From assembly GCA_026391795.1 (NCBI GenBank), contig JAPLDI010000030.1, forward strand, positions 40,293-104,292: a DNA stretch of 64,000 bases, in the 5' to 3' direction. Positions 1 through 64,000 of this stretch are shown piece by piece (position 1 is the first letter of the stretch; every line of letters starts with the position of its first letter). The DNA comes from Bacteroidota bacterium. GTDB taxonomy: Bacteria > Bacteroidota > Bacteroidia > Bacteroidales > FEN-979. The notes beneath the pieces were generated by a model. The model searched no databases, was not told where the DNA came from, and saw only the letters and a program-made list of their open reading frames with translations. The position numbers were made by a program, and so were the translations under genes.

Positions 1-180
1 AAGGAAGTGACTGCCCAGCTGGTCGGTACAGACGGAAAAATCCAGCTATCTGAAGATTTCGTAACAACCGTTGGAATGAACCGGAAATCAATTGATGTTT
101 CGGGGCTGCAGCAAGGTGTTTACTTTCTCAGGATTATGAGCAATGACAGGATGATCACAAAGAAAGTCGTGATCAACTAA
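1..180 (+). CDS. C-terminal end of a T9SS type A sorting-domain protein (partial)
   Basis: The reading frame is open from the first base of the window and stops with TAA at 178-180, leaving the last 59 residues. The end has the usual shape of a type A T9SS sorting domain: a strand pair followed by 'GLQQGVYFLRI' and a lysine-rich final strand ending 'MITKKVVIN'. Such domains direct proteins through the outer membrane by the type IX system and are removed by the PorU sortase. The functional part of the protein lies outside the window, so its role is unknown. It overlaps the stop codon of the convergent zinc-ribbon gene by 4 bases. Confidence 0.75.
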   Translation, partial: KEVTAQLVGTDGKIQLSEDFVTTVGMNRKSIDVSGLQQGVYFLRIMSNDRMITKKVVIN

Positions 181-605
181 TCCTTTTTCGCTGTCCGCTT
201 TATTTTTATAGCTTCTTCCCTGTAAAGAATATCGATCCTGCCTCTTTTTTCAAGGCATTCCATGAGCCTGCTCTTCAGTTTCCAGCAGGTCATCTGCCTT
301 CGTTCCAGTTGTCTTGATAGTTCATACGAAGAAACCCCCGGGTCATGGCAAACCGTGTAGGCAATCCGGAATGCCTCGCTGATGGGAATATGACAACGGT
401 GGAAAAGGGTGTTCGCGGTTGCTGATTCTTCGTGCTTGCAACGTGTGCACCTGCGGGAATACGGTGATTTCCCCTTACAGAAATTTGTATGCCCGCATTT
501 CCTGCAGGTATAGCCATCCGCCCATTTCTGACTGGAAATGAATTCCAGGCAGGCTTCATCAGTCTGGAATTTTTCAATGCGGATCCGTGTAAAATCAACT
601 ACCAT
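177..605 (-). CDS. Orphan IS1595-type zinc-ribbon/HTH protein without transposase domain
   Basis: 142 residues. The N-terminal half has two CxxC knuckles (CRKCGH and CTRCKH) with the aromatic and basic pattern of the zinc ribbon found at the N-terminus of IS1595/ISXO2-type transposases, followed by a predicted helical region (about 75-120, 'GVSSYELSRQL...TCWKLKSRL') resembling the helix-turn-helix that follows it there. The DDE catalytic domain that should come next is absent: the protein ends after a basic tail and no continuation is visible downstream, where the T9SS gene sits in the other direction. It is therefore either a transposase remnant or a domesticated DNA-binding protein. A promoter-like motif lies at 653-660. 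I see no terminal inverted repeats. Confidence 0.7.
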   Translation of the reverse strand: MVVDFTRIRIEKFQTDEACLEFISSQKWADGYTCRKCGHTNFCKGKSPYSRRCTRCKHEESATANTLFHRCHIPISEAFRIAYTVCHDPGVSSYELSRQLERRQMTCWKLKSRLMECLEKRGRIDILYREEAIKIKRTAKKD

Positions 606-652
606 AAAAGAATATTTATCCTGCTAAACGGTTTTCCCAGAGGATGAAGTTG

Positions 653-660
653 CAAAATTA
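653..660 (-). promoter_or_regulatory. Bacteroidota -7 promoter element for the zinc-ribbon gene
   Basis: CAAAATTA on the plus strand is TAATTTTG on the minus strand, an exact match to the TAnnTTTG -7 consensus of the primary sigma factor in Bacteroidota. It lies about 48 bases before the ATG at 605. No clear -33 TTG is seen. It stands back to back with the plus-strand element at 704-711. Confidence 0.5.
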
Positions 661-703
661 AAAAATAAAGTGATATTTATGCGATTGGTTGAAAAATATA
701 TTT

Positions 704-711
704 TATCTTTG
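704..711 (+). promoter_or_regulatory. Bacteroidota -7 promoter element for the thioredoxin lipoprotein gene
   Basis: TATCTTTG matches TAnnTTTG exactly and lies 21 bases before the ATG at 733, which implies a very short leader. A TTG at 685-687 is a possible but closely spaced -33 element. Confidence 0.6.
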
Positions 712-732
712 CTGCGAATTTAACCGACACCT

Positions 733-1203
733 ATGAAACGCATATTTCTGATCGCCTTTTTATCCTTCTCGTTTTTCCTGAATGCCTGTAACAGCAATGG
801 CGCAGGCAATCCCGACAACAAAAGCACTGAGCTTAAACAGGGAGCGGTCAACCAGATGTCGACACAGATGTTCATCAAATTGGTCTGGGATTACCGGAAA
901 GACGCAAAGACTTTTACCTACACCGGCGATCTCCCGGTCATTATTGATTTCTATGCCGACTGGTGCAGGCCCTGCCGGATGGTGGCACCAATTATGGAGG
1001 AATTCGCAAAAGAATATGACGGAAAAATCAGGGTCTTCAAAGTGAATACCGATGCCGAACAGGAACTTGCCCAGCTTTTTCAGATCCGTTCCATTCCGGC
1101 AGTTATGTTTATCCCGAAAACCGGGAAACCGCAGATGACGGTCGGAGCATTGCCAAAGGAATCGTTTCAAAAGCTTATAAATGATGTTTTGATGGTAAAA
1201 TAA
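733..1203 (+). CDS. Thioredoxin-fold lipoprotein (periplasmic thiol-disulfide protein)
   Basis: 156 residues. The N-terminus is a lipoprotein signal (basic start, hydrophobic stretch, lipobox LNAC with Cys19), so the mature protein should be membrane-anchored on the periplasmic side. A thioredoxin domain fills residues 60-156 with the active site W77-C-R-P-C81, and the cis-proline segment 'IRSIPAVMF' is present. It is a close paralog of the next gene (1343-1708), which has the classical WCGPC and no signal. The Gly-to-Arg change between the active-site cysteines should alter redox potential. The pair looks like a duplication with one copy retargeted outside the cytoplasm. The natural substrate is not evident. 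Confidence 0.88.
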   Translation: MKRIFLIAFLSFSFFLNACNSNGAGNPDNKSTELKQGAVNQMSTQMFIKLVWDYRKDAKTFTYTGDLPVIIDFYADWCRPCRMVAPIMEEFAKEYDGKIRVFKVNTDAEQELAQLFQIRSIPAVMFIPKTGKPQMTVGALPKESFQKLINDVLMVK

Positions 1204-1239
1204 GGGACAGGCGGACTAGTAAATCATAACCCTTAATCA

Positions 1240-1336
1240 AAACCAAATACCAAATACCTAAAACCTAATACCCAATTCCTAATACCCAATACCCAACAAC
1301 CAATTCGTAATTCGTAATTTATAATTCGTAATTCTA
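1240..1336. repeat. Intergenic short tandem repeats (AATACCC and AATTCGT heptamers)
   Basis: The 139-base gap between the two thioredoxin genes is almost entirely degenerate tandem repeats: first CCAAATA/CCTAATA/CCCAATA units, then AATTCGT units. Both have a 7-base period. No coding potential is seen. Similar tracts with other motifs occur at many other gaps in this window. Confidence 0.75.
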
Positions 1337-1342
1337 ATAACC

Positions 1343-1708
1343 ATGGCTTTAGAACATTTGACAAAACAGACATTTCTCGATAAGGTCTTCAACTTTGAAG
1401 TAAACAAGGAGTGGAAATTCGAAGGTGAACTTCCTGCAATCATAGATTTTTATGCAGACTGGTGTGGCCCCTGCAAAATGGTCGCCCCTATCCTTGAGGA
1501 GTTGTCGGCTGAATATGCCGGGAAGATCAACATCTATAAAATCGATACCGAAGCCGAACAGGAACTGGCGGCTGCCTTCAATATCCGCAGTATTCCTTCG
1601 ATGCTTTTCATCCCCAAGAGCGGACAACCGCAAATGGCAGTCGGGGCATTGCCAAAGGATGCATTGAAGAATGCCATTGCTGAGGTCCTCCTTTCGGAAC
1701 AGAATTAA
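1343..1708 (+). CDS. trxA: Thioredoxin
   Basis: 121 residues, slightly longer than the usual 105-110 because of an N-terminal extension ('MALEHLTKQTFLDKVFNFE'). It has the canonical active site W40-C-G-P-C44, the buried charged pattern 'IIDFYADW' before it and the cis-proline motif 'IRSIPSML'. There is no signal peptide, so it acts in the cytoplasm, reducing disulfides of client proteins such as the peroxidases encoded at the far end of the window. It is paralogous to the lipoprotein at 733-1203. This extended thioredoxin form, often annotated only as 'thioredoxin', is common in Bacteroidales; whether it is the main thioredoxin of the cell cannot be decided here. Confidence 0.88.
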   Translation: MALEHLTKQTFLDKVFNFEVNKEWKFEGELPAIIDFYADWCGPCKMVAPILEELSAEYAGKINIYKIDTEAEQELAAAFNIRSIPSMLFIPKSGQPQMAVGALPKDALKNAIAEVLLSEQN

Positions 1709-1724
1709 ATTCCAGTTTTTGCTT

Positions 1725-1766
1725 CATGCCGTCCCGGAAATTGAAACCTCTTTCCCAGACGGCATG
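1725..1766. repeat. Inverted repeat between thioredoxin and the WbqC-like gene
   Basis: CATGCCGTC (1725-1733) and its exact reverse complement GACGGCATG (1758-1766) are separated by 24 bases. A stem of 9 bp with a large loop is possible. There is no following T run on either strand, so it is not a clear intrinsic terminator. Confidence 0.45.
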
Positions 1767-1788
1767 ATTGCTTATGCCCTGTAAAAAA

Positions 1789-2394
1789 ATGATCGTTTTA
1801 CGCTCAACAGCCTATCTTCCTCCAATATCCTACATTGCGGGGTGTCTTCACGCTCAGGAAATTGTTGTTGAACGATTTGAAACCTATCCGAAGCAGACTC
1901 TCCGGAACCGCTGCCGGATTCTGGGGCCGAACGGACTGCAAGTCCTTAGCATACCGGTCTTAAAAGTACACGGGAACCATACACTCACACGGGACATCCG
2001 CGTTTCAGACACGTTGCCCTGGCAGCGATCACATTGGCGATCGATCGAAACAGCCTACAACAACTCCCCTTTCTTCCTTTATTATAAAGACGAATTCGAA
2101 AACGCCTTCAAACAACCTGCTGATCTTCTGCTCGACATTAATGCACACCTGCTGCAGACTGTTTTCAGCATCCTTAATATAAATATGAAGATCAGCTTTA
2201 CAGAGGATTTCCTGAAAAATCCGGAAGGAATGGAAGATCAGAGGCACTTTTCCGGAACGGAATATTCAACTGCAGGGTTTGACGGTCAACCCTATACACA
2301 GGTATTCAGTCCGAAACACGATTTCATCCCCGACCTGAGCATCATCGATCTCATCTTTAACCTCGGTCCGGAAGCATCGGGTTATCTGGTATAG
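1789..2394 (+). CDS. WbqC family protein
   Basis: About 201 residues from the ATG at 1789, where the family N-terminus starts ('MIVLRSTAYLPPISY'); upstream in-frame TTG 1768 and ATG 1774 are less likely. The features recalled for WbqC-like proteins of Bacteroidota are present: an initial 'STAYxPPI', 'YPKQTLRNRCRI' and 'SIPV' near the N-terminus, and a central 'HWRSIETAYNNSPFF' segment. WbqC proteins are named from an O-antigen gene cluster, but their biochemical activity is not established; a sugar-modifying or glycosyl-transfer-linked role is only suggested. It sits alone between thioredoxin and the iron transporter, so neighbours give no further clue. Confidence 0.82.
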   Translation: MIVLRSTAYLPPISYIAGCLHAQEIVVERFETYPKQTLRNRCRILGPNGLQVLSIPVLKVHGNHTLTRDIRVSDTLPWQRSHWRSIETAYNNSPFFLYYKDEFENAFKQPADLLLDINAHLLQTVFSILNINMKISFTEDFLKNPEGMEDQRHFSGTEYSTAGFDGQPYTQVFSPKHDFIPDLSIIDLIFNLGPEASGYLV

Positions 2395-2404
2395 TTTTTT
2401 TTTC

Positions 2405-2412
2405 TACCTTTG
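2405..2412 (+). promoter_or_regulatory. Bacteroidota -7 promoter element for feoAB
   Basis: TACCTTTG is an exact TAnnTTTG match 22 bases before the TTG start at 2434, supporting that unusual start codon, since no in-frame ATG lies between promoter and TTG. No recognisable Fur box was seen by eye. Confidence 0.6.
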
Positions 2413-2433
2413 CATTGATTTAATCTAAATAAA

Positions 2434-4833
2434 TTGTCTACATTACAGGAACTTCAGCAGGGAGAAAGCGGAATTATCGTCAAGATCCGCGGACGTGGCG
2501 CTTTCCGGAAACGGATCACAGAGATGGGATTCGTGAAAGGGCAGGAAGTGACTGTGATAAAGGCTGCTCCGCTGCAAGACCCTGTTGAATACAAGATCAT
2601 GGGATACAACGTCTCACTCCGCCTGAGTGAAAGCCGTCTCATCGAGGTAATCACCCTCGAAGAGGCACTAAAACAGAAGGCAGAATCGGGAATAATGCAT
2701 TCGTTCAAGGGGACTTTCACCGACGACATTCTCAAGACCTCCGCAAAAGAGAAGAGCCGGGTCATCGATGTAGCTCTGGTTGGAAATCCCAATTGCGGGA
2801 AAACGACATTGTTCAATTTCGCATCAGGTTCGCACGAACATGTGGGGAATTTCGGCGGAGTGACGGTGGATTCCAAGAGTGCTGAACTGGTACAGAACGG
2901 CTATACATTTAACATCACGGATCTTCCGGGGACATATTCACTGACGGCTTATACGCCGGAAGAACTTTTTGTCCGCAACCATTTACTTACCCGGATTCCC
3001 GACATCGTTGTGAACGTTGTGGATGCCTCGAACCTGGAGAGGAACCTTTACCTTACCACCCAGCTCATCGATATGGATATCCGCGTTGTGATGGCGCTCA
3101 ACATGTCGGACGAACTGGAAAAGGCCGGCGACCACCTCGATCATGTTGCCCTCGGAAGGTTACTTGGCATCCCAGTTATTCCGACAGTTAGTTCAAAGGG
3201 AACAGGCATTCCTGACCTGTTCGACAGGATCATTGAAGTTTATGAAGACCGCGATCCCATCGTAAGGCATGTTCATGTCAACTACGGGCAGGAGATCGAG
3301 CGCTCCCTAAAAAAAATCCAGGATGCCATCTGGTCGGATAAAACACTTACTGACCAGATCTCGTCCCGTTATTTCGCAATCAAGCTTCTTGAAAAAGACC
3401 CTGAGACCCTTCCCTTATCCACGGCAACTGAATTCGACCAGATCCATGAAGTCGCCCGGAAAGAGATCAGCCGGCTTGAGACGGAATACCATGATGATTC
3501 AAACACCCTGATAACCGATGCGAAATACGGATTCATAGCAGGAGCCCTGAAAGAAACGATGATCCGTAACCGTAAGCCGGTCAAAGGGAAAACCCCAAGT
3601 GAAAAAATCGACTTCTGGCTTACTCATAAAATACTGGGATTCCCGATATTCCTGGCATTTCTCTGGATCATGTTCCAGTCGACTTTCGTCGTGGGGGAAT
3701 TCCCGAAGCATTGGATCGACCTGGGTGTTGCCTGGCTCGGTAGCCAGGTTGGATTGCTGATGCCGTCAGGCCCGCTGAAGGATCTGCTGGTTGACGGGAT
3801 CATCAATGGCGTTGGAAGTATCATTGTCTTTCTTCCCAACATCCTGATCCTCTTCTTTTTCATCTCCTGGATGGAAGATACGGGCTACATGGCCAGGGCT
3901 GCCTTCATCATGGACAAACTCATGCACAAGATCGGGTTACACGGACAGTCGTTTATCCCCCTCATCATGGGTTTCGGATGCAATGTTCCTGCCATCATGG
4001 TCACACGGACACTGAAAGACCGCAACGACCGCCTGCTTACTATGCTCATTAATCCTTTCATGTCATGCAGCGCCAGGCTCCCGGTATACATTCTCATCAC
4101 CGGGGCCATCTTCCCGCGTTATGCAGGTACCGTTATTTTCGGTCTTTACCTTACGGGGATCCTTCTTGCGATACTGGTTTCGATACTGTTTAAAAAGACA
4201 ATACTCAAAAGCAATGATGCCCCCTTTGTCATGGAACTTCCACCCTACCGGATGCCTACTTTCCGGGTCATCATCCGGCATATGTGGGATAAAGGGGAAC
4301 ATTACCTGAAAAAAATGGGAGGCGTTATCCTCATTGCCGTAATCCTGATCTGGGCGCTGGAGTATTTCCCGCGCGGAAACGCAGGGACCAGCCGGGAAGA
4401 TCAGCTAAAATATTCCTATACCGGAAGGTTCGGTCGCACCATCGAACCCGTAATTCATCCGCTGGGATTTGACTGGCGGATGGGTGTCAGCCTGATCACA
4501 GGCACTGCCGCCAAGGAAGTCGTGGTATCCACCATGGGCGTCCTGTATGGATCAAGTCATTATCATGAAAAGGATACAAAGTCAACCCTGCCTGTCATCC
4601 TGCAGTCGGAAAAATATACCGAAGGAAGCAGATCGGGGCAGAAAGTTTTTACTCCCCTTGCGGGGATCTCATACCTGCTTTTTATCCTGATCTATATGCC
4701 CTGCGTTGCCGTGGTTGCGACGGTAAAAAAAGAGTCGGGGCATTGGAAATGGGCACTCTTCCTGATCAGTTATACCACGGCTCTTGCCTGGATACTGTCC
4801 TTCGCGGTATTCCAGATCGGAAGTTTGTTTTAG
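2434..4833 (+). CDS. feoB: Fused FeoA-FeoB ferrous iron transporter
   Basis: 799 residues from a TTG start. Residues 1-75 form a FeoA SH3-like domain. A GTPase domain follows: G1 GNPNCGKT (117-124), G3 DLPG (163-166), G4 NMSD (223-226). The C-terminal half is the polytopic FeoB membrane channel, with the Gate motifs 'FGCNVPAIM' and 'TGTAAKEVVVSTMGVLYG' containing the conserved Cys and surrounding residues. The protein imports Fe(II) across the inner membrane under anaerobic conditions. FeoA-FeoB fusion is usual in Bacteroidales. The small Cys-rich FeoB partner is encoded 147 bases downstream. The only oddity is the TTG start, supported by the -7 element just upstream. Confidence 0.95.
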   Translation: MSTLQELQQGESGIIVKIRGRGAFRKRITEMGFVKGQEVTVIKAAPLQDPVEYKIMGYNVSLRLSESRLIEVITLEEALKQKAESGIMHSFKGTFTDDILKTSAKEKSRVIDVALVGNPNCGKTTLFNFASGSHEHVGNFGGVTVDSKSAELVQNGYTFNITDLPGTYSLTAYTPEELFVRNHLLTRIPDIVVNVVDASNLERNLYLTTQLIDMDIRVVMALNMSDELEKAGDHLDHVALGRLLGIPVIPTVSSKGTGIPDLFDRIIEVYEDRDPIVRHVHVNYGQEIERSLKKIQDAIWSDKTLTDQISSRYFAIKLLEKDPETLPLSTATEFDQIHEVARKEISRLETEYHDDSNTLITDAKYGFIAGALKETMIRNRKPVKGKTPSEKIDFWLTHKILGFPIFLAFLWIMFQSTFVVGEFPKHWIDLGVAWLGSQVGLLMPSGPLKDLLVDGIINGVGSIIVFLPNILILFFFISWMEDTGYMARAAFIMDKLMHKIGLHGQSFIPLIMGFGCNVPAIMVTRTLKDRNDRLLTMLINPFMSCSARLPVYILITGAIFPRYAGTVIFGLYLTGILLAILVSILFKKTILKSNDAPFVMELPPYRMPTFRVIIRHMWDKGEHYLKKMGGVILIAVILIWALEYFPRGNAGTSREDQLKYSYTGRFGRTIEPVIHPLGFDWRMGVSLITGTAAKEVVVSTMGVLYGSSHYHEKDTKSTLPVILQSEKYTEGSRSGQKVFTPLAGISYLLFILIYMPCVAVVATVKKESGHWKWALFLISYTTALAWILSFAVFQIGSLF

Positions 4834-4834
4834 C

Positions 4835-4979
4835 CGGTGAATTGGTGAACTGGCGAACTGGTGAGTTAATACAATTAACAACTAACAACATATAACCATT
4901 TAACGGAACAAAAAGAGAATAACGAATACCCAATACCTGCAACCAATTCATAATTTATAATTCATAATTCATAATTTCA
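4835..4979. repeat. Intergenic short repeats between feoB and its small partner
   Basis: The gap holds degenerate tandem units: about 36 bases of GGTGAAC/TGGTGAA-type repeats directly after the feoB stop, then AATACCC and AATTCATAATT-type units up to the next ATG. No gene or clear terminator is visible. Confidence 0.65.
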
Positions 4980-4980
4980 A

Positions 4981-5172
4981 ATGCTTTTCCAGATCCTCCT
5001 CACCGTAATCATTGTTGCATGTGCCCTGGGGATTGCCATCTATCGCACAGTCAGATACCTGCAGAATCCGATCAGGGGCTGCGATGGCTGTGATAAAAAC
5101 TGCGGAGGATGTTCGCTGGAAGACCTGAAAAGAGAGATCGATGAAAAGAAAAAAGAAAAAGATGGAAATTAA
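4981..5172 (+). CDS. FeoB-associated Cys-rich membrane protein
   Basis: 63 residues. One N-terminal transmembrane helix (about 2-24, 'LFQILLTVIIVACALGIAIY') is followed by a short cytoplasmic part with four cysteines in the spacing CDGCDKNCGGC and a Lys/Glu-rich tail. This matches the small FeoB-associated Cys-rich family found after feoB in Bacteroidota and Firmicutes, thought to assist FeoB, perhaps by handling iron on the cytoplasmic side; the mechanism is unproven. The position directly after feoAB supports the call. Confidence 0.85.
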   Translation: MLFQILLTVIIVACALGIAIYRTVRYLQNPIRGCDGCDKNCGGCSLEDLKREIDEKKKEKDGN

Positions 5173-5272
5173 CCTTCCATCACCCATCTTCCATCTTCCA
5201 TCTTCCATTTTCCATTTTCCATCCTCCATCCTCCATCCTCCATCTTCCATCCTCTGACTTCTGACCTCCGTT
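5173..5272. repeat. Intergenic heptamer repeats (CTTCCAT/CCTCCAT)
   Basis: About 100 bases of nearly pure tandem TTCCATC/TCCATCC units with 7-base period, ending in TCTGACCTCC-type units. It begins at the stop codon of the Cys-rich gene and ends just before the promoter of the NlpC gene. Confidence 0.8.
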
Positions 5273-5286
5273 TTCCGTTTTATTCT

Positions 5287-5294
5287 TACCTTTG
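5287..5294 (+). promoter_or_regulatory. Bacteroidota -7 promoter element for the NlpC/P60 gene
   Basis: TACCTTTG matches TAnnTTTG and lies 17 bases before the ATG at 5311. No -33 TTG is visible because the repeat tract occupies that position. Confidence 0.55.
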
Positions 5295-5310
5295 AAAAAA
5301 TTGCAGATGT

Positions 5311-6120
5311 ATGGATTTTGGCATTTGTTTACAAAGTGTGATCCCTCTGAGGATCGGTGCTTCCCACCAGTCTGAAATGGTGACCCAGGTTTTGTTTGGC
5401 GAACTCTATCGCATCCTGGAGAAAGAAGGGAACTGGCTGAGGGTTCAGCTGGCTTACGACAGGTATGAAGGATGGATGGATGCCAGGCAATCTTTTCCAC
5501 TTGATGAGGAAGAATACATCCGGCTTTTCAATGCCGACACACCGGTCTCCCTCGATCTTGTACAGCTGCTTTCAAATGAAACGCGAAAGTCCATCATCCC
5601 GGTTCTGCTGGGCAGTTCCCTGCCGGGAATTGAGGGCCACAGATTTTCTGTCGCAAAGGAACAGTTTTCTTTCGACGGACTGGTCGCTGATGGCCGGGCA
5701 CTGGAAACTGCGCTGACCAAGCAGGAGAGGCAGAAGGCAAAACAAACGCTCATCGATGATGCCATGTTGTATCTCAATGCCCCTTATCTCTGGGGAGGAC
5801 GGAGCCCGTTCGGGATCGATTGTTCCGGATTCACACAGATGGTATACAAGCTGAAAAAGATCAAACTGCTGCGGGATGCAGCTCAGCAGGCTACACTCGG
5901 TGACCCTCTGAATTTCATCTCCGAATCGGAACCCGGCGATCTTGCCTTTTTCGATGATCCCGAGGGTAACATCATTCACGTCGGGCTGATGATGGACAAA
6001 TCACGCATTATCCATGCATCCGGGAAGGTCAGGATCGATATGATCGATCATGAAGGGATCTTTAATGAAGAGGAGCGAAAGTACACCCACAAATTGAGGG
6101 TAATCAAAAGAATGATCTGA
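5311..6120 (+). CDS. NlpC/P60 (C40) peptidoglycan endopeptidase with SH3-like domains
   Basis: 269 residues. The N-terminal part (1-125) resembles bacterial SH3 modules ('VIPLRIGASHQSEMVTQVLFGE', 'GWMDAR') that bind peptide stems. The C-terminal part (140-269) is an NlpC/P60 domain with catalytic Cys171 in 'GIDCSGF', His223 in 'IIHVGLM' and third polar residue His235 in 'IIHASG'. Family members cleave gamma-D-Glu-diamino acid bonds in peptidoglycan or recycled muropeptides. No signal peptide is seen, so it probably acts on imported cell-wall peptides in the cytoplasm, as such leaderless forms are thought to do. It converges with the beta-barrel gene, with only 8 bases between stop codons. Confidence 0.9.
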   Translation: MDFGICLQSVIPLRIGASHQSEMVTQVLFGELYRILEKEGNWLRVQLAYDRYEGWMDARQSFPLDEEEYIRLFNADTPVSLDLVQLLSNETRKSIIPVLLGSSLPGIEGHRFSVAKEQFSFDGLVADGRALETALTKQERQKAKQTLIDDAMLYLNAPYLWGGRSPFGIDCSGFTQMVYKLKKIKLLRDAAQQATLGDPLNFISESEPGDLAFFDDPEGNIIHVGLMMDKSRIIHASGKVRIDMIDHEGIFNEEERKYTHKLRVIKRMI

Positions 6121-6128
6121 CCCCGATA

Positions 6129-6860
6129 TCAGTTACTAAATTCCTTGGATTTTTTCTTTTTATCCGGAAGGATATCATTGAAGATATAGACCAGTCGCAG
6201 CGCGATGACATTGTTGAATTGCTGCCTCCACCAGGTATTGTGATAAAAAGGATTCTCAAATTCACGGGAACGGATCTTGAAGATGGAATAAGAATAACGC
6301 AGGTTAAACCATAGCCCGCGGTAGAGCCGTACCCTGACATCCGCGAGTGCCTGGAAATCAGAACGGGTATAAGGCCCCTGAAGGGATGTCGAAGTACGGA
6401 CAAACCCCCTGTTGTCATTGTAATCCTCGTATTCGGTTACACCGACCAGCTGGCCGTAAAGGAATCCGAGGCCCCCTGCGATGAACCTTTTATCTGTAAA
6501 ATGTACGATAACCGGGATCTGGACATAGGTAAGGTTCAGACGGTACCCGTCATAAAACTTCAGGGAGTCCTTCTTGATAATCGTATCGTGGGCAGCGTAT
6601 TCCGATTTCTGGTTGCTTCCTATCTGGGAAAACAGCAGTTCCATTGTGACCGACCATTTTTTATCCTTTCCGAAAGGGATGATGATGGAGGGCCCGAAGT
6701 TCAGGCCTACCTTTTTAAAACCATACACCTCGTCGCCATCCACCTGCGAAAGGTTGATTCCCGCGGCCACAGCACCGAGTACTCGCTGTGAAAAGGATCT
6801 TTCCGAAAGGATCAGAAAAAACGAAACAAGGAAAAGGAATATCAGCTTTCTGGAATTCAT
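6129..6860 (-). CDS. Outer-membrane beta-barrel protein (PorT-like fold)
   Basis: 243 residues with a signal peptide (about 1-25, 'KLIFLFLVSFFLILS...FSQ') followed by alternating amphipathic strands, for example 'VGLNFGPSIIIPFG', 'RLNLTYVQIPVIVHF', 'FQALADVRVRLYRGLWFNLRYSYSIF'. This is the pattern of the small 8-strand barrel family (OMP_b-brl_2) typical of Bacteroidota, to which the T9SS protein PorT also belongs. Specific function cannot be assigned; it is not clearly PorT itself. It lies 48 bases downstream of tex on the same strand and may be co-transcribed. Confidence 0.75.
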   Translation of the reverse strand: MNSRKLIFLFLVSFFLILSERSFSQRVLGAVAAGINLSQVDGDEVYGFKKVGLNFGPSIIIPFGKDKKWSVTMELLFSQIGSNQKSEYAAHDTIIKKDSLKFYDGYRLNLTYVQIPVIVHFTDKRFIAGGLGFLYGQLVGVTEYEDYNDNRGFVRTSTSLQGPYTRSDFQALADVRVRLYRGLWFNLRYSYSIFKIRSREFENPFYHNTWWRQQFNNVIALRLVYIFNDILPDKKKKSKEFSN

Positions 6861-6908
6861 CCGACAAGTAAATGTTCAGTCATTCATGTGTAAAAACGCT
6901 ATTGCCGC

Positions 6909-9053
6909 TCAATTAGTATTCTGCTCTTTCATGGAAAGTTGGATCCGGTTCCTTTCCAGGTCAACCTCAACCACTTCAACCATCACTTTCTGGTTGAGTT
7001 TTACCACCTCATTCGGATCTTTGACATACCGCTTCGCCATCTGGCTCACATGCACAAGACCATCCTGGTGGACCCCGATATCGACAAAAGCGCCAAAATT
7101 CGTGATGTTGGTTACAATTCCCGGAAGGCGCATCCCTTTCACAAGATCATGGATGGAATGGATGTTCCGGTCGAATTCAAACATTTCAATCTGTTTTCTT
7201 GGGTCCCGGCCAGGTTTTGAAAGTTCCAGGAGGATATCCTGAATGGTGGGCAGCCCTGTATTTTGATCCACAAATTCATCCGGTTTGAGCTGTTCCCTGA
7301 GTTCTTTCTTTTCAATAAGTTCAGGGATGGAACAGTTCATCCGCGATGCCATTTTACTGACCACAGGATAACTTTCAGGGTGCACGGCACTGAAGTCGAG
7401 CGGGTTTTCTCCATCCCGTATCCGGAGGAACCCGGCCGCCTGTTCGAAGGCTTTCTCCCCGAAACGTGTGACCTTCTTCAGCTCTTCCCTTGAACGGAAA
7501 GCACCTTTTTTATTCCGGTGCTCAATGATGTTTTTTGCCAGCTGGGGTCCAACACCCGATACATAGGTAAGGAGCTCTTCGCTGGCGGTATTGACCTCCA
7601 CACCAACGGAATTGACACAACTGACAACCGTATCTTCCAGGCTGTGGTGAAGGGCTGTCTGGTTGACATCGTGCTGGTACTGCCCTACCCCGATCGATTT
7701 CGGGTCGATCTTCACCAATTCAGCCAGGGGGTCCATCAACCTCCTTCCGATAGAGACAGCTCCCCTGACGGTGATATCGTAATCGGGAAATTCTTTTCTC
7801 GCAACGGCCGATGCGGAGTAAACCGATGCGCCGCTCTCATTCACCATGATGGCGATCAGGTCGCCGGTAAACGGAATCGAGCGGATGAGGCGTTCGGTTT
7901 CCCTGCCGGCAGTTCCATTGCCTATGGCAATGGCTTCAACCTTGTAGGCATTGACAAGACTCTTTAATTTATGGATGGATTCTTTTACTTCTCCCTGCGG
8001 AGGATGGGGATAGATGGTTTCATTGTGAACCAGTTTCCCTTGTTTATCCAGGAGAACGATCTTGCATCCTGTACGGAAACCCGGGTCTATCGCCAGGACA
8101 TTTTTTTGTCCCATCGGCGGGGCAAGCAGCAACTGCCTGAGATTCTCGGCAAAAACCTGAATGGCATCGGCATCGGCCCGTTCTTTTGCCAATTGCCGCA
8201 TCTCTGTTTCCATGGCCGGGAATAAGAGCCTTTTGCAGGCGTCCTTCAGGGTTCGTCTTACCAGATCCGACGAAGAATTGGTACCATGGATGAAGATTTT
8301 TTCCAGGATCTCCATGGCTTTTATTTCCTCCACCTCCACAGAGACTTTGAGGAAAGATTCGCTTTCACCACGGAACATCGCGAGAACCCGGTGGGAAGGT
8401 GATCTCGAAAGCAGTTCACGGAGATCAAAATAGTTCCTGTAGTTTGCGCCATCCTGTTCCTTTCCTTTTGCTACCCTGGAACAGATCATGCCTTCGCGCT
8501 GAAACAACTGACGGATCCGTTTACGTGCATAGATGTGCTCGTTGATCCATTCCGCAATGATATCGCAGGCACCATCCAGCGCCTCTTCCACGTAATTGAC
8601 GCCTTTTTCGGGATTGATGAACGAGCGTGCACGCGATTCCAGGTCGTCGTACTTCTGCGAGAGTATGATTTTGGCAAGACCTTCCAGTCCTTTCTCTTTT
8701 GCTATACTGGCGCGGGTTTTCCGTTTCGGTTTAAAGGGGAGGTAGATGTCTTCAAGCTCCGTCAGGGTAGTTGCGGCATAGACGGCCTTTTCAAGTTCTT
8801 CAGTCAGTTTCTCCTGCTCGGTCAGTGAACGGATGATGGTCTCCCGCCTCGCATCCAGTTCCTTGAGCTGGTTTAACCGGTCGCGTATCCGGGCGATGAC
8901 AACTTCATCCATGCTGCCTGTCATCTCCTTCCGGTAACGGGCAATGAAAGGGATGGTAGCACCACCCTCCAACAGGTTAATCGTATTCCGGACGTAGGAT
9001 GCGGCGATATTCAGCTCAAGGGCGATGGCCGCAGAATATTTTTCATTTGTCAT
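6909..9053 (-). CDS. tex: Tex family RNA-binding protein
   Basis: 714 residues, normal length. Order of domains: Tex N-terminal helical region (1-190), YqgF-like RNase H fold beginning 'NVLAIDPGFRTGCKIVLLD' (about 320), helix-hairpin-helix region 'YVSGVGPQLAKNIIEHR' (about 490-560), and a C-terminal S1 RNA-binding domain 'GMRLPGIVTNITNFGAFVDIG' (640-710). Tex proteins bind nucleic acid and are linked to transcription elongation and RNA turnover; the precise role in Bacteroidota is not known. Its ATG overlaps the end of the upstream secreted-protein gene by 4 bases, implying translational coupling, which is odd for a housekeeping gene behind adhesin genes. Confidence 0.95.
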   Translation of the reverse strand: MTNEKYSAAIALELNIAASYVRNTINLLEGGATIPFIARYRKEMTGSMDEVVIARIRDRLNQLKELDARRETIIRSLTEQEKLTEELEKAVYAATTLTELEDIYLPFKPKRKTRASIAKEKGLEGLAKIILSQKYDDLESRARSFINPEKGVNYVEEALDGACDIIAEWINEHIYARKRIRQLFQREGMICSRVAKGKEQDGANYRNYFDLRELLSRSPSHRVLAMFRGESESFLKVSVEVEEIKAMEILEKIFIHGTNSSSDLVRRTLKDACKRLLFPAMETEMRQLAKERADADAIQVFAENLRQLLLAPPMGQKNVLAIDPGFRTGCKIVLLDKQGKLVHNETIYPHPPQGEVKESIHKLKSLVNAYKVEAIAIGNGTAGRETERLIRSIPFTGDLIAIMVNESGASVYSASAVARKEFPDYDITVRGAVSIGRRLMDPLAELVKIDPKSIGVGQYQHDVNQTALHHSLEDTVVSCVNSVGVEVNTASEELLTYVSGVGPQLAKNIIEHRNKKGAFRSREELKKVTRFGEKAFEQAAGFLRIRDGENPLDFSAVHPESYPVVSKMASRMNCSIPELIEKKELREQLKPDEFVDQNTGLPTIQDILLELSKPGRDPRKQIEMFEFDRNIHSIHDLVKGMRLPGIVTNITNFGAFVDIGVHQDGLVHVSQMAKRYVKDPNEVVKLNQKVMVEVVEVDLERNRIQLSMKEQNTN

Positions 9054-11044
9054 CTCACGAGGATAACGGTTCCTTTAAATTTCACCTTCCCGTTGGTGGT
9101 TATGTCGCTGCTTCGGAAATCGACAAAAGCAACCCAGGAATAAGTCCCCGCCGGGCATTTCGCCCCACGGTAAGTTCCATCCCACCCACTATCTATGTTA
9201 TCCGACTGAAATATCATCTGCCCCCCACGGTCATAAACATACAGGTTCAGGTTGATGTTGCGGTAAAGACCGATCATCCTGAATACATCGTTCGTCCCAT
9301 CTCCGTTGGGGCTGAAAGCATCCGGAAAAAAGTACTTGAAAACATTCACATACACCGTATCAGAGTTATAGCAGCAGTTCTGATCCTCCACCTTCACCCA
9401 GTAATTCCCTCCATTTTCAACTGCTATATCGGGGCCGGTCCAGCCCGTCGACCACTCATAACTGCGGTATCCCGTACCGGCATGCAGCACTACTGTCGCC
9501 CCGGAATAGAGAAGGATTGTATCGCCAAGTTCTATCTTTGGCAGATCATGAATGGTAAGGGTGACAGAATCCTTAAAACTTTTCCCGTTGAAGTTTTCAG
9601 TAAGTCTGACATTATAATTTCCGGGCTGTGCGTAAAAGTGAACCGGTGACATCGCGACGGAGGTCGATCCGTCCCCGAAATCCCAGAAAACATTGTCGAT
9701 ATTGGCCTTGTTGATAATGTCGAAGCGGGTCACATCACCTTTGCATACACTGTCGTGGGTAAAGGCAGGACGCTGAAAATAGCTCTGCATGAAACTGGGC
9801 AATCCATAGGTACTTTTTCTTCCATTCAGTGAAAAACGGCTCTGGGGAGCATTGTTAAGCAGATTATAGTTACAATCCAGCCCCGGACGTGTCGGATTGT
9901 AGATGACATCGATCGAATCTTTTTTTGTCAGGAGGTTGACGGTCCGGGAAGCGTAGATCCTTCCATCCCTTGCCAGCTGCAGTCCCCCGATACGTATCCC
10001 CGGCATTGAATCGATCAGCACAGGATTGATAAGCCCGGCCCTCAGGTCAAACTGGTAAACACGGGAAGGTACTGCAGGAGGTCCGTTCCCGGTAAGCATC
10101 AGCAGGCTGGTGTAAAGCATTTTGCTGTCGGAAGAATATTCGACACCGTATGGTGCGATTCCCGGAACGGCATAGGCATAATTCTTTGCATTGCTGACAA
10201 CGCCTGTATTGTTATTAAAATCGAACAGTTCAACCATATTCATTCCGGAAATGGCCAATGCAAGACTGGAACCATCGGGTGCAGCTTTCATGTACCCATA
10301 GGCATTGCTCTGGCTTACAAAAGTGCCGATCTGAGGCGTACCCGCTTTACTGACCACCGGAGCCGCCAGTCCGCTCTCTGTAAGCAGGTAAGAATAAAAC
10401 TCATCCGATCCCCATTTGTGAACAATTATCCAGTAATCCTTTAAATTGCTGTGCCTCACCGCCGTAAGTTTCTGAGCAACCGGTGAAAGCAGCGGGATGT
10501 TCCACCGTGTAGTCCCCGATCCGAAATAGTAATTCCCATTCATGTTAACCACACAGTAAGTCAGCCCTTTTGTGTCATATGTATTGTCGGGCTGGTAAGT
10601 CATCACATCAATGTTGAAGATGTAATAGAGCAGGGAATCTCCGGGTTTCGGAATGATGAGACAAGGCTGTGTTACCCCGAGATCACCAAGCATGCTGGGC
10701 GTACCTGACATGATGGTGAAGTCTTTGGCCCACACCGCTTTGGCATTGGTAAAGAACAGGAGGTTGCCCATGCTGTCGGAGATCACCGAAGGGCTCTTGA
10801 AAGCCGTCATTACATTCTCGTCTGTCAGCGCGACAGCCGTTCCGGAACGGAAATCGATACCGGCCTTGTCGCCGAAATACCAGATCTCCGCCTGTTTTTC
10901 CGACCTCGGACAATCCGTTACCGGATAGATTGTCTGAATCTGTTTTTGCGAAATTGCCACCATTCCTGATTGAAGAAACACAAGAAAGATCGCACTCCGT
11001 TTCAGGAATGATATCCAGGAAGAGCGTATCCGATGTTTTTTCAC
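9050..11044 (-). CDS. Secreted PKD protein with gliding-motility-type (CHU_C, type B) C-terminal domain
   Basis: 664 residues from a GTG start that shares its first base with the TAG stop of the upstream gene. An N-terminal hydrophobic signal (about 10-32) precedes a propeller-like region starting 'EIWYFGDKAGIDFRSG', a hallmark of large Bacteroidota surface proteins. A PKD domain follows (about 445-510, 'VFWDFGDGSTS...YAQPGNYNVRL'). The end is a CHU_C/type B sorting domain (about 575-664, 'FFPDAFSPNGDGTNDVFRM', 'YDRGGQMIF', 'WDGTYRGAKCPAGTY'). It should be exported by the type IX system and kept on or released from the surface. Substrate or partner is unknown. Alternative ATG starts would cut into the signal peptide. 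Confidence 0.88.
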   Translation of the reverse strand: MKKHRIRSSWISFLKRSAIFLVFLQSGMVAISQKQIQTIYPVTDCPRSEKQAEIWYFGDKAGIDFRSGTAVALTDENVMTAFKSPSVISDSMGNLLFFTNAKAVWAKDFTIMSGTPSMLGDLGVTQPCLIIPKPGDSLLYYIFNIDVMTYQPDNTYDTKGLTYCVVNMNGNYYFGSGTTRWNIPLLSPVAQKLTAVRHSNLKDYWIIVHKWGSDEFYSYLLTESGLAAPVVSKAGTPQIGTFVSQSNAYGYMKAAPDGSSLALAISGMNMVELFDFNNNTGVVSNAKNYAYAVPGIAPYGVEYSSDSKMLYTSLLMLTGNGPPAVPSRVYQFDLRAGLINPVLIDSMPGIRIGGLQLARDGRIYASRTVNLLTKKDSIDVIYNPTRPGLDCNYNLLNNAPQSRFSLNGRKSTYGLPSFMQSYFQRPAFTHDSVCKGDVTRFDIINKANIDNVFWDFGDGSTSVAMSPVHFYAQPGNYNVRLTENFNGKSFKDSVTLTIHDLPKIELGDTILLYSGATVVLHAGTGYRSYEWSTGWTGPDIAVENGGNYWVKVEDQNCCYNSDTVYVNVFKYFFPDAFSPNGDGTNDVFRMIGLYRNINLNLYVYDRGGQMIFQSDNIDSGWDGTYRGAKCPAGTYSWVAFVDFRSSDITTNGKVKFKGTVILVR

Positions 11045-13296
11045 TATTCGATGATCAGTTTAATGGTTTTGACAAGGTCAGAATTGCCCACCCTGACCAG
11101 GTAGATCCCTTTTGGAAGGCTGGTCAGATCAAGGGTGAGATGCGATTTCCCGGATGGATTCCCGGGAAGCACATACGATCCTGCTGTCTGACCCAACACC
11201 GAAAGGAAGGTCACGTTCAGATCACTCTTAAGACCCCTTCCTTCAACGGTAATAATTCCCGCAGAGGGATTGGGATAGATACCGATTCCCATAATGCCTG
11301 AACGCTCTTCAATGCCGGTACATGCCTCAAACGAGAAGTGAACGTTGATAGATGACTCCGAGAAACAACCGTGTTCGTTGGTGACGCGTAAGGAATAGAA
11401 TTGGGTTTCATTAAGGATCCCTGTTGCATTAATCGCGATGACCCGGGTAGATTCTCCATTTGACCAGAGATAGTCTGCTCCTGGGTTTCCGGCATCCAGG
11501 TCCACGGTCTGATAGATACAGACAGTCGAGTCGGCGGGGCCAAGGTGGATGTAGGGTTCGGGATAAATGGAAACCGTCGTACTTCCGTTGGCGACATTAA
11601 AATTATCATCCACAGTCACCGTGTATAGCGTGTTGACAACAGGATTCACAAAAGGTTCAGGGTCAGTGGAGGTGAAACCCGGAGGATTGGATACCCATGA
11701 ATAACTGTAGTGCCCCACATTTCCGCCACCTGCGAGGGCATGAAGCTGCGTGGTATCTCCCTTGCAGATCCAGGGCGGCGTTGCAGAAGGATTGGCATTC
11801 AACGGTCCGCCGGTAACCTCGATGGTGACATTCGCCGGATTATCGCTCACACAACCGGTCACCAGGTCGGACACTACCAGGGAATAGATCGTTGTCGCTT
11901 CAAGTTTGACGGTTTGTGGATTTTTAATATTGGGATTGATGAGTTTATCGGCTGGTGTCCAGCTATAGAAACAATTGCCGCTTCCGCCGGTCACATTACC
12001 TGAAAGATAAATATAGGTCCCAAAGGGTATGCTTTGACCGGTGCCCGCATCAGCCAGGGGAAGGGGATTAACAGTCACCGTTACCGTGCCTGAAGCGGTG
12101 TTGTAACCATCTCCTACAATCACCGAATATACAGATGTGGAGAGAGGCTGAACAGTTGGGTTCTGAATGGTGGAGGTGAACCCGGCTGGGCCTGTCCACT
12201 GGTACGAATAATTTCCGGCTCCGCCCGAAGCAATAGCCCTCAACTGGGTTGTCTGGCCGTAACATATCGTAGAAGGATCTGCTATTGCGCCGACCCCCAG
12301 TGCACCTCCTGAAATATTAATTGTAACATTGTCAAATGCGGTGCAACCAGCTGTATCATCCGAGATCGTGAGCTGGAAGATGGCCGGGGAGAAGAGGTTA
12401 ACCGTGGTCGGGGTCTGCACGTTGGGGTCCAGGAGCAAAGCTTCCGGGGCCCAGTGGTAATGATAGGCTCCCGTTCCGTCATAGGCGCTGCCATGAAGGG
12501 TCGTATAGACTCCATTCTGGATGGTCGTGTCATTTCCAGCATTGGATACCGGCTGATAAACCCTTACAGTGGTCTTGGAGGAATCCTGGCTGGGTTGTCC
12601 GTTGATTGTAATCCTCAGGTAATAGTCGCCTGCATTGATCATCTGTGCATTCGGGATGGTCGGGTTCTGGCTGTTTGAAGTAAAACCGGCGGGTCCGTGC
12701 CAGTGGTAGGTTGCCCCGTTGACAGAATTGGCCGTCAGCTGGATGGTTTGTCCAACGCAGATAGGACTGTTATTGCTACAGGGCGGAGGAAGGATCGTAC
12801 AATCGGTAGTTCCCGTACCTCCGGTTTGCGAAAAGATAATGTTGCAGGGAGCGTTTGAGAAGTTGGTAATGACAAGGATGTAATACTGGCCGGTAATCCC
12901 GTTTGGAATGTTGCAGGTTTCCGTCCAGGAGGGGGAATAGCTGCAGTCTACAACTTTATTACAGGTAAGCGAATCACAGGCATTTTGTGAATGATATGGT
13001 CCCCAGCAGCAGAAATCGATATCCTTTGATGGTTCACTGTGCATGCCGATGATGATGTTCCCGGATGTCAGCACCCTCATATAATACCACGCCGGGTTCG
13101 GTCTTGTTGTCAGGCAACTGTAACATGGGCCGGCCTGTCCCGCACCAGAATTTACCCCGGCCGGGAAGGTATAGGTCGTTCCGGTACAGAAAGGTGCAGC
13201 GGTTTCACACGTACTGTTACCCCCGCCGCCCGGCTGGGTAAATCCCCGGATCGCCATAAGCAGCAACAACAACAGAAGGATACTCTTTCGCTTCAT
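11044..13296 (-). CDS. T9SS type A cargo protein with PKD/Ig-like repeats
   Basis: 750 residues. Signal peptide 1-20 (hydrophobic Leu run ending 'RGFTQ'). Residues 28-165 form a Cys-rich domain starting 'CETAAPFCTG' that often opens Bacteroidota surface proteins. Then four to five PKD/Ig-like modules with repeated 'GPAGFTS...NPT' and 'YSVIV/YSLVV/YTVTV' motifs alternate to about residue 640. The last 80 residues are a type A sorting domain ('GIYPNPSAGIITVEG...LPKGIYLVRVG'). It is a predicted cell-surface or released adhesin-like protein. First gene of a probable minus-strand unit with the CHU_C protein and tex (1-base and 4-base overlaps). Confidence 0.88.
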   Translation of the reverse strand: MKRKSILLLLLLLMAIRGFTQPGGGGNSTCETAAPFCTGTTYTFPAGVNSGAGQAGPCYSCLTTRPNPAWYYMRVLTSGNIIIGMHSEPSKDIDFCCWGPYHSQNACDSLTCNKVVDCSYSPSWTETCNIPNGITGQYYILVITNFSNAPCNIIFSQTGGTGTTDCTILPPPCSNNSPICVGQTIQLTANSVNGATYHWHGPAGFTSNSQNPTIPNAQMINAGDYYLRITINGQPSQDSSKTTVRVYQPVSNAGNDTTIQNGVYTTLHGSAYDGTGAYHYHWAPEALLLDPNVQTPTTVNLFSPAIFQLTISDDTAGCTAFDNVTINISGGALGVGAIADPSTICYGQTTQLRAIASGGAGNYSYQWTGPAGFTSTIQNPTVQPLSTSVYSVIVGDGYNTASGTVTVTVNPLPLADAGTGQSIPFGTYIYLSGNVTGGSGNCFYSWTPADKLINPNIKNPQTVKLEATTIYSLVVSDLVTGCVSDNPANVTIEVTGGPLNANPSATPPWICKGDTTQLHALAGGGNVGHYSYSWVSNPPGFTSTDPEPFVNPVVNTLYTVTVDDNFNVANGSTTVSIYPEPYIHLGPADSTVCIYQTVDLDAGNPGADYLWSNGESTRVIAINATGILNETQFYSLRVTNEHGCFSESSINVHFSFEACTGIEERSGIMGIGIYPNPSAGIITVEGRGLKSDLNVTFLSVLGQTAGSYVLPGNPSGKSHLTLDLTSLPKGIYLVRVGNSDLVKTIKLIIE

Positions 13297-13338
13297 ACCT
13301 TCGGGTTTATAAATGGAAATGGCATGCTTGTCCGGAAA

Positions 13339-13782
13339 CTAGTTGAATTTATCATTCTTCAGCATCCAGTCGGCCTTTTCTTCTGCAGTAAATGAAATTG
13401 CAGCTTTATGTGTCTTCTCCCGAAGCTGGTCAAACTGCGTACCAGCCTCCTTTTCGGAATATTTCTTATTTACCAGGAACCACAAACGATCCTGCGAAAG
13501 GTCGCCGTCGATGTTTACGATCATCCCCGAGCCGTATACCAGGTTCAGGAAATAAACCCGTTCGAATTTATCCGGGAACAACGTAAAATCTGCCATGTAA
13601 TATTTATTCACGTCATCTTGCGCAGCAAGGAGATAAAATTTCCCATCAAAATTCAGATGGCTGTATTTTTCCCGGAATGTGGGATCTGCAGGATTGATCG
13701 GGACGGACCGGCTTTCCTGTGCTCTTGAAAAGTTAAACGAAAGAAGGAGCATCAGGATATAAAAAAATGGGGCTTTTTTCAT
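13339..13782 (-). CDS. Small secreted protein of unknown function
   Basis: 147 residues from the ATG at 13782, chosen because a clean signal peptide begins there ('MKKAPFFYILMLLLSFNFSRAQ'); an in-frame ATG at 13803 adds seven polar residues. The mature part is about 125 residues, acidic/basic mixed, with no cysteine and no repeat, and I recognise no family. It contains 'NFDGKFYLLAAQDDVNKYYMADFTLFPDKFERVYFLNLV', suggestive of a compact alpha/beta domain. It lies between the LutA-like gene (59 bases upstream) and the large T9SS gene (42 bases downstream). Confidence 0.7.
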   Translation of the reverse strand: MKKAPFFYILMLLLSFNFSRAQESRSVPINPADPTFREKYSHLNFDGKFYLLAAQDDVNKYYMADFTLFPDKFERVYFLNLVYGSGMIVNIDGDLSQDRLWFLVNKKYSEKEAGTQFDQLREKTHKAAISFTAEEKADWMLKNDKFN

Positions 13783-13841
13783 TTTCACGGATTGTTCTTT
13801 CATTCATAACCTGTTTGATCTCATGCAATCACCGCTTTGCT

Positions 13842-14561
13842 TTACCATCCGGAAGCCAGGACATCAATGATGTGCATGGTTTTTATTGGCAACTTGTGTT
13901 TGTCAATGTAAGCTTGCTGATGCATCAGGCAGGACGAATCGGTCGAAACAATGTATTCTGCACCGGTCTCCAGGGCATTTTTGACCTTCTGTTCCGCCAT
14001 TGCGGTCGAGATGGGTTCAAACTTTACCGAGAAGGTTCCGCCGAATCCGCAGCAAACATCATTATTTTTCATCTCTTTCAGAGTCAGCCCTTTGACCTTC
14101 GACAACAGGGCCCGGGGTTCTTCCCATATCCCGTATTCCCGCAATGCTGCGCAGGAATCGTGATAGGTGACCACATGATTGAATTCTGCACCGATCTCAT
14201 CCTTCTTCAGAACATTCACAAGAAAATCGGTAAACTCATACATGTTTTTCTTCAGTTGCTTGTATTCATAATGCAGTCCGGTATTGTGGAACAGCCAGGG
14301 ATAATAGTTTTTTATCATACCCGAACAGGAGGCCGAAGGACTGATCACCGGCCTGTCGTTGGGAAAATCGCGGATAAATTTCGCCCCCATCTCCTTTGCT
14401 TCATCCCAGAACCCGCTGTTAAAAGCCATCTGTCCGCAACATGTTTGATTTCCATTATAATGAACATCAACGCCAAGCTTTTCAAGAATCTTAACCATGT
14501 TCATCCCTGTCTGAGGATAGATCTGATCAACAAAGCAAGGAATGAAAATATCAACCAACAT
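13842..14561 (-). CDS. lutA: LutA-like (Fe-S)-binding Cys-rich protein
   Basis: 239 residues with the two CCG-type cysteine-rich repeats of the LutA/GlcF/HdrB-like family: 'NQTCCGQMAFNSG' with 'SASCSGMI' in the first half and 'YHDSCAALREYG' with 'NDVCCGFGG' in the second. LutA works with LutB and LutC in oxidation of L-lactate to pyruvate, probably as an electron-transfer component. Neither lutB nor lutC is adjacent here: the flanking genes are aroA and a small secreted protein. A good promoter lies just upstream (14599-14630), so it is transcribed on its own or with the small secreted protein. Partner subunits may be elsewhere in the genome. Confidence 0.85.
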   Translation of the reverse strand: MLVDIFIPCFVDQIYPQTGMNMVKILEKLGVDVHYNGNQTCCGQMAFNSGFWDEAKEMGAKFIRDFPNDRPVISPSASCSGMIKNYYPWLFHNTGLHYEYKQLKKNMYEFTDFLVNVLKKDEIGAEFNHVVTYHDSCAALREYGIWEEPRALLSKVKGLTLKEMKNNDVCCGFGGTFSVKFEPISTAMAEQKVKNALETGAEYIVSTDSSCLMHQQAYIDKHKLPIKTMHIIDVLASGW

Positions 14562-14598
14562 AAATCAACTGTCTAAAATTAAACCGCTTTTAAAAAGT

Positions 14599-14630
14599 CA
14601 AAAATACGGATTTAATCAATTAGTAGACAA
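14599..14630 (-). promoter_or_regulatory. Bacteroidota-type promoter for the lutA-like gene
   Basis: On the minus strand TATTTTTG (14606-14599) matches the -7 TAnnTTTG and TTG (14630-14628) the -33 element, with 21 bases between. The ATG is 38 bases downstream of the -7 box. The 143-base gap to aroA otherwise holds AT-rich sequence without a visible gene. Confidence 0.65.
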
Positions 14631-14704
14631 TGGTTTTCCCAAAAAGTCTATTTTCGGAAAGTAAAAAAAATTGAATCGTGTTGTTAGGTATGAATTTCAG
14701 GATG

Positions 14705-15994
14705 TTAGGGAGCAGGCTGCAGATCCTGTTCCGTGATTTCAAACCCCGCAGAAACAAAATCGTTCCAGAATCCGGGATAAGATTTAGTGACCACTTCGGG
14801 GTTCTCGATGCAGATCTCCCCGTTCATGAGGGCCAGGGGTGCAAATGTCATTGCCATGCGGTGGTCGCCGTAAGTACTGAACTGCAATCCGGGCCTGGGC
14901 TCGAAGTTGCTTCCCTTGATCTCGATCGCCGGGATCAGGTTCCCTGTGCTGTATGTTTCTGTTATGATCCCGATTTTCTCATATTCGGTTTTCAAGGCCA
15001 GCAACCGGTCGCTTTCTTTGATCTGAAGGTTTTTTAAACCGGTGAATAACCCGTTCAGTCCCAGCATTGCACAGGTTGTGATCACAGCCGGGGCAATATC
15101 GGGATGGTCGGAAAAATTGAAGGTAAATTTATTCCCGGATAAGGGCTGGGATGATTTTGTAAGACGGATACCTTTGGCGGTGAACTCCGTTTCGACGTTA
15201 AAGGCTTTGAAGATTTCGCTGATGACCGAGTCGCCCTGGAGGCTCCCGCTGGTAAGCCCCAGCAGTTCAAGATCCACATGATCGGCCAGCGCAGCTGCTT
15301 CGTACCAGAAGGCCGCCGCAGACCAATCCGACTCCACCGAAAAAGCGCAGGGGATATAATTCCCTTCGGGTATAAAAATCCGGCTGCGGTCCTGGCTGAC
15401 ATGAATTCCACAGTTTTTCAGCAACCCGATCGTCATTTTCACATAAGGAAAAGAAACAGCATGTCCGCTGAGGTGCAACGTAAGGCCCCCGGGTATTTTC
15501 GGCCCGATCATGATCAGGGCAGAAACAAACTGGCTGCTGATTCCCGGATCAACGATCAGCTCTCTTCCTTTGAGGGAGGTCCCATGGATCATCACCGGCG
15601 GGTAGCCCAGCTTTGAAAGATAGTCGATCTGCGCCCCCATTGATTTCAGCCCATCCACAAGGATCCCGATCGGACGCTGTTTCATGCGCTCCGATCCGGT
15701 AAGGATCCACTTTCCGGGAACCATGGAAAGATAGGCGGTAAGAAAACGCATCGCGGTACCTGCATTCCCGGTATCAAGTTCTGTCATGGAAGTGTTTCCC
15801 TGGTGCGACCGGATCTTTTTCAGCAGATCCAGGAGAAGAAGGGTATCATCGGCTTCGGAAAGGTTTTCAATATCGAGGCCGGCTGAAGCCAGTGCCCGGA
15901 TGATGAGCAACCGGTTACTGATACTTTTGGAGGAAGGCAGGCGAATGGTGCCTGTCAGGTTCCGGTCAGTTTTTTTAATCGTAAATGCTTTCAT
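14705..15994 (-). CDS. aroA: 3-phosphoshikimate 1-carboxyvinyltransferase (EPSP synthase)
   Basis: 429 residues, normal length. Transfers the enolpyruvyl group of PEP to shikimate-3-phosphate, the sixth step of chorismate synthesis. Visible signatures: 'LPSSKSISNRLL' (shikimate-3-phosphate binding), 'ELDTGNAGTAMRFL' (PEP loop), 'KESDRL' and 'YGDHRMAM' near the C-terminus. It follows aroB after 11 bases, and ald lies 9 bases further upstream, so ald-aroB-aroA probably form one minus-strand transcript. The PEP-loop sequence is of the diverged type seen in Bacteroidota. Confidence 0.95.
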   Translation of the reverse strand: MKAFTIKKTDRNLTGTIRLPSSKSISNRLLIIRALASAGLDIENLSEADDTLLLLDLLKKIRSHQGNTSMTELDTGNAGTAMRFLTAYLSMVPGKWILTGSERMKQRPIGILVDGLKSMGAQIDYLSKLGYPPVMIHGTSLKGRELIVDPGISSQFVSALIMIGPKIPGGLTLHLSGHAVSFPYVKMTIGLLKNCGIHVSQDRSRIFIPEGNYIPCAFSVESDWSAAAFWYEAAALADHVDLELLGLTSGSLQGDSVISEIFKAFNVETEFTAKGIRLTKSSQPLSGNKFTFNFSDHPDIAPAVITTCAMLGLNGLFTGLKNLQIKESDRLLALKTEYEKIGIITETYSTGNLIPAIEIKGSNFEPRPGLQFSTYGDHRMAMTFAPLALMNGEICIENPEVVTKSYPGFWNDFVSAGFEITEQDLQPAP

Positions 15995-16005
15995 GGCAAA
16001 CTATT

Positions 16006-17118
16006 CTACGATTCAAGAGTAGAGTAAAAATCAAACGATGATGCGATTTCTTCAGGGCTGCAGGTGACACCGGGAATTGCCGTTCCTGGCTCCCTGAGCA
16101 GGGTAAACCGGATTCCAGAACCTCTCCGCTTCTTGTCATGACCCATGAAATCCATCATAAAATCCCTGTCTTCCTTCTGCAACGGGAAATAGCTATACTC
16201 CGGGAAGATCATCCGGATAATGTCATCCCTCAGCTTACGGTCCAACCCGGTCTTAAGTGAGGAAAGATAACTTTCACAGATCATTCCAAGGGCGATGGCA
16301 TGGCCATGCGATAATGGTTTTCCGTTCTTCTGCATGGAAAGTGATTCAAAGGCATGACCCATCGTATGTCCGAAATTCAGGATCTCCCGGATGTTCTGTT
16401 CCCGGAAGTCCTGCTCCACGATCCTGTATTTTAATGCGACCGATGCAGAGATAAGATCCTCCCAGGCGGACTCATCCGCCGTATTGTTCATGAGATCTTT
16501 CAGAGGGATCGACAAGAGCCTCTTCCACAATCCGCTGTCTGCCGCGAGCGCAATTTTGATGATCTCGGCAAAACCGCTCCTTTGTTCATCCGGATCAAGT
16601 GTCCGGAGAAATCCGGTGTGGATGAAAATTGCTTCAGGATCATGAAAGGTACCTACCTGGTTCTTGACATCCCCCAGGTTGACACCCGTCTTCCCGCCGA
16701 TGGCAGCATCTACCATTCCAAGGAGGGAAGTGGGAATATGAATGAAAGGGATTCCACGTTTGAAGGTTGAAGCCACAAACCCGCCCAGGTCGGTAACGAC
16801 CCCTCCGCCCAGGTTGATCAGCAACGAATTCCGGGAAGCTCCTTTGGCTGCAAGGGTGTTCCAGAGCGTTTCTGCGGATTCCAGCGACTTGCTTTTCTCG
16901 CCACCCTGAACCTCCAGTACTTCCGCATTATACAGATCCGGAACGAGCGCTGTCAGCGGGCCAAGGCAGCAAATTCGGATTTTGGGTTCCGTAAGAATGA
17001 ATATGGATGAAGTTGCGGACGAAAGGTTCCCTAGGAAATTATTCAGATCATGAAAAACAGAGGATCCGATGAAGATTCCGGCATTTTTTCCGGGGCCGCT
17101 GTTCAGGGTCAGTTGCAT
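16006..17118 (-). CDS. aroB: 3-dehydroquinate synthase
   Basis: 370 residues. Converts DAHP to 3-dehydroquinate (second shikimate step) using NAD and a divalent metal. Motifs: NAD-binding 'NLGGGVVTDLGGFVAST', 'IPTSLLGMVDAAIGGKTGVN', and metal-binding 'LNFGHTMGHAFE' and 'SHGHAIALGM'. Sits between ald and aroA with gaps of 9 and 11 bases. Nothing is unusual in the sequence. Confidence 0.95.
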   Translation of the reverse strand: MQLTLNSGPGKNAGIFIGSSVFHDLNNFLGNLSSATSSIFILTEPKIRICCLGPLTALVPDLYNAEVLEVQGGEKSKSLESAETLWNTLAAKGASRNSLLINLGGGVVTDLGGFVASTFKRGIPFIHIPTSLLGMVDAAIGGKTGVNLGDVKNQVGTFHDPEAIFIHTGFLRTLDPDEQRSGFAEIIKIALAADSGLWKRLLSIPLKDLMNNTADESAWEDLISASVALKYRIVEQDFREQNIREILNFGHTMGHAFESLSMQKNGKPLSHGHAIALGMICESYLSSLKTGLDRKLRDDIIRMIFPEYSYFPLQKEDRDFMMDFMGHDKKRRGSGIRFTLLREPGTAIPGVTCSPEEIASSFDFYSTLES

Positions 17119-17127
17119 GATTGAAGA

Positions 17128-18342
17128 TCATCCTTCATGAAATGTGGCCATCAGAAGATCAATATCCTGGAAAGGCAGGTTGAAATACCTGCTGATAAAG
17201 GAATTCGTGCTGACGCCGTTGTAGATATAGACACCCTGTCTTACTCCATGGTCCAGCTTCAGGAAATTCTCAATTCCTCCTTCCGTCCCGATATCCAGTA
17301 TGATCGGAACGAAAATGTTATTCAGTGCCTGCGATGCTGTGTGGGGGACCCGTGAAGGAATGTTCGGAACACAATAATGTGTGATTCCATGGACCTTGTA
17401 GACGGGGTTTTTATGAGTCGTCGGCCGGGAGGTCTCAAAGCACCCGCCCTGATCGATGCTGATGTCGATGATAACGGATCCCTCTTTCATCTGGCTGATC
17501 ATATCATCTGTGATGAGACAGGGTGTTTTTCCGTTTTTGGTATGGATGGCGCCGATGACAACATCGGCTGTACGCATCGCTTCGAGAATGGCTTTAGGGT
17601 GAAGGATGGAGGTAAAAACACGGATCCCTAAATTATTCTGCATCCTCCGTAAACGGTAAACGGAATTGTCAAAGACCTTGACCAGGGCACCCAGGCCCGC
17701 AGCCGACCGTGTTGCATATTCGCCGACCGTCCCGGCTCCGATGATCACCACCTCCGAGGGCCGGATCCCGGTAAAACCGCCGAACATTTTACCCCTTCCG
17801 TACTCCGGATCGGAAAGGTATTCGGCTGCAATGAAGATGGATGTACTGCCCGCAATCTCACTCATGGCACGGATCACGGAAAATGAACCTGCACGGTCGC
17901 GGATCAGCTCGAATGACAAGGCAGTTACTTTTTTCTGAATCAGCGAACGGAAATATTCTTCTTTCTGGATCCCGATCTGTAACGCGGATATGAGGGTCTG
18001 GCGGGGTTTCAGGAAATCCCACTCGGAGGAAGTTACCGGGGCGACTTTCAGGATCAGGTCGGATTTGTAAACTTCTTCGGGCGAATAGACGATCTGCCCT
18101 CCAGCCTCACTGTATTCATGATCGGTAAAATGAGCAGAAAGACCGGCTCCTGCCTCAATTAAAACCTGGTGTCCGTGCCTCGATAATAATCCAACCCCGT
18201 CGGGAATAAGCACCACCCGGTTTTCCTGGGAACTAATCTCCTTCGGAACCCCGATGGTGAGCCTGCTTTTCTGTTTACCAACTTCCAGCATCTCCTCCTG
18301 CGGCCTGAGAAACTCGGTGTATTTTGATTTCTGTTCCTCCAT
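17128..18342 (-). CDS. ald: Alanine dehydrogenase
   Basis: 404 residues. NAD-dependent interconversion of alanine with pyruvate and ammonia. The N-terminal domain has 'IGVPKEISSQENRVVLIPDGVGLL' and 'LILKVAPV'; the NAD-binding domain contains 'VVIIGAGTVGEYATRSAAGLGA' and 'DVVIGAIHTKNGKTPCLITDDMI'. It has the ~25-residue N-terminal extension typical of the Bacteroidota form. Placement next to aroB, tsaE and porX recalls a common Bacteroidota gene order (from memory). Upstream is a repeat tract (18375-18478) with no exact promoter match. Confidence 0.92.
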   Translation of the reverse strand: MEEQKSKYTEFLRPQEEMLEVGKQKSRLTIGVPKEISSQENRVVLIPDGVGLLSRHGHQVLIEAGAGLSAHFTDHEYSEAGGQIVYSPEEVYKSDLILKVAPVTSSEWDFLKPRQTLISALQIGIQKEEYFRSLIQKKVTALSFELIRDRAGSFSVIRAMSEIAGSTSIFIAAEYLSDPEYGRGKMFGGFTGIRPSEVVIIGAGTVGEYATRSAAGLGALVKVFDNSVYRLRRMQNNLGIRVFTSILHPKAILEAMRTADVVIGAIHTKNGKTPCLITDDMISQMKEGSVIIDISIDQGGCFETSRPTTHKNPVYKVHGITHYCVPNIPSRVPHTASQALNNIFVPIILDIGTEGGIENFLKLDHGVRQGVYIYNGVSTNSFISRYFNLPFQDIDLLMATFHEG

Positions 18343-18374
18343 GATCTCAAAATTTCATACGAAGATACAAAATA

Positions 18375-18478
18375 GTTGGCGAGTTGATGAGCTGACGAGC
18401 TCACGAGAAATTTCCGAATATAACTTTGGTGCTTTTTTAATTAACTCATCAACTTATCAGCTCATCAGCTCATCAGCT
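18375..18478. repeat. Intergenic octamer repeats (CAGCTCAT type)
   Basis: The gap between ald and tsaE contains GAGTTGAT/GAGCTGAC units followed on the other side by CATCAACT/TATCAGCT/CATCAGCT units, roughly inverted with respect to each other and with an 8-base period. Large imperfect hairpins are possible. No gene. Confidence 0.7.
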
Positions 18479-18881
18479 AAAACTCGATCTGTCTCTCATC
18501 CTCCCCGCTGATCCTGACCCTCACGACATCATCCGGCAAGAGCTCTTCAACCAGCTCGGGCCATTCAATAAAACAATAGGCCCCGGAGTAGATATAATCT
18601 TCATACCCGATATCAAATACCTCTTCGGTCTTCCGGATCCTGAAGAAATCAAAATGAAAAAGGGAATCTCCCCCGGATGTCTTGTACTCATTGATAATTG
18701 CAAAAGAAGGACTCTGAACAACATCCACGGCTTTCAGAACAGAACAGATCACTTTGATGAAAGTCGTTTTTCCTGCCCCCATCCTCCCATAAAAAGCAAA
18801 CACACGCCTGGTGGGACAGGATGTCAGCAACGTCTCTGCTGCCGGCAAGAGTCCGGCTTCGGTGGGGATAGTAATGATCAA
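18477..18881 (-). CDS. tsaE: tRNA threonylcarbamoyladenosine biosynthesis ATPase TsaE
   Basis: 134 residues, usual length. Walker A motif 'YGRMGAGKTTF' near residue 32, then 'VQSPSFAIINEYKT' and 'FHFDFFRI', and the late 'YCFIEWPE' strand, as in the TsaE P-loop family. It is the ATPase that works with TsaB and TsaD to make t6A37 in ANN-decoding tRNAs. It lies 21 bases downstream of porX on the same strand and is probably co-transcribed with it. Confidence 0.92.
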   Translation of the reverse strand: MIITIPTEAGLLPAAETLLTSCPTRRVFAFYGRMGAGKTTFIKVICSVLKAVDVVQSPSFAIINEYKTSGGDSLFHFDFFRIRKTEEVFDIGYEDYIYSGAYCFIEWPELVEELLPDDVVRVRISGEDERQIEF

Positions 18882-18902
18882 TTTAGATGAAGGATAACAT
18901 TG

Positions 18903-20456
18903 TTATTTCGGTTTCAGCACCACAAACGGGATCATGACCTCTTCGATCGAAACACCGCCGTGCTGGAAGGTGTTCTTGTAGTAGTTCACGTAATAGTTGT
19001 AGTTGTTCGGGTATGCAAAGAAATCATCATTCATGCAGAAAACATAATTTGAACTCACGTTCATCTTCGGCAGATAGGCATCTGCAGGATTCTTGATCTC
19101 AAACACTTCGTTGTGTTCAAATTTCAAAGCCTTCCCGGTCTTGTACCGCAGGTTCGTATTTGTATTGCGGTCGCCGAGGATCTTGACCGGGTTCCCGACC
19201 CGGATCGAGCCATGGTCAGTGGTGATGACAACATTGACATCTTTCTCTGCAAGGAACTTGAAAATATCGAGCAGCGGAGAATGCTGGAACCATTGCATCG
19301 TAAGTGACCGGTAGGCCTTTTCATCATCTGCCAGTTCCCGGATGATCTCCATCTCGGTCCGGGCATGCGAGAGCATATCAACAAAATTATAGACGATGAA
19401 ATTCAACTTGTTCACCATCAGGTTGGGCAGCGATTCTACCAGTTTCCGTCCATAGGTCATGTTCAGCACCTTGTAATAGGAATACCGGATGTCCCTGCCA
19501 TACCTCTTCAGAAGCTCTCCCAGGAGCTCCCCTTCGTAGTTGTTCTTCGTCCCCTCTTCGTCTTCATTCACCCAGAATTTCGGATATTTCTTTTCGATCT
19601 CCGTAGGAAGCAATCCGGCAAAGATCGAATTCCTGGCATACTGGGTGGCTGTAGGCAGGATGCTGAAATAGATCTCATCCTTTTCAACCCGGAAATATTC
19701 CTCCAGCACAGGTTGCAGTACCTTCCACTGATCGTAACGGAAATTATCAATAAGGATGACGAAAAGCGGACGGTCATCGTTCAGCAGCGGAAAGACTTTT
19801 TCTTTTATCAGGTTGTGCGACTGTATCGGTCTTTCGACATTTTTATTGCTCAGCCAGTCGGTATAGTTCCGTTCCATAAACTTCGAAAATGCATGATTTG
19901 CTTCATCTTTCTGCATCTTCAGCACCTGGTTCATCCCTTCATCCTGCGATTTCTCGAGTTTCAGTTCCCAGTAGGTGATCTTCTTGTAAACTTCCACCCA
20001 CTCTTCGTGGTTCAGACGCGGGCTGATCTCCATCCCGATGTTCCGGAACTCCTGCTGGTATTGATGTGTGGTTTTCTCGCTCACCAGTTTCTTCGTTTCC
20101 AGGTTCTTTTTGAGACAAAGCAGGATCTGGTTGGGATTGACCGGCTTTATAAGGTAATCGGAGATGTTTGATCCGATGGCATCCTCCATGATTGTCTCTT
20201 CCTCGCTTTTGGTAATCATGATGACGGGAAGATTCGGGTAAATGGATTTCATCTTCATGAGCGTCTCAATGCCCGATAAACCGGGCATCTGCTCATCCAG
20301 GAAAACGATATCAAAATCATTCTTTCTCATTATCTCGATTGCTTCCTGCCCGTTGTTGGAGGTTTCTACTCCATACCCTTTCTCTTTCAAAAAAATAATG
20401 TGCGGTTTCAAAAGGTCTATCTCATCATCCACCCATAAAATATTCGTCTTCACCAT
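18903..20456 (-). CDS. porX: PorX: response regulator with PglZ/alkaline-phosphatase-like effector domain
   Basis: 517 residues from the ATG at 20456 ('MVKTNILWVDDEID'); the longer frame upstream is not needed. Residues 1-125 are a receiver domain with acidic pocket D10-D11, phospho-acceptor Asp54 ('VFLDEQMPG') and 'LIKPVN'. A helical linker leads to a PglZ/alkaline-phosphatase-superfamily domain with metal-binding motifs 'FVILIDNFRYDQW' and 'VVITTDHGSI'. PorX with the kinase PorY controls expression and function of the type IX secretion system, consistent with the T9SS cargo genes in this window. Followed by tsaE after 21 bases. Confidence 0.93.
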   Translation of the reverse strand: MVKTNILWVDDEIDLLKPHIIFLKEKGYGVETSNNGQEAIEIMRKNDFDIVFLDEQMPGLSGIETLMKMKSIYPNLPVIMITKSEEETIMEDAIGSNISDYLIKPVNPNQILLCLKKNLETKKLVSEKTTHQYQQEFRNIGMEISPRLNHEEWVEVYKKITYWELKLEKSQDEGMNQVLKMQKDEANHAFSKFMERNYTDWLSNKNVERPIQSHNLIKEKVFPLLNDDRPLFVILIDNFRYDQWKVLQPVLEEYFRVEKDEIYFSILPTATQYARNSIFAGLLPTEIEKKYPKFWVNEDEEGTKNNYEGELLGELLKRYGRDIRYSYYKVLNMTYGRKLVESLPNLMVNKLNFIVYNFVDMLSHARTEMEIIRELADDEKAYRSLTMQWFQHSPLLDIFKFLAEKDVNVVITTDHGSIRVGNPVKILGDRNTNTNLRYKTGKALKFEHNEVFEIKNPADAYLPKMNVSSNYVFCMNDDFFAYPNNYNYYVNYYKNTFQHGGVSIEEVMIPFVVLKPK

Positions 20457-20535
20457 GGTTTCCAGTTTTCGTATATGATAAAATGTCGTAATATTGCTTT
20501 TATTGTCCAGCCTGTGTTTTTTTATCATCTTTTAA

Positions 20536-20543
20536 CAAAGTTA
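20536..20543 (-). promoter_or_regulatory. Possible -7 promoter element for porX
   Basis: CAAAGTTA reads TAACTTTG on the minus strand, an exact TAnnTTTG match 80 bases before the porX ATG. No -33 TTG is found at the proper distance. It lies in the 101-base divergent gap with the HD-domain gene. Confidence 0.4.
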
Positions 20544-20557
20544 CAAGGAATCCGGCG

Positions 20558-21802
20558 ATGAATAACTTGCCTTTCAAGCGAAAATTTATCAATGATCCCG
20601 TTTACGGACTGATCACAATCCCCAACACCCTTGTTTTCGATCTCATCGAGCATCCCTGGTTTCAGCGTTTACGCAGGATCCTTCAGCTCGGACTGACGCA
20701 TTATGTCTATCCTTCGGCTGTTCACACACGGTATCAGCATGCACTGGGCGCCATGCACCTCATGACCCAGGCGATAGAGGTATTGCGGTCGAAGGGAATA
20801 CTCATCACGGCGGAAGAAGAAGAAGGTGCCCTTTGCGCCATCCTGCTGCATGACATCGGCCATGGGCCATACTCCCATGCGCTTGAACAAACGATGGTCA
20901 GGGAACTCTCCCATGAAGACATCTCCCTGTTGATGATGGATTCGCTGAATGAACAGATGAATAACCGCCTGGAAACGGCCAACAGGATCTTCCGGAACGA
21001 TCATCCGAAGAAATTTCTTCATCAGCTTGTCTCCAGCCAGCTCGACATGGACCGGCTCGACTACCTGTCGCGCGACAGTTTCTTTACAGGAGTGGCTGAA
21101 GGGGTTATCAATACCGACCGTATTATAAAGATGCTGACGGTGGTTGACGACCAGCTGGTCGTGGAGGGAAAAGGCATCTATTCCATCGAGAAATTCATCA
21201 TCTCCAGGCGACTGATGTACTGGCAGGTATACCTTCATAAAACCGTAATTGCCGCTGAATACATGCTGGTTAACATCCTGAAACGGGCGAAAGAACTGGC
21301 TTCACAAGGCGTTTCCCTCTTTGGGTCACCGGTGCTTCACCTTTTTCTCTATTCCGATATCACGATCACACATTTCCTGGAAGACCGGGAATGGATCGGA
21401 GAATTTGCCAAACTGGATGATTACGACATCCTTTCCGCCATCAAGGTCTGGACAACAAATCCTGACCCCATTCTTTCCTTTCTCTGTAAAAGCATGATTG
21501 ACCGGCATCTTTATAAGGTGGAGATCCAGAATGAACCCTTTGACAGGAAGTATATAGCTGACCTGAAGGAAAAGACGGTCACGCTTTTCGGCCTGGAAGA
21601 TGAAAAAGATACCGGGTATTTTGTTGTTGAAGGCACCGTTACAAACAATGCCTACAATCCTGAACATGACCGGATCCGGATCTGGTTCCGCAACAATGAA
21701 CTGGTAGATGTTTCGGAAGCCTCCGACCAGTTGAACATTTCGGTTCTCTCAACCCCCGTGAACAAACATCTTTTGTGCTACTCGAAAAACATAGTCGTGT
21801 GA
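20558..21802 (+). CDS. HD-domain phosphohydrolase (dNTPase-like)
   Basis: 414 residues. The N-terminal half is an HD domain: 'HTRYQHALGAMHL' gives the first His, 'LLHDIGHGPYSHALE' the HD pair, and 'DRLDYLSRDSFFTG' the final Asp region. This is the family of SAMHD1/dGTPase-like HD proteins widespread in Bacteroidota and often annotated only as HD superfamily phosphohydrolase; the substrate (possibly dNTP or another nucleotide) is not established. It stands divergent to porX and directly upstream of lpxD, a neighbourhood I recall from other Bacteroidota. Confidence 0.88.
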   Translation: MNNLPFKRKFINDPVYGLITIPNTLVFDLIEHPWFQRLRRILQLGLTHYVYPSAVHTRYQHALGAMHLMTQAIEVLRSKGILITAEEEEGALCAILLHDIGHGPYSHALEQTMVRELSHEDISLLMMDSLNEQMNNRLETANRIFRNDHPKKFLHQLVSSQLDMDRLDYLSRDSFFTGVAEGVINTDRIIKMLTVVDDQLVVEGKGIYSIEKFIISRRLMYWQVYLHKTVIAAEYMLVNILKRAKELASQGVSLFGSPVLHLFLYSDITITHFLEDREWIGEFAKLDDYDILSAIKVWTTNPDPILSFLCKSMIDRHLYKVEIQNEPFDRKYIADLKEKTVTLFGLEDEKDTGYFVVEGTVTNNAYNPEHDRIRIWFRNNELVDVSEASDQLNISVLSTPVNKHLLCYSKNIVV

Positions 21803-21895
21803 CCGTTTGCTGGGGATTTTTTTCTGGCTGATTGGATTTTTTTTGGTATCTTGCGAGCCATTTTCGGGTGTAATTATCTATAACAAAGTGTATTG

Positions 21896-22921
21896 ATGGA
21901 GTTTACCGCAAAACAGATCGCAGAAGTTCTGAAGGGAAAAGTGGAAGGAGATCCGGAGGTTGTTGTTTCCCGGCTCGCAAAAATTGAAGAAGGCGTTCCC
22001 GGAACCATGACATTCCTTGCCAACCCGGCCTATACTCCACATATTTACTCCACCAGGGCTTCCATCATCGTCGTAAATGAAGATTTTGCCGCCACCCAGC
22101 CTGTTACAGGAACACTGATCCGGGTGGAAAATGCTTACGCTTCCTTTGCCATGCTTATGGAGCTATTCCAGAGCATGCAATCCGGGAAAAAAGGGATTTC
22201 ACCCTATGCATTCATTTCAAAGAGTGCCAGGATCGGGGAAGATGTTTATATCGGGGAATTTGTATCGGTGGGTGAACATGCGGTGATCGGGAACAAGGTT
22301 CAACTCCATCCCCAGGCATTCATCGGTGATAACGTCACCATCGGAGACAAGTCAATAATCTATTCAGGGGCGAAGATCTATCATGACTGTGTGATTGGTA
22401 TCGACTGTACGCTTCATGCCGGGACTGTGATCGGGGCGGATGGGTTTGGATTTGCACCCCTTGAAGGCAACGAATACAAAAAAATCATCCAGGCAGGGAA
22501 TGTCATCATTGAAGACAATGTTGAGATCGGGGCAAATACAACCATCGACAGGGCAACCCTGGGGTCGACAATTATCCATCGGGGTGCAAAGATCGACAAC
22601 CTTGTTCAGCTCGGACATGGTGTTGAGATCGGCGAGAACACCATCATCGCTGCCCAGACCGGGATCGCCGGATCCACCAAAATCGGAAAAAACTGCATGA
22701 TTGCCGGCCAGGTCGGGATTGTCGGTCACCTCACCATCGGCGACAATGTCAAGATCGGCGCACAGTCGGGAGTAGAACACGACATCAAAGACGGCGACGC
22801 TTACCTCGGCACTCCAGCGCTGGAAGTGGGGAAATCGCGCCGTTTATACGTTTACTGGCGGAGTTTCGACCAGCTTGCAAAGAAGATCTATCAACTGGAA
22901 AAACTATTGAAGAAAGATTAA
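21896..22921 (+). CDS. lpxD: UDP-3-O-acylglucosamine N-acyltransferase LpxD
   Basis: 341 residues from the ATG at 21896 (the TTG just before it is also in frame). The N-terminal uridine-binding domain ends near 100; a left-handed beta helix of hexapeptide repeats ('[21 protein letters not shown]' style) follows, then a C-terminal helix. Catalytic His241 lies in 'LVQLGHG' and the second active-site His278 in 'IVGHLTIG', matching remembered E. coli His239 and His276 at offset two. It adds the N-linked 3-hydroxyacyl chain in lipid A synthesis. First gene of the run lpxD-lpxC/fabZ-lpxA. Confidence 0.95.
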
Positions 22922-22944
22922 GATACCCTTTTCTTACAACCGTT

Positions 22945-24336
22945 ATGAGCGATAAGCAAAGAACCATCAAAACGCCGGTCACCATTTCCGGTACCGGTCT
23001 TCATACCGGCAACGCCGTAACCCTGATCATTCATCCTGCTCCCGAAAATTTTGGGTATAAATTTAAAAGGACAGATCTGGATCCGGATGTTGTCATTCCT
23101 GCCAATGTGGATCATGTTGTGGATACTTCCCGGGGTACCAGCATCGAACACAAAGGGATCCGGATTGACACGATAGAACATGTTCTGGCTGCCCTCTCCG
23201 GGCTGGAGATCGACAATGCACTCGTGGAAATGGATCAGTCGGAGACACCGATCCTTGACGGAAGTTCAGGCATCTATGTCGAAAAACTCCTGGAGGCCGG
23301 CATCGTCGAACAAACAGCGCCCCGGAAATACTTCGAACTTACATCCAACGTCACTTACAGCGATACCGCGAAAAAAACGGAGATCGTAGCCATTCCTTCA
23401 AAAGAGTTCCAGCTGTCGGTGATGATCGATTTTGATTCCCAGGTTTTGCCAACTCAGAATGCGGTTCTTTCAACGATCCACCAGTTCAGGGAAGATATCG
23501 CCCCCTGCAGGACCTTCGTCTTCCTTCATGAGATGGAATTCCTGCTCAACAACAACCTCATCAAGGGGGGTGACCTGAACAATGCGATCATTTTCGTTGA
23601 CCGTGTGGTCTCACAGGAGGAGCTCGACCGACTCGCCGGAGTATTCAAAAAACCCCGCGTCGAGGTCATGAAAGAAGGAATCCTGAACAACCTTGAACTG
23701 AGATTTCCGAACGAACCTGCCCGGCATAAGCTGCTCGACATGATCGGCGACCTTGCCCTTGTAGGGATGCCCATCAAAGCACACGTGATCGCCAGCCGAC
23801 CCGGTCATTTTGCCAATGTCGAATTTGCGAAGCTCCTTAAAAAACAATTGTGCCTCCAGCAGCACGCCGATAAGGTTCCCTATTATGACCTGAACAAGAA
23901 ACCTGCCTACGACATCGTTCAGATCCAGAAAACAATTCCTCACCGTCCTCCCTTTCTCCTGATCGACCGCATCCTGGAGATCAGCGAGAACCATGTGGTC
24001 GGGATGAAGAATGTTACCATGAATGAACCCTTCTTTGTAGGTCATTTTCCGGTCGAACCGGTGATGCCGGGGGTCCTCCTGATCGAAGCCATGGCACAGG
24101 TCGGTGGCATCTTTGTATTAAGCTTTGTACCCGACCCGGAGAATTACATCACCTATTTCCTCAAGATCGATAATGTGAAGTTCCGGCAAAAAGTTGTTCC
24201 GGGCGATACCGTTATCTTTCACAATACCCTGATCGAACCCGTGAGGCGCGGGATCTGCCATATGCAGGGAAAGGCCTTTGTGGGTAATAAAGTCGTTATG
24301 GAAGCCGAACTGATGGCGCAAATTCAAAAAAAATAA
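22945..24336 (+). CDS. lpxC/fabZ: LpxC-FabZ fusion: UDP-3-O-acyl-GlcNAc deacetylase and 3-hydroxyacyl-ACP dehydratase
   Basis: 463 residues. Residues 1-300 are LpxC with 'GTGLHTGN' near the start and zinc ligands in 'EHVLAALSG' and 'HKLLDMIGD'. Residues 315-463 are a hotdog FabZ domain with catalytic His in 'IPHRPPFLLIDR' and Glu in 'LLIEAMAQVGG'. One protein thus commits UDP-acyl-GlcNAc to lipid A and dehydrates 3-hydroxyacyl-ACP for fatty-acid elongation, two activities that compete for the same acyl pool. The fusion is characteristic of Bacteroidota. It starts 23 bases after lpxD and ends 6 bases before lpxA. Confidence 0.96.
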   Translation: MSDKQRTIKTPVTISGTGLHTGNAVTLIIHPAPENFGYKFKRTDLDPDVVIPANVDHVVDTSRGTSIEHKGIRIDTIEHVLAALSGLEIDNALVEMDQSETPILDGSSGIYVEKLLEAGIVEQTAPRKYFELTSNVTYSDTAKKTEIVAIPSKEFQLSVMIDFDSQVLPTQNAVLSTIHQFREDIAPCRTFVFLHEMEFLLNNNLIKGGDLNNAIIFVDRVVSQEELDRLAGVFKKPRVEVMKEGILNNLELRFPNEPARHKLLDMIGDLALVGMPIKAHVIASRPGHFANVEFAKLLKKQLCLQQHADKVPYYDLNKKPAYDIVQIQKTIPHRPPFLLIDRILEISENHVVGMKNVTMNEPFFVGHFPVEPVMPGVLLIEAMAQVGGIFVLSFVPDPENYITYFLKIDNVKFRQKVVPGDTVIFHNTLIEPVRRGICHMQGKAFVGNKVVMEAELMAQIQKK

Positions 24337-24342
24337 CAGCAT

Positions 24343-25134
24343 ATGAATCAACCTCTGGCATATGTCAATCCCCAGGCGAAAATAGCTGCCAACGTAGTTA
24401 TCGAACCCTTTGTAAGCATCGATAAAAATGTGATTATTGAAGAAGGCACCTGGATCGGGTCCAACGTCACCATCATGGAAGGTACCCGGATCGGGAAGAA
24501 TTGCAAGATATTCCCGGGTGCAGTGATCGGAGCCATCCCCCAGGATCTCAAATATGCAGGTGAAGATACCATCGTGAAGATCGGGAACAACGTCATCATC
24601 CGCGAATTTGCCACCATCAACCGCGGAACCAAGGCGAGTTACGAGACGGTTGTCGGCGACAACACCTTATTGATGGCCTATACCCATGTGGCCCACGATT
24701 GTGTGGTCGGGAACAATGTGATCATGGCCAATGCCGCCATGCTTGCCGGTCATGTGATTGTCGACGACTGGGCAATTATCGGAGGAATGGTTCCTGTGCT
24801 TCAATTCTGTCATATCGGGGCCCATACAATCATTGCAGGAAAAACCGGTGTCGGCAAGGATGTTCCCCCCTACACAAAAGCCGCAAGGGAACCCATGTCG
24901 TATGTCGGGGTGAATTCCATCGGTCTCCGCAGAAGAGGATTTTCCATCGATGTGATCAACAAGATCCAGGAGATCTACCGGATCATCTTCCTGAAAAGCT
25001 ACAATGTTTCGCAGGCCGTAGAGATCATCGAAGCCAAGGTGGAAGCCACCCCCGAGCGCGATGAGATCCTCTCCTTCATCACCAATTCCAGCCGCGGGAT
25101 CATGAAGGGCTACTCCAAGATCCGCGAAAAATAA
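24343..25134 (+). CDS. lpxA: Acyl-ACP--UDP-GlcNAc O-acyltransferase LpxA
   Basis: 263 residues, normal length. Left-handed beta helix with hexapeptide repeats, catalytic His118 in 'HVAHDCVVG' (E. coli His125), followed by 'ANAAMLAGHV' and 'GLRRRGFS' and the C-terminal helical region. It catalyses the first step of lipid A synthesis, transferring a 3-hydroxyacyl chain to UDP-GlcNAc. Same transcript as lpxD and lpxC/fabZ. Confidence 0.96.
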   Translation: MNQPLAYVNPQAKIAANVVIEPFVSIDKNVIIEEGTWIGSNVTIMEGTRIGKNCKIFPGAVIGAIPQDLKYAGEDTIVKIGNNVIIREFATINRGTKASYETVVGDNTLLMAYTHVAHDCVVGNNVIMANAAMLAGHVIVDDWAIIGGMVPVLQFCHIGAHTIIAGKTGVGKDVPPYTKAAREPMSYVGVNSIGLRRRGFSIDVINKIQEIYRIIFLKSYNVSQAVEIIEAKVEATPERDEILSFITNSSRGIMKGYSKIREK

Positions 25135-25173
25135 ACGATACCGGCACTTTTTTGATGCCGTAAACCTCCTCCT

Positions 25174-25809
25174 GTGAAAATTACGCTTACCGGTACCGGA
25201 AAGAAATTCAATACCGAATGGATCTTCAAAGAGCTCAGCCATTCCTTTGAAAAGGATAACGGTTATGCGATCCTTGGACGAAACGGATCGGGGAAATCAA
25301 CCCTGCTGCAGGTTATCGCAGGAAACATACTTCCCACTTCAGGGAAAGTAACTTACAGCCTGGCCGGACAGGAGATCGCCGCGGAAAAGATCTTTCAGCA
25401 CCTTACCCTCGTGGCTCCTTACCAGGAACTGATCGAGGAGTTTACCCTCCGGGAAATGCTCGATTTCCATTTCTTTTTCAAGAGACCCGTTCCGGGAGTC
25501 ACCATCCCGGATATCATCAGCCGGATTGGATTTAAAGACCCCGGAAGGAAAACAATCCGCTTCTTCTCCTCCGGGATGAAACAACGGGTAAAGCTCGTCC
25601 TGGCCCTGTTCAGTGATGTATCCCTTGTACTGCTGGATGAACCTACGATGAACCTGGATGAGACGGGATCGAACTGGTACCTGCAGCTCGTCAGCGAAAG
25701 GACGAAGAACCGGATCATCATTGTCTGTTCCAACCTTCAGCAGCAGGAGACATCCTTCTGCAAAGAGAAATTGTTTATCGAAGATTACAAACCACAGAAG
25801 GTTTCCTGA
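25174..25809 (+). CDS. Stand-alone ABC transporter ATP-binding protein
   Basis: 211 residues from a GTG start. Walker A 'GRNGSGKST', a diverged signature 'FFSSGMKQRVKL' in place of LSGGQ, and Walker B 'LVLLDEPTMNLD' are all visible, so ATPase activity is likely. No permease is encoded next to it: upstream is lpxA (39 bases) and downstream a T9SS cargo gene. Short ABC ATPases of this kind can drive export through a permease encoded elsewhere. A role in lipid A or surface-molecule export is suggested only by position. Confidence 0.88.
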   Translation: MKITLTGTGKKFNTEWIFKELSHSFEKDNGYAILGRNGSGKSTLLQVIAGNILPTSGKVTYSLAGQEIAAEKIFQHLTLVAPYQELIEEFTLREMLDFHFFFKRPVPGVTIPDIISRIGFKDPGRKTIRFFSSGMKQRVKLVLALFSDVSLVLLDEPTMNLDETGSNWYLQLVSERTKNRIIIVCSNLQQQETSFCKEKLFIEDYKPQKVS

Positions 25810-25859
25810 GAAAAGTCTGGATGTAAAGAAATATCCTTGATACGGAAAGGTATTTTCCT

Positions 25860-25867
25860 TATTTTTG
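25860..25867 (+). promoter_or_regulatory. Bacteroidota -7 promoter element
   Basis: TATTTTTG matches TAnnTTTG, 23 bases before the ATG at 25890. It supports that ATG over the TTG at 25877-region and shows the cargo gene has its own promoter inside the lpx run. Confidence 0.5.
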
Positions 25868-25889
25868 ATATTCCTTGACGATTAATGGA

Positions 25890-27509
25890 ATGAAATCCCG
25901 TTTGATTTCTTTTGCAACGCTGCTCCTGATCTTTCCCGTCCTTATTTCGAACGGACAGCAGAATACGTTTTCAAAAGTTTTTTTTAAAGACAACGCTGCC
26001 GTACAGGCATATTCTCTTGTCAAATCAAAAGACCACCATTTTCTTGTTGCAGGAGCTGTTGATACAACCTATTACTGGACTTCCCTGCATCCCTTCTTTA
26101 TGAAAACAGATTCCCTCGGCACGATGATCTGGGGAAAAACCTTCGGGCCGGATCAGGGGGTCTTCAATGTAATCATTGCCACTTCCGATTCCTGCTTTGT
26201 CCTGGCAGGGCGAAAAGGTGATAATACAGATGCCACGACTGATGCACTGATCACAAAAATCACCAGGAACGGGGATACGCTGTGGACGAGAACCTTCGAT
26301 GCGGGTGACGTCGAAAATGTATTTGCTGTGAAAGAGACGTTTGATAAAGGGTTTATTGTTACAGGAATTGCAAACTTTGGTGAATTTTTTGTCTGCAAGC
26401 TTACTTCCTCAGGAAATCAACAGTGGATGAAGGTTTCAACATATTATGACAATTTGGTTCAGTCAAATGGCATCACGCAGGCGCCTGACAGCAGCTATTT
26501 TCTGACCGGGTATATTGGCAATCTGCCCTGGTCCTCAGCTTTCCTGATGAAGCTTACAAAGAACGGAACACTGGAGTGGACCCGGACAATCTGGCCCGGC
26601 GGGAATTTCTGGGGATCCATCGGAAATGACGTTCTTGCCTTGCCCGACGGATTGGTAATTTACGGCTTTAATGCCGGTGAAATCCCCCTGATCTTCCTTA
26701 TCAAGACAGACTTTACAGGAAATCTGTTGTGGCAGAAAGCCTATACCTGCAGCAGTCTGGTTGATCTTCAGAGCAGTGACGGCAATCCTTCTCCACGTCT
26801 TTTTCTAACATCGGGGGGGTCATTTGTCTTTGTTAATACATTGTTACAGGGCAGTTCGTATAGCTTCCCGGTTGGGGCCGGAGATGACATTTTTAAATTT
26901 TCCTCAACCGGCGCTATGGAGTTTAACAGTTCAATGGTCGGGATAGGAAAAGATGTTTGTGAGACGGAAGACGGCGGATTTATTGCAATCGGTGATGGCC
27001 CGCTGTTTGCTATATCATCCCCGGGTTCCAGCGGGCCTCAGTTCGCATTTATTAAAACTGATTCCGCCGGCAACAGTTATTGTGCAGGACACTCCTATTC
27101 TAACTCACCTGATTCCATTGATGTAACCTTTTATGATCAGCCATTTTCATTTACCTCCGGCGGAATGTTAACACCCTATCACCCCAAGATGATCTCAGCG
27201 ACAATCGCCTCCCGGGATGGCTGCATGGATTGTTCCCCTCTGGTAAAAGAACATGCATCAAAAGAGACCTTTCTTGAGATTACTCCAAACCCGTCATCCG
27301 GCAAAATCAGGATTGCTGTTCATCCCGAAGGCATGAAAGTCGCCCGTCTTGAAATTTACGATGCGAAAGGTTCTCTAATGTATTGTACCGATACTGGGGA
27401 GACCTTACCCGTCCACCTGGATCTTTCCGGGTCTGAAGAGGGCATTTATACTCTCCGGATGAACTGCAACGACCGGTGGCTTTCCGAAAGGTTCATGATT
27501 CACCGGTAG
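25890..27509 (+). CDS. T9SS type A cargo protein with propeller-like repeats
   Basis: About 539 residues from ATG 25890, where a signal peptide starts ('MKSRLISFATLLLIFPVLIS', then 'NGQQ'). Residues 40-420 contain repeated units with 'FLVAGA', 'FVLAGRKGDN', 'FIVTGIANFG', 'YFLTGYIG' each followed by 'DTLWTRTF/QQWMK/LEWTRTI' strands, a propeller of the kind common in Bacteroidota surface proteins. Residues 460-539 are a type A sorting domain ('LEITPNPSSGKIRIAV...EEGIYTLRM'). Surface or released protein of unknown target. It interrupts lpxA and efp with its own promoter. Confidence 0.85.
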   Translation: MKSRLISFATLLLIFPVLISNGQQNTFSKVFFKDNAAVQAYSLVKSKDHHFLVAGAVDTTYYWTSLHPFFMKTDSLGTMIWGKTFGPDQGVFNVIIATSDSCFVLAGRKGDNTDATTDALITKITRNGDTLWTRTFDAGDVENVFAVKETFDKGFIVTGIANFGEFFVCKLTSSGNQQWMKVSTYYDNLVQSNGITQAPDSSYFLTGYIGNLPWSSAFLMKLTKNGTLEWTRTIWPGGNFWGSIGNDVLALPDGLVIYGFNAGEIPLIFLIKTDFTGNLLWQKAYTCSSLVDLQSSDGNPSPRLFLTSGGSFVFVNTLLQGSSYSFPVGAGDDIFKFSSTGAMEFNSSMVGIGKDVCETEDGGFIAIGDGPLFAISSPGSSGPQFAFIKTDSAGNSYCAGHSYSNSPDSIDVTFYDQPFSFTSGGMLTPYHPKMISATIASRDGCMDCSPLVKEHASKETFLEITPNPSSGKIRIAVHPEGMKVARLEIYDAKGSLMYCTDTGETLPVHLDLSGSEEGIYTLRMNCNDRWLSERFMIHR

Positions 27510-27550
27510 AGAAAAGCAGCCATTTTCATCTCCGATTCAAAAAAAATTCC

Positions 27551-27558
27551 TACTTTTG
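27551..27558 (+). promoter_or_regulatory. Bacteroidota -7 promoter element for efp
   Basis: TACTTTTG matches TAnnTTTG, 34 bases before the efp ATG at 27592. No -33 TTG is evident upstream. Confidence 0.6.
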
Positions 27559-27591
27559 CACCCCAATTAATTCATTCGCAATAAATATTTT

Positions 27592-28158
27592 ATGGCAACA
27601 ACCGCTGACATCAGGAATGGTCTGGTAATTGAATACAATGATGATCTTTTTACCGTTGTAGAATTTCAGCATGTGAAACCGGGCAAAGGGCCTGCTTTCA
27701 TCCGTACAAAGCTCAAGAATCTCAAAACCGGAAGGGTCATCCCGAACACGTTCGATTCCGGTGTCAGGATCAACGTGGCAAGAGTCGAAAGAAGAAAATA
27801 CCAGTATTTGTTCAAGGACGGTTCGGGTTATCATTTCATGAATACCGAAACCTACGAACAGACCTTTCTACCGGAAGAGATCATCAATGCCCCTGCCTTC
27901 CTCAAGGAAGGACAGGAGGTTGAAATCCTTTTCCATGCCGATACAGAAACTGCGCTGACCTGCGAACTCCCCACGTATGTGGTGCTGAAAGTGACCTATA
28001 CCGAACCGGGAATGAAAGGCAACACGGCAACGAATGCCCAAAAGGTTGGCACTGTTGAAACAGGCGCCACCGTCAGGATTCCCCTCTTTATCGAAACCGG
28101 CGAACTCATCCGGGTGGATACCCGTACGGGTGATTATTCCGAAAGAGTGAAGGCCTGA
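27592..28158 (+). CDS. efp: Translation elongation factor P
   Basis: 188 residues, normal length with three beta-barrel domains. The loop that reaches the peptidyl-transferase centre reads 'HVKPGKGPAF' with Lys32 at the tip, the residue modified in lysine-type EF-P. No epmA/epmB or other modification gene is present in the window. EF-P relieves stalling at proline runs, several of which occur in proteins encoded here, such as the proline-rich tail of the DUF6600-like protein. The C-terminal 'IRVDTRTGDYSERVK' signature is intact. Confidence 0.96.
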   Translation: MATTADIRNGLVIEYNDDLFTVVEFQHVKPGKGPAFIRTKLKNLKTGRVIPNTFDSGVRINVARVERRKYQYLFKDGSGYHFMNTETYEQTFLPEEIINAPAFLKEGQEVEILFHADTETALTCELPTYVVLKVTYTEPGMKGNTATNAQKVGTVETGATVRIPLFIETGELIRVDTRTGDYSERVKA

Positions 28159-28223
28159 GTGCTGTTTCCGGGAACCCGGATAAACGCCTGATCCGCTTGA
28201 TTTAACTAACCAATATCCCTGCG

Positions 28224-29153
28224 ATGAAATTTGATTCTCCTAAAACACTGAAGGAAATTGCCGGCCTGATCCATGCCCGCTTTGTCGGCGACCCTGATTT
28301 TCGGATTTCCGGGATCAACGAGATCCATATGGTTGAACCGGGCGACCTTACTTTCGTCGACCATCCGAAATATTACGACAAGGCCCTGAACTCAAATGCC
28401 ACCACGATCCTGATCAACAAAGATGTGGATCCCCCTGCCGGGAAAGTACTGATCATCTCCGATCATCCTTTCGATGATTATGTTTTCCTGGTGACCACAT
28501 TCCGGCCTTTCGAAAGAGCCGTTTCAGCGGTCAGCCCTTCCGCACAGATCGGGGAAGGAACCGTCATTCAGCCCGGGGCTTTCGTCGGAAACCATGTGAA
28601 GATCGGGAAAAACTGCATCATTCACGCCAATGCCACCATCTACGATCATTCCGTCATCGGCAACAACGTCATCATTCACTCCGGTGCGGTGATCGGTGCC
28701 GATGCATACTATTTCCAGCGCAGGCCCGAAGGGTATAAAAAACTTGAATCCTGCGGCCGGGCGGTCCTGGAAGACAATGTGGAAGTGGGCGCCATGACCA
28801 CGATCGACAAAGGCGTTTCTGGAGATACCCATATTTCTTTCGGAACAAAATTCGATAACCATGTACAGGTCGGACACGACACCTACATCGGCAGAAATTG
28901 CCTCATCGGTGCTTTCTGTGCCATTGCAGGAGTTACAAGGATCGAGGATGACGTTATCCTCTGGGCCAATGTCCTGGTCAACAAAGACCTGACAATCGGG
29001 AAAGGCGCCGTCATTCTTGCAGGTTCCGGCACAGAGAAGTCACTCGAGGGCGGGAAGGTTTACTGGGGAATACCGGCTATCGAAGCCAGGCGGAAATGGC
29101 GTGAAGTGGCTGCCCTGAAGAATCTGCCAGATTTTATGCAGAAACAACAATAG
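28224..29153 (+). CDS. LpxD-like N-acyltransferase paralog with altered active site
   Basis: 309 residues. Same architecture as LpxD: N-terminal uridine-binding-like domain (1-95), hexapeptide left-handed beta helix and a short C-terminal helix. It keeps the catalytic-base position (His218 in 'HVQVGHD', equal to His241 of the lpxD product), but the second active-site His (278 in LpxD) is Asp255 here ('LVNKDLTIG'). It is also about 30 residues shorter. A second LpxD-like gene after efp is, from memory, conserved in Bacteroidota, so it is probably functional with a different acyl chain or sugar nucleotide rather than decaying. The codon-level reading frame is clean. Confidence 0.85.
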   Translation: MKFDSPKTLKEIAGLIHARFVGDPDFRISGINEIHMVEPGDLTFVDHPKYYDKALNSNATTILINKDVDPPAGKVLIISDHPFDDYVFLVTTFRPFERAVSAVSPSAQIGEGTVIQPGAFVGNHVKIGKNCIIHANATIYDHSVIGNNVIIHSGAVIGADAYYFQRRPEGYKKLESCGRAVLEDNVEVGAMTTIDKGVSGDTHISFGTKFDNHVQVGHDTYIGRNCLIGAFCAIAGVTRIEDDVILWANVLVNKDLTIGKGAVILAGSGTEKSLEGGKVYWGIPAIEARRKWREVAALKNLPDFMQKQQ

Positions 29154-29166
29154 CCTGAAAATCGTG

Positions 29167-29218
29167 ACACGTCACGCGTGACGTGTTAATTTCGTAATTC
29201 CTCATTCCTAATTCGTAA
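29167..29218. repeat. 20-bp perfect palindrome followed by AATTCGT-type repeats
   Basis: ACACGTCACG at 29167-29176 is followed immediately by its exact reverse complement (29177-29186). The rest of the gap (29187-29218) is TAATTCG/TAATTCC-type short repeats. It lies between the convergent ends of the lpxD paralog and the O-antigen ligase gene. There is no T run, so a classical intrinsic terminator is not supported. Confidence 0.7.
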
Positions 29219-30667
29219 TTACTTGACCTCAGGATGAGAAGCCTCTTGCTTCTCCTTTGGAAGATAGTACAGGTCAAGCGCAACCAGGATGGCAATAAAT
29301 CCCCAGAAAGGAACGGAAGCTTTATCAGTGTCGAGAAAATCGTTCATGGTTCCGTGGAAGTAATAGGTGATCAGTCCCAGCAGAACCGATAAGCTCAGCA
29401 TTTTTATCTCCCTTGAATCCGTTCTCTTATATACCCTCATCCCTGTCCGGATGACAAATACCAGGATACAGATCACCAGCAACGCGCCCATTACGCCTGA
29501 TTCGGCCAGCGGACCGATATATTCGCTGTGAGCATTCCCTTTATCCCCTGCATTTGTACTGATCCTTGTTTTCTCGCTGTACCGCTGAAAAGGCGCGTAT
29601 TCAAACTGGTAGGTTCCCGGCCCGAATCCCAGTACCGGTCGTTCCCTGAACATGCGAAGGGCGGAGGCCCAGCGGTTCAGACGCTCCAGGTTTGAATCAT
29701 CGGTTGTAACATTGGAGATGGACTGAACATGCTCCAGGAAATTGGCGGAAGATCCCTGTTTGTTCTTCTCAAGCTTCTCCCAGATATCGTTCTGAAAGAG
29801 GAAGAAGAAACCCAGCAGGATTCCGAATGTAAGCAGGATCCACTTCAGTTTTATTTTTAAGGCGATGACAAGATAGATAAGGATGGCAAAGGCAAGAGAT
29901 ATCCAGGCAGCCCTGCTGAAAGAGAGGACCAGGGCAAGGATCAGAATGGCGAGTACGAGAAAGGAGAAGAACCGGGTGGTCTTTGAATAGGTTCTTGTAA
30001 ATGAAAACCCGACAAAAACCGGAATGAAAAAAGCGAGGATGGCGCCGTAGGCGGTATGATCATTGTAAAAGGGCTCCATCACCCAGTGTCCCGATTGTTC
30101 TGAAAAGCCCCACAAATAATGGTTATAGGTCGTATAGGCGATCACACCGACAAGAGGAATGGCATACAGCCAGATAAAGGAACGGATGTTCTTCATCTTC
30201 CTGAACAGCATGATCCCCAGAAAATAAAACGGGACCACAAACCATAACCGGGCTGTCAGTGCTTTTATTGAAACCAATGGGATCTGGCTGGTAAGACTGG
30301 TAATGAACATCCAGACCAGGCTGAGAATGATCACGATGGTCAGGGGATGTTTAAGAACATTCCTGTCAAAATCACCTGAATAAAAAAGCTTGATGATGAA
30401 CAGTGCCAGCACCCCCGCCATCAGCGGCTCTGTGGGAAGGGAGATCCCCAGCCCGAATTGTGCATCGGTCATGTTGATCGCCAGCGGTGTAAAAAAGACG
30501 ATCAGGAGAAGGATCTTGTCCATCGAATAAAAATAGAGGTACACGATCACCGCAAGGACCGGTATCAGCAGGATCCAGTAGATATCCCGGAGCATAAAAT
30601 AGACATTCAGTGCGATAAAAATCACACTAATGGCATATACCCATCTTATTTTCGTTCTTTCGAGCAA
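29219..30667 (-). CDS. O-antigen ligase/polymerase family membrane protein
   Basis: 482 residues, about 10-12 transmembrane helices and a large periplasmic loop (about 290-400) with 'RPVLGFGPGTYQF' and 'NAHSEYIGPLAESG', the signature of the Wzy_C/WaaL family. Members either polymerise O-units (Wzy) or ligate polysaccharide to lipid A-core (WaaL); the sequence alone does not separate these. Context with two Wzz-like proteins (21 bases upstream) and a flippase argues for a Wzy-dependent pathway, favouring Wzy. Last gene of the minus-strand run wzz2-wzz1-wzy. Confidence 0.85.
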   Translation of the reverse strand: MLERTKIRWVYAISVIFIALNVYFMLRDIYWILLIPVLAVIVYLYFYSMDKILLLIVFFTPLAINMTDAQFGLGISLPTEPLMAGVLALFIIKLFYSGDFDRNVLKHPLTIVIILSLVWMFITSLTSQIPLVSIKALTARLWFVVPFYFLGIMLFRKMKNIRSFIWLYAIPLVGVIAYTTYNHYLWGFSEQSGHWVMEPFYNDHTAYGAILAFFIPVFVGFSFTRTYSKTTRFFSFLVLAILILALVLSFSRAAWISLAFAILIYLVIALKIKLKWILLTFGILLGFFFLFQNDIWEKLEKNKQGSSANFLEHVQSISNVTTDDSNLERLNRWASALRMFRERPVLGFGPGTYQFEYAPFQRYSEKTRISTNAGDKGNAHSEYIGPLAESGVMGALLVICILVFVIRTGMRVYKRTDSREIKMLSLSVLLGLITYYFHGTMNDFLDTDKASVPFWGFIAILVALDLYYLPKEKQEASHPEVK

Positions 30668-30688
30668 TTCTCCCGGGGATAATGTGAT

Positions 30689-31648
30689 TTATACAGTGGC
30701 TTGTGCTGCAGTCCGTCTCCGCCGGCTCTCAATGACGCCGATCACAAGGATGGCTATAAACAATGAGGCCAGAGCCGAGATCACCACGATGACCCAGCGT
30801 ACAGGGTACCCTTTTTTATCTGCGATGAAAGGCTTGTTCAGCACATTGACATAGGTATAGTTCCGGTTCTCATCCATAACGGCGCGGTCGTAATCCAGTT
30901 TGAAGGCGGAGTAATCTTTCGTAATGGCGGTCATAAGGTTCGAAACCATCTCCCGTTCTCCCCCTTTTTCCTCCAGATTTTTTTTCAGCCGGTTCACTTC
31001 ACCTCCCCTGCTGCCCGATCCGCCGCCGGAGAGATAAGCCCGCATCACTTCGCGTGTCTGGCTGGTATAATCCAGCAAGCCGTATTTAACACCCAGATCT
31101 TTTGCAAGCAGCTGCAGGGAATCCAGCTCTTGTCGCTTGTAGTTTGTTACTGTGCGGTAGTTATTGACAACCTCCCTGAATTTTTCCTTATGCAGCCCGC
31201 GCAGCTTTAAATTATACTGGTTCATAATTTCGTTCACCATGTCGCAGGCAAGCTTCGGATCTTTATCCCAGACCTCAATCGTGACGGCATCATACGGGGT
31301 CTTCGTGATCTTCACATTTTTGCCGTATTCCCACAACAAGGTACTGGTATAGTATTCATAGTTCTTGTCTATCCCGTAATGCCTGGAAAGATCAAATTTC
31401 TCGACAATGCTGTCGCGGATATCCTTTGACTGCAGCACCTGCATCATCTGCTCACTCAGGCTTTCATCTGCATAGGCCGAAATGTTGGAAGGATAAAGAA
31501 CTGCGTAGGACCTGAACATCGGGGTAATGAAAATCGAACTGGAGAAAAAAGCAGCTAAGACAATGGCTGCCACGACGATCACCCCAAGATGAAGTTTCCA
31601 GCGAAACAGGATATTAACTATGTTTTTACTTTTAAAGTAATCTTCCAT
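30689..31648 (-). CDS. Wzz-like chain-length determinant protein (copy 1)
   Basis: 319 residues with a transmembrane helix at each end (about 18-42 and 285-308) and a coiled-coil-prone periplasmic region between, as in polysaccharide co-polymerases of the Wzz family. 'SIFITPMFRSYAVLYPSNISAYADESL' after the first helix and 'KPFIADKKGYPVRWVIVVISALAS' before the second are the family's conserved membrane-proximal segments. A Gly/Ser loop (SGGGSGSRGG) sits in the middle. There is no cytoplasmic kinase domain. It lies 40 bases after the second Wzz-like gene; both share the pattern and are paralogs. Confidence 0.85.
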   Translation of the reverse strand: MEDYFKSKNIVNILFRWKLHLGVIVVAAIVLAAFFSSSIFITPMFRSYAVLYPSNISAYADESLSEQMMQVLQSKDIRDSIVEKFDLSRHYGIDKNYEYYTSTLLWEYGKNVKITKTPYDAVTIEVWDKDPKLACDMVNEIMNQYNLKLRGLHKEKFREVVNNYRTVTNYKRQELDSLQLLAKDLGVKYGLLDYTSQTREVMRAYLSGGGSGSRGGEVNRLKKNLEEKGGEREMVSNLMTAITKDYSAFKLDYDRAVMDENRNYTYVNVLNKPFIADKKGYPVRWVIVVISALASLFIAILVIGVIESRRRRTAAQATV

Positions 31649-31688
31649 AACGCTATTATTTAGGAATTTTATGTTTTATTTTATGGTA

Positions 31689-32729
31689 TCAGGACAGGTG
31701 AAATTTCTTATGTGACTCATAGCTGCTGATCTTCTCCATCATGATGATGACAATGATGGTGAAGAAAAAGGCGGAGAACACGGTTACCAGCACAATCAGC
31801 CATTGCACGGGGTATGATTTCCGCTCGGCCTTGTATGCGTTGTTGACGATGAACTTCTGCGGCAGGTCTTCCTCGGCATCCACCTTGGCCTCCTTGAACT
31901 TTGCCTGGAGCAGGGTCAGCTGGTGGGTCTTGAACTCAAGCGCATTCTTCAGCGACATGTAAATGCCTCCGTATTTCCCAAGTACATCCAGTCTTTTCTG
32001 CAGGGCATTCATGGCCGATTTATTTCCGTTCATGGTGGCAATGGCCATTTGTGTGTTGAGTGCCTGCGACTGGTACTCCACATCGTTCACACCGAGTTTC
32101 CCGATCGCAACCAGGGAATCGGCAACTTTATCGACTTCCTGTTTCAGCGACTGGTATTCAGCTTCCACGATCCTGTACCCGCTGTATGCCCGTTGACGCT
32201 GCATCTGATTTTTTGTCGAGTCGAGAAGGTCGGCAATCTTGTTGGCGATGTCGGCTGCCATCTGCGGGTCCTTATCCAGAACAGAGATCTGAACGGCCAT
32301 ATATTCCGTGCGCCGGAAGGTAATGTTCCGGTCGTATTCCTTGTACAGGGATTCGTTTTTGTACCTCGAGGCCGAATCGATCTTGTAATGCTGAACAAGA
32401 TTGAACTTCTGAATGATCCGGTCACGGATCTTGTTTGAATTCAAGATCTGCAGCAATTGTTCAGCCTGTTCGTCTTCCCCGAAGGCCATCAGATCCTGTC
32501 CTTTTGCTGATTGGTCGCTCAGCAGTGCCTTGGAAACAGAACTCGTGCTGGCAGGATACAGAATAACGGTCGACTGAAATTTCGGGGTTATAAACCATGG
32601 GCAGGAGAAGAACCATGAACCGAAGGCAGCAACGATGATGACAATCAGAAGTGGCTTCCTCCATTTGTATAAAAAGATAACCAGACTGCTAGAATCAAAA
32701 TCCTCATTCCTTTTCATTTCATTTGTCAT
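31689..32729 (-). CDS. Wzz-like chain-length determinant protein (copy 2)
   Basis: 346 residues from the ATG at 32729 ('MTNEMKRNEDF'); an ATG at 32744 would lie almost on the predicted transcription start and ATG 32717 is also possible. Helices at about 16-38 and 315-338 flank a long coiled-coil region (150-290). Conserved 'SCPWFITPKFQSTVILYPAS' and 'NAYKAERKSYPVQWLIVLVTVFSA' mirror copy 1. It should set polysaccharide chain length with Wzy. Two Wzz-like proteins in tandem may form a hetero-oligomer or set two modal lengths. The gene has its own promoter (32753-32782). Confidence 0.85.
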   Translation of the reverse strand: MTNEMKRNEDFDSSSLVIFLYKWRKPLLIVIIVAAFGSWFFSCPWFITPKFQSTVILYPASTSSVSKALLSDQSAKGQDLMAFGEDEQAEQLLQILNSNKIRDRIIQKFNLVQHYKIDSASRYKNESLYKEYDRNITFRRTEYMAVQISVLDKDPQMAADIANKIADLLDSTKNQMQRQRAYSGYRIVEAEYQSLKQEVDKVADSLVAIGKLGVNDVEYQSQALNTQMAIATMNGNKSAMNALQKRLDVLGKYGGIYMSLKNALEFKTHQLTLLQAKFKEAKVDAEEDLPQKFIVNNAYKAERKSYPVQWLIVLVTVFSAFFFTIIVIIMMEKISSYESHKKFHLS

Positions 32730-32752
32730 AGGATCAAAGATCAAATATTTTC

Positions 32753-32782
32753 CAAAATTATTGATTTTTACTGAAACCGCAA
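32753..32782 (-). promoter_or_regulatory. Bacteroidota-type promoter for wzz2-wzz1-wzy
   Basis: Minus-strand TAATTTTG (32760-32753) fits the -7 box and TTG (32782-32780) the -33 box, spacing 19 bases. It is located 24 bases before the ATG at 32729 and separates this unit from the flippase gene upstream. Confidence 0.65.
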
Positions 32783-32813
32783 AAAGTGACGAAAGTTGAA
32801 GATGGAAAAGGGT

Positions 32814-34319
32814 TTACCGGTCTTCACGGAGGATAAGAAGCATCGATTTCAGGTTAAGAAGCTTTAACCCTGCAGCAAACCCGACAGAAAGTACGATCAT
32901 CAGGAAGAAATTCACCAGCCAGGAATTGCCCGAAGGACCGATGCCGAGCTGACGGAGATCGACAGCTTTGGAAATAAAATTCAGCAGGACCACACCGATG
33001 ACAAAAAAGAGCAATGTGGAAAGGTACCTGTAATTCATTTTGAACCGGAAGATCTTTTGGACGATGATGACTTCCACAATGGCTATGAAAAACTGTGTGA
33101 CCAGGCTGGCATAGGCTGAACCCACGGCCATCAGGCGCGGGATCAGGATCAGGTTCATGCTGAAATTGATCACCAAACCGATGAACGAGATGATGTTGAG
33201 TTGTTTCAGGTTCCCGTTCGCCGTCAGTAAGGTTCCGAAAATGTAGGTGGTGGAAACGGCCACAAATCCACCCATCAGCAGTTTGAAAACCTCCGCTGAT
33301 TTTTCGAAGTGCTCTTTGTACAGGAGTTTCATGAGCTCATCGCTGTAGAAGATACAGCCTAATGCGACGATGACAGCGATCGTGATGAGCAGGGTGAATG
33401 ACAGCTTCACCATCTTTTCTACCGATTCTTTTCGTTTAATCATCCGGGAAAATACAGGAATGAGCAGAACTGAAAAAAGGTATGCAATCATGTTTGCCGC
33501 ATCCAGCAACCGGAATCCGTTTGCATAGATCCCGACCTGGACATGAGCCGTGCTAATGTCGTTTTGCGGGTCGATCGGTTTATCCGGAAGAAGTTTGCCC
33601 AGCATGACCGGGTCAAGCCGGTTGTACAATGTCATCAGCAATACCAGCGAGGCAAACGGAAGGCTTCGCTTGATGATCATCAGGAAGAAAGGCCAGTTGA
33701 CGTTGAGTTTTGTGAAGCTTGCTTTTTTGATCACGATGAGGGACGCAACCAGGGCTGTTATTCCATAGGCCGCCGTCTGGGCATATACAAACCATTCGAT
33801 CCTGAAGCCGGAAGAAGTAAGATGTCCCCACAGCAATACGCTGCAGAAGAGAATCATCAGCAAACGGTCGAGAACAGAAAGAATGCTGTCGGTTTTAAAC
33901 ATGAGCAAACCCGAAACGTTTGACCTCAGGTAGAGGATGAAAGAGGTGAGAATCTGGTTAAAGGCAAGCCAGGCGAGGAGTTTCATCTGGTCGGCCTTGT
34001 AGTTCATGAGCAGCGCAACGGTAAATGCGATAAAAATATAGACCATGGCAAGCATGAACTTCAGAACCACGATGGCTGAAAAATGCTTGTTGAGCAGCTG
34101 CGTATTCTGGGCAATGTTCCGGTTGTTGAAGTTGGTGATGCCGAGATCCAGGAAGATGTTGAAAAGGAAAGAGAAGTTCAGGACTTCAAAGTAGAACCCG
34201 TAATCAAGGGCACCTACCACATTCTGAACGTTTCTGTCGATGGCAAAAATCCAGACCGGTTTTATTAATAGGTTGAGCATAAGCATCAACCCCAGATTCG
34301 TCAGAAATTTTCGCTGCAT
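32814..34319 (-). CDS. Polysaccharide flippase (Wzx/MATE-like)
   Basis: 501 residues, 12-14 predicted transmembrane helices spread over the whole length, with 'NRLDPVMLGKLLPDK' and 'ANMIAYLFSVLLIPVFSRMI' of the oligosaccharide flippase family. It should move undecaprenyl-linked sugar units across the inner membrane. The N-terminus starts directly with the first helix ('FLTNLGLMLMLNLLIKPVWIFAID'), as expected. Transcribed from its own promoter (34392-34423) and followed by wzz2 after 84 bases. Confidence 0.88.
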   Translation of the reverse strand: MQRKFLTNLGLMLMLNLLIKPVWIFAIDRNVQNVVGALDYGFYFEVLNFSFLFNIFLDLGITNFNNRNIAQNTQLLNKHFSAIVVLKFMLAMVYIFIAFTVALLMNYKADQMKLLAWLAFNQILTSFILYLRSNVSGLLMFKTDSILSVLDRLLMILFCSVLLWGHLTSSGFRIEWFVYAQTAAYGITALVASLIVIKKASFTKLNVNWPFFLMIIKRSLPFASLVLLMTLYNRLDPVMLGKLLPDKPIDPQNDISTAHVQVGIYANGFRLLDAANMIAYLFSVLLIPVFSRMIKRKESVEKMVKLSFTLLITIAVIVALGCIFYSDELMKLLYKEHFEKSAEVFKLLMGGFVAVSTTYIFGTLLTANGNLKQLNIISFIGLVINFSMNLILIPRLMAVGSAYASLVTQFFIAIVEVIIVQKIFRFKMNYRYLSTLLFFVIGVVLLNFISKAVDLRQLGIGPSGNSWLVNFFLMIVLSVGFAAGLKLLNLKSMLLILREDR

Positions 34320-34391
34320 ATAAAAAAAGTAAAAGCTTCCGGGAGCAGAAACTTTTCATCAAAACATGAAAAATAATTCAGATATTTGCTA

Positions 34392-34423
34392 CAAAGTTAA
34401 AAATTAAACTTTTGCTTTCACAA
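34392..34423 (-). promoter_or_regulatory. Bacteroidota-type promoter for the flippase gene
   Basis: Minus-strand TAACTTTG (34399-34392) is the -7 box and TTG (34423-34421) the -33 box, 21 bases apart; the ATG is at 34319. On the plus strand a near-match (TTTG at 34411-34414 and TATTTTGG at 34435-34442) may serve the divergent glycosyltransferase gene. Confidence 0.6.
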
Positions 34424-34449
34424 CATTAATTCTATATTTTGGGCGCCTG

Positions 34450-35580
34450 ATGAACATTGCTGTCAATACCCGTTTGTTGATCAAAGATAAACTTGAAGGA
34501 ATCGGGTGGTTTACGTATGAATCTCTGAAACGGATCACAACCCAGCATCCCGAGCATCATTTTTATTTCATTTTTGACCGGCCGTATGATACCTCGTTTA
34601 TCTTTTCGTCAAACATTACCCCTGTTGTTCTCTCACCACAGGCCAGGCATCCCCTGCTTTTCTGGTTCTGGTTCGAGTGCAGGCTGCCGCGGCTGCTGAG
34701 AAAACTGAACCCGGATATCTTTCTTTCTACAGATGGCTATCTGTCATTGAAAACCCCGACGAAGTCGCTTCCTGTTTTCCATGACCTCAACTTTGAACAC
34801 AATCCTGAAGACCTTCCTTTTTTCTTTCGCTGGTATTACCGGCATTTCTTTCCGAAGTTTGCCGCGAAAGCCGTCCGGATCGCCACGGTTTCAGAATTCT
34901 CCAGGCAGGATATCGTAGTCCAGTACGGAAAACCCTCCGATCAGATTGATGTGGTTTACGACGGGGCAAACGAAACCTATGTGCCGCTCTCTCCCGAAGG
35001 GATCAACCTCACCCGGAAAAAATACACCTCCGGCTCTCCCTATTTTATATTTATCGGATCCCTTCATCCCCGGAAAAACCTGGTCAACCTGTTCAGGGCA
35101 TTCGACCTCTTCCGTCTTGCACACCCGGGTGATGTAAAGCTGCTGATCGTCGGTGCCCGGAAATGGTGGACGAAAGAGATAAGCCTCACATTCCGCCAGA
35201 TGAAATATGCAGACGATGTCGTCTTTAGCGGACGGCTGAATTCCGATGAACTTGCAAAAGTACTGGGGGCCTCCCTTGCACTTACCTACGTCTCCTATTT
35301 TGAAGGCTTCGGGATTCCCATCGTGGAAGCCTTCCGGTGTGGCGTTCCGGTAATAACCTCCAATGTCACTTCAATGCCTGAAGTAGCCGGGGATGCTGCA
35401 CTGCTGGTGGATCCGTTCAAACCCTCCTCCATTGCCGGGGCCATGATAAAACTTGCAGGGGATGAGCCATACCGGCAGGAACTGATCCGCAAAGGGTTGG
35501 AACGAAAAAATGAGTTTACCTGGCAGAGAACTGCCGACCTGCTTTGGGAATCAATCGAAAAAACCGCAACATCAACCTGA
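34450..35580 (+). CDS. Glycosyltransferase family 4 protein
   Basis: 376 residues with two Rossmann halves (GT-B). The C-terminal half carries 'FIGSLHPRKNLVNLFRAF' (nucleotide-sugar binding) and 'YVSYFEGFGIPIVEAFRCGVPVITS' with the E-x7-E motif of GT4 enzymes. The donor sugar cannot be predicted. It is divergent from the flippase and the only glycosyltransferase in this small polysaccharide region, so most glycosyltransferases for the surface glycan must lie elsewhere. It is followed by purD after 5 bases. Confidence 0.9.
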   Translation: MNIAVNTRLLIKDKLEGIGWFTYESLKRITTQHPEHHFYFIFDRPYDTSFIFSSNITPVVLSPQARHPLLFWFWFECRLPRLLRKLNPDIFLSTDGYLSLKTPTKSLPVFHDLNFEHNPEDLPFFFRWYYRHFFPKFAAKAVRIATVSEFSRQDIVVQYGKPSDQIDVVYDGANETYVPLSPEGINLTRKKYTSGSPYFIFIGSLHPRKNLVNLFRAFDLFRLAHPGDVKLLIVGARKWWTKEISLTFRQMKYADDVVFSGRLNSDELAKVLGASLALTYVSYFEGFGIPIVEAFRCGVPVITSNVTSMPEVAGDAALLVDPFKPSSIAGAMIKLAGDEPYRQELIRKGLERKNEFTWQRTADLLWESIEKTATST

Positions 35581-35585
35581 GTCCC

Positions 35586-36863
35586 ATGAATATAGTATTG
35601 CTCGGTTCCGGGGGAAGGGAACATGCGATCGCATGGAAACTGTCGCAGAGCCCTAAGCTGAATAAACTCTTCATCGCACCGGGCAATGCCGGCACTTCCG
35701 GCATCGGAGAAAATATTCCCATCTCCCCCAACGACTTTCCCTCCATCCGGCAATTTGTGCTCGACCATGAAATCAGCATGGTCATCGTGGGCCCTGAAGA
35801 TCCGCTGGTAAACGGGATCCACGATTTTTTCCTGGAAGACGATCAGCTGAAGAAGGTCCCGGTCATCGGCCCTGTCAGGCTGGCCGCCATGCTTGAAGGA
35901 TCCAAGGAATTTGCCAAGCAGTTCATGATCCGGCACACCATTCCCACCGCAGCCTTTAAAACCTTTACAAAAGAGAACCTGCAGGAGGGAATCGCTTTCA
36001 TAAACGGATCAAAGCCTCCCTACGTGCTGAAAGCCGACGGACTTGCCGCCGGGAAAGGTGTTGTCATCTGTCCGACCGCAGAGGAGGCACACAGGGAACT
36101 GTACTCCATGCTGATGGAATCGAAATTCGGGGAGGCATCCGCCCGTGTTGTAATCGAGGAATTCCTGAAAGGGATCGAACTCTCCGTCTTTGTGCTCAGC
36201 GACGGTGAAACCTATAAGATCCTTCCGGAAGCCAAAGATTACAAGAAGATCGGTGAAGGCGATACCGGCCCGAATACAGGAGGAATGGGATCGGTGTCAC
36301 CGGTATCCTTCGCGAATAAACAGTTCATGGACAAGGTGGAGAAGAGGATCATCATCCCTACCATGGAAGGGCTGAAGAAGGAGAACATGGATTACCGGGG
36401 ATTTATTTTCTTCGGGTTGATCAGCGTCGGCGGCGATCCCTTTGTGATCGAATACAACTGCAGGATGGGCGACCCCGAAGCCGAATCTGTGATCCCGCGT
36501 ATACAAAACGACCTTCTCGACCTCTTCCTGGCCGTTGCATCCCGGCAGCTAAAGAATGAAGTAATCCTTACCGACCCGCGTTTTACAGGCACAGTGATGC
36601 TAGTTTCAAAAGGTTATCCCGATCCGTATGAAAAAGGCAAAGTGATAATCATGAAGGAAGAGATCAGGGGCAGCCTCCTCTTCCATGCCGGAACAAAAAC
36701 TGACCCTTCCACAGGAACCGTTGTAACAAACGGGGGAAGGGTGATCGCCGTAACTTCTTTTGGCAAAACCATGAAGGAAGCCCTCGAAACGTCGTATACA
36801 AATGCGGAAAAAATTGAGTTTGAAGGAAAGCAATACCGCAAGGATATAGGGTTTGATCTGTAA
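35586..36863 (+). CDS. purD: Phosphoribosylamine--glycine ligase
   Basis: 425 residues from ATG 35586 ('MNIVLLGSGGREHAIAWKL'), the family N-terminus; a longer in-frame start inside the previous gene is rejected. ATP-grasp motifs: 'VLKADGLAAGKGV', 'GIELSVFVLSDG', 'PNTGGMGSVSPV', and 'EYNCRMGDPEAESVIPRI'. Catalyses the second step of purine synthesis. It is translated 5 bases after the glycosyltransferase stop, an unexpected pairing that probably reflects only operon fusion. Confidence 0.95.
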   Translation: MNIVLLGSGGREHAIAWKLSQSPKLNKLFIAPGNAGTSGIGENIPISPNDFPSIRQFVLDHEISMVIVGPEDPLVNGIHDFFLEDDQLKKVPVIGPVRLAAMLEGSKEFAKQFMIRHTIPTAAFKTFTKENLQEGIAFINGSKPPYVLKADGLAAGKGVVICPTAEEAHRELYSMLMESKFGEASARVVIEEFLKGIELSVFVLSDGETYKILPEAKDYKKIGEGDTGPNTGGMGSVSPVSFANKQFMDKVEKRIIIPTMEGLKKENMDYRGFIFFGLISVGGDPFVIEYNCRMGDPEAESVIPRIQNDLLDLFLAVASRQLKNEVILTDPRFTGTVMLVSKGYPDPYEKGKVIIMKEEIRGSLLFHAGTKTDPSTGTVVTNGGRVIAVTSFGKTMKEALETSYTNAEKIEFEGKQYRKDIGFDL

Positions 36864-36864
36864 A

Positions 36865-36893
36865 CCTAACACCCAACACCTAACACCCAGATT
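36865..36893. repeat. Short AACACCC/AACACCT tandem repeat
   Basis: Four heptamer-like units fill the 35-base gap between purD and the membrane-protein gene, another example of the intergenic 7-base repeats in this region. Confidence 0.65.
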
Positions 36894-36898
36894 CAACC

Positions 36899-37888
36899 AT
36901 GATCCTCCGCTTCTTCCGTTCTGCCTTCGCCACACAATACATTGCGATCGGGATCATTGGAACCCTTTTATGGAGCCGCACATTTTTTGCCCCACCGGCC
37001 ATGCCGGCACCCGACGGGCCCGTCCCGCTCTATGCCTTGATCTACAACCTGCTTCACGGATCCCCCTACCTGGCTTCTGTTATCGGTTTCATTCTTACCC
37101 TCTTGTCTGCTTTCCTGCTAAACCGGTTACTGACAAAGAATGAAGTTGTCGCAAAAAATTCGTCCCTCTCTGCCCTGATCTTTATCGCCCTGATGAGCTA
37201 TTTTCCTTTCCTGTTGACACTCCATCAGCTTACCATCGCAACGCTTATTCTTCTGATGATCCTTGAACGGCTTTACAAGTCCTACAACCGGAACGAATCA
37301 CAGGAACTTACCTACGTGGCGGGATTCCTGACCGGCATTGCCTCGTTGTTTTACCTGCCTTTCCTCCTGTTTTTCTTCTTCCTGCTGATCTCCTTCATCA
37401 TCTTCAGGAACATCGACTGGCACGAATGGGTCGGATCGTTCATCGGGCTTCTGACACCCTACGTTTTTTTATCCGTTTATTATTTCTGGTTCGATAAATG
37501 GTTGATCAGGATGCTCGAATACAAGAAGTTTTTCCTGGTCTCTTTTGATCCCGCCCCCTTCCGTGAACCTGCTTTTCTCATTCTGAGCGGGATTATACTT
37601 GTTCTTTTGATCTTCGGAATGGTGGCCGTTCTTTCACGGTTATCTGAAAAAACGATCGAGATCCGGAAGAAGACGATCCTCCTCGTCTGGCTGGTCCCCA
37701 TTATCATCGTTTCCATTTTCTTTTCAGCCAGCCTCCTGAAATACCACCTCCTGATCTCCTTCATCACGTTGTCGGGATTGCTGAGTGCCTATCTGTTAAG
37801 GATCCGGAATACCTTCTGGCAGGAACTGATCTTCGTGGGAATCATGATCGTTCTGTTGCTGAACAACCTGTTGTCGGGTTTTTTATAA
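36899..37888 (+). CDS. Polytopic membrane protein of unknown function (DUF6427-like)
   Basis: 329 residues, about 8-9 transmembrane helices and short loops; the start 'MILRFFRSAFATQYIAIGIIG' and later 'ASLFYLPFLLFFFFLLISFIIFRNIDWHEWVGSFIGLLTPY' resemble what I recall of DUF6427 proteins of Bacteroidota, but this is uncertain. No catalytic motif is visible. It lies between purD and rnhB (18 bases to rnhB), a neighbourhood of housekeeping genes. It could be an inner-membrane assembly or polysaccharide-related protein. Confidence 0.7.
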   Translation: MILRFFRSAFATQYIAIGIIGTLLWSRTFFAPPAMPAPDGPVPLYALIYNLLHGSPYLASVIGFILTLLSAFLLNRLLTKNEVVAKNSSLSALIFIALMSYFPFLLTLHQLTIATLILLMILERLYKSYNRNESQELTYVAGFLTGIASLFYLPFLLFFFFLLISFIIFRNIDWHEWVGSFIGLLTPYVFLSVYYFWFDKWLIRMLEYKKFFLVSFDPAPFREPAFLILSGIILVLLIFGMVAVLSRLSEKTIEIRKKTILLVWLVPIIIVSIFFSASLLKYHLLISFITLSGLLSAYLLRIRNTFWQELIFVGIMIVLLLNNLLSGFL

Positions 37889-37906
37889 TTTGAATCTTAT
37901 TCGAAA

Positions 37907-38503
37907 ATGCTCAAAAGTCATTACTCACCTGAATATATTGAGGCCGGCTGCGATGAAGCGGGAAGAGGCTGTCTTGCCGGCCCTGTTTTCGCTGCTTCCG
38001 TGATCCTTCCAAAGAATTTCAGGAATGAGATCCTCAATGACTCAAAGGTACTTTCTCCCCGCCGGCGCAGGGAACTCCGCATCCTGATTGAAGCTGAAGC
38101 TGTTTCATGGGCTGTTGCCAGCATGAGTCCGGAAGAAATCGATACGGTCAACATCCTGAATGCATCCATTTATTCCATGCACAAAGCCATTGCCGGTCTG
38201 CATCCCCTCCCGCAGCTTCTGCTTATCGACGGGAACCGCTTTCATCCCTATCCGGGAATCCCGCATCACTGCATTGTTAAAGGAGACTCCAAATATCTTT
38301 CCATCGCGGCTGCCTCTGTACTTGCCAAAACCTACCGCGACGATTTTATGGAGAAGCTGCATGAGGAATTCCCGGTCTACGACTGGATCAACAACAAGGG
38401 ATATCCCTGTAAAAAACACAGGGAAGGCTTATTCAAATACGGAATAACTCCCTATCACCGCAAAAGCTACAACCTCTTCGGCTCACTCAGGATACCGGTT
38501 TAA
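37907..38503 (+). CDS. rnhB: Ribonuclease HII
   Basis: 198 residues. Active-site motif 'GCDEAGRGCLAGPVFAASVIL' carries the Asp-Glu pair of type 2 RNase H; 'NDSKVLSPRRRREL', 'LLIDGNRF' and 'VKGDSKYLSIAAASVLAKTYRD' complete the signature. Removes RNA from RNA-DNA hybrids and single ribonucleotides from DNA. The upstream membrane-protein gene ends 18 bases before it. Confidence 0.95.
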   Translation: MLKSHYSPEYIEAGCDEAGRGCLAGPVFAASVILPKNFRNEILNDSKVLSPRRRRELRILIEAEAVSWAVASMSPEEIDTVNILNASIYSMHKAIAGLHPLPQLLLIDGNRFHPYPGIPHHCIVKGDSKYLSIAAASVLAKTYRDDFMEKLHEEFPVYDWINNKGYPCKKHREGLFKYGITPYHRKSYNLFGSLRIPV

Positions 38504-38512
38504 CCTTTTTAC

Positions 38513-38544
38513 TCACCAAATCACCAGTTCACCAAATCACCAGT
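38513..38544. repeat. Octamer tandem repeat (TCACCAAA/TCACCAGT)
   Basis: Four 8-base units alternate between TCACCAAA and TCACCAGT just after rnhB, before the promoter of the DUF3352-like gene. Confidence 0.75.
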
Positions 38545-38606
38545 TAATTAACATCCTGCTGTTAACTATATTGAGAGATTTTTCAGGATCGTTGATAATT
38601 TCAGCC

Positions 38607-38614
38607 TACTTTTG
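38607..38614 (+). promoter_or_regulatory. Bacteroidota -7 promoter element
   Basis: TACTTTTG matches TAnnTTTG and lies 29 bases before the ATG at 38644 of the large DUF3352-like gene. Confidence 0.55.
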
Positions 38615-38643
38615 ACTCTTTATTTTCTTCAGAAAATGAATTC

Positions 38644-41382
38644 ATGCGGCATCTCAAACTGACCGTTATCATTCTGATCGTTGGTTTCCTGGTCTTCGGG
38701 TTGGGATACCTCGCCTGGATCCTCTACCAGAAACTACCAGGGCAAAACGAATCACCGCTGAAAGCCATCTCGGAAAATACCGCCCTGATCATTCAGCTGA
38801 ACCGCCCTTCCGATCTCTCCCAGGATCTTATCAGCCAGAACCTTCTCTGGAAAGAGCTGACAGTGATCCCTTACTTCTCCGCTATTAAAGGTGATTTCCG
38901 GAGCATCGATTCACTGCTCAAAACCAACACAGAACTGCTTCAGATAACAAAAAAATATCCGCTCTACCTTGCCATGACCATGGTGACCCGTTCGTCTTAC
39001 GGGTTCCTGTTCCTGAGCACCATTCCGGAGAAGAACGGAGAAGAGCTGATCACAGGTTTCCTGGAAGAAAATTTCAAGGAGAGGATCAGCATCATGAAAA
39101 ACCAGTACGGATCAGCAAACCTGGTCAGGGTGACCCTGAAAGGCACAAGGGAACCTTTTTATTTCGCGGTCAGGAAGGGGGTTTTCATGGGAAGCAGCCA
39201 TCCCGAACTGGTTACCAAGGCCATCGATCAGCTGTACCTGAACATCCCGTCCCTGACAGGGTCGGGCTTTCAGAAAGTGGAAACAACCACCGGCAAGAAA
39301 GTGGATGCAAACATCTATGTCAACTACCGGTTGATCCGACCCTTTATCTCAAACCTCCTTCAGCCCGATCAGCAGAATGAAACCTATAAGGTCAGCCGCT
39401 TTGCCGACTGGAGCGGACTGGATGTCATCCTGAAAAAAGACGAGATGCTCATCAACGGGTATACCACCATTGCGGATACCGGCTCCCAGTACCTTGGAAT
39501 ATTTTCAGGACAGGTTCCCCAGAAAACCGGAATGATGAAGATCCTGCCGGATAATATTTCACGTTTCATCTGGATGGGCTATAACTCAACCGATGTTTTT
39601 TACCGGAACTTTCAATCCTTTGCCTCAAAAAATGGAGGATATCTTGATACCTACCCGGAATTTCAGGATTTTGAAACCCGCGAGCAGGTAGTAGTCAAAG
39701 ATTATTTTCTCCCCTGGATGGGATCGGAACTCTGCATGGCAAGAGCGCTTAACAATGCAGAAACCATGCGCGAAGATCCGTATGCTATTGCAAAAGTCAA
39801 TGACCGGCAGCTTGCCGACAGTCTGCTTGCCGAACTTTCATCGCTCTTCCCGAAAAAGAAAGATTCTCTCTCGTACCATTCTGTATCCATTCGCTTCATG
39901 CCTTTCCATGAGCTTTTGCCCGGCCTCTTCGGGATGGTCTTTACCGATGTCCGTGCCGCCTGCTATGCCTTCCTTGGAGATTATGTGGTCTTCGCGAATG
40001 ACGTGCTTGCCATGAAGGATTTCATTGATCATTATACCTACGGGAAGGTCCTGGAGAAAGACCGTACATTTCAGGCTGTCAGTGAGAATATTTCCGACCA
40101 GACCAATGTGTTCTACTACTTCAATACCATACGGTCGCAGCCTGCGCTCAAGACGACATTCAGCGACGAACTGATCGCCCAGATCGACCCGGTTTTCGAC
40201 TCTCTTAAAAAATTCGAATCCATTGCTTTGCAGTTTTCAGCCAAAGGAAACCTGTTTTACACAAGTCTTTTTATCCACTATAACCCGGCAACCGATAACC
40301 AGGGGCCGCTCGTATGGCAAACAGTACTGGATTCGGCTGCTTCCGGCATGCCTCAATTTGTAAAATTAAGTAAACAGGGTTCAACCGCGGTTCTTGCCTC
40401 TGACCTTGCGAATCATCTCTACCTGATCGACTCTGCCGGCAACATCACCTGGAAAGTCAAACTTACCGGCAAGATACTCGGCCTTCCCAGGGAAATCTAC
40501 CCGAAGGGCTCAGACAGTTCCTGTTTCCTTTTTAATACCGAGAGCCAGATATACCTGGTTCGTTCGTCAGGGAAATACGTCGATGGATTCCCTGTAAAAC
40601 TTCCTGCACGGGCCACAGCCGGACTTACTCTCTGCAACCTCGCTACAAACAAAGAACCCAGGATATTCATTCCCCTGTCCGACAACAAAGTCCATGCATT
40701 TGAAACGGATGGCACACTCGTCGGAAACTGGCCTGGCCCTGGCATGAGCGAAGGAATCGGGCAACCGGTACAGGTAATTCAAAGCGGGAAAAAGGAATAC
40801 ATTTTTATCCGGGGAAAAAACGGACACCTTTTGGTTACCGACCAGAAAGGAAAGACCCTCATGCGGTCCGGAAAGAACCTGAAAGTTTCGGCCAACAATT
40901 TGTTCTATGTCAACAAGACCAACCGCAAAGGGCTTTTCCTTACCACAGATCCTACAGGCAAGGTTTTGTATTTCCAGGAAAGCGGAAGAACCTCGGAAGT
41001 CACCTTCAACCTTTTCTCGAACAGCCATACCTTCCTGTATGAAGATTTCAACAGCGACGGTTCTGCCGAATTCATTTTCTACGACCACAACCGGATCTAT
41101 TTCTACAACCGTTTTTATAAGCTGACATACAGTTATTCGTTCCGGAGAGACATCTCCATTCCTCCGTTTGTCCTGGAATTGCCAGGAAGTAAAACAAGAA
41201 TTGCCGCAGTTTCCGGCGCTGCAAATGAGATATACCTGTTCGGAATCAACGGACTGCTGGAAAACCTTCCGGGAATCAGGGGAAATACGGAATTTTCAAT
41301 CGGGAAACTGGGAACCGATCCGGGGCTTAAACTGGTGATCGGTGCAGGAAAAAACCTGAAGTGCTACAGGTTACCGGAGTAA
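38644..41382 (+). CDS. Large membrane-anchored DUF3352-type protein with C-terminal propeller-like region
   Basis: 912 residues. One N-terminal transmembrane segment (about 5-28) anchors it; the rest should face the periplasm. Residues 35-530 resemble DUF3352 proteins of Bacteroidota ('ISENTALIIQLNRPSDLSQDL' after the anchor). Residues 550-912 contain short repeated strands such as 'LYLIDSAGNITWKVKL', 'IYLVRSSGKYVDGFPVKL', 'VHAFETDGTLVGNWPG', 'LLVTDQKGKTLMRSG', the pattern of a PQQ-like propeller. No function is known; a role in envelope assembly or ligand sensing would be a guess. Its last 12 bases overlap the convergent glucosaminidase gene. Confidence 0.8.
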   Translation: MRHLKLTVIILIVGFLVFGLGYLAWILYQKLPGQNESPLKAISENTALIIQLNRPSDLSQDLISQNLLWKELTVIPYFSAIKGDFRSIDSLLKTNTELLQITKKYPLYLAMTMVTRSSYGFLFLSTIPEKNGEELITGFLEENFKERISIMKNQYGSANLVRVTLKGTREPFYFAVRKGVFMGSSHPELVTKAIDQLYLNIPSLTGSGFQKVETTTGKKVDANIYVNYRLIRPFISNLLQPDQQNETYKVSRFADWSGLDVILKKDEMLINGYTTIADTGSQYLGIFSGQVPQKTGMMKILPDNISRFIWMGYNSTDVFYRNFQSFASKNGGYLDTYPEFQDFETREQVVVKDYFLPWMGSELCMARALNNAETMREDPYAIAKVNDRQLADSLLAELSSLFPKKKDSLSYHSVSIRFMPFHELLPGLFGMVFTDVRAACYAFLGDYVVFANDVLAMKDFIDHYTYGKVLEKDRTFQAVSENISDQTNVFYYFNTIRSQPALKTTFSDELIAQIDPVFDSLKKFESIALQFSAKGNLFYTSLFIHYNPATDNQGPLVWQTVLDSAASGMPQFVKLSKQGSTAVLASDLANHLYLIDSAGNITWKVKLTGKILGLPREIYPKGSDSSCFLFNTESQIYLVRSSGKYVDGFPVKLPARATAGLTLCNLATNKEPRIFIPLSDNKVHAFETDGTLVGNWPGPGMSEGIGQPVQVIQSGKKEYIFIRGKNGHLLVTDQKGKTLMRSGKNLKVSANNLFYVNKTNRKGLFLTTDPTGKVLYFQESGRTSEVTFNLFSNSHTFLYEDFNSDGSAEFIFYDHNRIYFYNRFYKLTYSYSFRRDISIPPFVLELPGSKTRIAAVSGAANEIYLFGINGLLENLPGIRGNTEFSIGKLGTDPGLKLVIGAGKNLKCYRLPE

Positions 41383-42285
41383 TATCTTCTGACCCTGTTT
41401 TATCGGGCGCCCCGGTTTCAGCTTGTTGATCTTATACAACTGACTTAGCTGGATTCCATAATTTTGCGACAGGATGTACATGGTTTCCCCCGGCTTAACT
41501 ACATGCATGGCAAGGACTCCGGCTTTCTTTTTGGGTTCGAGATAAACCATCTGGCCCGGAACCAGCGGGGCATCTTTTTGCATTTCGTTGAACTTCCGGA
41601 TCTTCCGTTCCGATACCTTGAATGCTTTTGAAACATTTTTAATGTTATCATTCTTCCGAAGGATGATAAACTGAAGACCATTGTTCAGGTAAACCATTCT
41701 TTTCCCTGGACCTTCCGCAAAAAGATCATATTTAGCGGCTGTAACCTTCCGCACAGTTGAATCTCCTGAGGGAACAACAGAGTCATTGAAAGCTATCGAA
41801 AAATCAGCCACATCGTTCCGGTATAACTGGTAATCCTCGATGGTCTTGATCAGGTGATCGGCATACTGCGGGTTGGTGGCATACCCACATGTCTTTAATC
41901 CGTTTGCCCAACCTTTGTAATCGGTGATCTCAAGACTGAACAAAGGTTTGTACCGGTCGCGCTGGGAAAGGAAATAGGAATGATCCCTGAATGACTCTTC
42001 AGGGTTACTGTATTTGCGAAAACATTCATTCTTCGTTTCGTCATCCTGGATATACGATTTACCGGTCCATTCTTTATGGCATTTGATTCCGAAATGATTG
42101 TTGGCTTCAGTGGCCAGGCGGCTTCTGCCTGCATCGGACTCATAAATTCCCTGGGCCAGTGTTATACTTGCAGGAATCCGGTATTGCATCATCTCCTTGA
42201 TCGCTATGTCCCGGTACTTCTCTATATAAGCCTTGACAGCTTCTTCATACCAAGAAAACGAACTACCCCATGGAACCCATGCCAA
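41371..42285 (-). CDS. Glucosaminidase-LysM cell-wall hydrolase, apparently without signal peptide
   Basis: 304 residues from a TTG at 42285, with a stop codon immediately upstream. Residues 15-160 are a FlgJ/Mannosyl-glycoprotein glucosaminidase domain ('IPASITLAQGIYESDAGRSRLATEANNHFGIKC' with catalytic Glu, 'FRKYSNPEESFRDHSYFL', 'WANGLKTCGYATNPQYA'). LysM domains near 210-255 and 258-304 ('HVVKPGETMYILSQNYGIQLSQLYKIN') bind peptidoglycan. These enzymes normally begin with a signal peptide, but here the first residues ('AWVPWGSSFSWYEE') are not one, and a short-repeat tract abuts the start. Export may be lost, or a start or frameshift misread. Third gene after murL and murD2. Confidence 0.85.
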   Translation of the reverse strand: MAWVPWGSSFSWYEEAVKAYIEKYRDIAIKEMMQYRIPASITLAQGIYESDAGRSRLATEANNHFGIKCHKEWTGKSYIQDDETKNECFRKYSNPEESFRDHSYFLSQRDRYKPLFSLEITDYKGWANGLKTCGYATNPQYADHLIKTIEDYQLYRNDVADFSIAFNDSVVPSGDSTVRKVTAAKYDLFAEGPGKRMVYLNNGLQFIILRKNDNIKNVSKAFKVSERKIRKFNEMQKDAPLVPGQMVYLEPKKKAGVLAMHVVKPGETMYILSQNYGIQLSQLYKINKLKPGRPIKQGQKILLR

Positions 42286-42286
42286 C

Positions 42287-42327
42287 TACCTCCTGATTCT
42301 GACCTCCGACTTCTGACCTCTGACCTC
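42287..42327. repeat. GAGGTCAGAAGTCGG-type short repeats between murD and glucosaminidase genes
   Basis: On the minus strand, units GAGGTCA, GAGGTCA, GAAGTCG, GAGGTCA, GAATCAG run from the murD stop to the presumed glucosaminidase start. Same family as tracts at 45694, 51478, 57355 and 63045. Confidence 0.7.
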
Positions 42328-43708
42328 ATTGAAGTTCTTTCTTAACCAGCTCCTTGTACCTTTTTCCCCTCATTTCAAAATTCTGGAATTCATCATAACT
42401 GGCAGCTGCCGGCGACAGCAGGCAGACGGAACCGGGTTTCGTTACATTGCTGACGATCTCCGGGAATTCATCAAACTTCGACAATAAGAAAAGGGTTTGC
42501 TCCGGTTTTTTGATCTCCCTGATCTCATGAAGGATCCGGCGGCCGGCCTCACCGGTAAAGATCAGGTTCCGGATGCCCGATCCCGAGAGAAATAAAGCAA
42601 ATCCGGAATAATCGATCCCCCTGTCAAATCCTCCGAGGATAAGCGTATCCACATTGCCGAGTGCCTTAACGGCTTCCATGCAGGCTTCAGGGATTGTTGC
42701 AATGGAGTCATTATAATAATGTACGCCGTTGTACTCCCCGACATATTCAAGGCGGTGTTCAAGGCCCCGGAACGAAGAGATCCCTTCCGCGATGATTGCA
42801 GGATCTGTGCCCAGTTGCCTGCAGACAGCTGCGGCCGCCATGATATTCAACCGGTTGTGCTCGCCCTTCAGCTTGATTTTCCGCCTGAGGTCGAAGAGCA
42901 CTTCCTCCGGGCCGCCGGCAGAGAAAAGAATCTTTTCGTCACGGATATAAAAACCTTCGGAAGACCCGTCGTGTAAGGAAAATGGATGCAGAATTCCCTT
43001 GAGCACCAGGGAGGGGATCCGCTGTAGGATCCGCTGGTCATCCCTGTTAAAAAAGAAAGAATCACCGCTCTCCTGGTATTTTGCGATGTTCATCTTTGCA
43101 AGCTGGTAATCCAGGAAGGAACGGTAGGCATCCAGATGCTCCTCATAAAGGTTCAGCAACACCGAGATGTGCGGGGAACGCCGGATGTATTCGAGCTGGT
43201 GCGACGACAGTTCGAACACAAGGGTTGTGTCGGGATTGATCTCATCCACCACATCAAAGGCTGGCCGGCCGATATTTCCCATGAGAACCGAATCTTTTTC
43301 CGCCAGTCTCAGGATATGATGAATAAGCGTGGCAGTGGTGCTCTTTCCTTTGGTCCCGGTGACGCCCGTAACCTGACCCGAATAGCGCCGTAGAAACAGA
43401 TCCGTTTGCGATGTTATCGCTGCAGGATCTATACCTTCAGCGATATCTTTCAGGGAGATACCGGGTGATTTCAGGATCCGTGAGAAGGTATTCAATCCAT
43501 CGAGGGATTCCTCTCCCAGCCGGAAATTCACAAACCGGTCGTCCTTTACCAGGTCGTATTCCCTTACCGATCCATTGGCATCGGCAATGGTAAGAGGAAG
43601 TTCCGGCAAAACGCGCCGGATGAGCCGGTAACTCGATTGCCCTTCCCTCCCGAAGCCAAGAAGAAGCACTGTTTGATTTTCCAGTTCTGTCCTGATCAGA
43701 TCAAGCAT
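42326..43708 (-). CDS. murD2: MurD2-type UDP-MurNAc-L-Ala--L-Glu ligase
   Basis: 460 residues with the Mur ligase plan: N-terminal Rossmann domain ('VLLLGFGREGQSSY'), ATP-binding domain with P-loop GTKGKST (118-124, where ordinary MurD has Asn instead of Lys120) and 'FELSSHQLEY', and a C-terminal domain ending 'LLSPAAASYDEFQNFEMRGKRYKEL'. The C-terminal substrate segment reads 'LGGFDRGIDY', where E. coli MurD has GGDGK with the D-Glu-binding Lys, and 'NDSIAT' replaces NDSKAT. Together with the overlapping murL gene (8-base overlap) this argues that it adds L-Glu, not D-Glu. If the sequence differences are neutral, it would be an ordinary MurD. Confidence 0.85.
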   Translation of the reverse strand: MLDLIRTELENQTVLLLGFGREGQSSYRLIRRVLPELPLTIADANGSVREYDLVKDDRFVNFRLGEESLDGLNTFSRILKSPGISLKDIAEGIDPAAITSQTDLFLRRYSGQVTGVTGTKGKSTTATLIHHILRLAEKDSVLMGNIGRPAFDVVDEINPDTTLVFELSSHQLEYIRRSPHISVLLNLYEEHLDAYRSFLDYQLAKMNIAKYQESGDSFFFNRDDQRILQRIPSLVLKGILHPFSLHDGSSEGFYIRDEKILFSAGGPEEVLFDLRRKIKLKGEHNRLNIMAAAAVCRQLGTDPAIIAEGISSFRGLEHRLEYVGEYNGVHYYNDSIATIPEACMEAVKALGNVDTLILGGFDRGIDYSGFALFLSGSGIRNLIFTGEAGRRILHEIREIKKPEQTLFLLSKFDEFPEIVSNVTKPGSVCLLSPAAASYDEFQNFEMRGKRYKELVKKELQ

Positions 43709-45080
43709 GGATTTTCGATCTTAACAGCGCCTCGAATTCAGCAGGCAGGAAATGATTTTCATTGAAGGCGTGAAGGAGGGCGCGGGTATCAAAATTCCTG
43801 TATCGCGAATACATCTCAGAATCGCGGTAAAGCCTGAGGATTTCCGGCAAACTGTTTTCAGGGATCAATTCCAGCGTCATGATAAGCGCCGCATTGACCT
43901 CGTCGATTGTTCCGATACAGTCAAAAGGCTTGGTGACAGTCATGCCCGAAAGCTGCCGGAGCATCGGCCAAAGTTCCGCGTCGGTCAGAAGATTCTTTCC
44001 AAAAACCGACGCCAGCTTTTCCTGGGAAATAAAAGGCGAAAGAATGACATACGTAAACAGGCATTTTGCACAATTCCCGCACCAGGAATCGGTCTTGCTG
44101 CCGACATTGCAACTTTTAAATACATCGAAATATTTCGGGAACCCTGAAAACAGACTGGCGATCTGCAATTCATTCAGGGGCCTGAGGAAGCTGAAATATT
44201 CGATATCGGGAGTGATGAAATGGCTCACGTAATGCCGCATGTCTTCTTCAAATTCCACCGATTTTGAATACTGGTGGTTGATCTCGGATCCTTTCACAGT
44301 CGACTCGTTGGCACTCGATTCGTTGGACAGTGCAATGTATTTTTTTCCTGACAATCCTGCAGCAAGCACCGACACGAAGGCAAGCAAAGCGGAAAAAGGC
44401 GTGTGACCGTTCAGGAACCCTTTTGCATTCAGTTCAAGCAGAACGGGATCAATGGTCCGGTGAACCTCAAAGATCGAATCGTAGTAAAGCCCCATCTTCA
44501 TCACTGTTCCCTTGCTTGCATCCCTCGGATTGACAATCAGCGGGATATTGCCGTTGTCGTTACCCAGGATCTCCAGGGTAACCACCGAATCCTTTCCGCC
44601 GCCAACGGGAACGATGGCCATATTTCCGAGTTGAAGAGAAAAGGGTTGGAATGTTCGCCCGGGTTCACATTCGATCCTGACAAAATCTTCCGGCTTCACT
44701 GTAATCGAGTTCAGGTAAAGGAATTCACCTAACCCCTTATTGTATAGTTTCTGCCACCAGTCAATCTGCTCCGGTGTGAGCGAACGGCCCCGCACGATAA
44801 GCTTCTGCGGACAGGCCGCTTTCCAGTAGCTGATGGATTCAACCATGCCGATCTGGAACAGGATGTTTTCAAGAAATGCATCATTGATGTTCCCCGGAAT
44901 AAAAAAATCCTTCGCAGGGATCATCATGGTGGGATGAAATACATATTTATCCGACAGGGAAAAATGAAATTGTACCCTCAGTCCTTTATCTGAATACTGA
45001 TAATCAAAACCATCGTAAGCCAAAAAAGGATATTCTGCCCTCAGTCTGGTAAATTTTTCGCGGTTGTTGTTTTTTGGCAT
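43701..45080 (-). CDS. murL: MurL: UDP-MurNAc-L-Ala-L-Glu epimerase
   Basis: 459 residues, the length of MurL described in Xanthomonas. Residues 158-165 read PVGGGKDS, an ATP-pyrophosphatase-type loop; 'ALSNESSANEST' follows near residue 250 and a Cys triad C334-C337-C340 ('WCGNCAKC') lies in the C-terminal third, all features of the MurL family. MurL epimerises the terminal L-Glu of UDP-MurNAc-L-Ala-L-Glu to D-Glu with ATP hydrolysis, replacing glutamate racemase (MurI) plus classical MurD. Its stop codon overlaps the murD2 start by 8 bases, so the two are translationally coupled. Divergent from yqgE with closely packed promoters. Confidence 0.88.
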   Translation of the reverse strand: MPKNNNREKFTRLRAEYPFLAYDGFDYQYSDKGLRVQFHFSLSDKYVFHPTMMIPAKDFFIPGNINDAFLENILFQIGMVESISYWKAACPQKLIVRGRSLTPEQIDWWQKLYNKGLGEFLYLNSITVKPEDFVRIECEPGRTFQPFSLQLGNMAIVPVGGGKDSVVTLEILGNDNGNIPLIVNPRDASKGTVMKMGLYYDSIFEVHRTIDPVLLELNAKGFLNGHTPFSALLAFVSVLAAGLSGKKYIALSNESSANESTVKGSEINHQYSKSVEFEEDMRHYVSHFITPDIEYFSFLRPLNELQIASLFSGFPKYFDVFKSCNVGSKTDSWCGNCAKCLFTYVILSPFISQEKLASVFGKNLLTDAELWPMLRQLSGMTVTKPFDCIGTIDEVNAALIMTLELIPENSLPEILRLYRDSEMYSRYRNFDTRALLHAFNENHFLPAEFEALLRSKIHA

Positions 45081-45098
45081 GAAATGATATTAATTTTG
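45064..45098 (+). promoter_or_regulatory. Bacteroidota-type promoter for yqgE
   Basis: -7 box TAATTTTG (45091-45098) with TTG at 45067-45069 (spacing 21) inside the murL coding start. The predicted transcript starts near 45105, 30 bases before the yqgE ATG, which supports ATG 45137 over an upstream in-frame TTG. Confidence 0.6.
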
Positions 45099-45111
45099 CT
45101 TTGTGTGTGTG

Positions 45112-45119
45112 CAAAAGTA
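45112..45119 (-). promoter_or_regulatory. -7 promoter element for murL-murD2
   Basis: CAAAAGTA on the plus strand reads TACTTTTG on the minus strand, an exact -7 match 32 bases before the murL ATG. No -33 TTG is seen. Both predicted transcription starts, for yqgE and murL, fall near 45105, so the two polymerase footprints overlap. Confidence 0.5.
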
Positions 45120-45136
45120 ATAATTTACGACGAATA

Positions 45137-45697
45137 ATGGAAAAGCCCATTATAAAACCACAACAAGGGATGATCCTGATTTCCGAGCCGTCCTTGCGGG
45201 ATTTTTACTTCCGGCAATCGATCGTACTGCTGGCTGAGCATAACAAAGAGGGCTCTTTCGGGATCATCATCAACAAGCCCATTGAAGCCCAGCTGAACGA
45301 CATCCTGAAGGACTTTCCCGATTTCGATGCCCCGGTTTTCCTTGGAGGACCTGTGAAGACCGACAGCATTTTCTTCCTTCATACCAAGCCCGACATCGAC
45401 GACAGTATTGAGATCATGAATGGATTGTACTGGGGAGGGGATATTGAAACCATCCGGGAGATGATCAACCTGAAGAAAATCACTGAAAATGATATCCGTT
45501 TTTATGTAGGTTACTCCGGGTGGGACCCTGCACAGCTTGATCGTGAGATCAGCGAAAAATCCTGGATCCTTTCCCATACCACCGTTGAAGAGGTCATCAA
45601 CCCCAACCCCCAGAACCTCTGGCGGACACATCTCAGGAATATGGGAAAAGATTATGCATTGTGGGCCAACTTCCCCACCGACCCGTCATTTAACTGA
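45137..45697 (+). CDS. yqgE: YqgE/AlgH family protein
   Basis: 186 residues from ATG 45137 ('MEKPIIKPQQGMILISEPSL'). Family signatures: 'GMILISEPSLRDFYFRQSIVLLAEHN' at the start, 'GSFGIIINKPI', 'VFLGGPVKTDSIFFLHT', and 'RFYVGYSGWDPAQLDREI'. The function of YqgE/AlgH is not well defined; in Pseudomonas AlgH was linked to alginate regulation, and YqgE commonly neighbours yqgF elsewhere, but not here. Divergent from murL with shared control region. Confidence 0.93.
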   Translation: MEKPIIKPQQGMILISEPSLRDFYFRQSIVLLAEHNKEGSFGIIINKPIEAQLNDILKDFPDFDAPVFLGGPVKTDSIFFLHTKPDIDDSIEIMNGLYWGGDIETIREMINLKKITENDIRFYVGYSGWDPAQLDREISEKSWILSHTTVEEVINPNPQNLWRTHLRNMGKDYALWANFPTDPSFN

Positions 45698-45753
45698 GAT
45701 CAGAGGTCGGAAATCGGAGGTCGGAGTTCTGATCTCTGACCTCCGGCCTCCGA
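45694..45753. repeat. Inverted GAGGTCGG-type short repeats after yqgE
   Basis: GAGATCAGAGGTCGG-type units (about 45694-45725) are followed by their approximate reverse complement CTGATCTCTGACCTCC (about 45729-45750), so the tract can fold into a long imperfect hairpin between yqgE and the Dabb gene. It may end the yqgE transcript, but there is no T run. Confidence 0.65.
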
Positions 45754-45779
45754 ATTCAGATACCTTTTAACCGAAAAAT

Positions 45780-46082
45780 ATGATCCGTCACCTCGTTATG
45801 TTCAAGCTCCGGGAATTCACAACTCCGGAAGAAAAGACGATCGCCACCGAAACGGTCAGGGCAGAACTGCTGGCTTTGAAAAAAAAGATCCCCGTCATCC
45901 TGGAATTCGAGGTGGGTATCAATTTCACTGAGGGTGATGCAGCTTACGACCTCGTGATCAATTCATCCTTCTCATCAAAGGAAGATCTGAAACGCTACCA
46001 GGTACATCCCGACCACCAGGCGTTCATCCGCTTCAACAAAGACTATTCTGCGAAAAAAGCAATCGTCGACTATGAATATTAA
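45780..46082 (+). CDS. Dabb (stress-responsive A/B barrel) domain protein
   Basis: 100 residues, a single ferredoxin-like Dabb domain: 'MIRHLVMFKLREFT' at the N-terminus, 'IPVILEFEVGINF' in the middle, and 'YQVHPDHQAFIRF' toward the C-terminus, the family's usual hallmark. The biochemical role of bacterial Dabb proteins is mostly unknown. It lies 57 bases upstream of the hpdB gene on the same strand, but the strong promoter between them makes co-transcription only partial. Confidence 0.88.
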   Translation: MIRHLVMFKLREFTTPEEKTIATETVRAELLALKKKIPVILEFEVGINFTEGDAAYDLVINSSFSSKEDLKRYQVHPDHQAFIRFNKDYSAKKAIVDYEY

Positions 46083-46089
46083 CGGATCA

Positions 46090-46121
46090 TTTGGATACAA
46101 ATGTCAATATTGGTATATTTG
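46090..46121 (+). promoter_or_regulatory. Bacteroidota-type promoter for hpdBCA
   Basis: -33 box TTTG (46090-46093) and -7 box TATATTTG (46114-46121) with 20 bases between, one of the best matches in the window. The predicted transcript starts around 46128 inside a perfect inverted repeat that abuts the ATG at 46139. Confidence 0.75.
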
Positions 46122-46138
46122 CTGCGTAACTCCGCAGC
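46121..46138 (+). promoter_or_regulatory. Inverted repeat (GCTGCG-6-CGCAGC) between -7 box and hpdB start codon
   Basis: GCTGCG (46121-46126) and CGCAGC (46133-46138) form a perfect 6-bp inverted repeat with a TAACTC centre. It starts on the last base of the -7 box and ends on the base before ATG, so as DNA it would overlap the transcription start and as RNA the 5' end of the message. An operator or initiation-control element is inferred, not shown. Confidence 0.5.
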
Positions 46139-48817
46139 ATGAAATCACCTGAACCCCCTCTGAAAGAAGCCATCAATTATTATGGCCACAAACCCGTTGA
46201 AAGCATAGAAAACCGGGAAGCCAAGCGTTCGCCCGGGGCCCGTGCAAACAAAGCCCGGGAGCTTTACTTCGAAGCAAAGTCATCCGCCTCCGTTGAGTTT
46301 CCTTACTGGTATACCCGCCGTTGGGAAGAACTGGAGGGAGAGATCCCCATCGTCCGCCGCGGGGAGGCCATGAAAGCCGCATTCGAACACCTTACACCGG
46401 TGATCTATCCGGGCGAATTGCTTGTGATGGGAAAAGCTGCTTACCTCCGAGGTTCCTATCCTATGCCCTGGCTCTCCGAAGCCTTCTTCATGGCCGCGGA
46501 AGACAAACTTTACAAAGAGGCAATGGAATCGGGAAAACTTACAGCCGACAGTTTCACAACCGTTGGAAAAGGCGGCGGTAATGTTACCCAGAGCAGCGGG
46601 AATGTGATCTCCATTGCCGGGAAATTCGGACTGCGGAAAGAAGAATTGCCGATCCTGATGGAGGTGGCAAAAAAATGGAAAGATAAATCGGTTGACGATA
46701 TCGGTCATAAATACGAACAGCTGGTTCCGGGATACAAGGAGAAAGAGGCCCTCATGCGTTCGGTGATCTGCATGTTCGATTCGGGATATACCCTGCCGCA
46801 GGGACGCGAAGTCGTCAATTTTTATTATCCGCTTCAATATGGGATCGACGGCATCATCCGGATCTGTGAAGAGGGGATAAATGAAACAGCAGGTTCACCC
46901 GGCATGGACCGGATCTATTTCTACCACGCGGTGATCCTGATGCTGAAAGGATTGCAAAGCTGGATCCGCAATCATGCCGAAGAAGCAAGGTTCCTTTCCT
47001 CCCTGGAGAAAGATGAAAAGCAGAAACAGGAATTCGATGAGATCGCCGGAAGGCTGGAATGGCTCTCCACGAGCCGTCCGCGTAATTTCCATGATGCCCT
47101 TCAGATGATCTGGATCTTTCATACTGCCGTCCTGAATGAAGATGCCATCTCGGGGCTCTCCCCCGGCCGGGTGGGTCAGGTTCTCTATCCATACTGGAAA
47201 AGAGACATTGAAAACGGCACCATCGACCGCGAGAAAACACTTGAGCTTCTGGAATGCATGCGGATCAAGTTTACCGAGATCGATTGTTTTGCCTCGATGG
47301 GAGTCGTGGGGGGTGTGCTTTCCGGTAACACCTTCAATAATCTCTGTATCGGAGGATTGAAAAAAGACGGCACCCAGGCTTCGAATGAACTCGAAATGCT
47401 GATCATGGAGGCCGGGATCACCTGCGATACGCCTCAGCCAACACTTTCCCTTCTCTATGACGAAAAACTGCCGGAAGAATTCCTGATGAAAGGGATCGAA
47501 TGTACCAAAATCGGTACCGGTTACCCGGCATGGGTCAACAACCAGGTTGCCATGGAATTCCTTCTGAGCAACTACGGACATGAAGGCATGCAGATGGAAG
47601 AAGCCCGCGCCTGGTCGATTGGCGGATGCCTCGAAACCTCACCCGGAAGCTGGATGCCGCTCGAACTCGACGGAGAAACCTGCTGGATCCCCGGCGGATC
47701 GGCCCCGGCAACAAGCGTTGGTGTTCACTTCCTTTCCCTTCCGAAACTGCTCGAAGTCACCCTGTTCGACGGTTTAGACATGCGTAGCGGGGAACGGATA
47801 TTCCCTTCCCACGGATATGCGCTGAATTCCTATGATGAACTCTGGAGTGCTTTCAAAACCTATTTTCACAGGGCCGTCCATGTTCTGACCCTGACGAACA
47901 ACATCCAGCATGATGCCTGGCGAAAGATCTCCCCTTCGCTGGTCAACTCCATGCTCAAGCCCGATTGCCTTAAAAACGGGAAAGATATCGGACAGATGGG
48001 AAGCCGTTATAACACAACCTTCAATGTTGAATCCTGCGGAACGGCTAACCTGGTAAATTCACTGGCTTCGCTAAGGAAGAATGTTTACGATGATAAAAAA
48101 TATTCCCTGGCTGATTTCCGGAATGCGATCCTTGCAAATTTTGGATTCAAAACCGCCCAGGAAACCGGTTCTTATTCGCTGATCGACCAGGTTGCTACAG
48201 AAGATTATCATAACTGGAAGCACATTCATAAAGCCGGTCTCGATGCACCCAAATTCGGCAACGATGATGCCTATGTTGACCGGATCATGGCCGACTGGGA
48301 AAACTGGTTCTGCACGATGACGCACGAGTTCCGGTCACTCTATGATCAGCCGCTCTATGCCTGCCAGATCTCTGTCTCTACGCATGGCCCGATGGGAGCT
48401 GTGACCATGGCTTCCCCTGACGGACGGCTCAGCGGTACAACTTTCTCTGACGGATCTGTTTCGGCATATCCGGGCACGGACAGGAACGGCCCCTACGCGC
48501 TGTTTGAATCGGCTTCCTGCTGGGACCATTCCCTTTCACAGAACTCCCAGATGAATATGAAAATCCACCCCTCCGTTGTAAAAGGCAGGGAAGGTTCACG
48601 GAAGTTTCTTGAACTGATCCGTGCATATATGCGGAAAGGAGGATTTCATGTCCAGTTCAATATTGTTGATTCCCGAATGCTGAAAGAGGCGCAGGCAGAA
48701 CCGGATAAATTCCGGAGTCTCCTTGTCAGGGTTGCAGGTTTCACCCAATACTGGGTGGAACTCGGCAAACAGATCCAGGATGAAGTGATCTCACGGACAG
48801 AATATGAAGAATTGTAA
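46139..48817 (+). CDS. hpdB: 4-Hydroxyphenylacetate decarboxylase, glycyl-radical large subunit
   Basis: 892 residues, pyruvate-formate-lyase-like barrel. The radical site is Gly867 in 'VRVAGFTQYW'; the thiyl Cys497 and Glu499 lie in 'SIGGCLETS'. Taking remembered active-site residues of Clostridium scatologenes HpdB (Ser344, Phe405, Cys503, Glu505, His536, Glu637, Gly873), every one is present here at exactly six positions less: Ser338, Phe399, Cys497, Glu499, His530, Glu631, Gly867. That constant offset, plus the next small gene resembling HpdC, supports decarboxylation of 4-hydroxyphenylacetate to p-cresol. Alternative: a related arylacetate decarboxylase. The activator hpdA and small subunit hpdC follow; a strong promoter with an inverted repeat precedes. 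Confidence 0.85.
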   Translation: MKSPEPPLKEAINYYGHKPVESIENREAKRSPGARANKARELYFEAKSSASVEFPYWYTRRWEELEGEIPIVRRGEAMKAAFEHLTPVIYPGELLVMGKAAYLRGSYPMPWLSEAFFMAAEDKLYKEAMESGKLTADSFTTVGKGGGNVTQSSGNVISIAGKFGLRKEELPILMEVAKKWKDKSVDDIGHKYEQLVPGYKEKEALMRSVICMFDSGYTLPQGREVVNFYYPLQYGIDGIIRICEEGINETAGSPGMDRIYFYHAVILMLKGLQSWIRNHAEEARFLSSLEKDEKQKQEFDEIAGRLEWLSTSRPRNFHDALQMIWIFHTAVLNEDAISGLSPGRVGQVLYPYWKRDIENGTIDREKTLELLECMRIKFTEIDCFASMGVVGGVLSGNTFNNLCIGGLKKDGTQASNELEMLIMEAGITCDTPQPTLSLLYDEKLPEEFLMKGIECTKIGTGYPAWVNNQVAMEFLLSNYGHEGMQMEEARAWSIGGCLETSPGSWMPLELDGETCWIPGGSAPATSVGVHFLSLPKLLEVTLFDGLDMRSGERIFPSHGYALNSYDELWSAFKTYFHRAVHVLTLTNNIQHDAWRKISPSLVNSMLKPDCLKNGKDIGQMGSRYNTTFNVESCGTANLVNSLASLRKNVYDDKKYSLADFRNAILANFGFKTAQETGSYSLIDQVATEDYHNWKHIHKAGLDAPKFGNDDAYVDRIMADWENWFCTMTHEFRSLYDQPLYACQISVSTHGPMGAVTMASPDGRLSGTTFSDGSVSAYPGTDRNGPYALFESASCWDHSLSQNSQMNMKIHPSVVKGREGSRKFLELIRAYMRKGGFHVQFNIVDSRMLKEAQAEPDKFRSLLVRVAGFTQYWVELGKQIQDEVISRTEYEEL

Positions 48818-48831
48818 CATCCCCGGAAACC

Positions 48832-49080
48832 ATGGAAAACAATTGTAAAGATTGTAAGTATTACCTTCCTGTAGATGTTTTTAGAGGAATGTGTAAGCGC
48901 GACAAGACCAACATCGGACCGGACCACGAGATATGCGCTAAATTCGACCGGTTGCCAAAATGCAAGTTTTGCCAGAAATACAAGGCTGAAAAAGAATTCC
49001 TTGGAAGCTGCCTTGGAAACACCATCGCTTACCCCGATATGAATGCATCCAAATGTGCGGGATTTGAATGGGTCCGGTAA
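48832..49080 (+). CDS. hpdC: 4-Hydroxyphenylacetate decarboxylase small (Fe-S) subunit
   Basis: 82 residues with eight Cys at 5, 8, 21, 35, 44, 47, 60 and 75, enough for two [4Fe-4S] clusters, in the order known for HpdC: CxxC...GMCKRDK...C, then 'LPKCKFCQKY', 'GSCLG' and 'SKCAGFE'. The clostridial HpdC has a His as one ligand of the first cluster (HSDC, from memory); here that position is Cys5 (CKDC), so the first cluster would be all-Cys. The subunit stabilises HpdB and may tune the radical. It is translated 14 bases after hpdB and overlaps hpdA by 13 bases. Confidence 0.85.
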   Translation: MENNCKDCKYYLPVDVFRGMCKRDKTNIGPDHEICAKFDRLPKCKFCQKYKAEKEFLGSCLGNTIAYPDMNASKCAGFEWVR

Positions 49081-50003
49081 AGCTAACCGAAGCTATCCTC
49101 TTCGACATCCAGGGTTTTTCAGTTCATGACGGACCCGGCTGCAGGACATTACTATTCCTGAAAGGATGTTCCCTCCAATGCAGCTGGTGCTCAAACCCCG
49201 AAGGTCTGCTCCCCTTTCCCGAACCTCTGTACAATTCTTCCAAATGCATCTTTGACAACCTGTGTACTGGCGCCTGCCCAAGGGATGCCATTACCCCCGG
49301 AGATCAGACCCTCTGCTTTGATCGTGAAAAATGCCATGACTGCACTACCTATGAATGTTCAAAAGCATGTTGTACCGGAGCATTAAAAATCGGGGGATAC
49401 CGGATTTCGGAAGAGGAATTAATGAGGAAGATCCGGCGCGACCGCCAGTATTGGGGCAGCAACGGGGGCATCACACTGACCGGAGGAGAACCCTTTCTTC
49501 AGCCATCCGTCGTCAGCTCATTCTTAAAAAAATGTCACCTTGCCTTCATTCATACTGCTGTTGAGACCTGCGGAAATATTTCCTGGAAAAATATCGAACC
49601 GTCACTCGCGTATCTTGACTGGATATTTTTTGATCTCAAACAGATGGATGATGTCCGGCATATTGCCATGACCGGGGCAAGTAATAAACTGATCCTGGAG
49701 AATGCCCGGAAACTTGCAACGGCATTTCCCGGCAGGCTGGTTTTCAGGATGCCTGTTATTCCGGGATTCAATGATGACGGGGAACACATCGTTCAGCTCT
49801 GCGCATTCCTGAATTCCATAAAAAAAGATGAGATCAACATCCTCCCTGTTCATCACCTTGGAAGGGAGAAGTACAACCTGATTGGCAGATCGTATTACAC
49901 CGACAATTTCACACCCCCTGAAAAAGAATCGCTTGCACACATTCAGTCTGTATTCACCAGTCACGGGATCAGATGCTATGTCGGAACGGATACCCCGTTT
50001 TAA
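49068..50003 (+). CDS. hpdA: Glycyl-radical-activating enzyme for HpdB
   Basis: 311 residues. Radical SAM motif C34-x3-C38-x2-C41 ('GCSLQCSWC'), followed by an inserted ferredoxin-like part with CIFDNLCTGAC and 'CHDCTTYECSKACC', the two extra cluster sites typical of arylacetate- and glycerol-type activators; 'NGGITLTGGEPFLQ' and 'VIPGFNDD' are further family motifs. It generates the Gly867 radical in HpdB. The start at 49068 overlaps the end of hpdC by 13 bases, indicating coupled translation. Followed by a terminator-like hairpin for the opposite strand. Confidence 0.92.
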   Translation: MGPVKLTEAILFDIQGFSVHDGPGCRTLLFLKGCSLQCSWCSNPEGLLPFPEPLYNSSKCIFDNLCTGACPRDAITPGDQTLCFDREKCHDCTTYECSKACCTGALKIGGYRISEEELMRKIRRDRQYWGSNGGITLTGGEPFLQPSVVSSFLKKCHLAFIHTAVETCGNISWKNIEPSLAYLDWIFFDLKQMDDVRHIAMTGASNKLILENARKLATAFPGRLVFRMPVIPGFNDDGEHIVQLCAFLNSIKKDEINILPVHHLGREKYNLIGRSYYTDNFTPPEKESLAHIQSVFTSHGIRCYVGTDTPF

Positions 50004-50033
50004 AAAAGATCCCCTCCAGATGATCTGAAGGGG
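50003..50033 (-). terminator. Intrinsic terminator for the DUF6600-like gene
   Basis: Stem halves 50011-50021 and 50023-50033 (CCCCTCCAGAT and its partner with one mismatch) form an 11-bp hairpin. Read on the minus strand it is followed by TCTTTTTT, the T run of an intrinsic terminator. On the plus strand the hpdA stop codon lies within the same stretch, so the hairpin may also end the hpd transcript. Confidence 0.6.
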
Positions 50034-50070
50034 ACCCGATATCGTTCCTGAAGATTTTGTTATTCAAGAC

Positions 50071-51426
50071 TTAGTGACCTCGTTTACCAGGTTCACTTTT
50101 TTCGTTATTAGCCGGAGCCGTTGTCGTGCTCTTTTTCACTTCATCTGTCTTGCCTTGTGTGGAGTGTGTGGAGTTCGTCTTCGAAGGCTGAGCGTTTGGC
50201 TGAGGTTTCGGAGCAGGGGCACCCGTCTGTTTTTGTCCGGAAGGCGGCTGTTTTTTAGTCTCTGCAGGGGGCTGTTGCTTCCTGGTCTCAACAGGCGGCT
50301 GTACATTTTGTTTCTGATTTGATTGTTCCCTGTTGCGGGTTTCAACCGGTGGCTGCTGTGGGCGGGGCTGACCTGAGGGTTCAACCTTCGTGGAAGATTC
50401 CTCGTTTTTTTGTCCGCTGACAGTACCCTGGCTCTGGGTTTTCCCTGCAGACCCCGGATCCACCTGGTTTACCTTGCTGCTGTTGCTGTTCTGGTTCACC
50501 TGGTCATTTCTCTCGTATTTGGGAGGAAGGGTGTGAGCGGGGGGTTGTGTTTTTTCGCTGCCCGTCTTTTGGTTGGTGCTGATCGAAGTACGGGTCAGAT
50601 CTCCTTTCATCCGCTCTGAGGCCGGTTTGATGGTCTCTCTTGCAGCGATCTTAACCGGTACAGGCTGAGGAGCGCTGACATCTTCACGGTACACAGGGGG
50701 TTTGTAAATCTGAACTTTACCCTTATCGACAATGGTTTTTCCCGGCTTTGTGTTGTCTTCAACCGGCATCGGCTTGATGCTGCGCCCGGTTACCTTCCTC
50801 ACCTCTTTAGCATCCGGACCGGTACCCCAGGTGACTTTGGTGCTGTTGTCGACACGGGTATTTTCTATGTTCCTTGATTGAACGACCAGGTCATGGTTTT
50901 CACGACGTCCTATATAATACCGGTCGAGGTCATTACGGTCAAAATCGCGGTTTCTAACAAACATCCAACGGTCGTCGGGCATGAAGAAGTTAATGTTGAA
51001 ACTCATCAGGATAGTCATGCCGGGACCGAGAGGTGCCCATCCGTAATAATCATTACATCTCCTCCAGGTCACCCATGCCGGACCCCATTCATTGCCGGGA
51101 ACCCAGATCCAGCCATAATAGTTATCGTAGTTCCAGCGCCCGTAGTGGAAAGGAGCCCAGCCCCAGGGATAATTGGAGACCCATGTCCATCCAAAATTGG
51201 TCAGTACCCAATGCCCGTTCGTACCATAAGGATAAAACCCTGCAGATTCATCAGGGATCCAGACATATCCGTAACTGTCATCGTAGATCCATGCTCCGTA
51301 AGGGCTCAACTGATCATAAAATACCTGGAAACTAATTCCAGGAAATTGTGCTGCTGCTCTCTGTGGCATCATCCATGCTCCTGTGCTCATCAGGACAATC
51401 ATGGCAATTTTCGCTAGTGTTTTCAT
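50071..51426 (-). CDS. Secreted DUF6600-like protein with long Pro/Gln/Lys tail
   Basis: 451 residues from ATG 51426 (the frame is open further upstream through a repeat tract). Signal peptide 1-27 ends 'RAAAQ'. The N-terminal half (30-170) has repeated Trp/Tyr-rich units such as 'YGAWIYDDSYGYVWIPDE', 'NFGWTWVSNYPWGWAPFHYGRW', 'YYGWIWVPGNEWGPAWV', the pattern I recall for DUF6600 proteins. The last 200 residues are low complexity, rich in Pro, Gln, Lys, Ser and Thr ('QPPVETRKQQPPAETKKQPP'), likely unstructured. No enzymatic motif; a cell-envelope or structural role is possible. Confidence 0.75.
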   Translation of the reverse strand: MKTLAKIAMIVLMSTGAWMMPQRAAAQFPGISFQVFYDQLSPYGAWIYDDSYGYVWIPDESAGFYPYGTNGHWVLTNFGWTWVSNYPWGWAPFHYGRWNYDNYYGWIWVPGNEWGPAWVTWRRCNDYYGWAPLGPGMTILMSFNINFFMPDDRWMFVRNRDFDRNDLDRYYIGRRENHDLVVQSRNIENTRVDNSTKVTWGTGPDAKEVRKVTGRSIKPMPVEDNTKPGKTIVDKGKVQIYKPPVYREDVSAPQPVPVKIAARETIKPASERMKGDLTRTSISTNQKTGSEKTQPPAHTLPPKYERNDQVNQNSNSSKVNQVDPGSAGKTQSQGTVSGQKNEESSTKVEPSGQPRPQQPPVETRNREQSNQKQNVQPPVETRKQQPPAETKKQPPSGQKQTGAPAPKPQPNAQPSKTNSTHSTQGKTDEVKKSTTTAPANNEKSEPGKRGH

Positions 51427-51477
51427 GGCTTTAATGTTTGTTGCCTCTTTCGCTACAACCTTCGTGCCAAAAAATAG

Positions 51478-51612
51478 TGAGAGGTGAGACGTGAGAAGTA
51501 AGAGGATTGAGGATGGAAGACGAAGGACTGAGGTCAGAGGTCGGAGGATGAATAATAGTGACTGCAGACTGCCGACTGAGGACGGAAGTCTGAGGTCAGA
51601 AAACGGAAAAGT
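51478..51612. repeat. Degenerate GAGGTCGGAGG/GAGGATGGAAG short repeats
   Basis: Most of the 273-base gap before the BNR-repeat gene is a mosaic of GAGGTGA, GAGGATT, GAGGTCA, GACTGCC and GAGGTCAGA units with 7- to 9-base periods. The rest (51613-51699) is AT-rich and probably holds the promoter, although no exact -7 match was found. No gene is seen. Confidence 0.65.
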
Positions 51613-51699
51613 ACTGTATCGGGAAAAGATATTTTGTATCTTTATAGACAAGTAACCGTATCCTGTTTTCATCCAAAGTATGTTCAAACAAAATAAAAT

Positions 51700-54249
51700 A
51701 TGAGACCCGGAAAAATTTTCTTGCTGTTCCTGATGATGATCCTCTTCGTTATATTCAGATCCGATAAAACCCACCGGTTCATCAGGTCGGAGAATATGCA
51801 GGAACCGGATGAATGGATCTTTCTGCAGCGTTCCTTTCCTTACGGGACGATTGATCAGGTTGCACAGAAAAGTGCAATCCTCCGGGCCCTTGGAGAGCGG
51901 CAGCAGGAGAAAAACAAGAACTCACGAAGCGAATGGGAATTCGTCGGGCCGGTAAACCTGGGAGGAAGGATTACCGACATCGAAGTTCCGGCAGGTCATG
52001 AAAATACCGTTTATTTTGCTGCAGCTTCAGGAGGGGTATTTAAATCATTCGACCGGGGATATTCCTGGTTCCCTGTATTCGATGGTCAAACCGCAATTGC
52101 AGTCGGCGACCTTGCAATCTCTCCTTCGGATACAAACGTGATCTACGCGGGCACGGGAGAACCCAATGCAGGCGGAGGATCACTCGCATACGACGGCGAT
52201 GGTATTTATAAGTCGACCGATGGAGGACAAACCTGGCTTAACCTGGGCCTTTCCGAAAGTGGAAGCACCGGCAGGATTGCCCTGGATCCCACAAATCCAT
52301 CCCGGATCTTCGTTGCCATGATGGGAAAACTCTTTGCAAACAATTCCGAACGTGGGATCTTCAGGAGCACGGATGGAGGCACTTCCTGGCAAAAAGTCCT
52401 TTATGTATCCGATTCAACCGGGGGAATTGACGTGGTTGTCAACCCGGCAGACCCCGATATTGTGTATGCATCGCTTTGGGAAAGGATACGAAGACCAAAC
52501 CGCCGGGTTTATGGAGGCCCGACCAGTGCCATCTACAAGTCGACTAATGGAGGAACAACCTGGAGTAAACTTGCAACAGGTATACCGGCGCAACAACTCG
52601 GGAGGATCTCCCTCAGCCTTTGTGCAGGAAGCCCATCTGTCATCTATGCCAGTATTGTTGCAAAGGAAGGGAACCTGATCGACGTGTATAAAAGCACAGA
52701 CGCCGGGGCTCACTGGGTTGCGACGAATGCAGTTTCCCAGGTCTATGTCACATCCTATGACTGGTGGTTCGGAGGCGTAAAGGTGGACCCGGTCAACCCC
52801 AATGAGGTTTATCTGTTGATGATGTACTCCTACCGGTCGCTTTCAGGGGGTACCGGTTCCAGCTGGACGGAAATTGCAACCAGCGCACATGTCGACCAGC
52901 ATGCACTTTATCTTTCTCCTTCAAATCCACTGTTCCGGATCCTTGGAAACGACGGTGGAATCTATTTCACTTCTGACAATTTCCTGACGATAACCGGGAC
53001 AACCGAACAAAATCTGCCGATCGGACAATTCTACACAGTGGATGTTTTCCCGGGTGGCAGCACGCCAAATTATCTGACCGGAGGTTTGCAGGACAACGGG
53101 GTTGCCGAAAAATCAGATGTCCCGCCACAACAGTGGCAACTGGTTGTGGGTGGTGACGGAGTGCTTTCAAAATTCGATCCGAATGACCCGCTCTACATCT
53201 ATGGCAGCTATCAATATGGCGGATTCCAGTTCTATAATCCGGTCTATGGATATTATTATCCTACCGGGTTCTCAGGAGGAGACCGGTTCAACTGGAAATC
53301 GCCGATGGCGATCTTTGCCAATCATTCAAGCACGGTATTTGTCGCCAGTAACAAGGTATATAAATCCATTGATTACGGTTCCACATTTAATCCGGTAAGC
53401 GGCGACCTGACCAACGGTCCCGGTCAAAGTTCGGTTGTGTATGGAACCGTGACGGCGCTGGCTGTTGCCCCGTCTGATTCCCAGTATGTCTATGCCGGGA
53501 CCGATGACGCCAACCTCTGGATTACACGAAACGGCGGAACAACCTGGACGAAGATCAACACCGGTATGCCTAAGCGGTGGGTGACATCCATCAAGGTTAC
53601 CGCATCCGATCCGCTCAATGTATTTGTGACCTATTCAGGCTACCGTTTCAACGACAGCATTGCCCATGTGTATCATTCCCTCAACGGCGGTACAACCTGG
53701 ACAAGCATCAGCGGGAACCTTCCCGACATTCCTGTCAACGACATCCTTCAGGATCCCCTCTACCCTCAAATCCTATACCTGGCAACCGATGTCGGTGTTT
53801 ATAATTCAAAAGACACGGGATTGACCTGGCAGGTGCTCGCTTCCTCTCTTCCTTTAGTGCCGGTCAATGAGCTGGCGATACACCCAGCAAGCCGGTATCT
53901 TTATGCTGCCACCTATGGGAGGTCAATGTACAGGATCAATGTAGGGGATATCACTGGCTTACAGGAACCCCTTGTTCAAAAAACTGACCTTACCATCTTC
54001 CCGAACCCGATCTCCGGGGACTTTACCCTTCAGTTTACCATGAGCGTTAAACAGCCTGCAACACTCTTTGTCTATACGATGAATGGTATCCTTTTGCGGA
54101 ATGTGGCAATCGGGGACCCGAAGACGGGGGTAAACACGATCATGTTGAACAGGAACAATTTAAACGGACACCCGCTTCCCTCCGGCTCGTATATCTTCAG
54201 ACTGGTGAGCGGAAAGAACGAGGGAGTGGTGAAGGGGATTGTTCTCTAG
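51700..54249 (+). CDS. T9SS type A cargo protein with BNR/sortilin-like propeller repeats
   Basis: 849 residues. A hydrophobic N-terminal segment (about 5-20) acts as signal or anchor, without a clear cleavage site. Residues 80-740 contain at least eight 'GGVFKSFDRGYSWFPV', 'DGIYKSTDGGQTWLNLG', 'RGIFRSTDGGTSWQKV', 'AIYKSTNGGTTWSKL' units, the Asp-box/BNR signature of sialidase- and sortilin-like propellers. The C-terminus is a type A sorting domain ('LTIFPNPISGDFTLQFT...LPSGSYIFRLVSG'). It should be exposed on or released from the surface; glycosidase activity is not indicated since no catalytic residues of sialidases are seen. Confidence 0.87.
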   Translation: MRPGKIFLLFLMMILFVIFRSDKTHRFIRSENMQEPDEWIFLQRSFPYGTIDQVAQKSAILRALGERQQEKNKNSRSEWEFVGPVNLGGRITDIEVPAGHENTVYFAAASGGVFKSFDRGYSWFPVFDGQTAIAVGDLAISPSDTNVIYAGTGEPNAGGGSLAYDGDGIYKSTDGGQTWLNLGLSESGSTGRIALDPTNPSRIFVAMMGKLFANNSERGIFRSTDGGTSWQKVLYVSDSTGGIDVVVNPADPDIVYASLWERIRRPNRRVYGGPTSAIYKSTNGGTTWSKLATGIPAQQLGRISLSLCAGSPSVIYASIVAKEGNLIDVYKSTDAGAHWVATNAVSQVYVTSYDWWFGGVKVDPVNPNEVYLLMMYSYRSLSGGTGSSWTEIATSAHVDQHALYLSPSNPLFRILGNDGGIYFTSDNFLTITGTTEQNLPIGQFYTVDVFPGGSTPNYLTGGLQDNGVAEKSDVPPQQWQLVVGGDGVLSKFDPNDPLYIYGSYQYGGFQFYNPVYGYYYPTGFSGGDRFNWKSPMAIFANHSSTVFVASNKVYKSIDYGSTFNPVSGDLTNGPGQSSVVYGTVTALAVAPSDSQYVYAGTDDANLWITRNGGTTWTKINTGMPKRWVTSIKVTASDPLNVFVTYSGYRFNDSIAHVYHSLNGGTTWTSISGNLPDIPVNDILQDPLYPQILYLATDVGVYNSKDTGLTWQVLASSLPLVPVNELAIHPASRYLYAATYGRSMYRINVGDITGLQEPLVQKTDLTIFPNPISGDFTLQFTMSVKQPATLFVYTMNGILLRNVAIGDPKTGVNTIMLNRNNLNGHPLPSGSYIFRLVSGKNEGVVKGIVL

Positions 54250-54252
54250 ATC

Positions 54253-54378
54253 CTGGATGCTGGATACTGGATACTGGATACTGGATACTGGATACTGGAT
54301 GCTGGATGCTGGATGCTGGATGCTGGATGCTGGATGCTGGATGCTGGATGCTGGATACTCGATACTGGATGCTGGATG
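54253..54378 (+). repeat. Array of eighteen CTGGATR heptamers
   Basis: Exactly 18 contiguous 7-base units, each CTGGATA or CTGGATG except one CTCGATA, start 4 bases after the stop codon of the BNR protein. The run of A-type units followed by G-type units suggests expansion by slippage. An open frame through the array encodes only a repeated Trp-Met-Leu-Asp pattern and is not a gene. Confidence 0.92.
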
Positions 54379-54508
54379 TTACTGCTGGCTGCTTAAAATG
54401 ATATCAGATGTCCGGTTTCTGGTATTGATGGCATAGCATCATTTCTTTAGCCAGTTATTTACTAAAGTTCCGGGAATAACCGGATGCATTTCATAATTAT
54501 CTTTTTTC

Positions 54509-54516
54509 TATATTTG
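54509..54516 (+). promoter_or_regulatory. Bacteroidota -7 promoter element for the M23 lipoprotein gene
   Basis: TATATTTG matches TAnnTTTG and lies 63 bases before the ATG at 54580. The stretch from 54379 to 54508 shows no gene. Confidence 0.55.
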
Positions 54517-54579
54517 ACGTGATAACAGCTTTTGAAGTCAGAATTAAATCATCTAACCATCTTAACAAAGGTCTTCCCT

Positions 54580-55698
54580 ATGAAACAGCTGTCGTACCTG
54601 CTGGCATGCCTGGCGCTTCCCGTATTTCTGGCGGGATGTCATAAAAAAAGTGACGAAACGACCTCGACAGGATACACCGTGGAGGTGATCCTGAAAAACG
54701 TCCCGTTCAGGACGAACGAATTCCTGAGGATTCCATATTCGCTGAAAACCTGGGAATGGAAAAAAACCGGGATGAGGCTTAAACAGATCAACATTCTTAA
54801 CGATGCTGACAAAACCATCATCCAGACCCTCGACAGCCTTCACCTTCCGAAGGTCCTGATGTACCCCTTTCCGCCTAACCCGATCATGCCCTGGGATAAG
54901 ATCAACAATTACTATTTTTCTATCCAGTTGCCCATTCCCCTTGATCAGCAACCCCCGGCGCGGATCTCTCACGAGCTGATCCTGCGCGATACGATTCACA
55001 ATACCGACGTTAAAGTCGAGTGCGGGGTTTATATGCCGGATTACAGTGCGACCCCTCTCGCCATCGCGTCGCCGGTCAAAGGAACACGGTGGCTGTTTTT
55101 CAACCAGTCTACGAACGATTATCATTTCACTACCTTGATCTTCGCGGGTGGAATAATCGGAACCGGGGAGCGGTTCGCTTTCGACAACGGGCAGCTTGAC
55201 GAGAACTTCAATGAATTTTATTCCGGGAATCCGGCGGTGAACAGCTCCTATTTCTGTTATGGCGATACGCTTTATGCCATAGCCAGCGGGGTTGTGGTGG
55301 CATGCCGCGACACCATGATCGAGAATGACGGGAACCTGAGGAACCACGTCGATTTCAATATGCCGATCGACTATGCCGGGAATTACATCATCATCGACAT
55401 CGGGAACCATCATTATGCAATGTATGCTCACTGCGTGAAAAATTCCTTCCTGATCACCATGGGGGATAGCGTGACGGAAGGTCAGCCGATTGCGCGGCTG
55501 GGGAACAGCGGCAACTCCGACTCTCCTCACCTGCATTTCCAGATTGGCGACGGCCAGGACTTTTTCATGAGCAATGGCCTCCCGTTTGTTCTGAAGAAGT
55601 TTACCAGGATCGGAAGTTACCAGGACCCGACGCCCATTCCTCCGGTTGATTATTTCAACATGATGAATGAGCAGACGGTGGTGATGTCGTTCGAGTAG
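54580..55698 (+). CDS. M23-type metallopeptidase lipoprotein
   Basis: 372 residues from ATG 54580, chosen because a lipoprotein signal begins there ('MKQLSYLLACLALPVFLAGC', lipobox LAGC). The C-terminal third (210-355) is a LytM/M23 domain with 'GDSVTEGQPIARLGNSGNSDSPHLHFQI' including the HxH zinc motif and 'YAMYAHC' upstream. The first zinc-ligand motif HxxxD is not evident; the equivalent region reads 'GERFAFD'. The enzyme may bind zinc differently or be inactive, as in regulatory LytM proteins. It is anchored in the envelope; no partner is encoded nearby. Confidence 0.8.
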   Translation: MKQLSYLLACLALPVFLAGCHKKSDETTSTGYTVEVILKNVPFRTNEFLRIPYSLKTWEWKKTGMRLKQINILNDADKTIIQTLDSLHLPKVLMYPFPPNPIMPWDKINNYYFSIQLPIPLDQQPPARISHELILRDTIHNTDVKVECGVYMPDYSATPLAIASPVKGTRWLFFNQSTNDYHFTTLIFAGGIIGTGERFAFDNGQLDENFNEFYSGNPAVNSSYFCYGDTLYAIASGVVVACRDTMIENDGNLRNHVDFNMPIDYAGNYIIIDIGNHHYAMYAHCVKNSFLITMGDSVTEGQPIARLGNSGNSDSPHLHFQIGDGQDFFMSNGLPFVLKKFTRIGSYQDPTPIPPVDYFNMMNEQTVVMSFE

Positions 55699-55775
55699 TT
55701 CGTTTATCCGCAATTTCTCTACTATCCGGCTGGTCCTTGGTCTTGTCCTGAACCAGCCGGTATACGCCCGGTACA

Positions 55776-55895
55776 AGACTTCCGGCAGCCGGCAGCCGGC
55801 TGCCGACTACCGACTGCTAACTTCCGACTGCGAGCATCTATGGCTTCACATCTCACATCTCACATCTCACATCTCACATCTCACATCTCACATCC
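55776..55895. repeat. GC-rich GCCGGCTGCCG palindromic tract and seven CACATCT heptamers
   Basis: After the M23 gene, 55776-55838 carries CGGCAGC/CGGCTGC/CGACTGC units that are partly self-complementary. Then 55847-55895 is seven contiguous heptamers, six CACATCT and one CACATCC. The rest of the 323-base gap to the aminotransferase gene (55896-56021) is AT-rich with no exact promoter match; I see no gene in it. Confidence 0.85.
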
Positions 55896-56021
55896 ATTTC
55901 CCCTCCCTGTTGATAAATTCCTATAAATACCTGTTTCTGAAGTTTAAAAAGGTTGCACAGGTCGAAGATTTTTTTCATTTTTGTTGAGTGAATCTTTAAC
56001 TTCAATTTAGTACTGCCCGTT

Positions 56022-57335
56022 ATGAAGGATACTCCCATAAATTACGAAGTTGTCTCCCGGCACATTCGTGAAAGCAACGTCAAGAACATTGGAAAAGCTT
56101 CGATCCGAGAGATAAAGCGCCTGATCAATAACATTGAAAAGGAGACGGGTGAAAAATTCATCCGGATGGAGATGGGGGTTCCCGGGCTGGTTCCGCCCGA
56201 AGTCGGGATCAACGCCGAAATTGAGGCGCTAAAGGCAGGCGTAGCGGCCGTTTACCCTGACATTGAAGGAATCCCTCCCCTGAAGCGTGAAGCCTCCCGT
56301 TTTGTAAAACTGTTCCTTGACATTGATGTTGATGAAGCCGGCTGTATCCCTACCGTGGGATCGATGCAGGGCGGATTTGCTGCGTTCATCACCCTGTCGA
56401 GGATCAAAAAAGAACGTGACACAACGTTGCTGATCGATCCCGGTTTCCCGGTTCATCATCAGCAGCACATCGTTCTCGGTCAGAAGTTTGAATCCTTTGA
56501 TGTTTATGATTACCGCGGAGACAAACTGAGGGAGAAGCTGGAATCCTATTTCTCGAAAGGGAATGTTCATTCGGTTCTTTATTCCAACCCGAACAACCCC
56601 TCATGGATCTGTTTTACGGATCACGAACTTCAGATCATCGGCGAACTGTCAAACAAATATGATGTCATTGTGCTGGAAGACCTCGCATACTTCGGGATGG
56701 ATTTCCGGAAGGATTATTCCAAGCCGGGGATCCCACCGCACCAGCCAACCGTCGCCAAATATACCGAGAACTACATCCTGCTGATCTCCAGTTCAAAGGC
56801 CTTCAGTTATGCCGGGCAGCGGGTATCCAACATGATCATCTCCAACAAGATCTTTAACGCGAAGTATCCGGATCTTCTGAGGTTTTACACGACCGATATC
56901 TTCGGCCGGGCCATGATCTTCGGTACCATCTATGCATTGAGCGCCGGTACCAGCCATTCCGCCCAGTATGCACTGGCTGCCATGCTGAAAGCGGTAAACG
57001 ACGGCACCTACGATTTTGTTGAAGCCGTTAAGGAATACGGTGAGAAAGCGAAGATCATGAAGAAGCTGTTCACCGACAATGGGTTCCATATTGTTTACGA
57101 CCAGGATGAAGGAGTTCCGATCGCCGACGGCTTCTATTTTACGTTCGCCTATCCCGGATATACCGGGGAAAAACTCCTTGAGGAACTCCTCTATTACGGG
57201 ATCAGCGCCATTTCGCTTGCCATCACCGGAAGCGACCGCATTGAAGGGATCCGTGCCTGTGTTTCCCTTGTAAAACGGGATCAGTTCCCGGCCCTTGAGT
57301 ACCGGCTGAAGAAGTTTCATGAACAGCATCCTTGA
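56022..57335 (+). CDS. PLP-dependent aminotransferase, class I/II
   Basis: 437 residues, fold-type I. Schiff-base Lys259 lies in 'ISSSKAFSYAGQR', the Asn/Asp positions are in 'SNPNNPSW' and 'VVLEDLAYFGMD', and the phosphate-binding 'GSMQGGFAAF' is present. The N-terminal region ('SNVKNIGKASIREIKRLI') is longer than in AspC-type enzymes and the first Gly-rich loop reads 'GVPGLVPP'. The substrate is not predictable; an aromatic or branched-chain amino acid would fit the downstream ferredoxin-dependent 2-oxoacid oxidoreductase. The repeat-rich gap (305 bases) makes separate transcription likely. Confidence 0.88.
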   Translation: MKDTPINYEVVSRHIRESNVKNIGKASIREIKRLINNIEKETGEKFIRMEMGVPGLVPPEVGINAEIEALKAGVAAVYPDIEGIPPLKREASRFVKLFLDIDVDEAGCIPTVGSMQGGFAAFITLSRIKKERDTTLLIDPGFPVHHQQHIVLGQKFESFDVYDYRGDKLREKLESYFSKGNVHSVLYSNPNNPSWICFTDHELQIIGELSNKYDVIVLEDLAYFGMDFRKDYSKPGIPPHQPTVAKYTENYILLISSSKAFSYAGQRVSNMIISNKIFNAKYPDLLRFYTTDIFGRAMIFGTIYALSAGTSHSAQYALAAMLKAVNDGTYDFVEAVKEYGEKAKIMKKLFTDNGFHIVYDQDEGVPIADGFYFTFAYPGYTGEKLLEELLYYGISAISLAITGSDRIEGIRACVSLVKRDQFPALEYRLKKFHEQHP

Positions 57336-57336
57336 T

Positions 57337-57515
57337 GCTGGATGCTGGATGCTGGATTGCTGAGATCGGAGGTCGGAGATCAGAGATCAGAGATCGGAAT
57401 TAGTTCTCCATCCTCCATCTTTCATTCTCCATCATCAGTTTTCCGACCTCAGACCTCAGACCTCAGACCTCAGACCTTCGTCCTCCATCTTCCCTCCTCT
57501 ATCTTCCATCCTCCA
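57337..57515. repeat. Mosaic of heptamer repeats (GGATGCT, GAGATCG, CTCCATC, GACCTCA)
   Basis: The gap after the aminotransferase contains first GCTGGAT units, then GAGATCGGAGGTCGG units, then TCCATCCTCCATC-type and GACCTCAGACCTC units: four of the repeat motifs found elsewhere in the window placed side by side. The remaining 125 bases to the ferredoxin gene are AT-rich with a near-consensus TAATTTCG at about 57592 as a possible promoter. Confidence 0.75.
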
Positions 57516-57640
57516 GATTAAACCCGTTCTAAATTGATCAGTATCCTTGAAAAAACAGGGTAATTATCACCTTCCGTTCGGGAAATTTTCTGTAATTTCG
57601 TCGTATTGTTTCCGACAAAATATTTAAATCTCACATATTT

Positions 57641-57871
57641 ATGGCAAAAATCAAGGGTGACATCGTTATCAACGTTGAACGATGCAAGGGCTGTGAAGTT
57701 TGTATTGCCGCTTGCCCTTTTTCGACGATCGCAATGACCAAGGAAGTGAATGGCAAAGGGTATCATTATGCAGTAAAAGTGAACGACGATTGCACCGGGT
57801 GTATGAACTGTGCAATTGTTTGTCCTGACGGTGTAATCACAGTATACCGGGCCAAAGTAGCTGCCGAGTAA
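57641..57871 (+). CDS. Ferredoxin-like subunit (delta) of a 2-oxoacid:ferredoxin oxidoreductase
   Basis: 76 residues with two 4Fe-4S signatures: 'CKGCEVCIAACP' and 'CTGCMNCAIVCP'. It is followed after 22 bases by the alpha subunit, so it is the small electron-transfer subunit of the oxidoreductase. In the delta-alpha-beta-gamma order this matches the VorDBAC/KorDABC type. It passes electrons from the pyruvate-like oxidation to free ferredoxin. Confidence 0.9.
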   Translation: MAKIKGDIVINVERCKGCEVCIAACPFSTIAMTKEVNGKGYHYAVKVNDDCTGCMNCAIVCPDGVITVYRAKVAAE

Positions 57872-57892
57872 CAAAATAATAAACTATACAGA

Positions 57893-58975
57893 ATGGGTGA
57901 ACTCAGATTAATGAAAGGCAACGAGGCCGTGGCAGAAGCTGCGGTGCGTGCCGGATGCGACGGGTATTTCGGATACCCCATCACGCCCCAGTCAGAAATT
58001 ATGGAATACCTTATGGCTGTGAAGCCTTATGAAACAACCGGAATGGTTGTTCTGCAGGCAGAGAGCGAAACGGCTTCCATCAATATGCTTTACGGCGGTG
58101 CAGGAACCGGGAAGATGGTCATGACCTCCTCATCCAGTCCCGGTATCAGCCTCATGCAGGAAGGGATCAGTTATATGGCCGGTGCCGAATTACCGGCATT
58201 GATCGTGAATGTTGTCAGGGGTGGTCCCGGATTGGGCACCATCCAGCCGTCACAGGCCGACTATTTTCAGGCGGTTAAAGGAGGCGGACATGGCGACTAT
58301 AAAATGATTGTCCTGGCCCCGGCGTCCGTCCAGGAGATGGCTGATTTTGCAAAACTGGGATTCGATCTTGCTTTCAAATACCGCACGCCTGTAATGATCC
58401 TCAGCGACGGCGCCATCGGTCAGATGATGGAAAAAGTTGAACTTTTTGATCCCATCCCGCGAAGGACGGATGCAGAACTGATTGCACAATGTCCCTGGGC
58501 TGCCACCGGGAAACCAAAAGAGCGGGAGCATGTCATCATTACCTCCCTCGACCTCGATCCGGCAGGACAGGAGCGGGTGAACCTTAAACTCCAGGCAAAG
58601 TACAGGCAGATCGAAAAAGATGAAGTCCGCTATGAGTTGATCGGCTGTGACGATGCCGAATATCTTTTTATCGCCTTCGGGCTTTCCGCACGCATCTGCC
58701 AGAAATCAATGGATCTCGCCAGGGCCAAAAGCATCAAGGTCGGATTGTTACGTCCGATCACCCTTTATCCTTTCCCGGAAAAGCAGGTTGCTGAAATTGC
58801 CAAAAAAGTAAAAGGCATCCTTGTGGTCGAAATGAATGCAGGACAGATGATCGAGGATGTCAGGCTCTCTGCTGGCTGTTCGGTGAAGATTGAACATTAC
58901 GGACGTTTTGGTGGTATCATCCCCGCGCCGGATGAAGTGGTAAGAGCTTTGGAAAAACAAATAATCGGAGGCTGA
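57893..58975 (+). CDS. vorB: 2-Oxoacid:ferredoxin oxidoreductase alpha subunit (VorB type)
   Basis: 360 residues. Pyrimidine-binding domain I plus transketolase C-terminal domain II: 'GCDGYFGYPITPQSEIMEYL' near the start, 'SETASINMLYGGAGTGKMVMTSSSS', and 'VLLRPITLYPFPEKQV' (here 'VGLLRPITLYPFP') in domain II. It corresponds to the subunit usually annotated as VorB in Bacteroidales. The enzyme oxidises a branched-chain 2-oxoacid or 2-oxoglutarate with CoA to the acyl-CoA, reducing ferredoxin; sequence alone does not fix the substrate. The beta gene starts 1 base after its stop. Confidence 0.9.
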   Translation: MGELRLMKGNEAVAEAAVRAGCDGYFGYPITPQSEIMEYLMAVKPYETTGMVVLQAESETASINMLYGGAGTGKMVMTSSSSPGISLMQEGISYMAGAELPALIVNVVRGGPGLGTIQPSQADYFQAVKGGGHGDYKMIVLAPASVQEMADFAKLGFDLAFKYRTPVMILSDGAIGQMMEKVELFDPIPRRTDAELIAQCPWAATGKPKEREHVIITSLDLDPAGQERVNLKLQAKYRQIEKDEVRYELIGCDDAEYLFIAFGLSARICQKSMDLARAKSIKVGLLRPITLYPFPEKQVAEIAKKVKGILVVEMNAGQMIEDVRLSAGCSVKIEHYGRFGGIIPAPDEVVRALEKQIIGG

Positions 58976-58976
58976 T

Positions 58977-59789
58977 ATGGAAGAACAATTTGCAAAACTT
59001 GATATACGTAAGGACGAAAACATCGTCTACAAAAGGACGAATCTTCTGGTTGACCGGCCCCTGAGCTATTGCCCGGGCTGCGGCCATGGCACGGTTCACA
59101 GGATGCTGATGGAGACCCTTGAAGAGATGGGGATCCAGGGAAATACGATCGGAGTTTCACCCGTAGGATGCTCGGTACTTGCTTATGATTTCCTGGATAT
59201 CGACATGCTGGGGGCTGCACACGGAAGAGCTCCCGCACTGGCAACTGCCATCAAACGAATGTGGCCCGACCATTTTGTTTTCACCTACCAGGGTGACGGC
59301 GACCTGGCTGCCATCGGTACCGCGGAGACCATACATGCCTGTAACCGGGGTGAGAATTTCACGATGATCTTCATCAACAACGGGATTTACGGAATGACCG
59401 GGGGACAGATGGCTCCAACCACGCTGCCAAACATGCGTTCGTCGACATCCCCCTACGGAAGGGATGTTGCAATCATGGGCCACCCCCTGAAAATGACCGA
59501 ACTGATCGCCCAGCTTCCGGGAACATATTACGTTACACGCCAGGCGGTGCATACGCCCTCACATGTGCGTAAGACAAAGAAAGCCCTCCGCAAAGCCTTT
59601 GAGAACCAGAAGAACAACACCGGCATCTCCTTTGTGGAAGTGGTATCAAACTGCAATTCGGGATGGAAGATGACCCCGGTACAATCGAACAAGTGGATGG
59701 AGGAGAACATGTTCCCATTCTTCCCGCTGGGCGACATCAAGGTTGATGGGAAACTGGTTGAGAAGAAGGAAGCTGTTGCGAAGGAATAA
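58977..59789 (+). CDS. 2-Oxoacid:ferredoxin oxidoreductase beta subunit (TPP-binding)
   Basis: 270 residues. It contains the TPP-binding motif 'YQGDGDLAAIG' with 'INNGIYGMTGGQ', and an N-terminal 'SYCPGCGHGTVHR' with two Cys as in short beta subunits that lack their own ferredoxin domain. It forms the catalytic core together with alpha. It precedes gamma by 100 bases containing a short GGTGCACGG-type repeat. Confidence 0.92.
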   Translation: MEEQFAKLDIRKDENIVYKRTNLLVDRPLSYCPGCGHGTVHRMLMETLEEMGIQGNTIGVSPVGCSVLAYDFLDIDMLGAAHGRAPALATAIKRMWPDHFVFTYQGDGDLAAIGTAETIHACNRGENFTMIFINNGIYGMTGGQMAPTTLPNMRSSTSPYGRDVAIMGHPLKMTELIAQLPGTYYVTRQAVHTPSHVRKTKKALRKAFENQKNNTGISFVEVVSNCNSGWKMTPVQSNKWMEENMFPFFPLGDIKVDGKLVEKKEAVAKE

Positions 59790-59889
59790 GGTTCAAACGG
59801 CACACGGTGCACGGTGCGCGATGTACGGGAAAGGCTGAAGAAATACTTGGATGAATAGTTTTTAAGGACAAACGATTAATCAACATATT

Positions 59890-60444
59890 ATGACTGAAGA
59901 AATAATCATTGCAGGATTCGGGGGACAAGGAGTATTGTCGATGGGAAAGATACTCGCTTATTCAGGAGTGATGCAGAACAAAGAGGTGAGCTGGATGCCT
60001 TCCTACGGGCCCGAGATGCGCGGCGGAACAGCCAATGTTACCGTCATCGTGAGCGATGAGCGGATCAGTTCACCGATCCTGAACGCCTTCGATACAGCCA
60101 TCATCCTGAACCAGCAATCGATGGATAAATTCGAGAAGAGTGTAAAACCCGGTGGACTCCTTATTTATGACCCGAACGGGATCACAACTCACCCCTCCCG
60201 GAAAGACATCAACATCTATTCCATCGAGGCTGCGGATGAAGCAGGGAAGCTCGGACTTTCCAAGGTCTTCAACATGATCGTGCTCGGAGGATTCCTGAAG
60301 CTGAAACCGCTGGTTGCCCCCGAAAACATCCATAAAGGACTTGAAAAATCGCTCCCGGCCCGGCACCACAAAATGATCCCGGACAATGAAAATGCCATTG
60401 AAATCGGGAAAGGGCTCCTGAAGCCTTTGAATGTTTTGAACTAA
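59890..60444 (+). CDS. 2-Oxoacid:acceptor oxidoreductase gamma subunit
   Basis: 184 residues, the usual length for the gamma domain. Features: 'EIIIAGFGGQGVLSMGKILAYSG' at the start, 'SWMPSYGPEMRGGTANVTVIVSD', and 'VLGGFLKL' in the C-terminal part. Completes the four-subunit enzyme in order delta-alpha-beta-gamma. It ends 3 bases before the TIGR02757 gene, so the latter is probably in the same transcript. Confidence 0.92.
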   Translation: MTEEIIIAGFGGQGVLSMGKILAYSGVMQNKEVSWMPSYGPEMRGGTANVTVIVSDERISSPILNAFDTAIILNQQSMDKFEKSVKPGGLLIYDPNGITTHPSRKDINIYSIEAADEAGKLGLSKVFNMIVLGGFLKLKPLVAPENIHKGLEKSLPARHHKMIPDNENAIEIGKGLLKPLNVLN

Positions 60445-60447
60445 CCA

Positions 60448-61215
60448 ATGGAAGTATCGCATCAGGAACTTTTTGATTTCCTTGAAGCAAAATACGGACA
60501 GTACAACAGTCCGGAATTTATTGAAACCGACCCGATCTCGGTTCCTCACCGTTTCAAGCGGAAAGAGGATATCGAGATCGCTGCTTTTCTGACGGCAACG
60601 ATCTCCTGGGGAAACCGGATGAGCATTGTAAAAGATGCTGAAAAACTGATCGATCGGATGGATCTTTCACCTTATGAATTCATCCTGCATGCCGGTCGCA
60701 GAGAAACAGAACAGTTTGAATCGTTCTATCACAGGACGTTCAACGGAACCGATTGCATCTTTTTCCTGAAATCCTTAAAGAACATTTATATACATCACGG
60801 AGGGCTTGAATCCCTTTTCATCCCGGGTCGGAAAAACGGCATCAAAGATGCATTGTGCTTTTTCCGGTCAGTTTTTCTGGAAACAGACCATCTCAAAAGA
60901 TCCGAAAAACATCTCGCCGATCCAGGCAAAGGGGCTTCAGCCAAGCGGTTACTTATGTTCCTGCGATGGATGGTCAGAGATGATAAAAGAGGTGTTGATT
61001 TTGGGTTATGGAAGAAGATTCAACCTTCAGCCCTCCTTTGTCCCCTGGATGTGCACAGCGGAAATGTCGCACGGAAACTCGGCTTGCTTAAGCGGAAACA
61101 GAACGATTGGAAAGCGGTTGAAGAACTTACGGAAAATCTGCGGAAGTTTGACCCGCAAGACCCGGTGAAGTACGATTTTGCACTCTTTGGCCTTGGGGTC
61201 TTTGAGCGCTTCTGA
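60448..61215 (+). CDS. TIGR02757 family protein
   Basis: 255 residues. The pattern 'DPISVPHRF', 'DIEIAAFLTATISWGNR', 'FILHAG', 'KRLLMFLRWMVR', 'DVHSGNVARKLGLL' and 'DPVKYDFALFGLGV' is that of TIGR02757, a conserved Bacteroidota/Spirochaeta family of unknown function. Its C-terminal region, with helices and 'DVHSGNVARK', recalls a helix-hairpin-helix DNA glycosylase fold, which is only an impression. It follows the oxidoreductase gamma gene after 3 bases but has no obvious functional link to it. Confidence 0.87.
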   Translation: MEVSHQELFDFLEAKYGQYNSPEFIETDPISVPHRFKRKEDIEIAAFLTATISWGNRMSIVKDAEKLIDRMDLSPYEFILHAGRRETEQFESFYHRTFNGTDCIFFLKSLKNIYIHHGGLESLFIPGRKNGIKDALCFFRSVFLETDHLKRSEKHLADPGKGASAKRLLMFLRWMVRDDKRGVDFGLWKKIQPSALLCPLDVHSGNVARKLGLLKRKQNDWKAVEELTENLRKFDPQDPVKYDFALFGLGVFERF

Positions 61216-61217
61216 AA

Positions 61218-61380
61218 CAGCCCCCATCCCTTCTCTCACAGCCCCTATCCCCTAACCCCTTCCCCCCAAACGGGGGAAGGGGAAATCTCGCAGTCCAACA
61301 GGTTTCCAACAGCCCCCATCCCCTGTCCCTTCTCCGACAGCCCCCATCCCCTGCCCCTTCCCCCAAACGGGGGAAGGGGA
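61218..61380 (+). repeat. Left composite GC-rich repeat of the DUF559 unit (two direct copies)
   Basis: Two direct copies, 61218-61282 and 61309-61380. Each consists of two CAGCCCC(C/T)ATCCC subunits followed by a hairpin CCCCTTCCCCC-AAAC-GGGGGAAGGGG (61354-61379 perfect, 61256-61282 one base longer). The hairpin side faces the DUF559 gene. A similar element in the opposite orientation lies on the other side of the gene (61862-61939). No gene is coded here. Confidence 0.85.
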
Positions 61381-61431
61381 TTTGAAGTGGGAATATTTGA
61401 AAGCATGGATTTAAGTAAAGTGGAATAATTT

Positions 61432-61439
61432 TACCTTTG
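61432..61439 (+). promoter_or_regulatory. Bacteroidota -7 promoter element for the DUF559 gene
   Basis: TACCTTTG matches TAnnTTTG exactly, 19 bases before the ATG at 61458. It lies inside the repeat-bounded unit, so the gene carries its own promoter. Confidence 0.55.
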
Positions 61440-61457
61440 ACCAAACCAGTTCTGTAA

Positions 61458-61859
61458 ATGATAAAGCTTAGAGGAGCAGAAGAAAACCTGATCTACTTTG
61501 GAGCAACCCCGGAGGTACTCAGAATTGCAGGTGAACTTAAGCATTCGATGACCCCTTCTGAGAAGTTGTTATGGGAACAACTTAGGAGAAGAAATGTAAA
61601 GGGATATCGATTTCGGCGGCAACATGCTGTTAAAGATTTCATTGTTGACTTTTTCTGTTACGAAGCAATGCTTGCTATTGAAGTGGACAGGGAAGTTCAC
61701 GATGAAAGAGGTCAAAATGAGAGGGACATTGAAAGGACCACAATCCTGAATCAACTGGGCATAAAAGTTCTTAGATTCAGGAACAGTCAAATTGAAAATA
61801 ATATTGAAGAAGTCCTTCATATAATATCTATGAAATTGAAGGAAACTGAGCAACTCTGA
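61458..61859 (+). CDS. DUF559 (Vsr/PD-(D/E)XK-like) endonuclease-domain protein
   Basis: 133 residues, almost entirely the DUF559 domain: 'MTPSEKLLWEQLRRRNVKGYRFRRQHAVKDFIVDFFCYEA' then 'AIEVDREVHD' with catalytic Asp64, Glu75 and Asp77, and the C-terminal 'LGIKVLRFRNSQIENNIEEVL'. The family is related to very-short-patch repair nucleases; many members have Gly after IEVD, here Arg. It is AT-rich by comparison with neighbours and framed by inverted GC-rich composite repeats, with its own promoter, which suggests a mobile or domesticated nuclease unit. DNA target is unknown. Confidence 0.88.
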   Translation: MIKLRGAEENLIYFGATPEVLRIAGELKHSMTPSEKLLWEQLRRRNVKGYRFRRQHAVKDFIVDFFCYEAMLAIEVDREVHDERGQNERDIERTTILNQLGIKVLRFRNSQIENNIEEVLHIISMKLKETEQL

Positions 61860-61861
61860 TA

Positions 61862-61939
61862 CCTCCCCTCCCCCGATATGGGGGAGGGGACGGGGGTAGG
61901 GGCTGTTGAGGGGCCAGGGGTAGGGGCTGTTGAGGGGCC
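61862..61939 (-). repeat. Right composite GC-rich repeat of the DUF559 unit (inverted)
   Basis: A hairpin CCCCTCCCCC-GATAT-GGGGGAGGGG (61865-61889) is followed by two GGGGTAGGGGCTGTTGAGGGGCC-type subunits. Read on the minus strand the order is two CAACAGCCCCTACCCC subunits then the hairpin, exactly the order of the left copies on the plus strand. It ends at the stop codon of bcp. Confidence 0.85.
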
Positions 61940-61940
61940 G

Positions 61941-62399
61941 CTATAGCGTCCTGATCATGCTTATGGCCTCATCAATATGGCTGTTCATGTCGGTATGGGA
62001 AGAATAATTCTTTCGGATGATGCCTTCCTTGTCAATTACAAAAGTGACCCTTCCTTTTAAAATTCCGAGGAGCGGCTTCACCCCGTATTCCGCAGCCACT
62101 TTCCCCTCCTTATCCGAGAGAAGGACAAACGGCAGACGATGGTTGGAAGCGAAAGAGCGGTGAGAAGCCTCATCGTCGGAACTGATGCCGATCACTTCCG
62201 CACCTGCATCTTTGAAATCGTCATAACTGTCGCGGAAACTGCAGGCTTCTTTTGTACATCCATAGGTCTCATCCTTTGGATAAAAATAGACCACGAGATT
62301 CTTTTTACCAATAAAATCGGACAGGCTGACATTGTTGCCTTCAGCATCGGGTAAAGTGAACAAAGGGGCTTTATCCCCAGGTTTGATATTTTTTTTCAT
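61941..62399 (-). CDS. bcp: Thioredoxin-dependent thiol peroxidase (BCP-type peroxiredoxin)
   Basis: 152 residues, normal length. Peroxiredoxin domain with peroxidatic Cys in 'DETYGCTKEACSFRD', the resolving Cys five residues later; the usual Pro before Gly is Tyr here (TYGC instead of TPGC). 'LVVYFYPKD' and 'RVTFVIDKEGIIR' are conserved. It reduces hydrogen peroxide and organic peroxides with electrons from thioredoxin, and is cytoplasmic. Divergent from gpx, with the DUF559 unit inserted right behind it. Confidence 0.94.
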   Translation of the reverse strand: MKKNIKPGDKAPLFTLPDAEGNNVSLSDFIGKKNLVVYFYPKDETYGCTKEACSFRDSYDDFKDAGAEVIGISSDDEASHRSFASNHRLPFVLLSDKEGKVAAEYGVKPLLGILKGRVTFVIDKEGIIRKNYSSHTDMNSHIDEAISMIRTL

Positions 62400-62427
62400 G
62401 GGATGGAGATCGGAAAATAGTTTAGAT

Positions 62428-62461
62428 TTGTTTTAAATAGAACGATTTTTACCTATATTTG
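62428..62461 (+). promoter_or_regulatory. Possible promoter for the glutathione-peroxidase-like gene
   Basis: -7 box TATATTTG at 62454-62461 and TTG at 62428-62430, spacing 23 bases, slightly long. The ATG is 31 bases downstream at 62493. Confidence 0.55.
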
Positions 62462-62492
62462 TGACATTATTCCTTAAAAATAGCAAAATAAA

Positions 62493-63044
62493 ATGAAAAC
62501 CATCCTGTTAATCTCAGCATTTTTTATCATGACAACAGTTTCAAATGCCCAGGGAAAAAAATCATTCTACGATTTCAAGACAACAACCCTTGACGGACAA
62601 CCCTTTGATCTTTCAACCCTGAAAGGAAAGAAAGTCCTGGTTGTCAATACCGCTTCCAAATGCGGGAACACACCCCAGTACGAGCAGCTCGAGCAGCTTT
62701 TTCAGAAATACGGAGGAGAGAAATTCACCATCATCGGTTTCCCTGCCAACAATTTTCTCTCCCAGGAACCCGGTACCAATGCACAGATCAAAGAATTCTG
62801 CACGAAAAATTACGGGGTTACGTTCCCGATGATGTCGAAGATCTCTGTGAAGGGCAAGGACATTGATCCGATCTATCAATGGCTCACCACCAAGGAATTG
62901 AACGGCGTGATGGATGCACCGGTAAAATGGAATTTCCAGAAATTCATGATCGATGAGAAGGGAGATCTGGTTGGGGAGGTTGCACCGGGAACATCGCCGA
63001 TGACGGAGAAGATCATAAGCTGGATTGAGGGGAGCCAGAAATGA
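62493..63044 (+). CDS. Secreted glutathione-peroxidase-like thiol peroxidase
   Basis: 183 residues with a signal peptide (1-19, 'MKTILLISAFFIMTTVSNAQ'), so periplasmic. GPx fold with peroxidatic Cys57 in 'ASKCGNTPQYEQL', Gln in 'PANNFLSQEPG' and Trp/Asn in 'KWNFQKFMID'. Bacterial GPx proteins of this type generally use thioredoxin-like reductants rather than glutathione. It forms, with bcp, rubredoxin and rubrerythrin, a compact peroxide-defence block. Confidence 0.92.
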   Translation: MKTILLISAFFIMTTVSNAQGKKSFYDFKTTTLDGQPFDLSTLKGKKVLVVNTASKCGNTPQYEQLEQLFQKYGGEKFTIIGFPANNFLSQEPGTNAQIKEFCTKNYGVTFPMMSKISVKGKDIDPIYQWLTTKELNGVMDAPVKWNFQKFMIDEKGDLVGEVAPGTSPMTEKIISWIEGSQK

Positions 63045-63126
63045 GAATGGAGGTCGGAGATCGGAGATCGGAGGTCGGAGAATGGATAATCGAGGATGGA
63101 GGATAGAGGATAGAGGATAGAGGATG
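63045..63126. repeat. GGAGGTCGGAGATCGGA and GAGGATAGAGGATA short repeats
   Basis: Immediately after the gpx stop, GAGGTCGGAGATCGG units pass into repeated AGAGGAT units with a 7-base period (63100-63126). The same motif family as at 51478 and 57337. Confidence 0.75.
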
Positions 63127-63171
63127 AAGCGTGGAAAATTGAATATTAAAATAAATATTTGAACACAAATA

Positions 63172-63186
63172 AACCCCGTAGGGGTT
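63172..63186 (+). repeat. Palindromic AACCCC-GTA-GGGGTT element before rubredoxin
   Basis: Perfect 6-bp stem (63172-63177 and 63181-63186) with GTA loop, followed by ACATTATTATAG. I recall similar CCCCGTAGGGG palindromes recurring in many Bacteroidota genomes, but cannot confirm it. It lies 14 bases upstream of the rubredoxin ATG and could act in the leader mRNA. Confidence 0.6.
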
Positions 63187-63200
63187 ACATTATTATAGCT

Positions 63201-63362
63201 ATGAAGAAATACCGTTGTATGGTTTGTGGCCATGTATATGATGAAGCGGAGGGAGACCCGATCCGCGGATTCCCCCCGGGAACGAAGTTTTCTGATCTCC
63301 CGGCCGATTGGACCTGTCCGGTTTGCGGGGTGGGAAAAGAGGAATACGTTGAGATTGAATAA
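63201..63362 (+). CDS. rub: Rubredoxin
   Basis: 53 residues from ATG 63201 ('[18 protein letters not shown]'), the canonical rubredoxin N-terminus; the frame is open further upstream but that part overlaps the palindrome. Iron ligands are in CMVCG and CPVCG; '[18 protein letters not shown]' is the classical loop. It is the electron donor for rubrerythrin, whose gene follows after 49 bases with its own promoter. Confidence 0.96.
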
Positions 63363-63365
63363 TGA

Positions 63366-63395
63366 TTGAATTCCGGAAATTTCCTTTTATCTTTG
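63366..63395 (+). promoter_or_regulatory. Bacteroidota-type promoter for rubrerythrin
   Basis: -33 TTG (63366-63368) and -7 TATCTTTG (63388-63395) with 19 bases between, an excellent match. The ATG is 16 bases downstream at 63412. Confidence 0.72.
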
Positions 63396-63411
63396 ATCAA
63401 AATTTACTGTT

Positions 63412-63990
63412 ATGGAAAAAAGTATTAAAGGATCGAAAACCGAGAAGAACCTGCTGAAAGCCTTTGCCGGGGAATCACAGGCAAAAAACCGTTACACCTT
63501 CTTTGCCAAGCAGGCCCGAAAAGACGGGTATGAGCAGATAGCCGCCCTCTTTGAAGAGACTGCCCTGAATGAAGAAGAGCACGGGAAACTGTTTTTCAAA
63601 CACCTGGAAGGCGGCCCCGTTGAGATCACAGCCACCTATCCCGCCGGAGTGATCGGCACCACTGCTGAAAACCTGAAGGCCGCAGCAGCCGGAGAGCATG
63701 AAGAATGGACCGAGTTGTATCCCGAATTTTCCAGGATCGCAGCCGAAGAAGGGTACCCGAAAGTAGCCATGCTTTTTAAATTGATTGCAAACATTGAAGA
63801 GAGCCATGACAAACGATTCAGCACCTTGTTGAAGAACCTTGAGGAGAACCGGGTATTTGAAAAAGGTGAAAAGGTTTTCTGGATCTGCCGTAAATGCGGT
63901 CATGTTCATTTCGGAACCAAAGCTCTTGCCAATTGCCCCGTTTGCAACCATCCCACTTCCTATTTTGAAGTGAAGGCTGAAAACTACTAA
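63412..63990 (+). CDS. rbr: Rubrerythrin
   Basis: 192 residues. N-terminal ferritin-like four-helix domain with the diiron glutamates in 'AGESQAKNRYTFFAKQA', 'ETALNEEEHGKLFFKHL', 'EEWTELYPEFSRIAAEEGYPKVAMLF' and 'IANIEESHDKRF', then a C-terminal rubredoxin-like domain with CRKCG and CPVCNHP. It reduces hydrogen peroxide to water in anaerobes. Ends 10 bases before the window edge. Confidence 0.96.
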   Translation: MEKSIKGSKTEKNLLKAFAGESQAKNRYTFFAKQARKDGYEQIAALFEETALNEEEHGKLFFKHLEGGPVEITATYPAGVIGTTAENLKAAAAGEHEEWTELYPEFSRIAAEEGYPKVAMLFKLIANIEESHDKRFSTLLKNLEENRVFEKGEKVFWICRKCGHVHFGTKALANCPVCNHPTSYFEVKAENY

Positions 63991-64000
63991 ACCTTCGCTC

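Follow-up and report, generated by a model that had tools for sequence, protein, structure and literature searches.

A MurL-MurD2 gene pair as a probable substitute for glutamate racemase in Bacteroidales, and a recurrent remnant of classical MurD

Two overlapping genes in the window, by which we mean the whole 64,000-nucleotide stretch of DNA analysed here, from an uncultured Bacteroidales bacterium, very probably constitute a working MurD2-MurL module that substitutes for glutamate racemase. MurD2 would attach L-glutamate to the cell-wall precursor, and this L-Glu would then be flipped to D-Glu on the precursor; that D-Glu is made there only would account for the absence of MurI and the reduction of classical MurD. 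The catalytic activities are ascribed to the two putative enzymes by homology to the assayed X. oryzae, Micromonospora and Salinispora enzymes. The original prediction, made on this DNA before the present analysis, had interpreted the pair as the MurL-MurD2 route, and each of our in silico tests (genes, residues, missing MurI) supported it; the MurD stub, the fused proteins and the QueC-like fold described below formed no part of it. It had also called MurD2 plus MurL a described Xanthomonas alternative to glutamate racemase, and this pathway is indeed known, from XOO_1320/XOO_1319 of X. oryzae (Feng et al. 2017, reviewed in PMC8788868).

The murL-murD2 locus and its two proteins

Both open reading frames are present as originally described, including their overlap by 8 bases, so the observation of the pair is real. 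The features of the locus are the following.

43701-45080 (-): murL, an ORF of 459 aa, upstream partner of murD2
42326-43708 (-): murD2 (Mur ligase), an ORF of 460 aa
43701-43708 (-): overlap of the murL and murD2 reading frames, 8 nt
44586-44609 (-): PVGGGKDS, PP-loop (SGGxDS-type) ATP-binding motif, MurL residues 158-165
44061-44111 (-): C324-x9-C334-x2-C337-x2-C340, QueC-like zinc-type Cys cluster of MurL
43337-43357 (-): GTKGKST, Mur-ligase P-loop in its MurD2 form, identical in X. sacchari MurD2
43139-43141 (-): E190 (E. coli MurD D182, X. oryzae MurD2 E197), L-Glu specificity residue
42701-42703 (-): I336 (E. coli MurD K319)
42620-42622 (-): R363 (E. coli MurD K348, X. oryzae MurD2 R358), L-Glu specificity residue

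The 8-nt overlap likely couples the translation of the two genes, and the X. sacchari frames (an operon from a plasmid collection, murL then murD2) overlap too, by 20 nt. Promoter and terminator scans of the region gave no signal above shuffles. Directly 3' of murD2, on the same strand, lies a gene for a glucosaminidase-LysM cell-wall hydrolase (41371-42285, -), which is found near MurL in 13 of the 80 loci described below. The divergent neighbour of murL is an AlgH/YqgE (DUF179) gene (45101-45697, +), with a TAnnTTTG-like box (TACTTTTG) between the two. Further along, a 4-hydroxyphenylacetate decarboxylase set (46139-50003, +) consists of a large subunit of the glycyl radical type (1455.6 bits with NF033715, cut-off 1150), a short ORF rich in Cys (48832-49080, +) and a protein resembling an activase (49068-50003, +), and is likely to confer p-cresol production on a Bacteroidales.

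Judged by its sequence, the product of 43701-45080 (-) is homologous to Xanthomonas MurL over its full length. It matches NCBIfam NF041275 (MurL, Xanthomonadales) over model positions 24-444 of 447 with an E-value of 1.7e-73; its 247.6 bits do not reach the curated equivalog cut-off of 700 bits, but both the name and the scaling of the model refer to Xanthomonadales, and the missed cut-off therefore rules out that subgroup only. The annotated MurL of X. sacchari is 33% identical to it over 321 aa (BLASTP, E 2e-54) and has the GGGKDS loop and WCGxCxKC in common with it. The MurL-like length and the PVGGGKDS loop of the original prediction were both recovered, and across 47 homologues P158 and G160-S165 of the loop do not vary. 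The predicted Cys triad had to be amended: the conserved cysteines are there, but they number four (C324, C334, C337 and C340, all invariant in the 47 homologues). No Pfam model recognises MurL, a search of the PDB with its sequence returned no match, and none was found in viral contigs. When 345 genomes were searched phylum-wide with NF041275, the source genome was the sole convincing match; two further matches, short and with E-values near 1e-4, lay in frames of 784-803 aa and were set aside.

The ligase scores 299.7 bits against TIGR01087 (murD), above the cut-off of 211.95. Mutagenesis has established that E197 and R358 of X. oryzae MurD2, which correspond to D182 and K348 of E. coli MurD, set L-Glu specificity, and the K319T variant of E. 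coli MurD accepts L-Glu (PMC8788868). We aligned 116 MurL-associated Bacteroidales ligases with 39 classical Bacteroidales MurD. The position of D182 holds E in 115 of the 116 MurD2 and D in every classical MurD; at K319 the residue is I in 115 of 115 against K in 39 of 39, and at K348 it is R in 115 of 115, again against K in 39 of 39. The window ligase thus lacks the classical set and has E/I/R, as does X. sacchari MurD2. In the phylogenetic tree, 16 MurD2 (Bacteroidales plus X. sacchari) split from all classical MurD with support 100/100 and in 100% of bootstrap trees, the X. sacchari protein being a long branch whose position within the MurD2 group is unsure. The protein encoded at 42326-43708 (-) is on these sequence features MurD2, and its predicted distinctness from classical MurD is borne out by the GTKGKST and GGFDRG motifs, both found, by the three residues and by the separate clade. 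Alignment with Xanthomonas MurD2 and MurL was equally favourable to the original prediction, the X. sacchari operon agreeing in order, overlap and motifs.

A scan with one genome per species yielded at least 573 MurL loci, of which we kept 80, nearly all from records named Bacteroidales or Bacteroidota. MurD2 follows MurL on the same strand in 73 of these 80, and at seven loci the two are fused in one frame of 885-996 aa, MurL N-terminal and MurD2 C-terminal (L129, L131, L158 and L173 from the species scan; L182, L202 and L203 from a sample of the order). Because the same order recurs in 73 of 80 independently fetched loci and fusion occurs at seven, the pair is not a chance association. Some of the fusions come from rumen MAGs (RUG series). 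The AlgH/YqgE gene stands divergent beside murL in 69 of 80 loci, a pattern that includes the window, and from this constant neighbour we infer that the locus goes back to one ancestral acquisition in Bacteroidales and descended vertically thereafter.

Sources of D-glutamate in the Bacteroidales

The source genome (3.76 Mb, 50 contigs, 95.6% complete) gave no match to MurI with either PF01177 or TIGR00067, in searches that did return matches from control genomes; the original prediction had expected a genome that would lack MurI or not need it. It had named a functional murI together with a second classical murD as what would speak against it. Neither was found genome-wide: there is no second full-length MurD, and the murD of the dcw cluster is a C-terminal fragment. 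No D-amino-acid transaminase was detected either, the sole aminotransferase-IV protein being ilvE. In an assembly of 50 contigs, the absence of a gene is never absolute. MurC, MurE, MurF and an Mpl/MurC-like ligase are all full-length, so that peptidoglycan synthesis looks intact. We also considered a split murD and sought an orphan N-terminal half, but the other TIGR01087 matches were these same four ligases.

Among 41 relatives, MurI was above cut-off in ten, all without MurL, and in none of the 28 MurL genomes. In the order sample of 149 Bacteroidales genomes, each at least 95% complete, 45 have MurL, 97 have MurI, none has both and seven have neither (Fisher p 4e-31), counts that are not independent events, since the label needs only 2 changes on the mraY+ftsW tree. 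No MurL genome has a D-amino-acid transaminase above cut-off. The PF01177 proteins of some MurL genomes were not counted as MurI, since the glutamate-racemase model was below cut-off or absent; the one that we read is of a 228-aa type.

About half of the MurL genomes retain a complete classical MurD in addition to MurD2-MurL. In 22 of the 22 looked at (G380, G381, G517 and 19 others, e.g. L054, L046 and L205), its catalytic and D-Glu-type residues are all in place, and neither MurI nor a D-transaminase was seen in these genomes. Salvaged D-Glu may feed this intact MurD, which is our guess. Two genomes of family f120 (G434 and G508) have a full classical MurD and neither MurI nor MurL, with weak aminotransferase-IV matches. 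A further genome of the order sample (G383, 98% complete) lacks both MurI and MurL, contains nothing that scores as MurD beyond the MurC-like level, and is perhaps a Bacteroidales without ordinary peptidoglycan.

Alternatively, the ligase could be a normal MurD that takes D-Glu and whose sequence has drifted. The D-Glu would then be supplied externally or by a racemase that escaped recognition, and MurL would serve another role, for example a different cell-wall or peptide modification. TIGR01087 does name the ligase murD, and some MurL genomes of the family (L035) have a PF01177 protein of a different type. Yet PF01177 proteins are entirely missing from the source genome, the known enantiomer-specificity residues are all of MurD2 type and fixed over 115 sequences, MurL is linked to the ligase in 73 of 80 loci and fused to it in seven, and MurL and MurI exclude each other across 149 genomes; we consider such a drifted MurD very unlikely. 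Even harder to credit is that the missing MurI and full MurD are artefacts of an incomplete or misassembled draft. A completeness of 95.6% in 50 contigs would leave room for this, but 28 of the 41 relatives and, order-wide, 45 of the 149 genomes show this pattern too, and mraY, the murD fragment and ftsW are contiguous on one contig in 32 of 32 truncated loci.

The MurD remnant of the dcw cluster

The dcw cluster of the source genome reads mraZ-mraW-ftsL-pbp-murE-mraY-[182 aa]-ftsW-murG-murC-ftsQ-ftsA-ftsZ, the genes without a profile match being named from position and sequence. The unnamed frame is the remnant of murD.

L012:7677-8225 (source genome, C33): 182-aa MurD stub, between mraY and ftsW

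It corresponds to the C-terminal part of MurD (TIGR01087 positions 264-440, E 4.4e-50), and nothing is left of the N-terminal and ATPase domains. A dcw murD fragment occurs in all 25 examined members of the source genome's family and in about half of the order's MurL genomes, across many families, the others having a full MurD. Among MurL-less genomes outside the source genome's family, no truncated dcw murD was seen; within it, G354 and G365 have the stub, and their MurL was not found, perhaps through assembly gaps. All 32 truncated loci inspected have the stub between mraY and ftsW, close 3' of mraY. Full-length and truncated dcw murD coexist within each of three families (f60, f99 and f133), and the mraY+ftsW tree requires 13 changes of state, at least five of these changes being forced by well-supported branches. 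As the regrowth of two domains is implausible, we read this distribution as repeated losses, and take the truncation to have occurred at least five times independently.

Between congeners, the stub has a dN/dS of 0.057-0.104, similar to that of MurL and below that of MurD2, which marks strong purifying selection. D62 (E. coli D317), W72, I85, G113 and V140 are invariant in 32 of 32 rows. The residues of the Glu/ATP site are decaying, with K348 kept in 7 of 32 stubs, N268 in 8 and K319 in 17, and the stubs of some lineages have merely 30-37% identity to that of the source genome. A fold that is kept while the active site is lost suggests a binding or scaffolding role, the stub being a non-catalytic protein.

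We also weighed whether the stub is a decaying pseudogene, or a spacer for translational coupling to ftsW, without function as a protein. The loss of K348 and K319, the low identity in some lineages and a position directly 5' of ftsW are what such a remnant would show. The low dN/dS, a frame that is open in 32 of 32 loci, the five invariant residues and the retention of the same domain in each of at least five independent truncations all argue for selection on the protein, which a role in ftsW translation alone would not explain, and we hold a functionless stub to be rather improbable.

We lean somewhat towards a second, non-catalytic role of the C-terminal domain of Bacteroidales MurD, with MurD2-MurL having freed MurD so that its other domains could be deleted repeatedly. 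The D-Glu-specific dcw MurD would thus have been stripped of its N-terminal and ATPase domains, and the C-terminal domain left in a non-ligase role, with MraY, FtsW, MurG or MurE, for instance, as candidate partners. At the position of the stub's first Met, 38 of 39 full-length MurD from Bacteroidales also carry a Met, and one idea is that an internal start in full-length murD might yield a short isoform; in the G+C-rich genomes, the sequence 5' of this Met does not consistently resemble a start region. We found no literature on truncated MurD or on a MurD C-terminal domain protein.

Predicted chemistry of MurL and relation to known systems

Reviews of 2018 and 2021 describe MurL as having no known domain and its mechanism as open, with one ATP consumed, AMP produced and an acyl-adenylate proposed. 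Our AlphaFold2 model (47 homologues, pLDDT 92.7, pTM 0.92) gave no match at E < 0.001 with Foldseek alone. When the candidates listed by Foldseek were re-aligned to it with VIA-align, the best matches were clearly separated from the remainder: QatC at Z 18.0 (rmsd 3.7 A, 318 residues aligned, model 16-400), QueC at Z 13.1 and 12.6 and one chain of the Cap9-CdnD complex at Z 12.3, against Z 7-9 for other PP-loop ATPases such as argininosuccinate synthase and NAD synthetase. The segment aligned to QueC/QatC begins at about residue 152. QueC itself is marked by an SGGxDS loop and a Cx8CxxCxxC cluster (PMC13329287). With hhalign, the Cys stretch of MurL was placed exactly on E. coli QueC 183-206 (E 0.0041, probability just 8.2). 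The PF06508 profile (QueC family) did not recognise MurL and matched 3 of 17 members, at best with E 0.018. Fold and GGxDS-type loop place MurL in the PP-loop superfamily, QueC/QatC-like, on a predicted model rather than a solved structure.

Because of this fold match, the PVGGGKDS loop and the four conserved cysteines, MurL is most likely a QueC/QatC-like PP-loop ATPase that would adenylate the alpha-carboxyl of glutamate, and the predicted fold fits ATP-to-AMP chemistry. By this mechanism, which has been proposed in the literature and with which the model is consistent, MurL would adenylate the alpha-carboxyl of the newly added L-Glu (ATP to AMP), acidifying its alpha-hydrogen. MurL resembles the 7-cyano-7-deazaguanine synthase QueC and the anti-phage deazaguanylation enzyme QatC (PF06508) in predicted fold, GGxDS-type loop, Cys cluster (here C-x9-C-x2-C-x2-C) and ATP-dependent chemistry on a carboxylate, but differs from them in its substrate, UDP-muramyl dipeptide, and in its product, an epimer and neither an amide nor a nitrile. 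It is mentioned neither in the 2026 survey of the QueC family (PMC13329287) nor in the QatC structure paper.

With the X. oryzae-type pathway, the window has in common the murL-murD2 order, the overlapping frames, full-length homology, the specificity residues, the P-loop variant and the Cys cluster, and the source genome the lack of MurI and D-transaminase. It departs from it in its Bacteroidota host, a MurL of 33% identity, the fusions of some Bacteroidales and the murD stub. In the classical route of E. coli and most other Bacteroidales, free D-Glu from MurI is ligated by the D-Glu-specific MurD (D182/K319/K348), a homologue of MurD2; both are missing from the source genome. The MurD2-MurL pathway has been listed for Gamma- and Alphaproteobacteria and actinobacteria only (PMC8788868), and we found no publication on MurL in Bacteroidota in a search that covered few subscription journals. 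Its wide use in Bacteroidales is thus absent from the searchable literature, even though the pathway itself is already known; the pair in the window adds a member from a further phylum to it, and the MurD stub and the fusions are what is new in the configuration as a whole.

The MurD2-MurL route would extend to much of the Bacteroidales, including many MAGs from rumen, lake and sediment. Inhibitors of glutamate racemase would be expected to have no effect on these bacteria, and one should not count on inhibitors of MurD2 or MurL acting on Xanthomonas and its relatives alone. The QueC/QatC-like predicted fold offers a testable mechanism for a hitherto domain-less MurL, and a stub that was repeatedly formed and selectively kept hints that MurD may have a role besides ligation.
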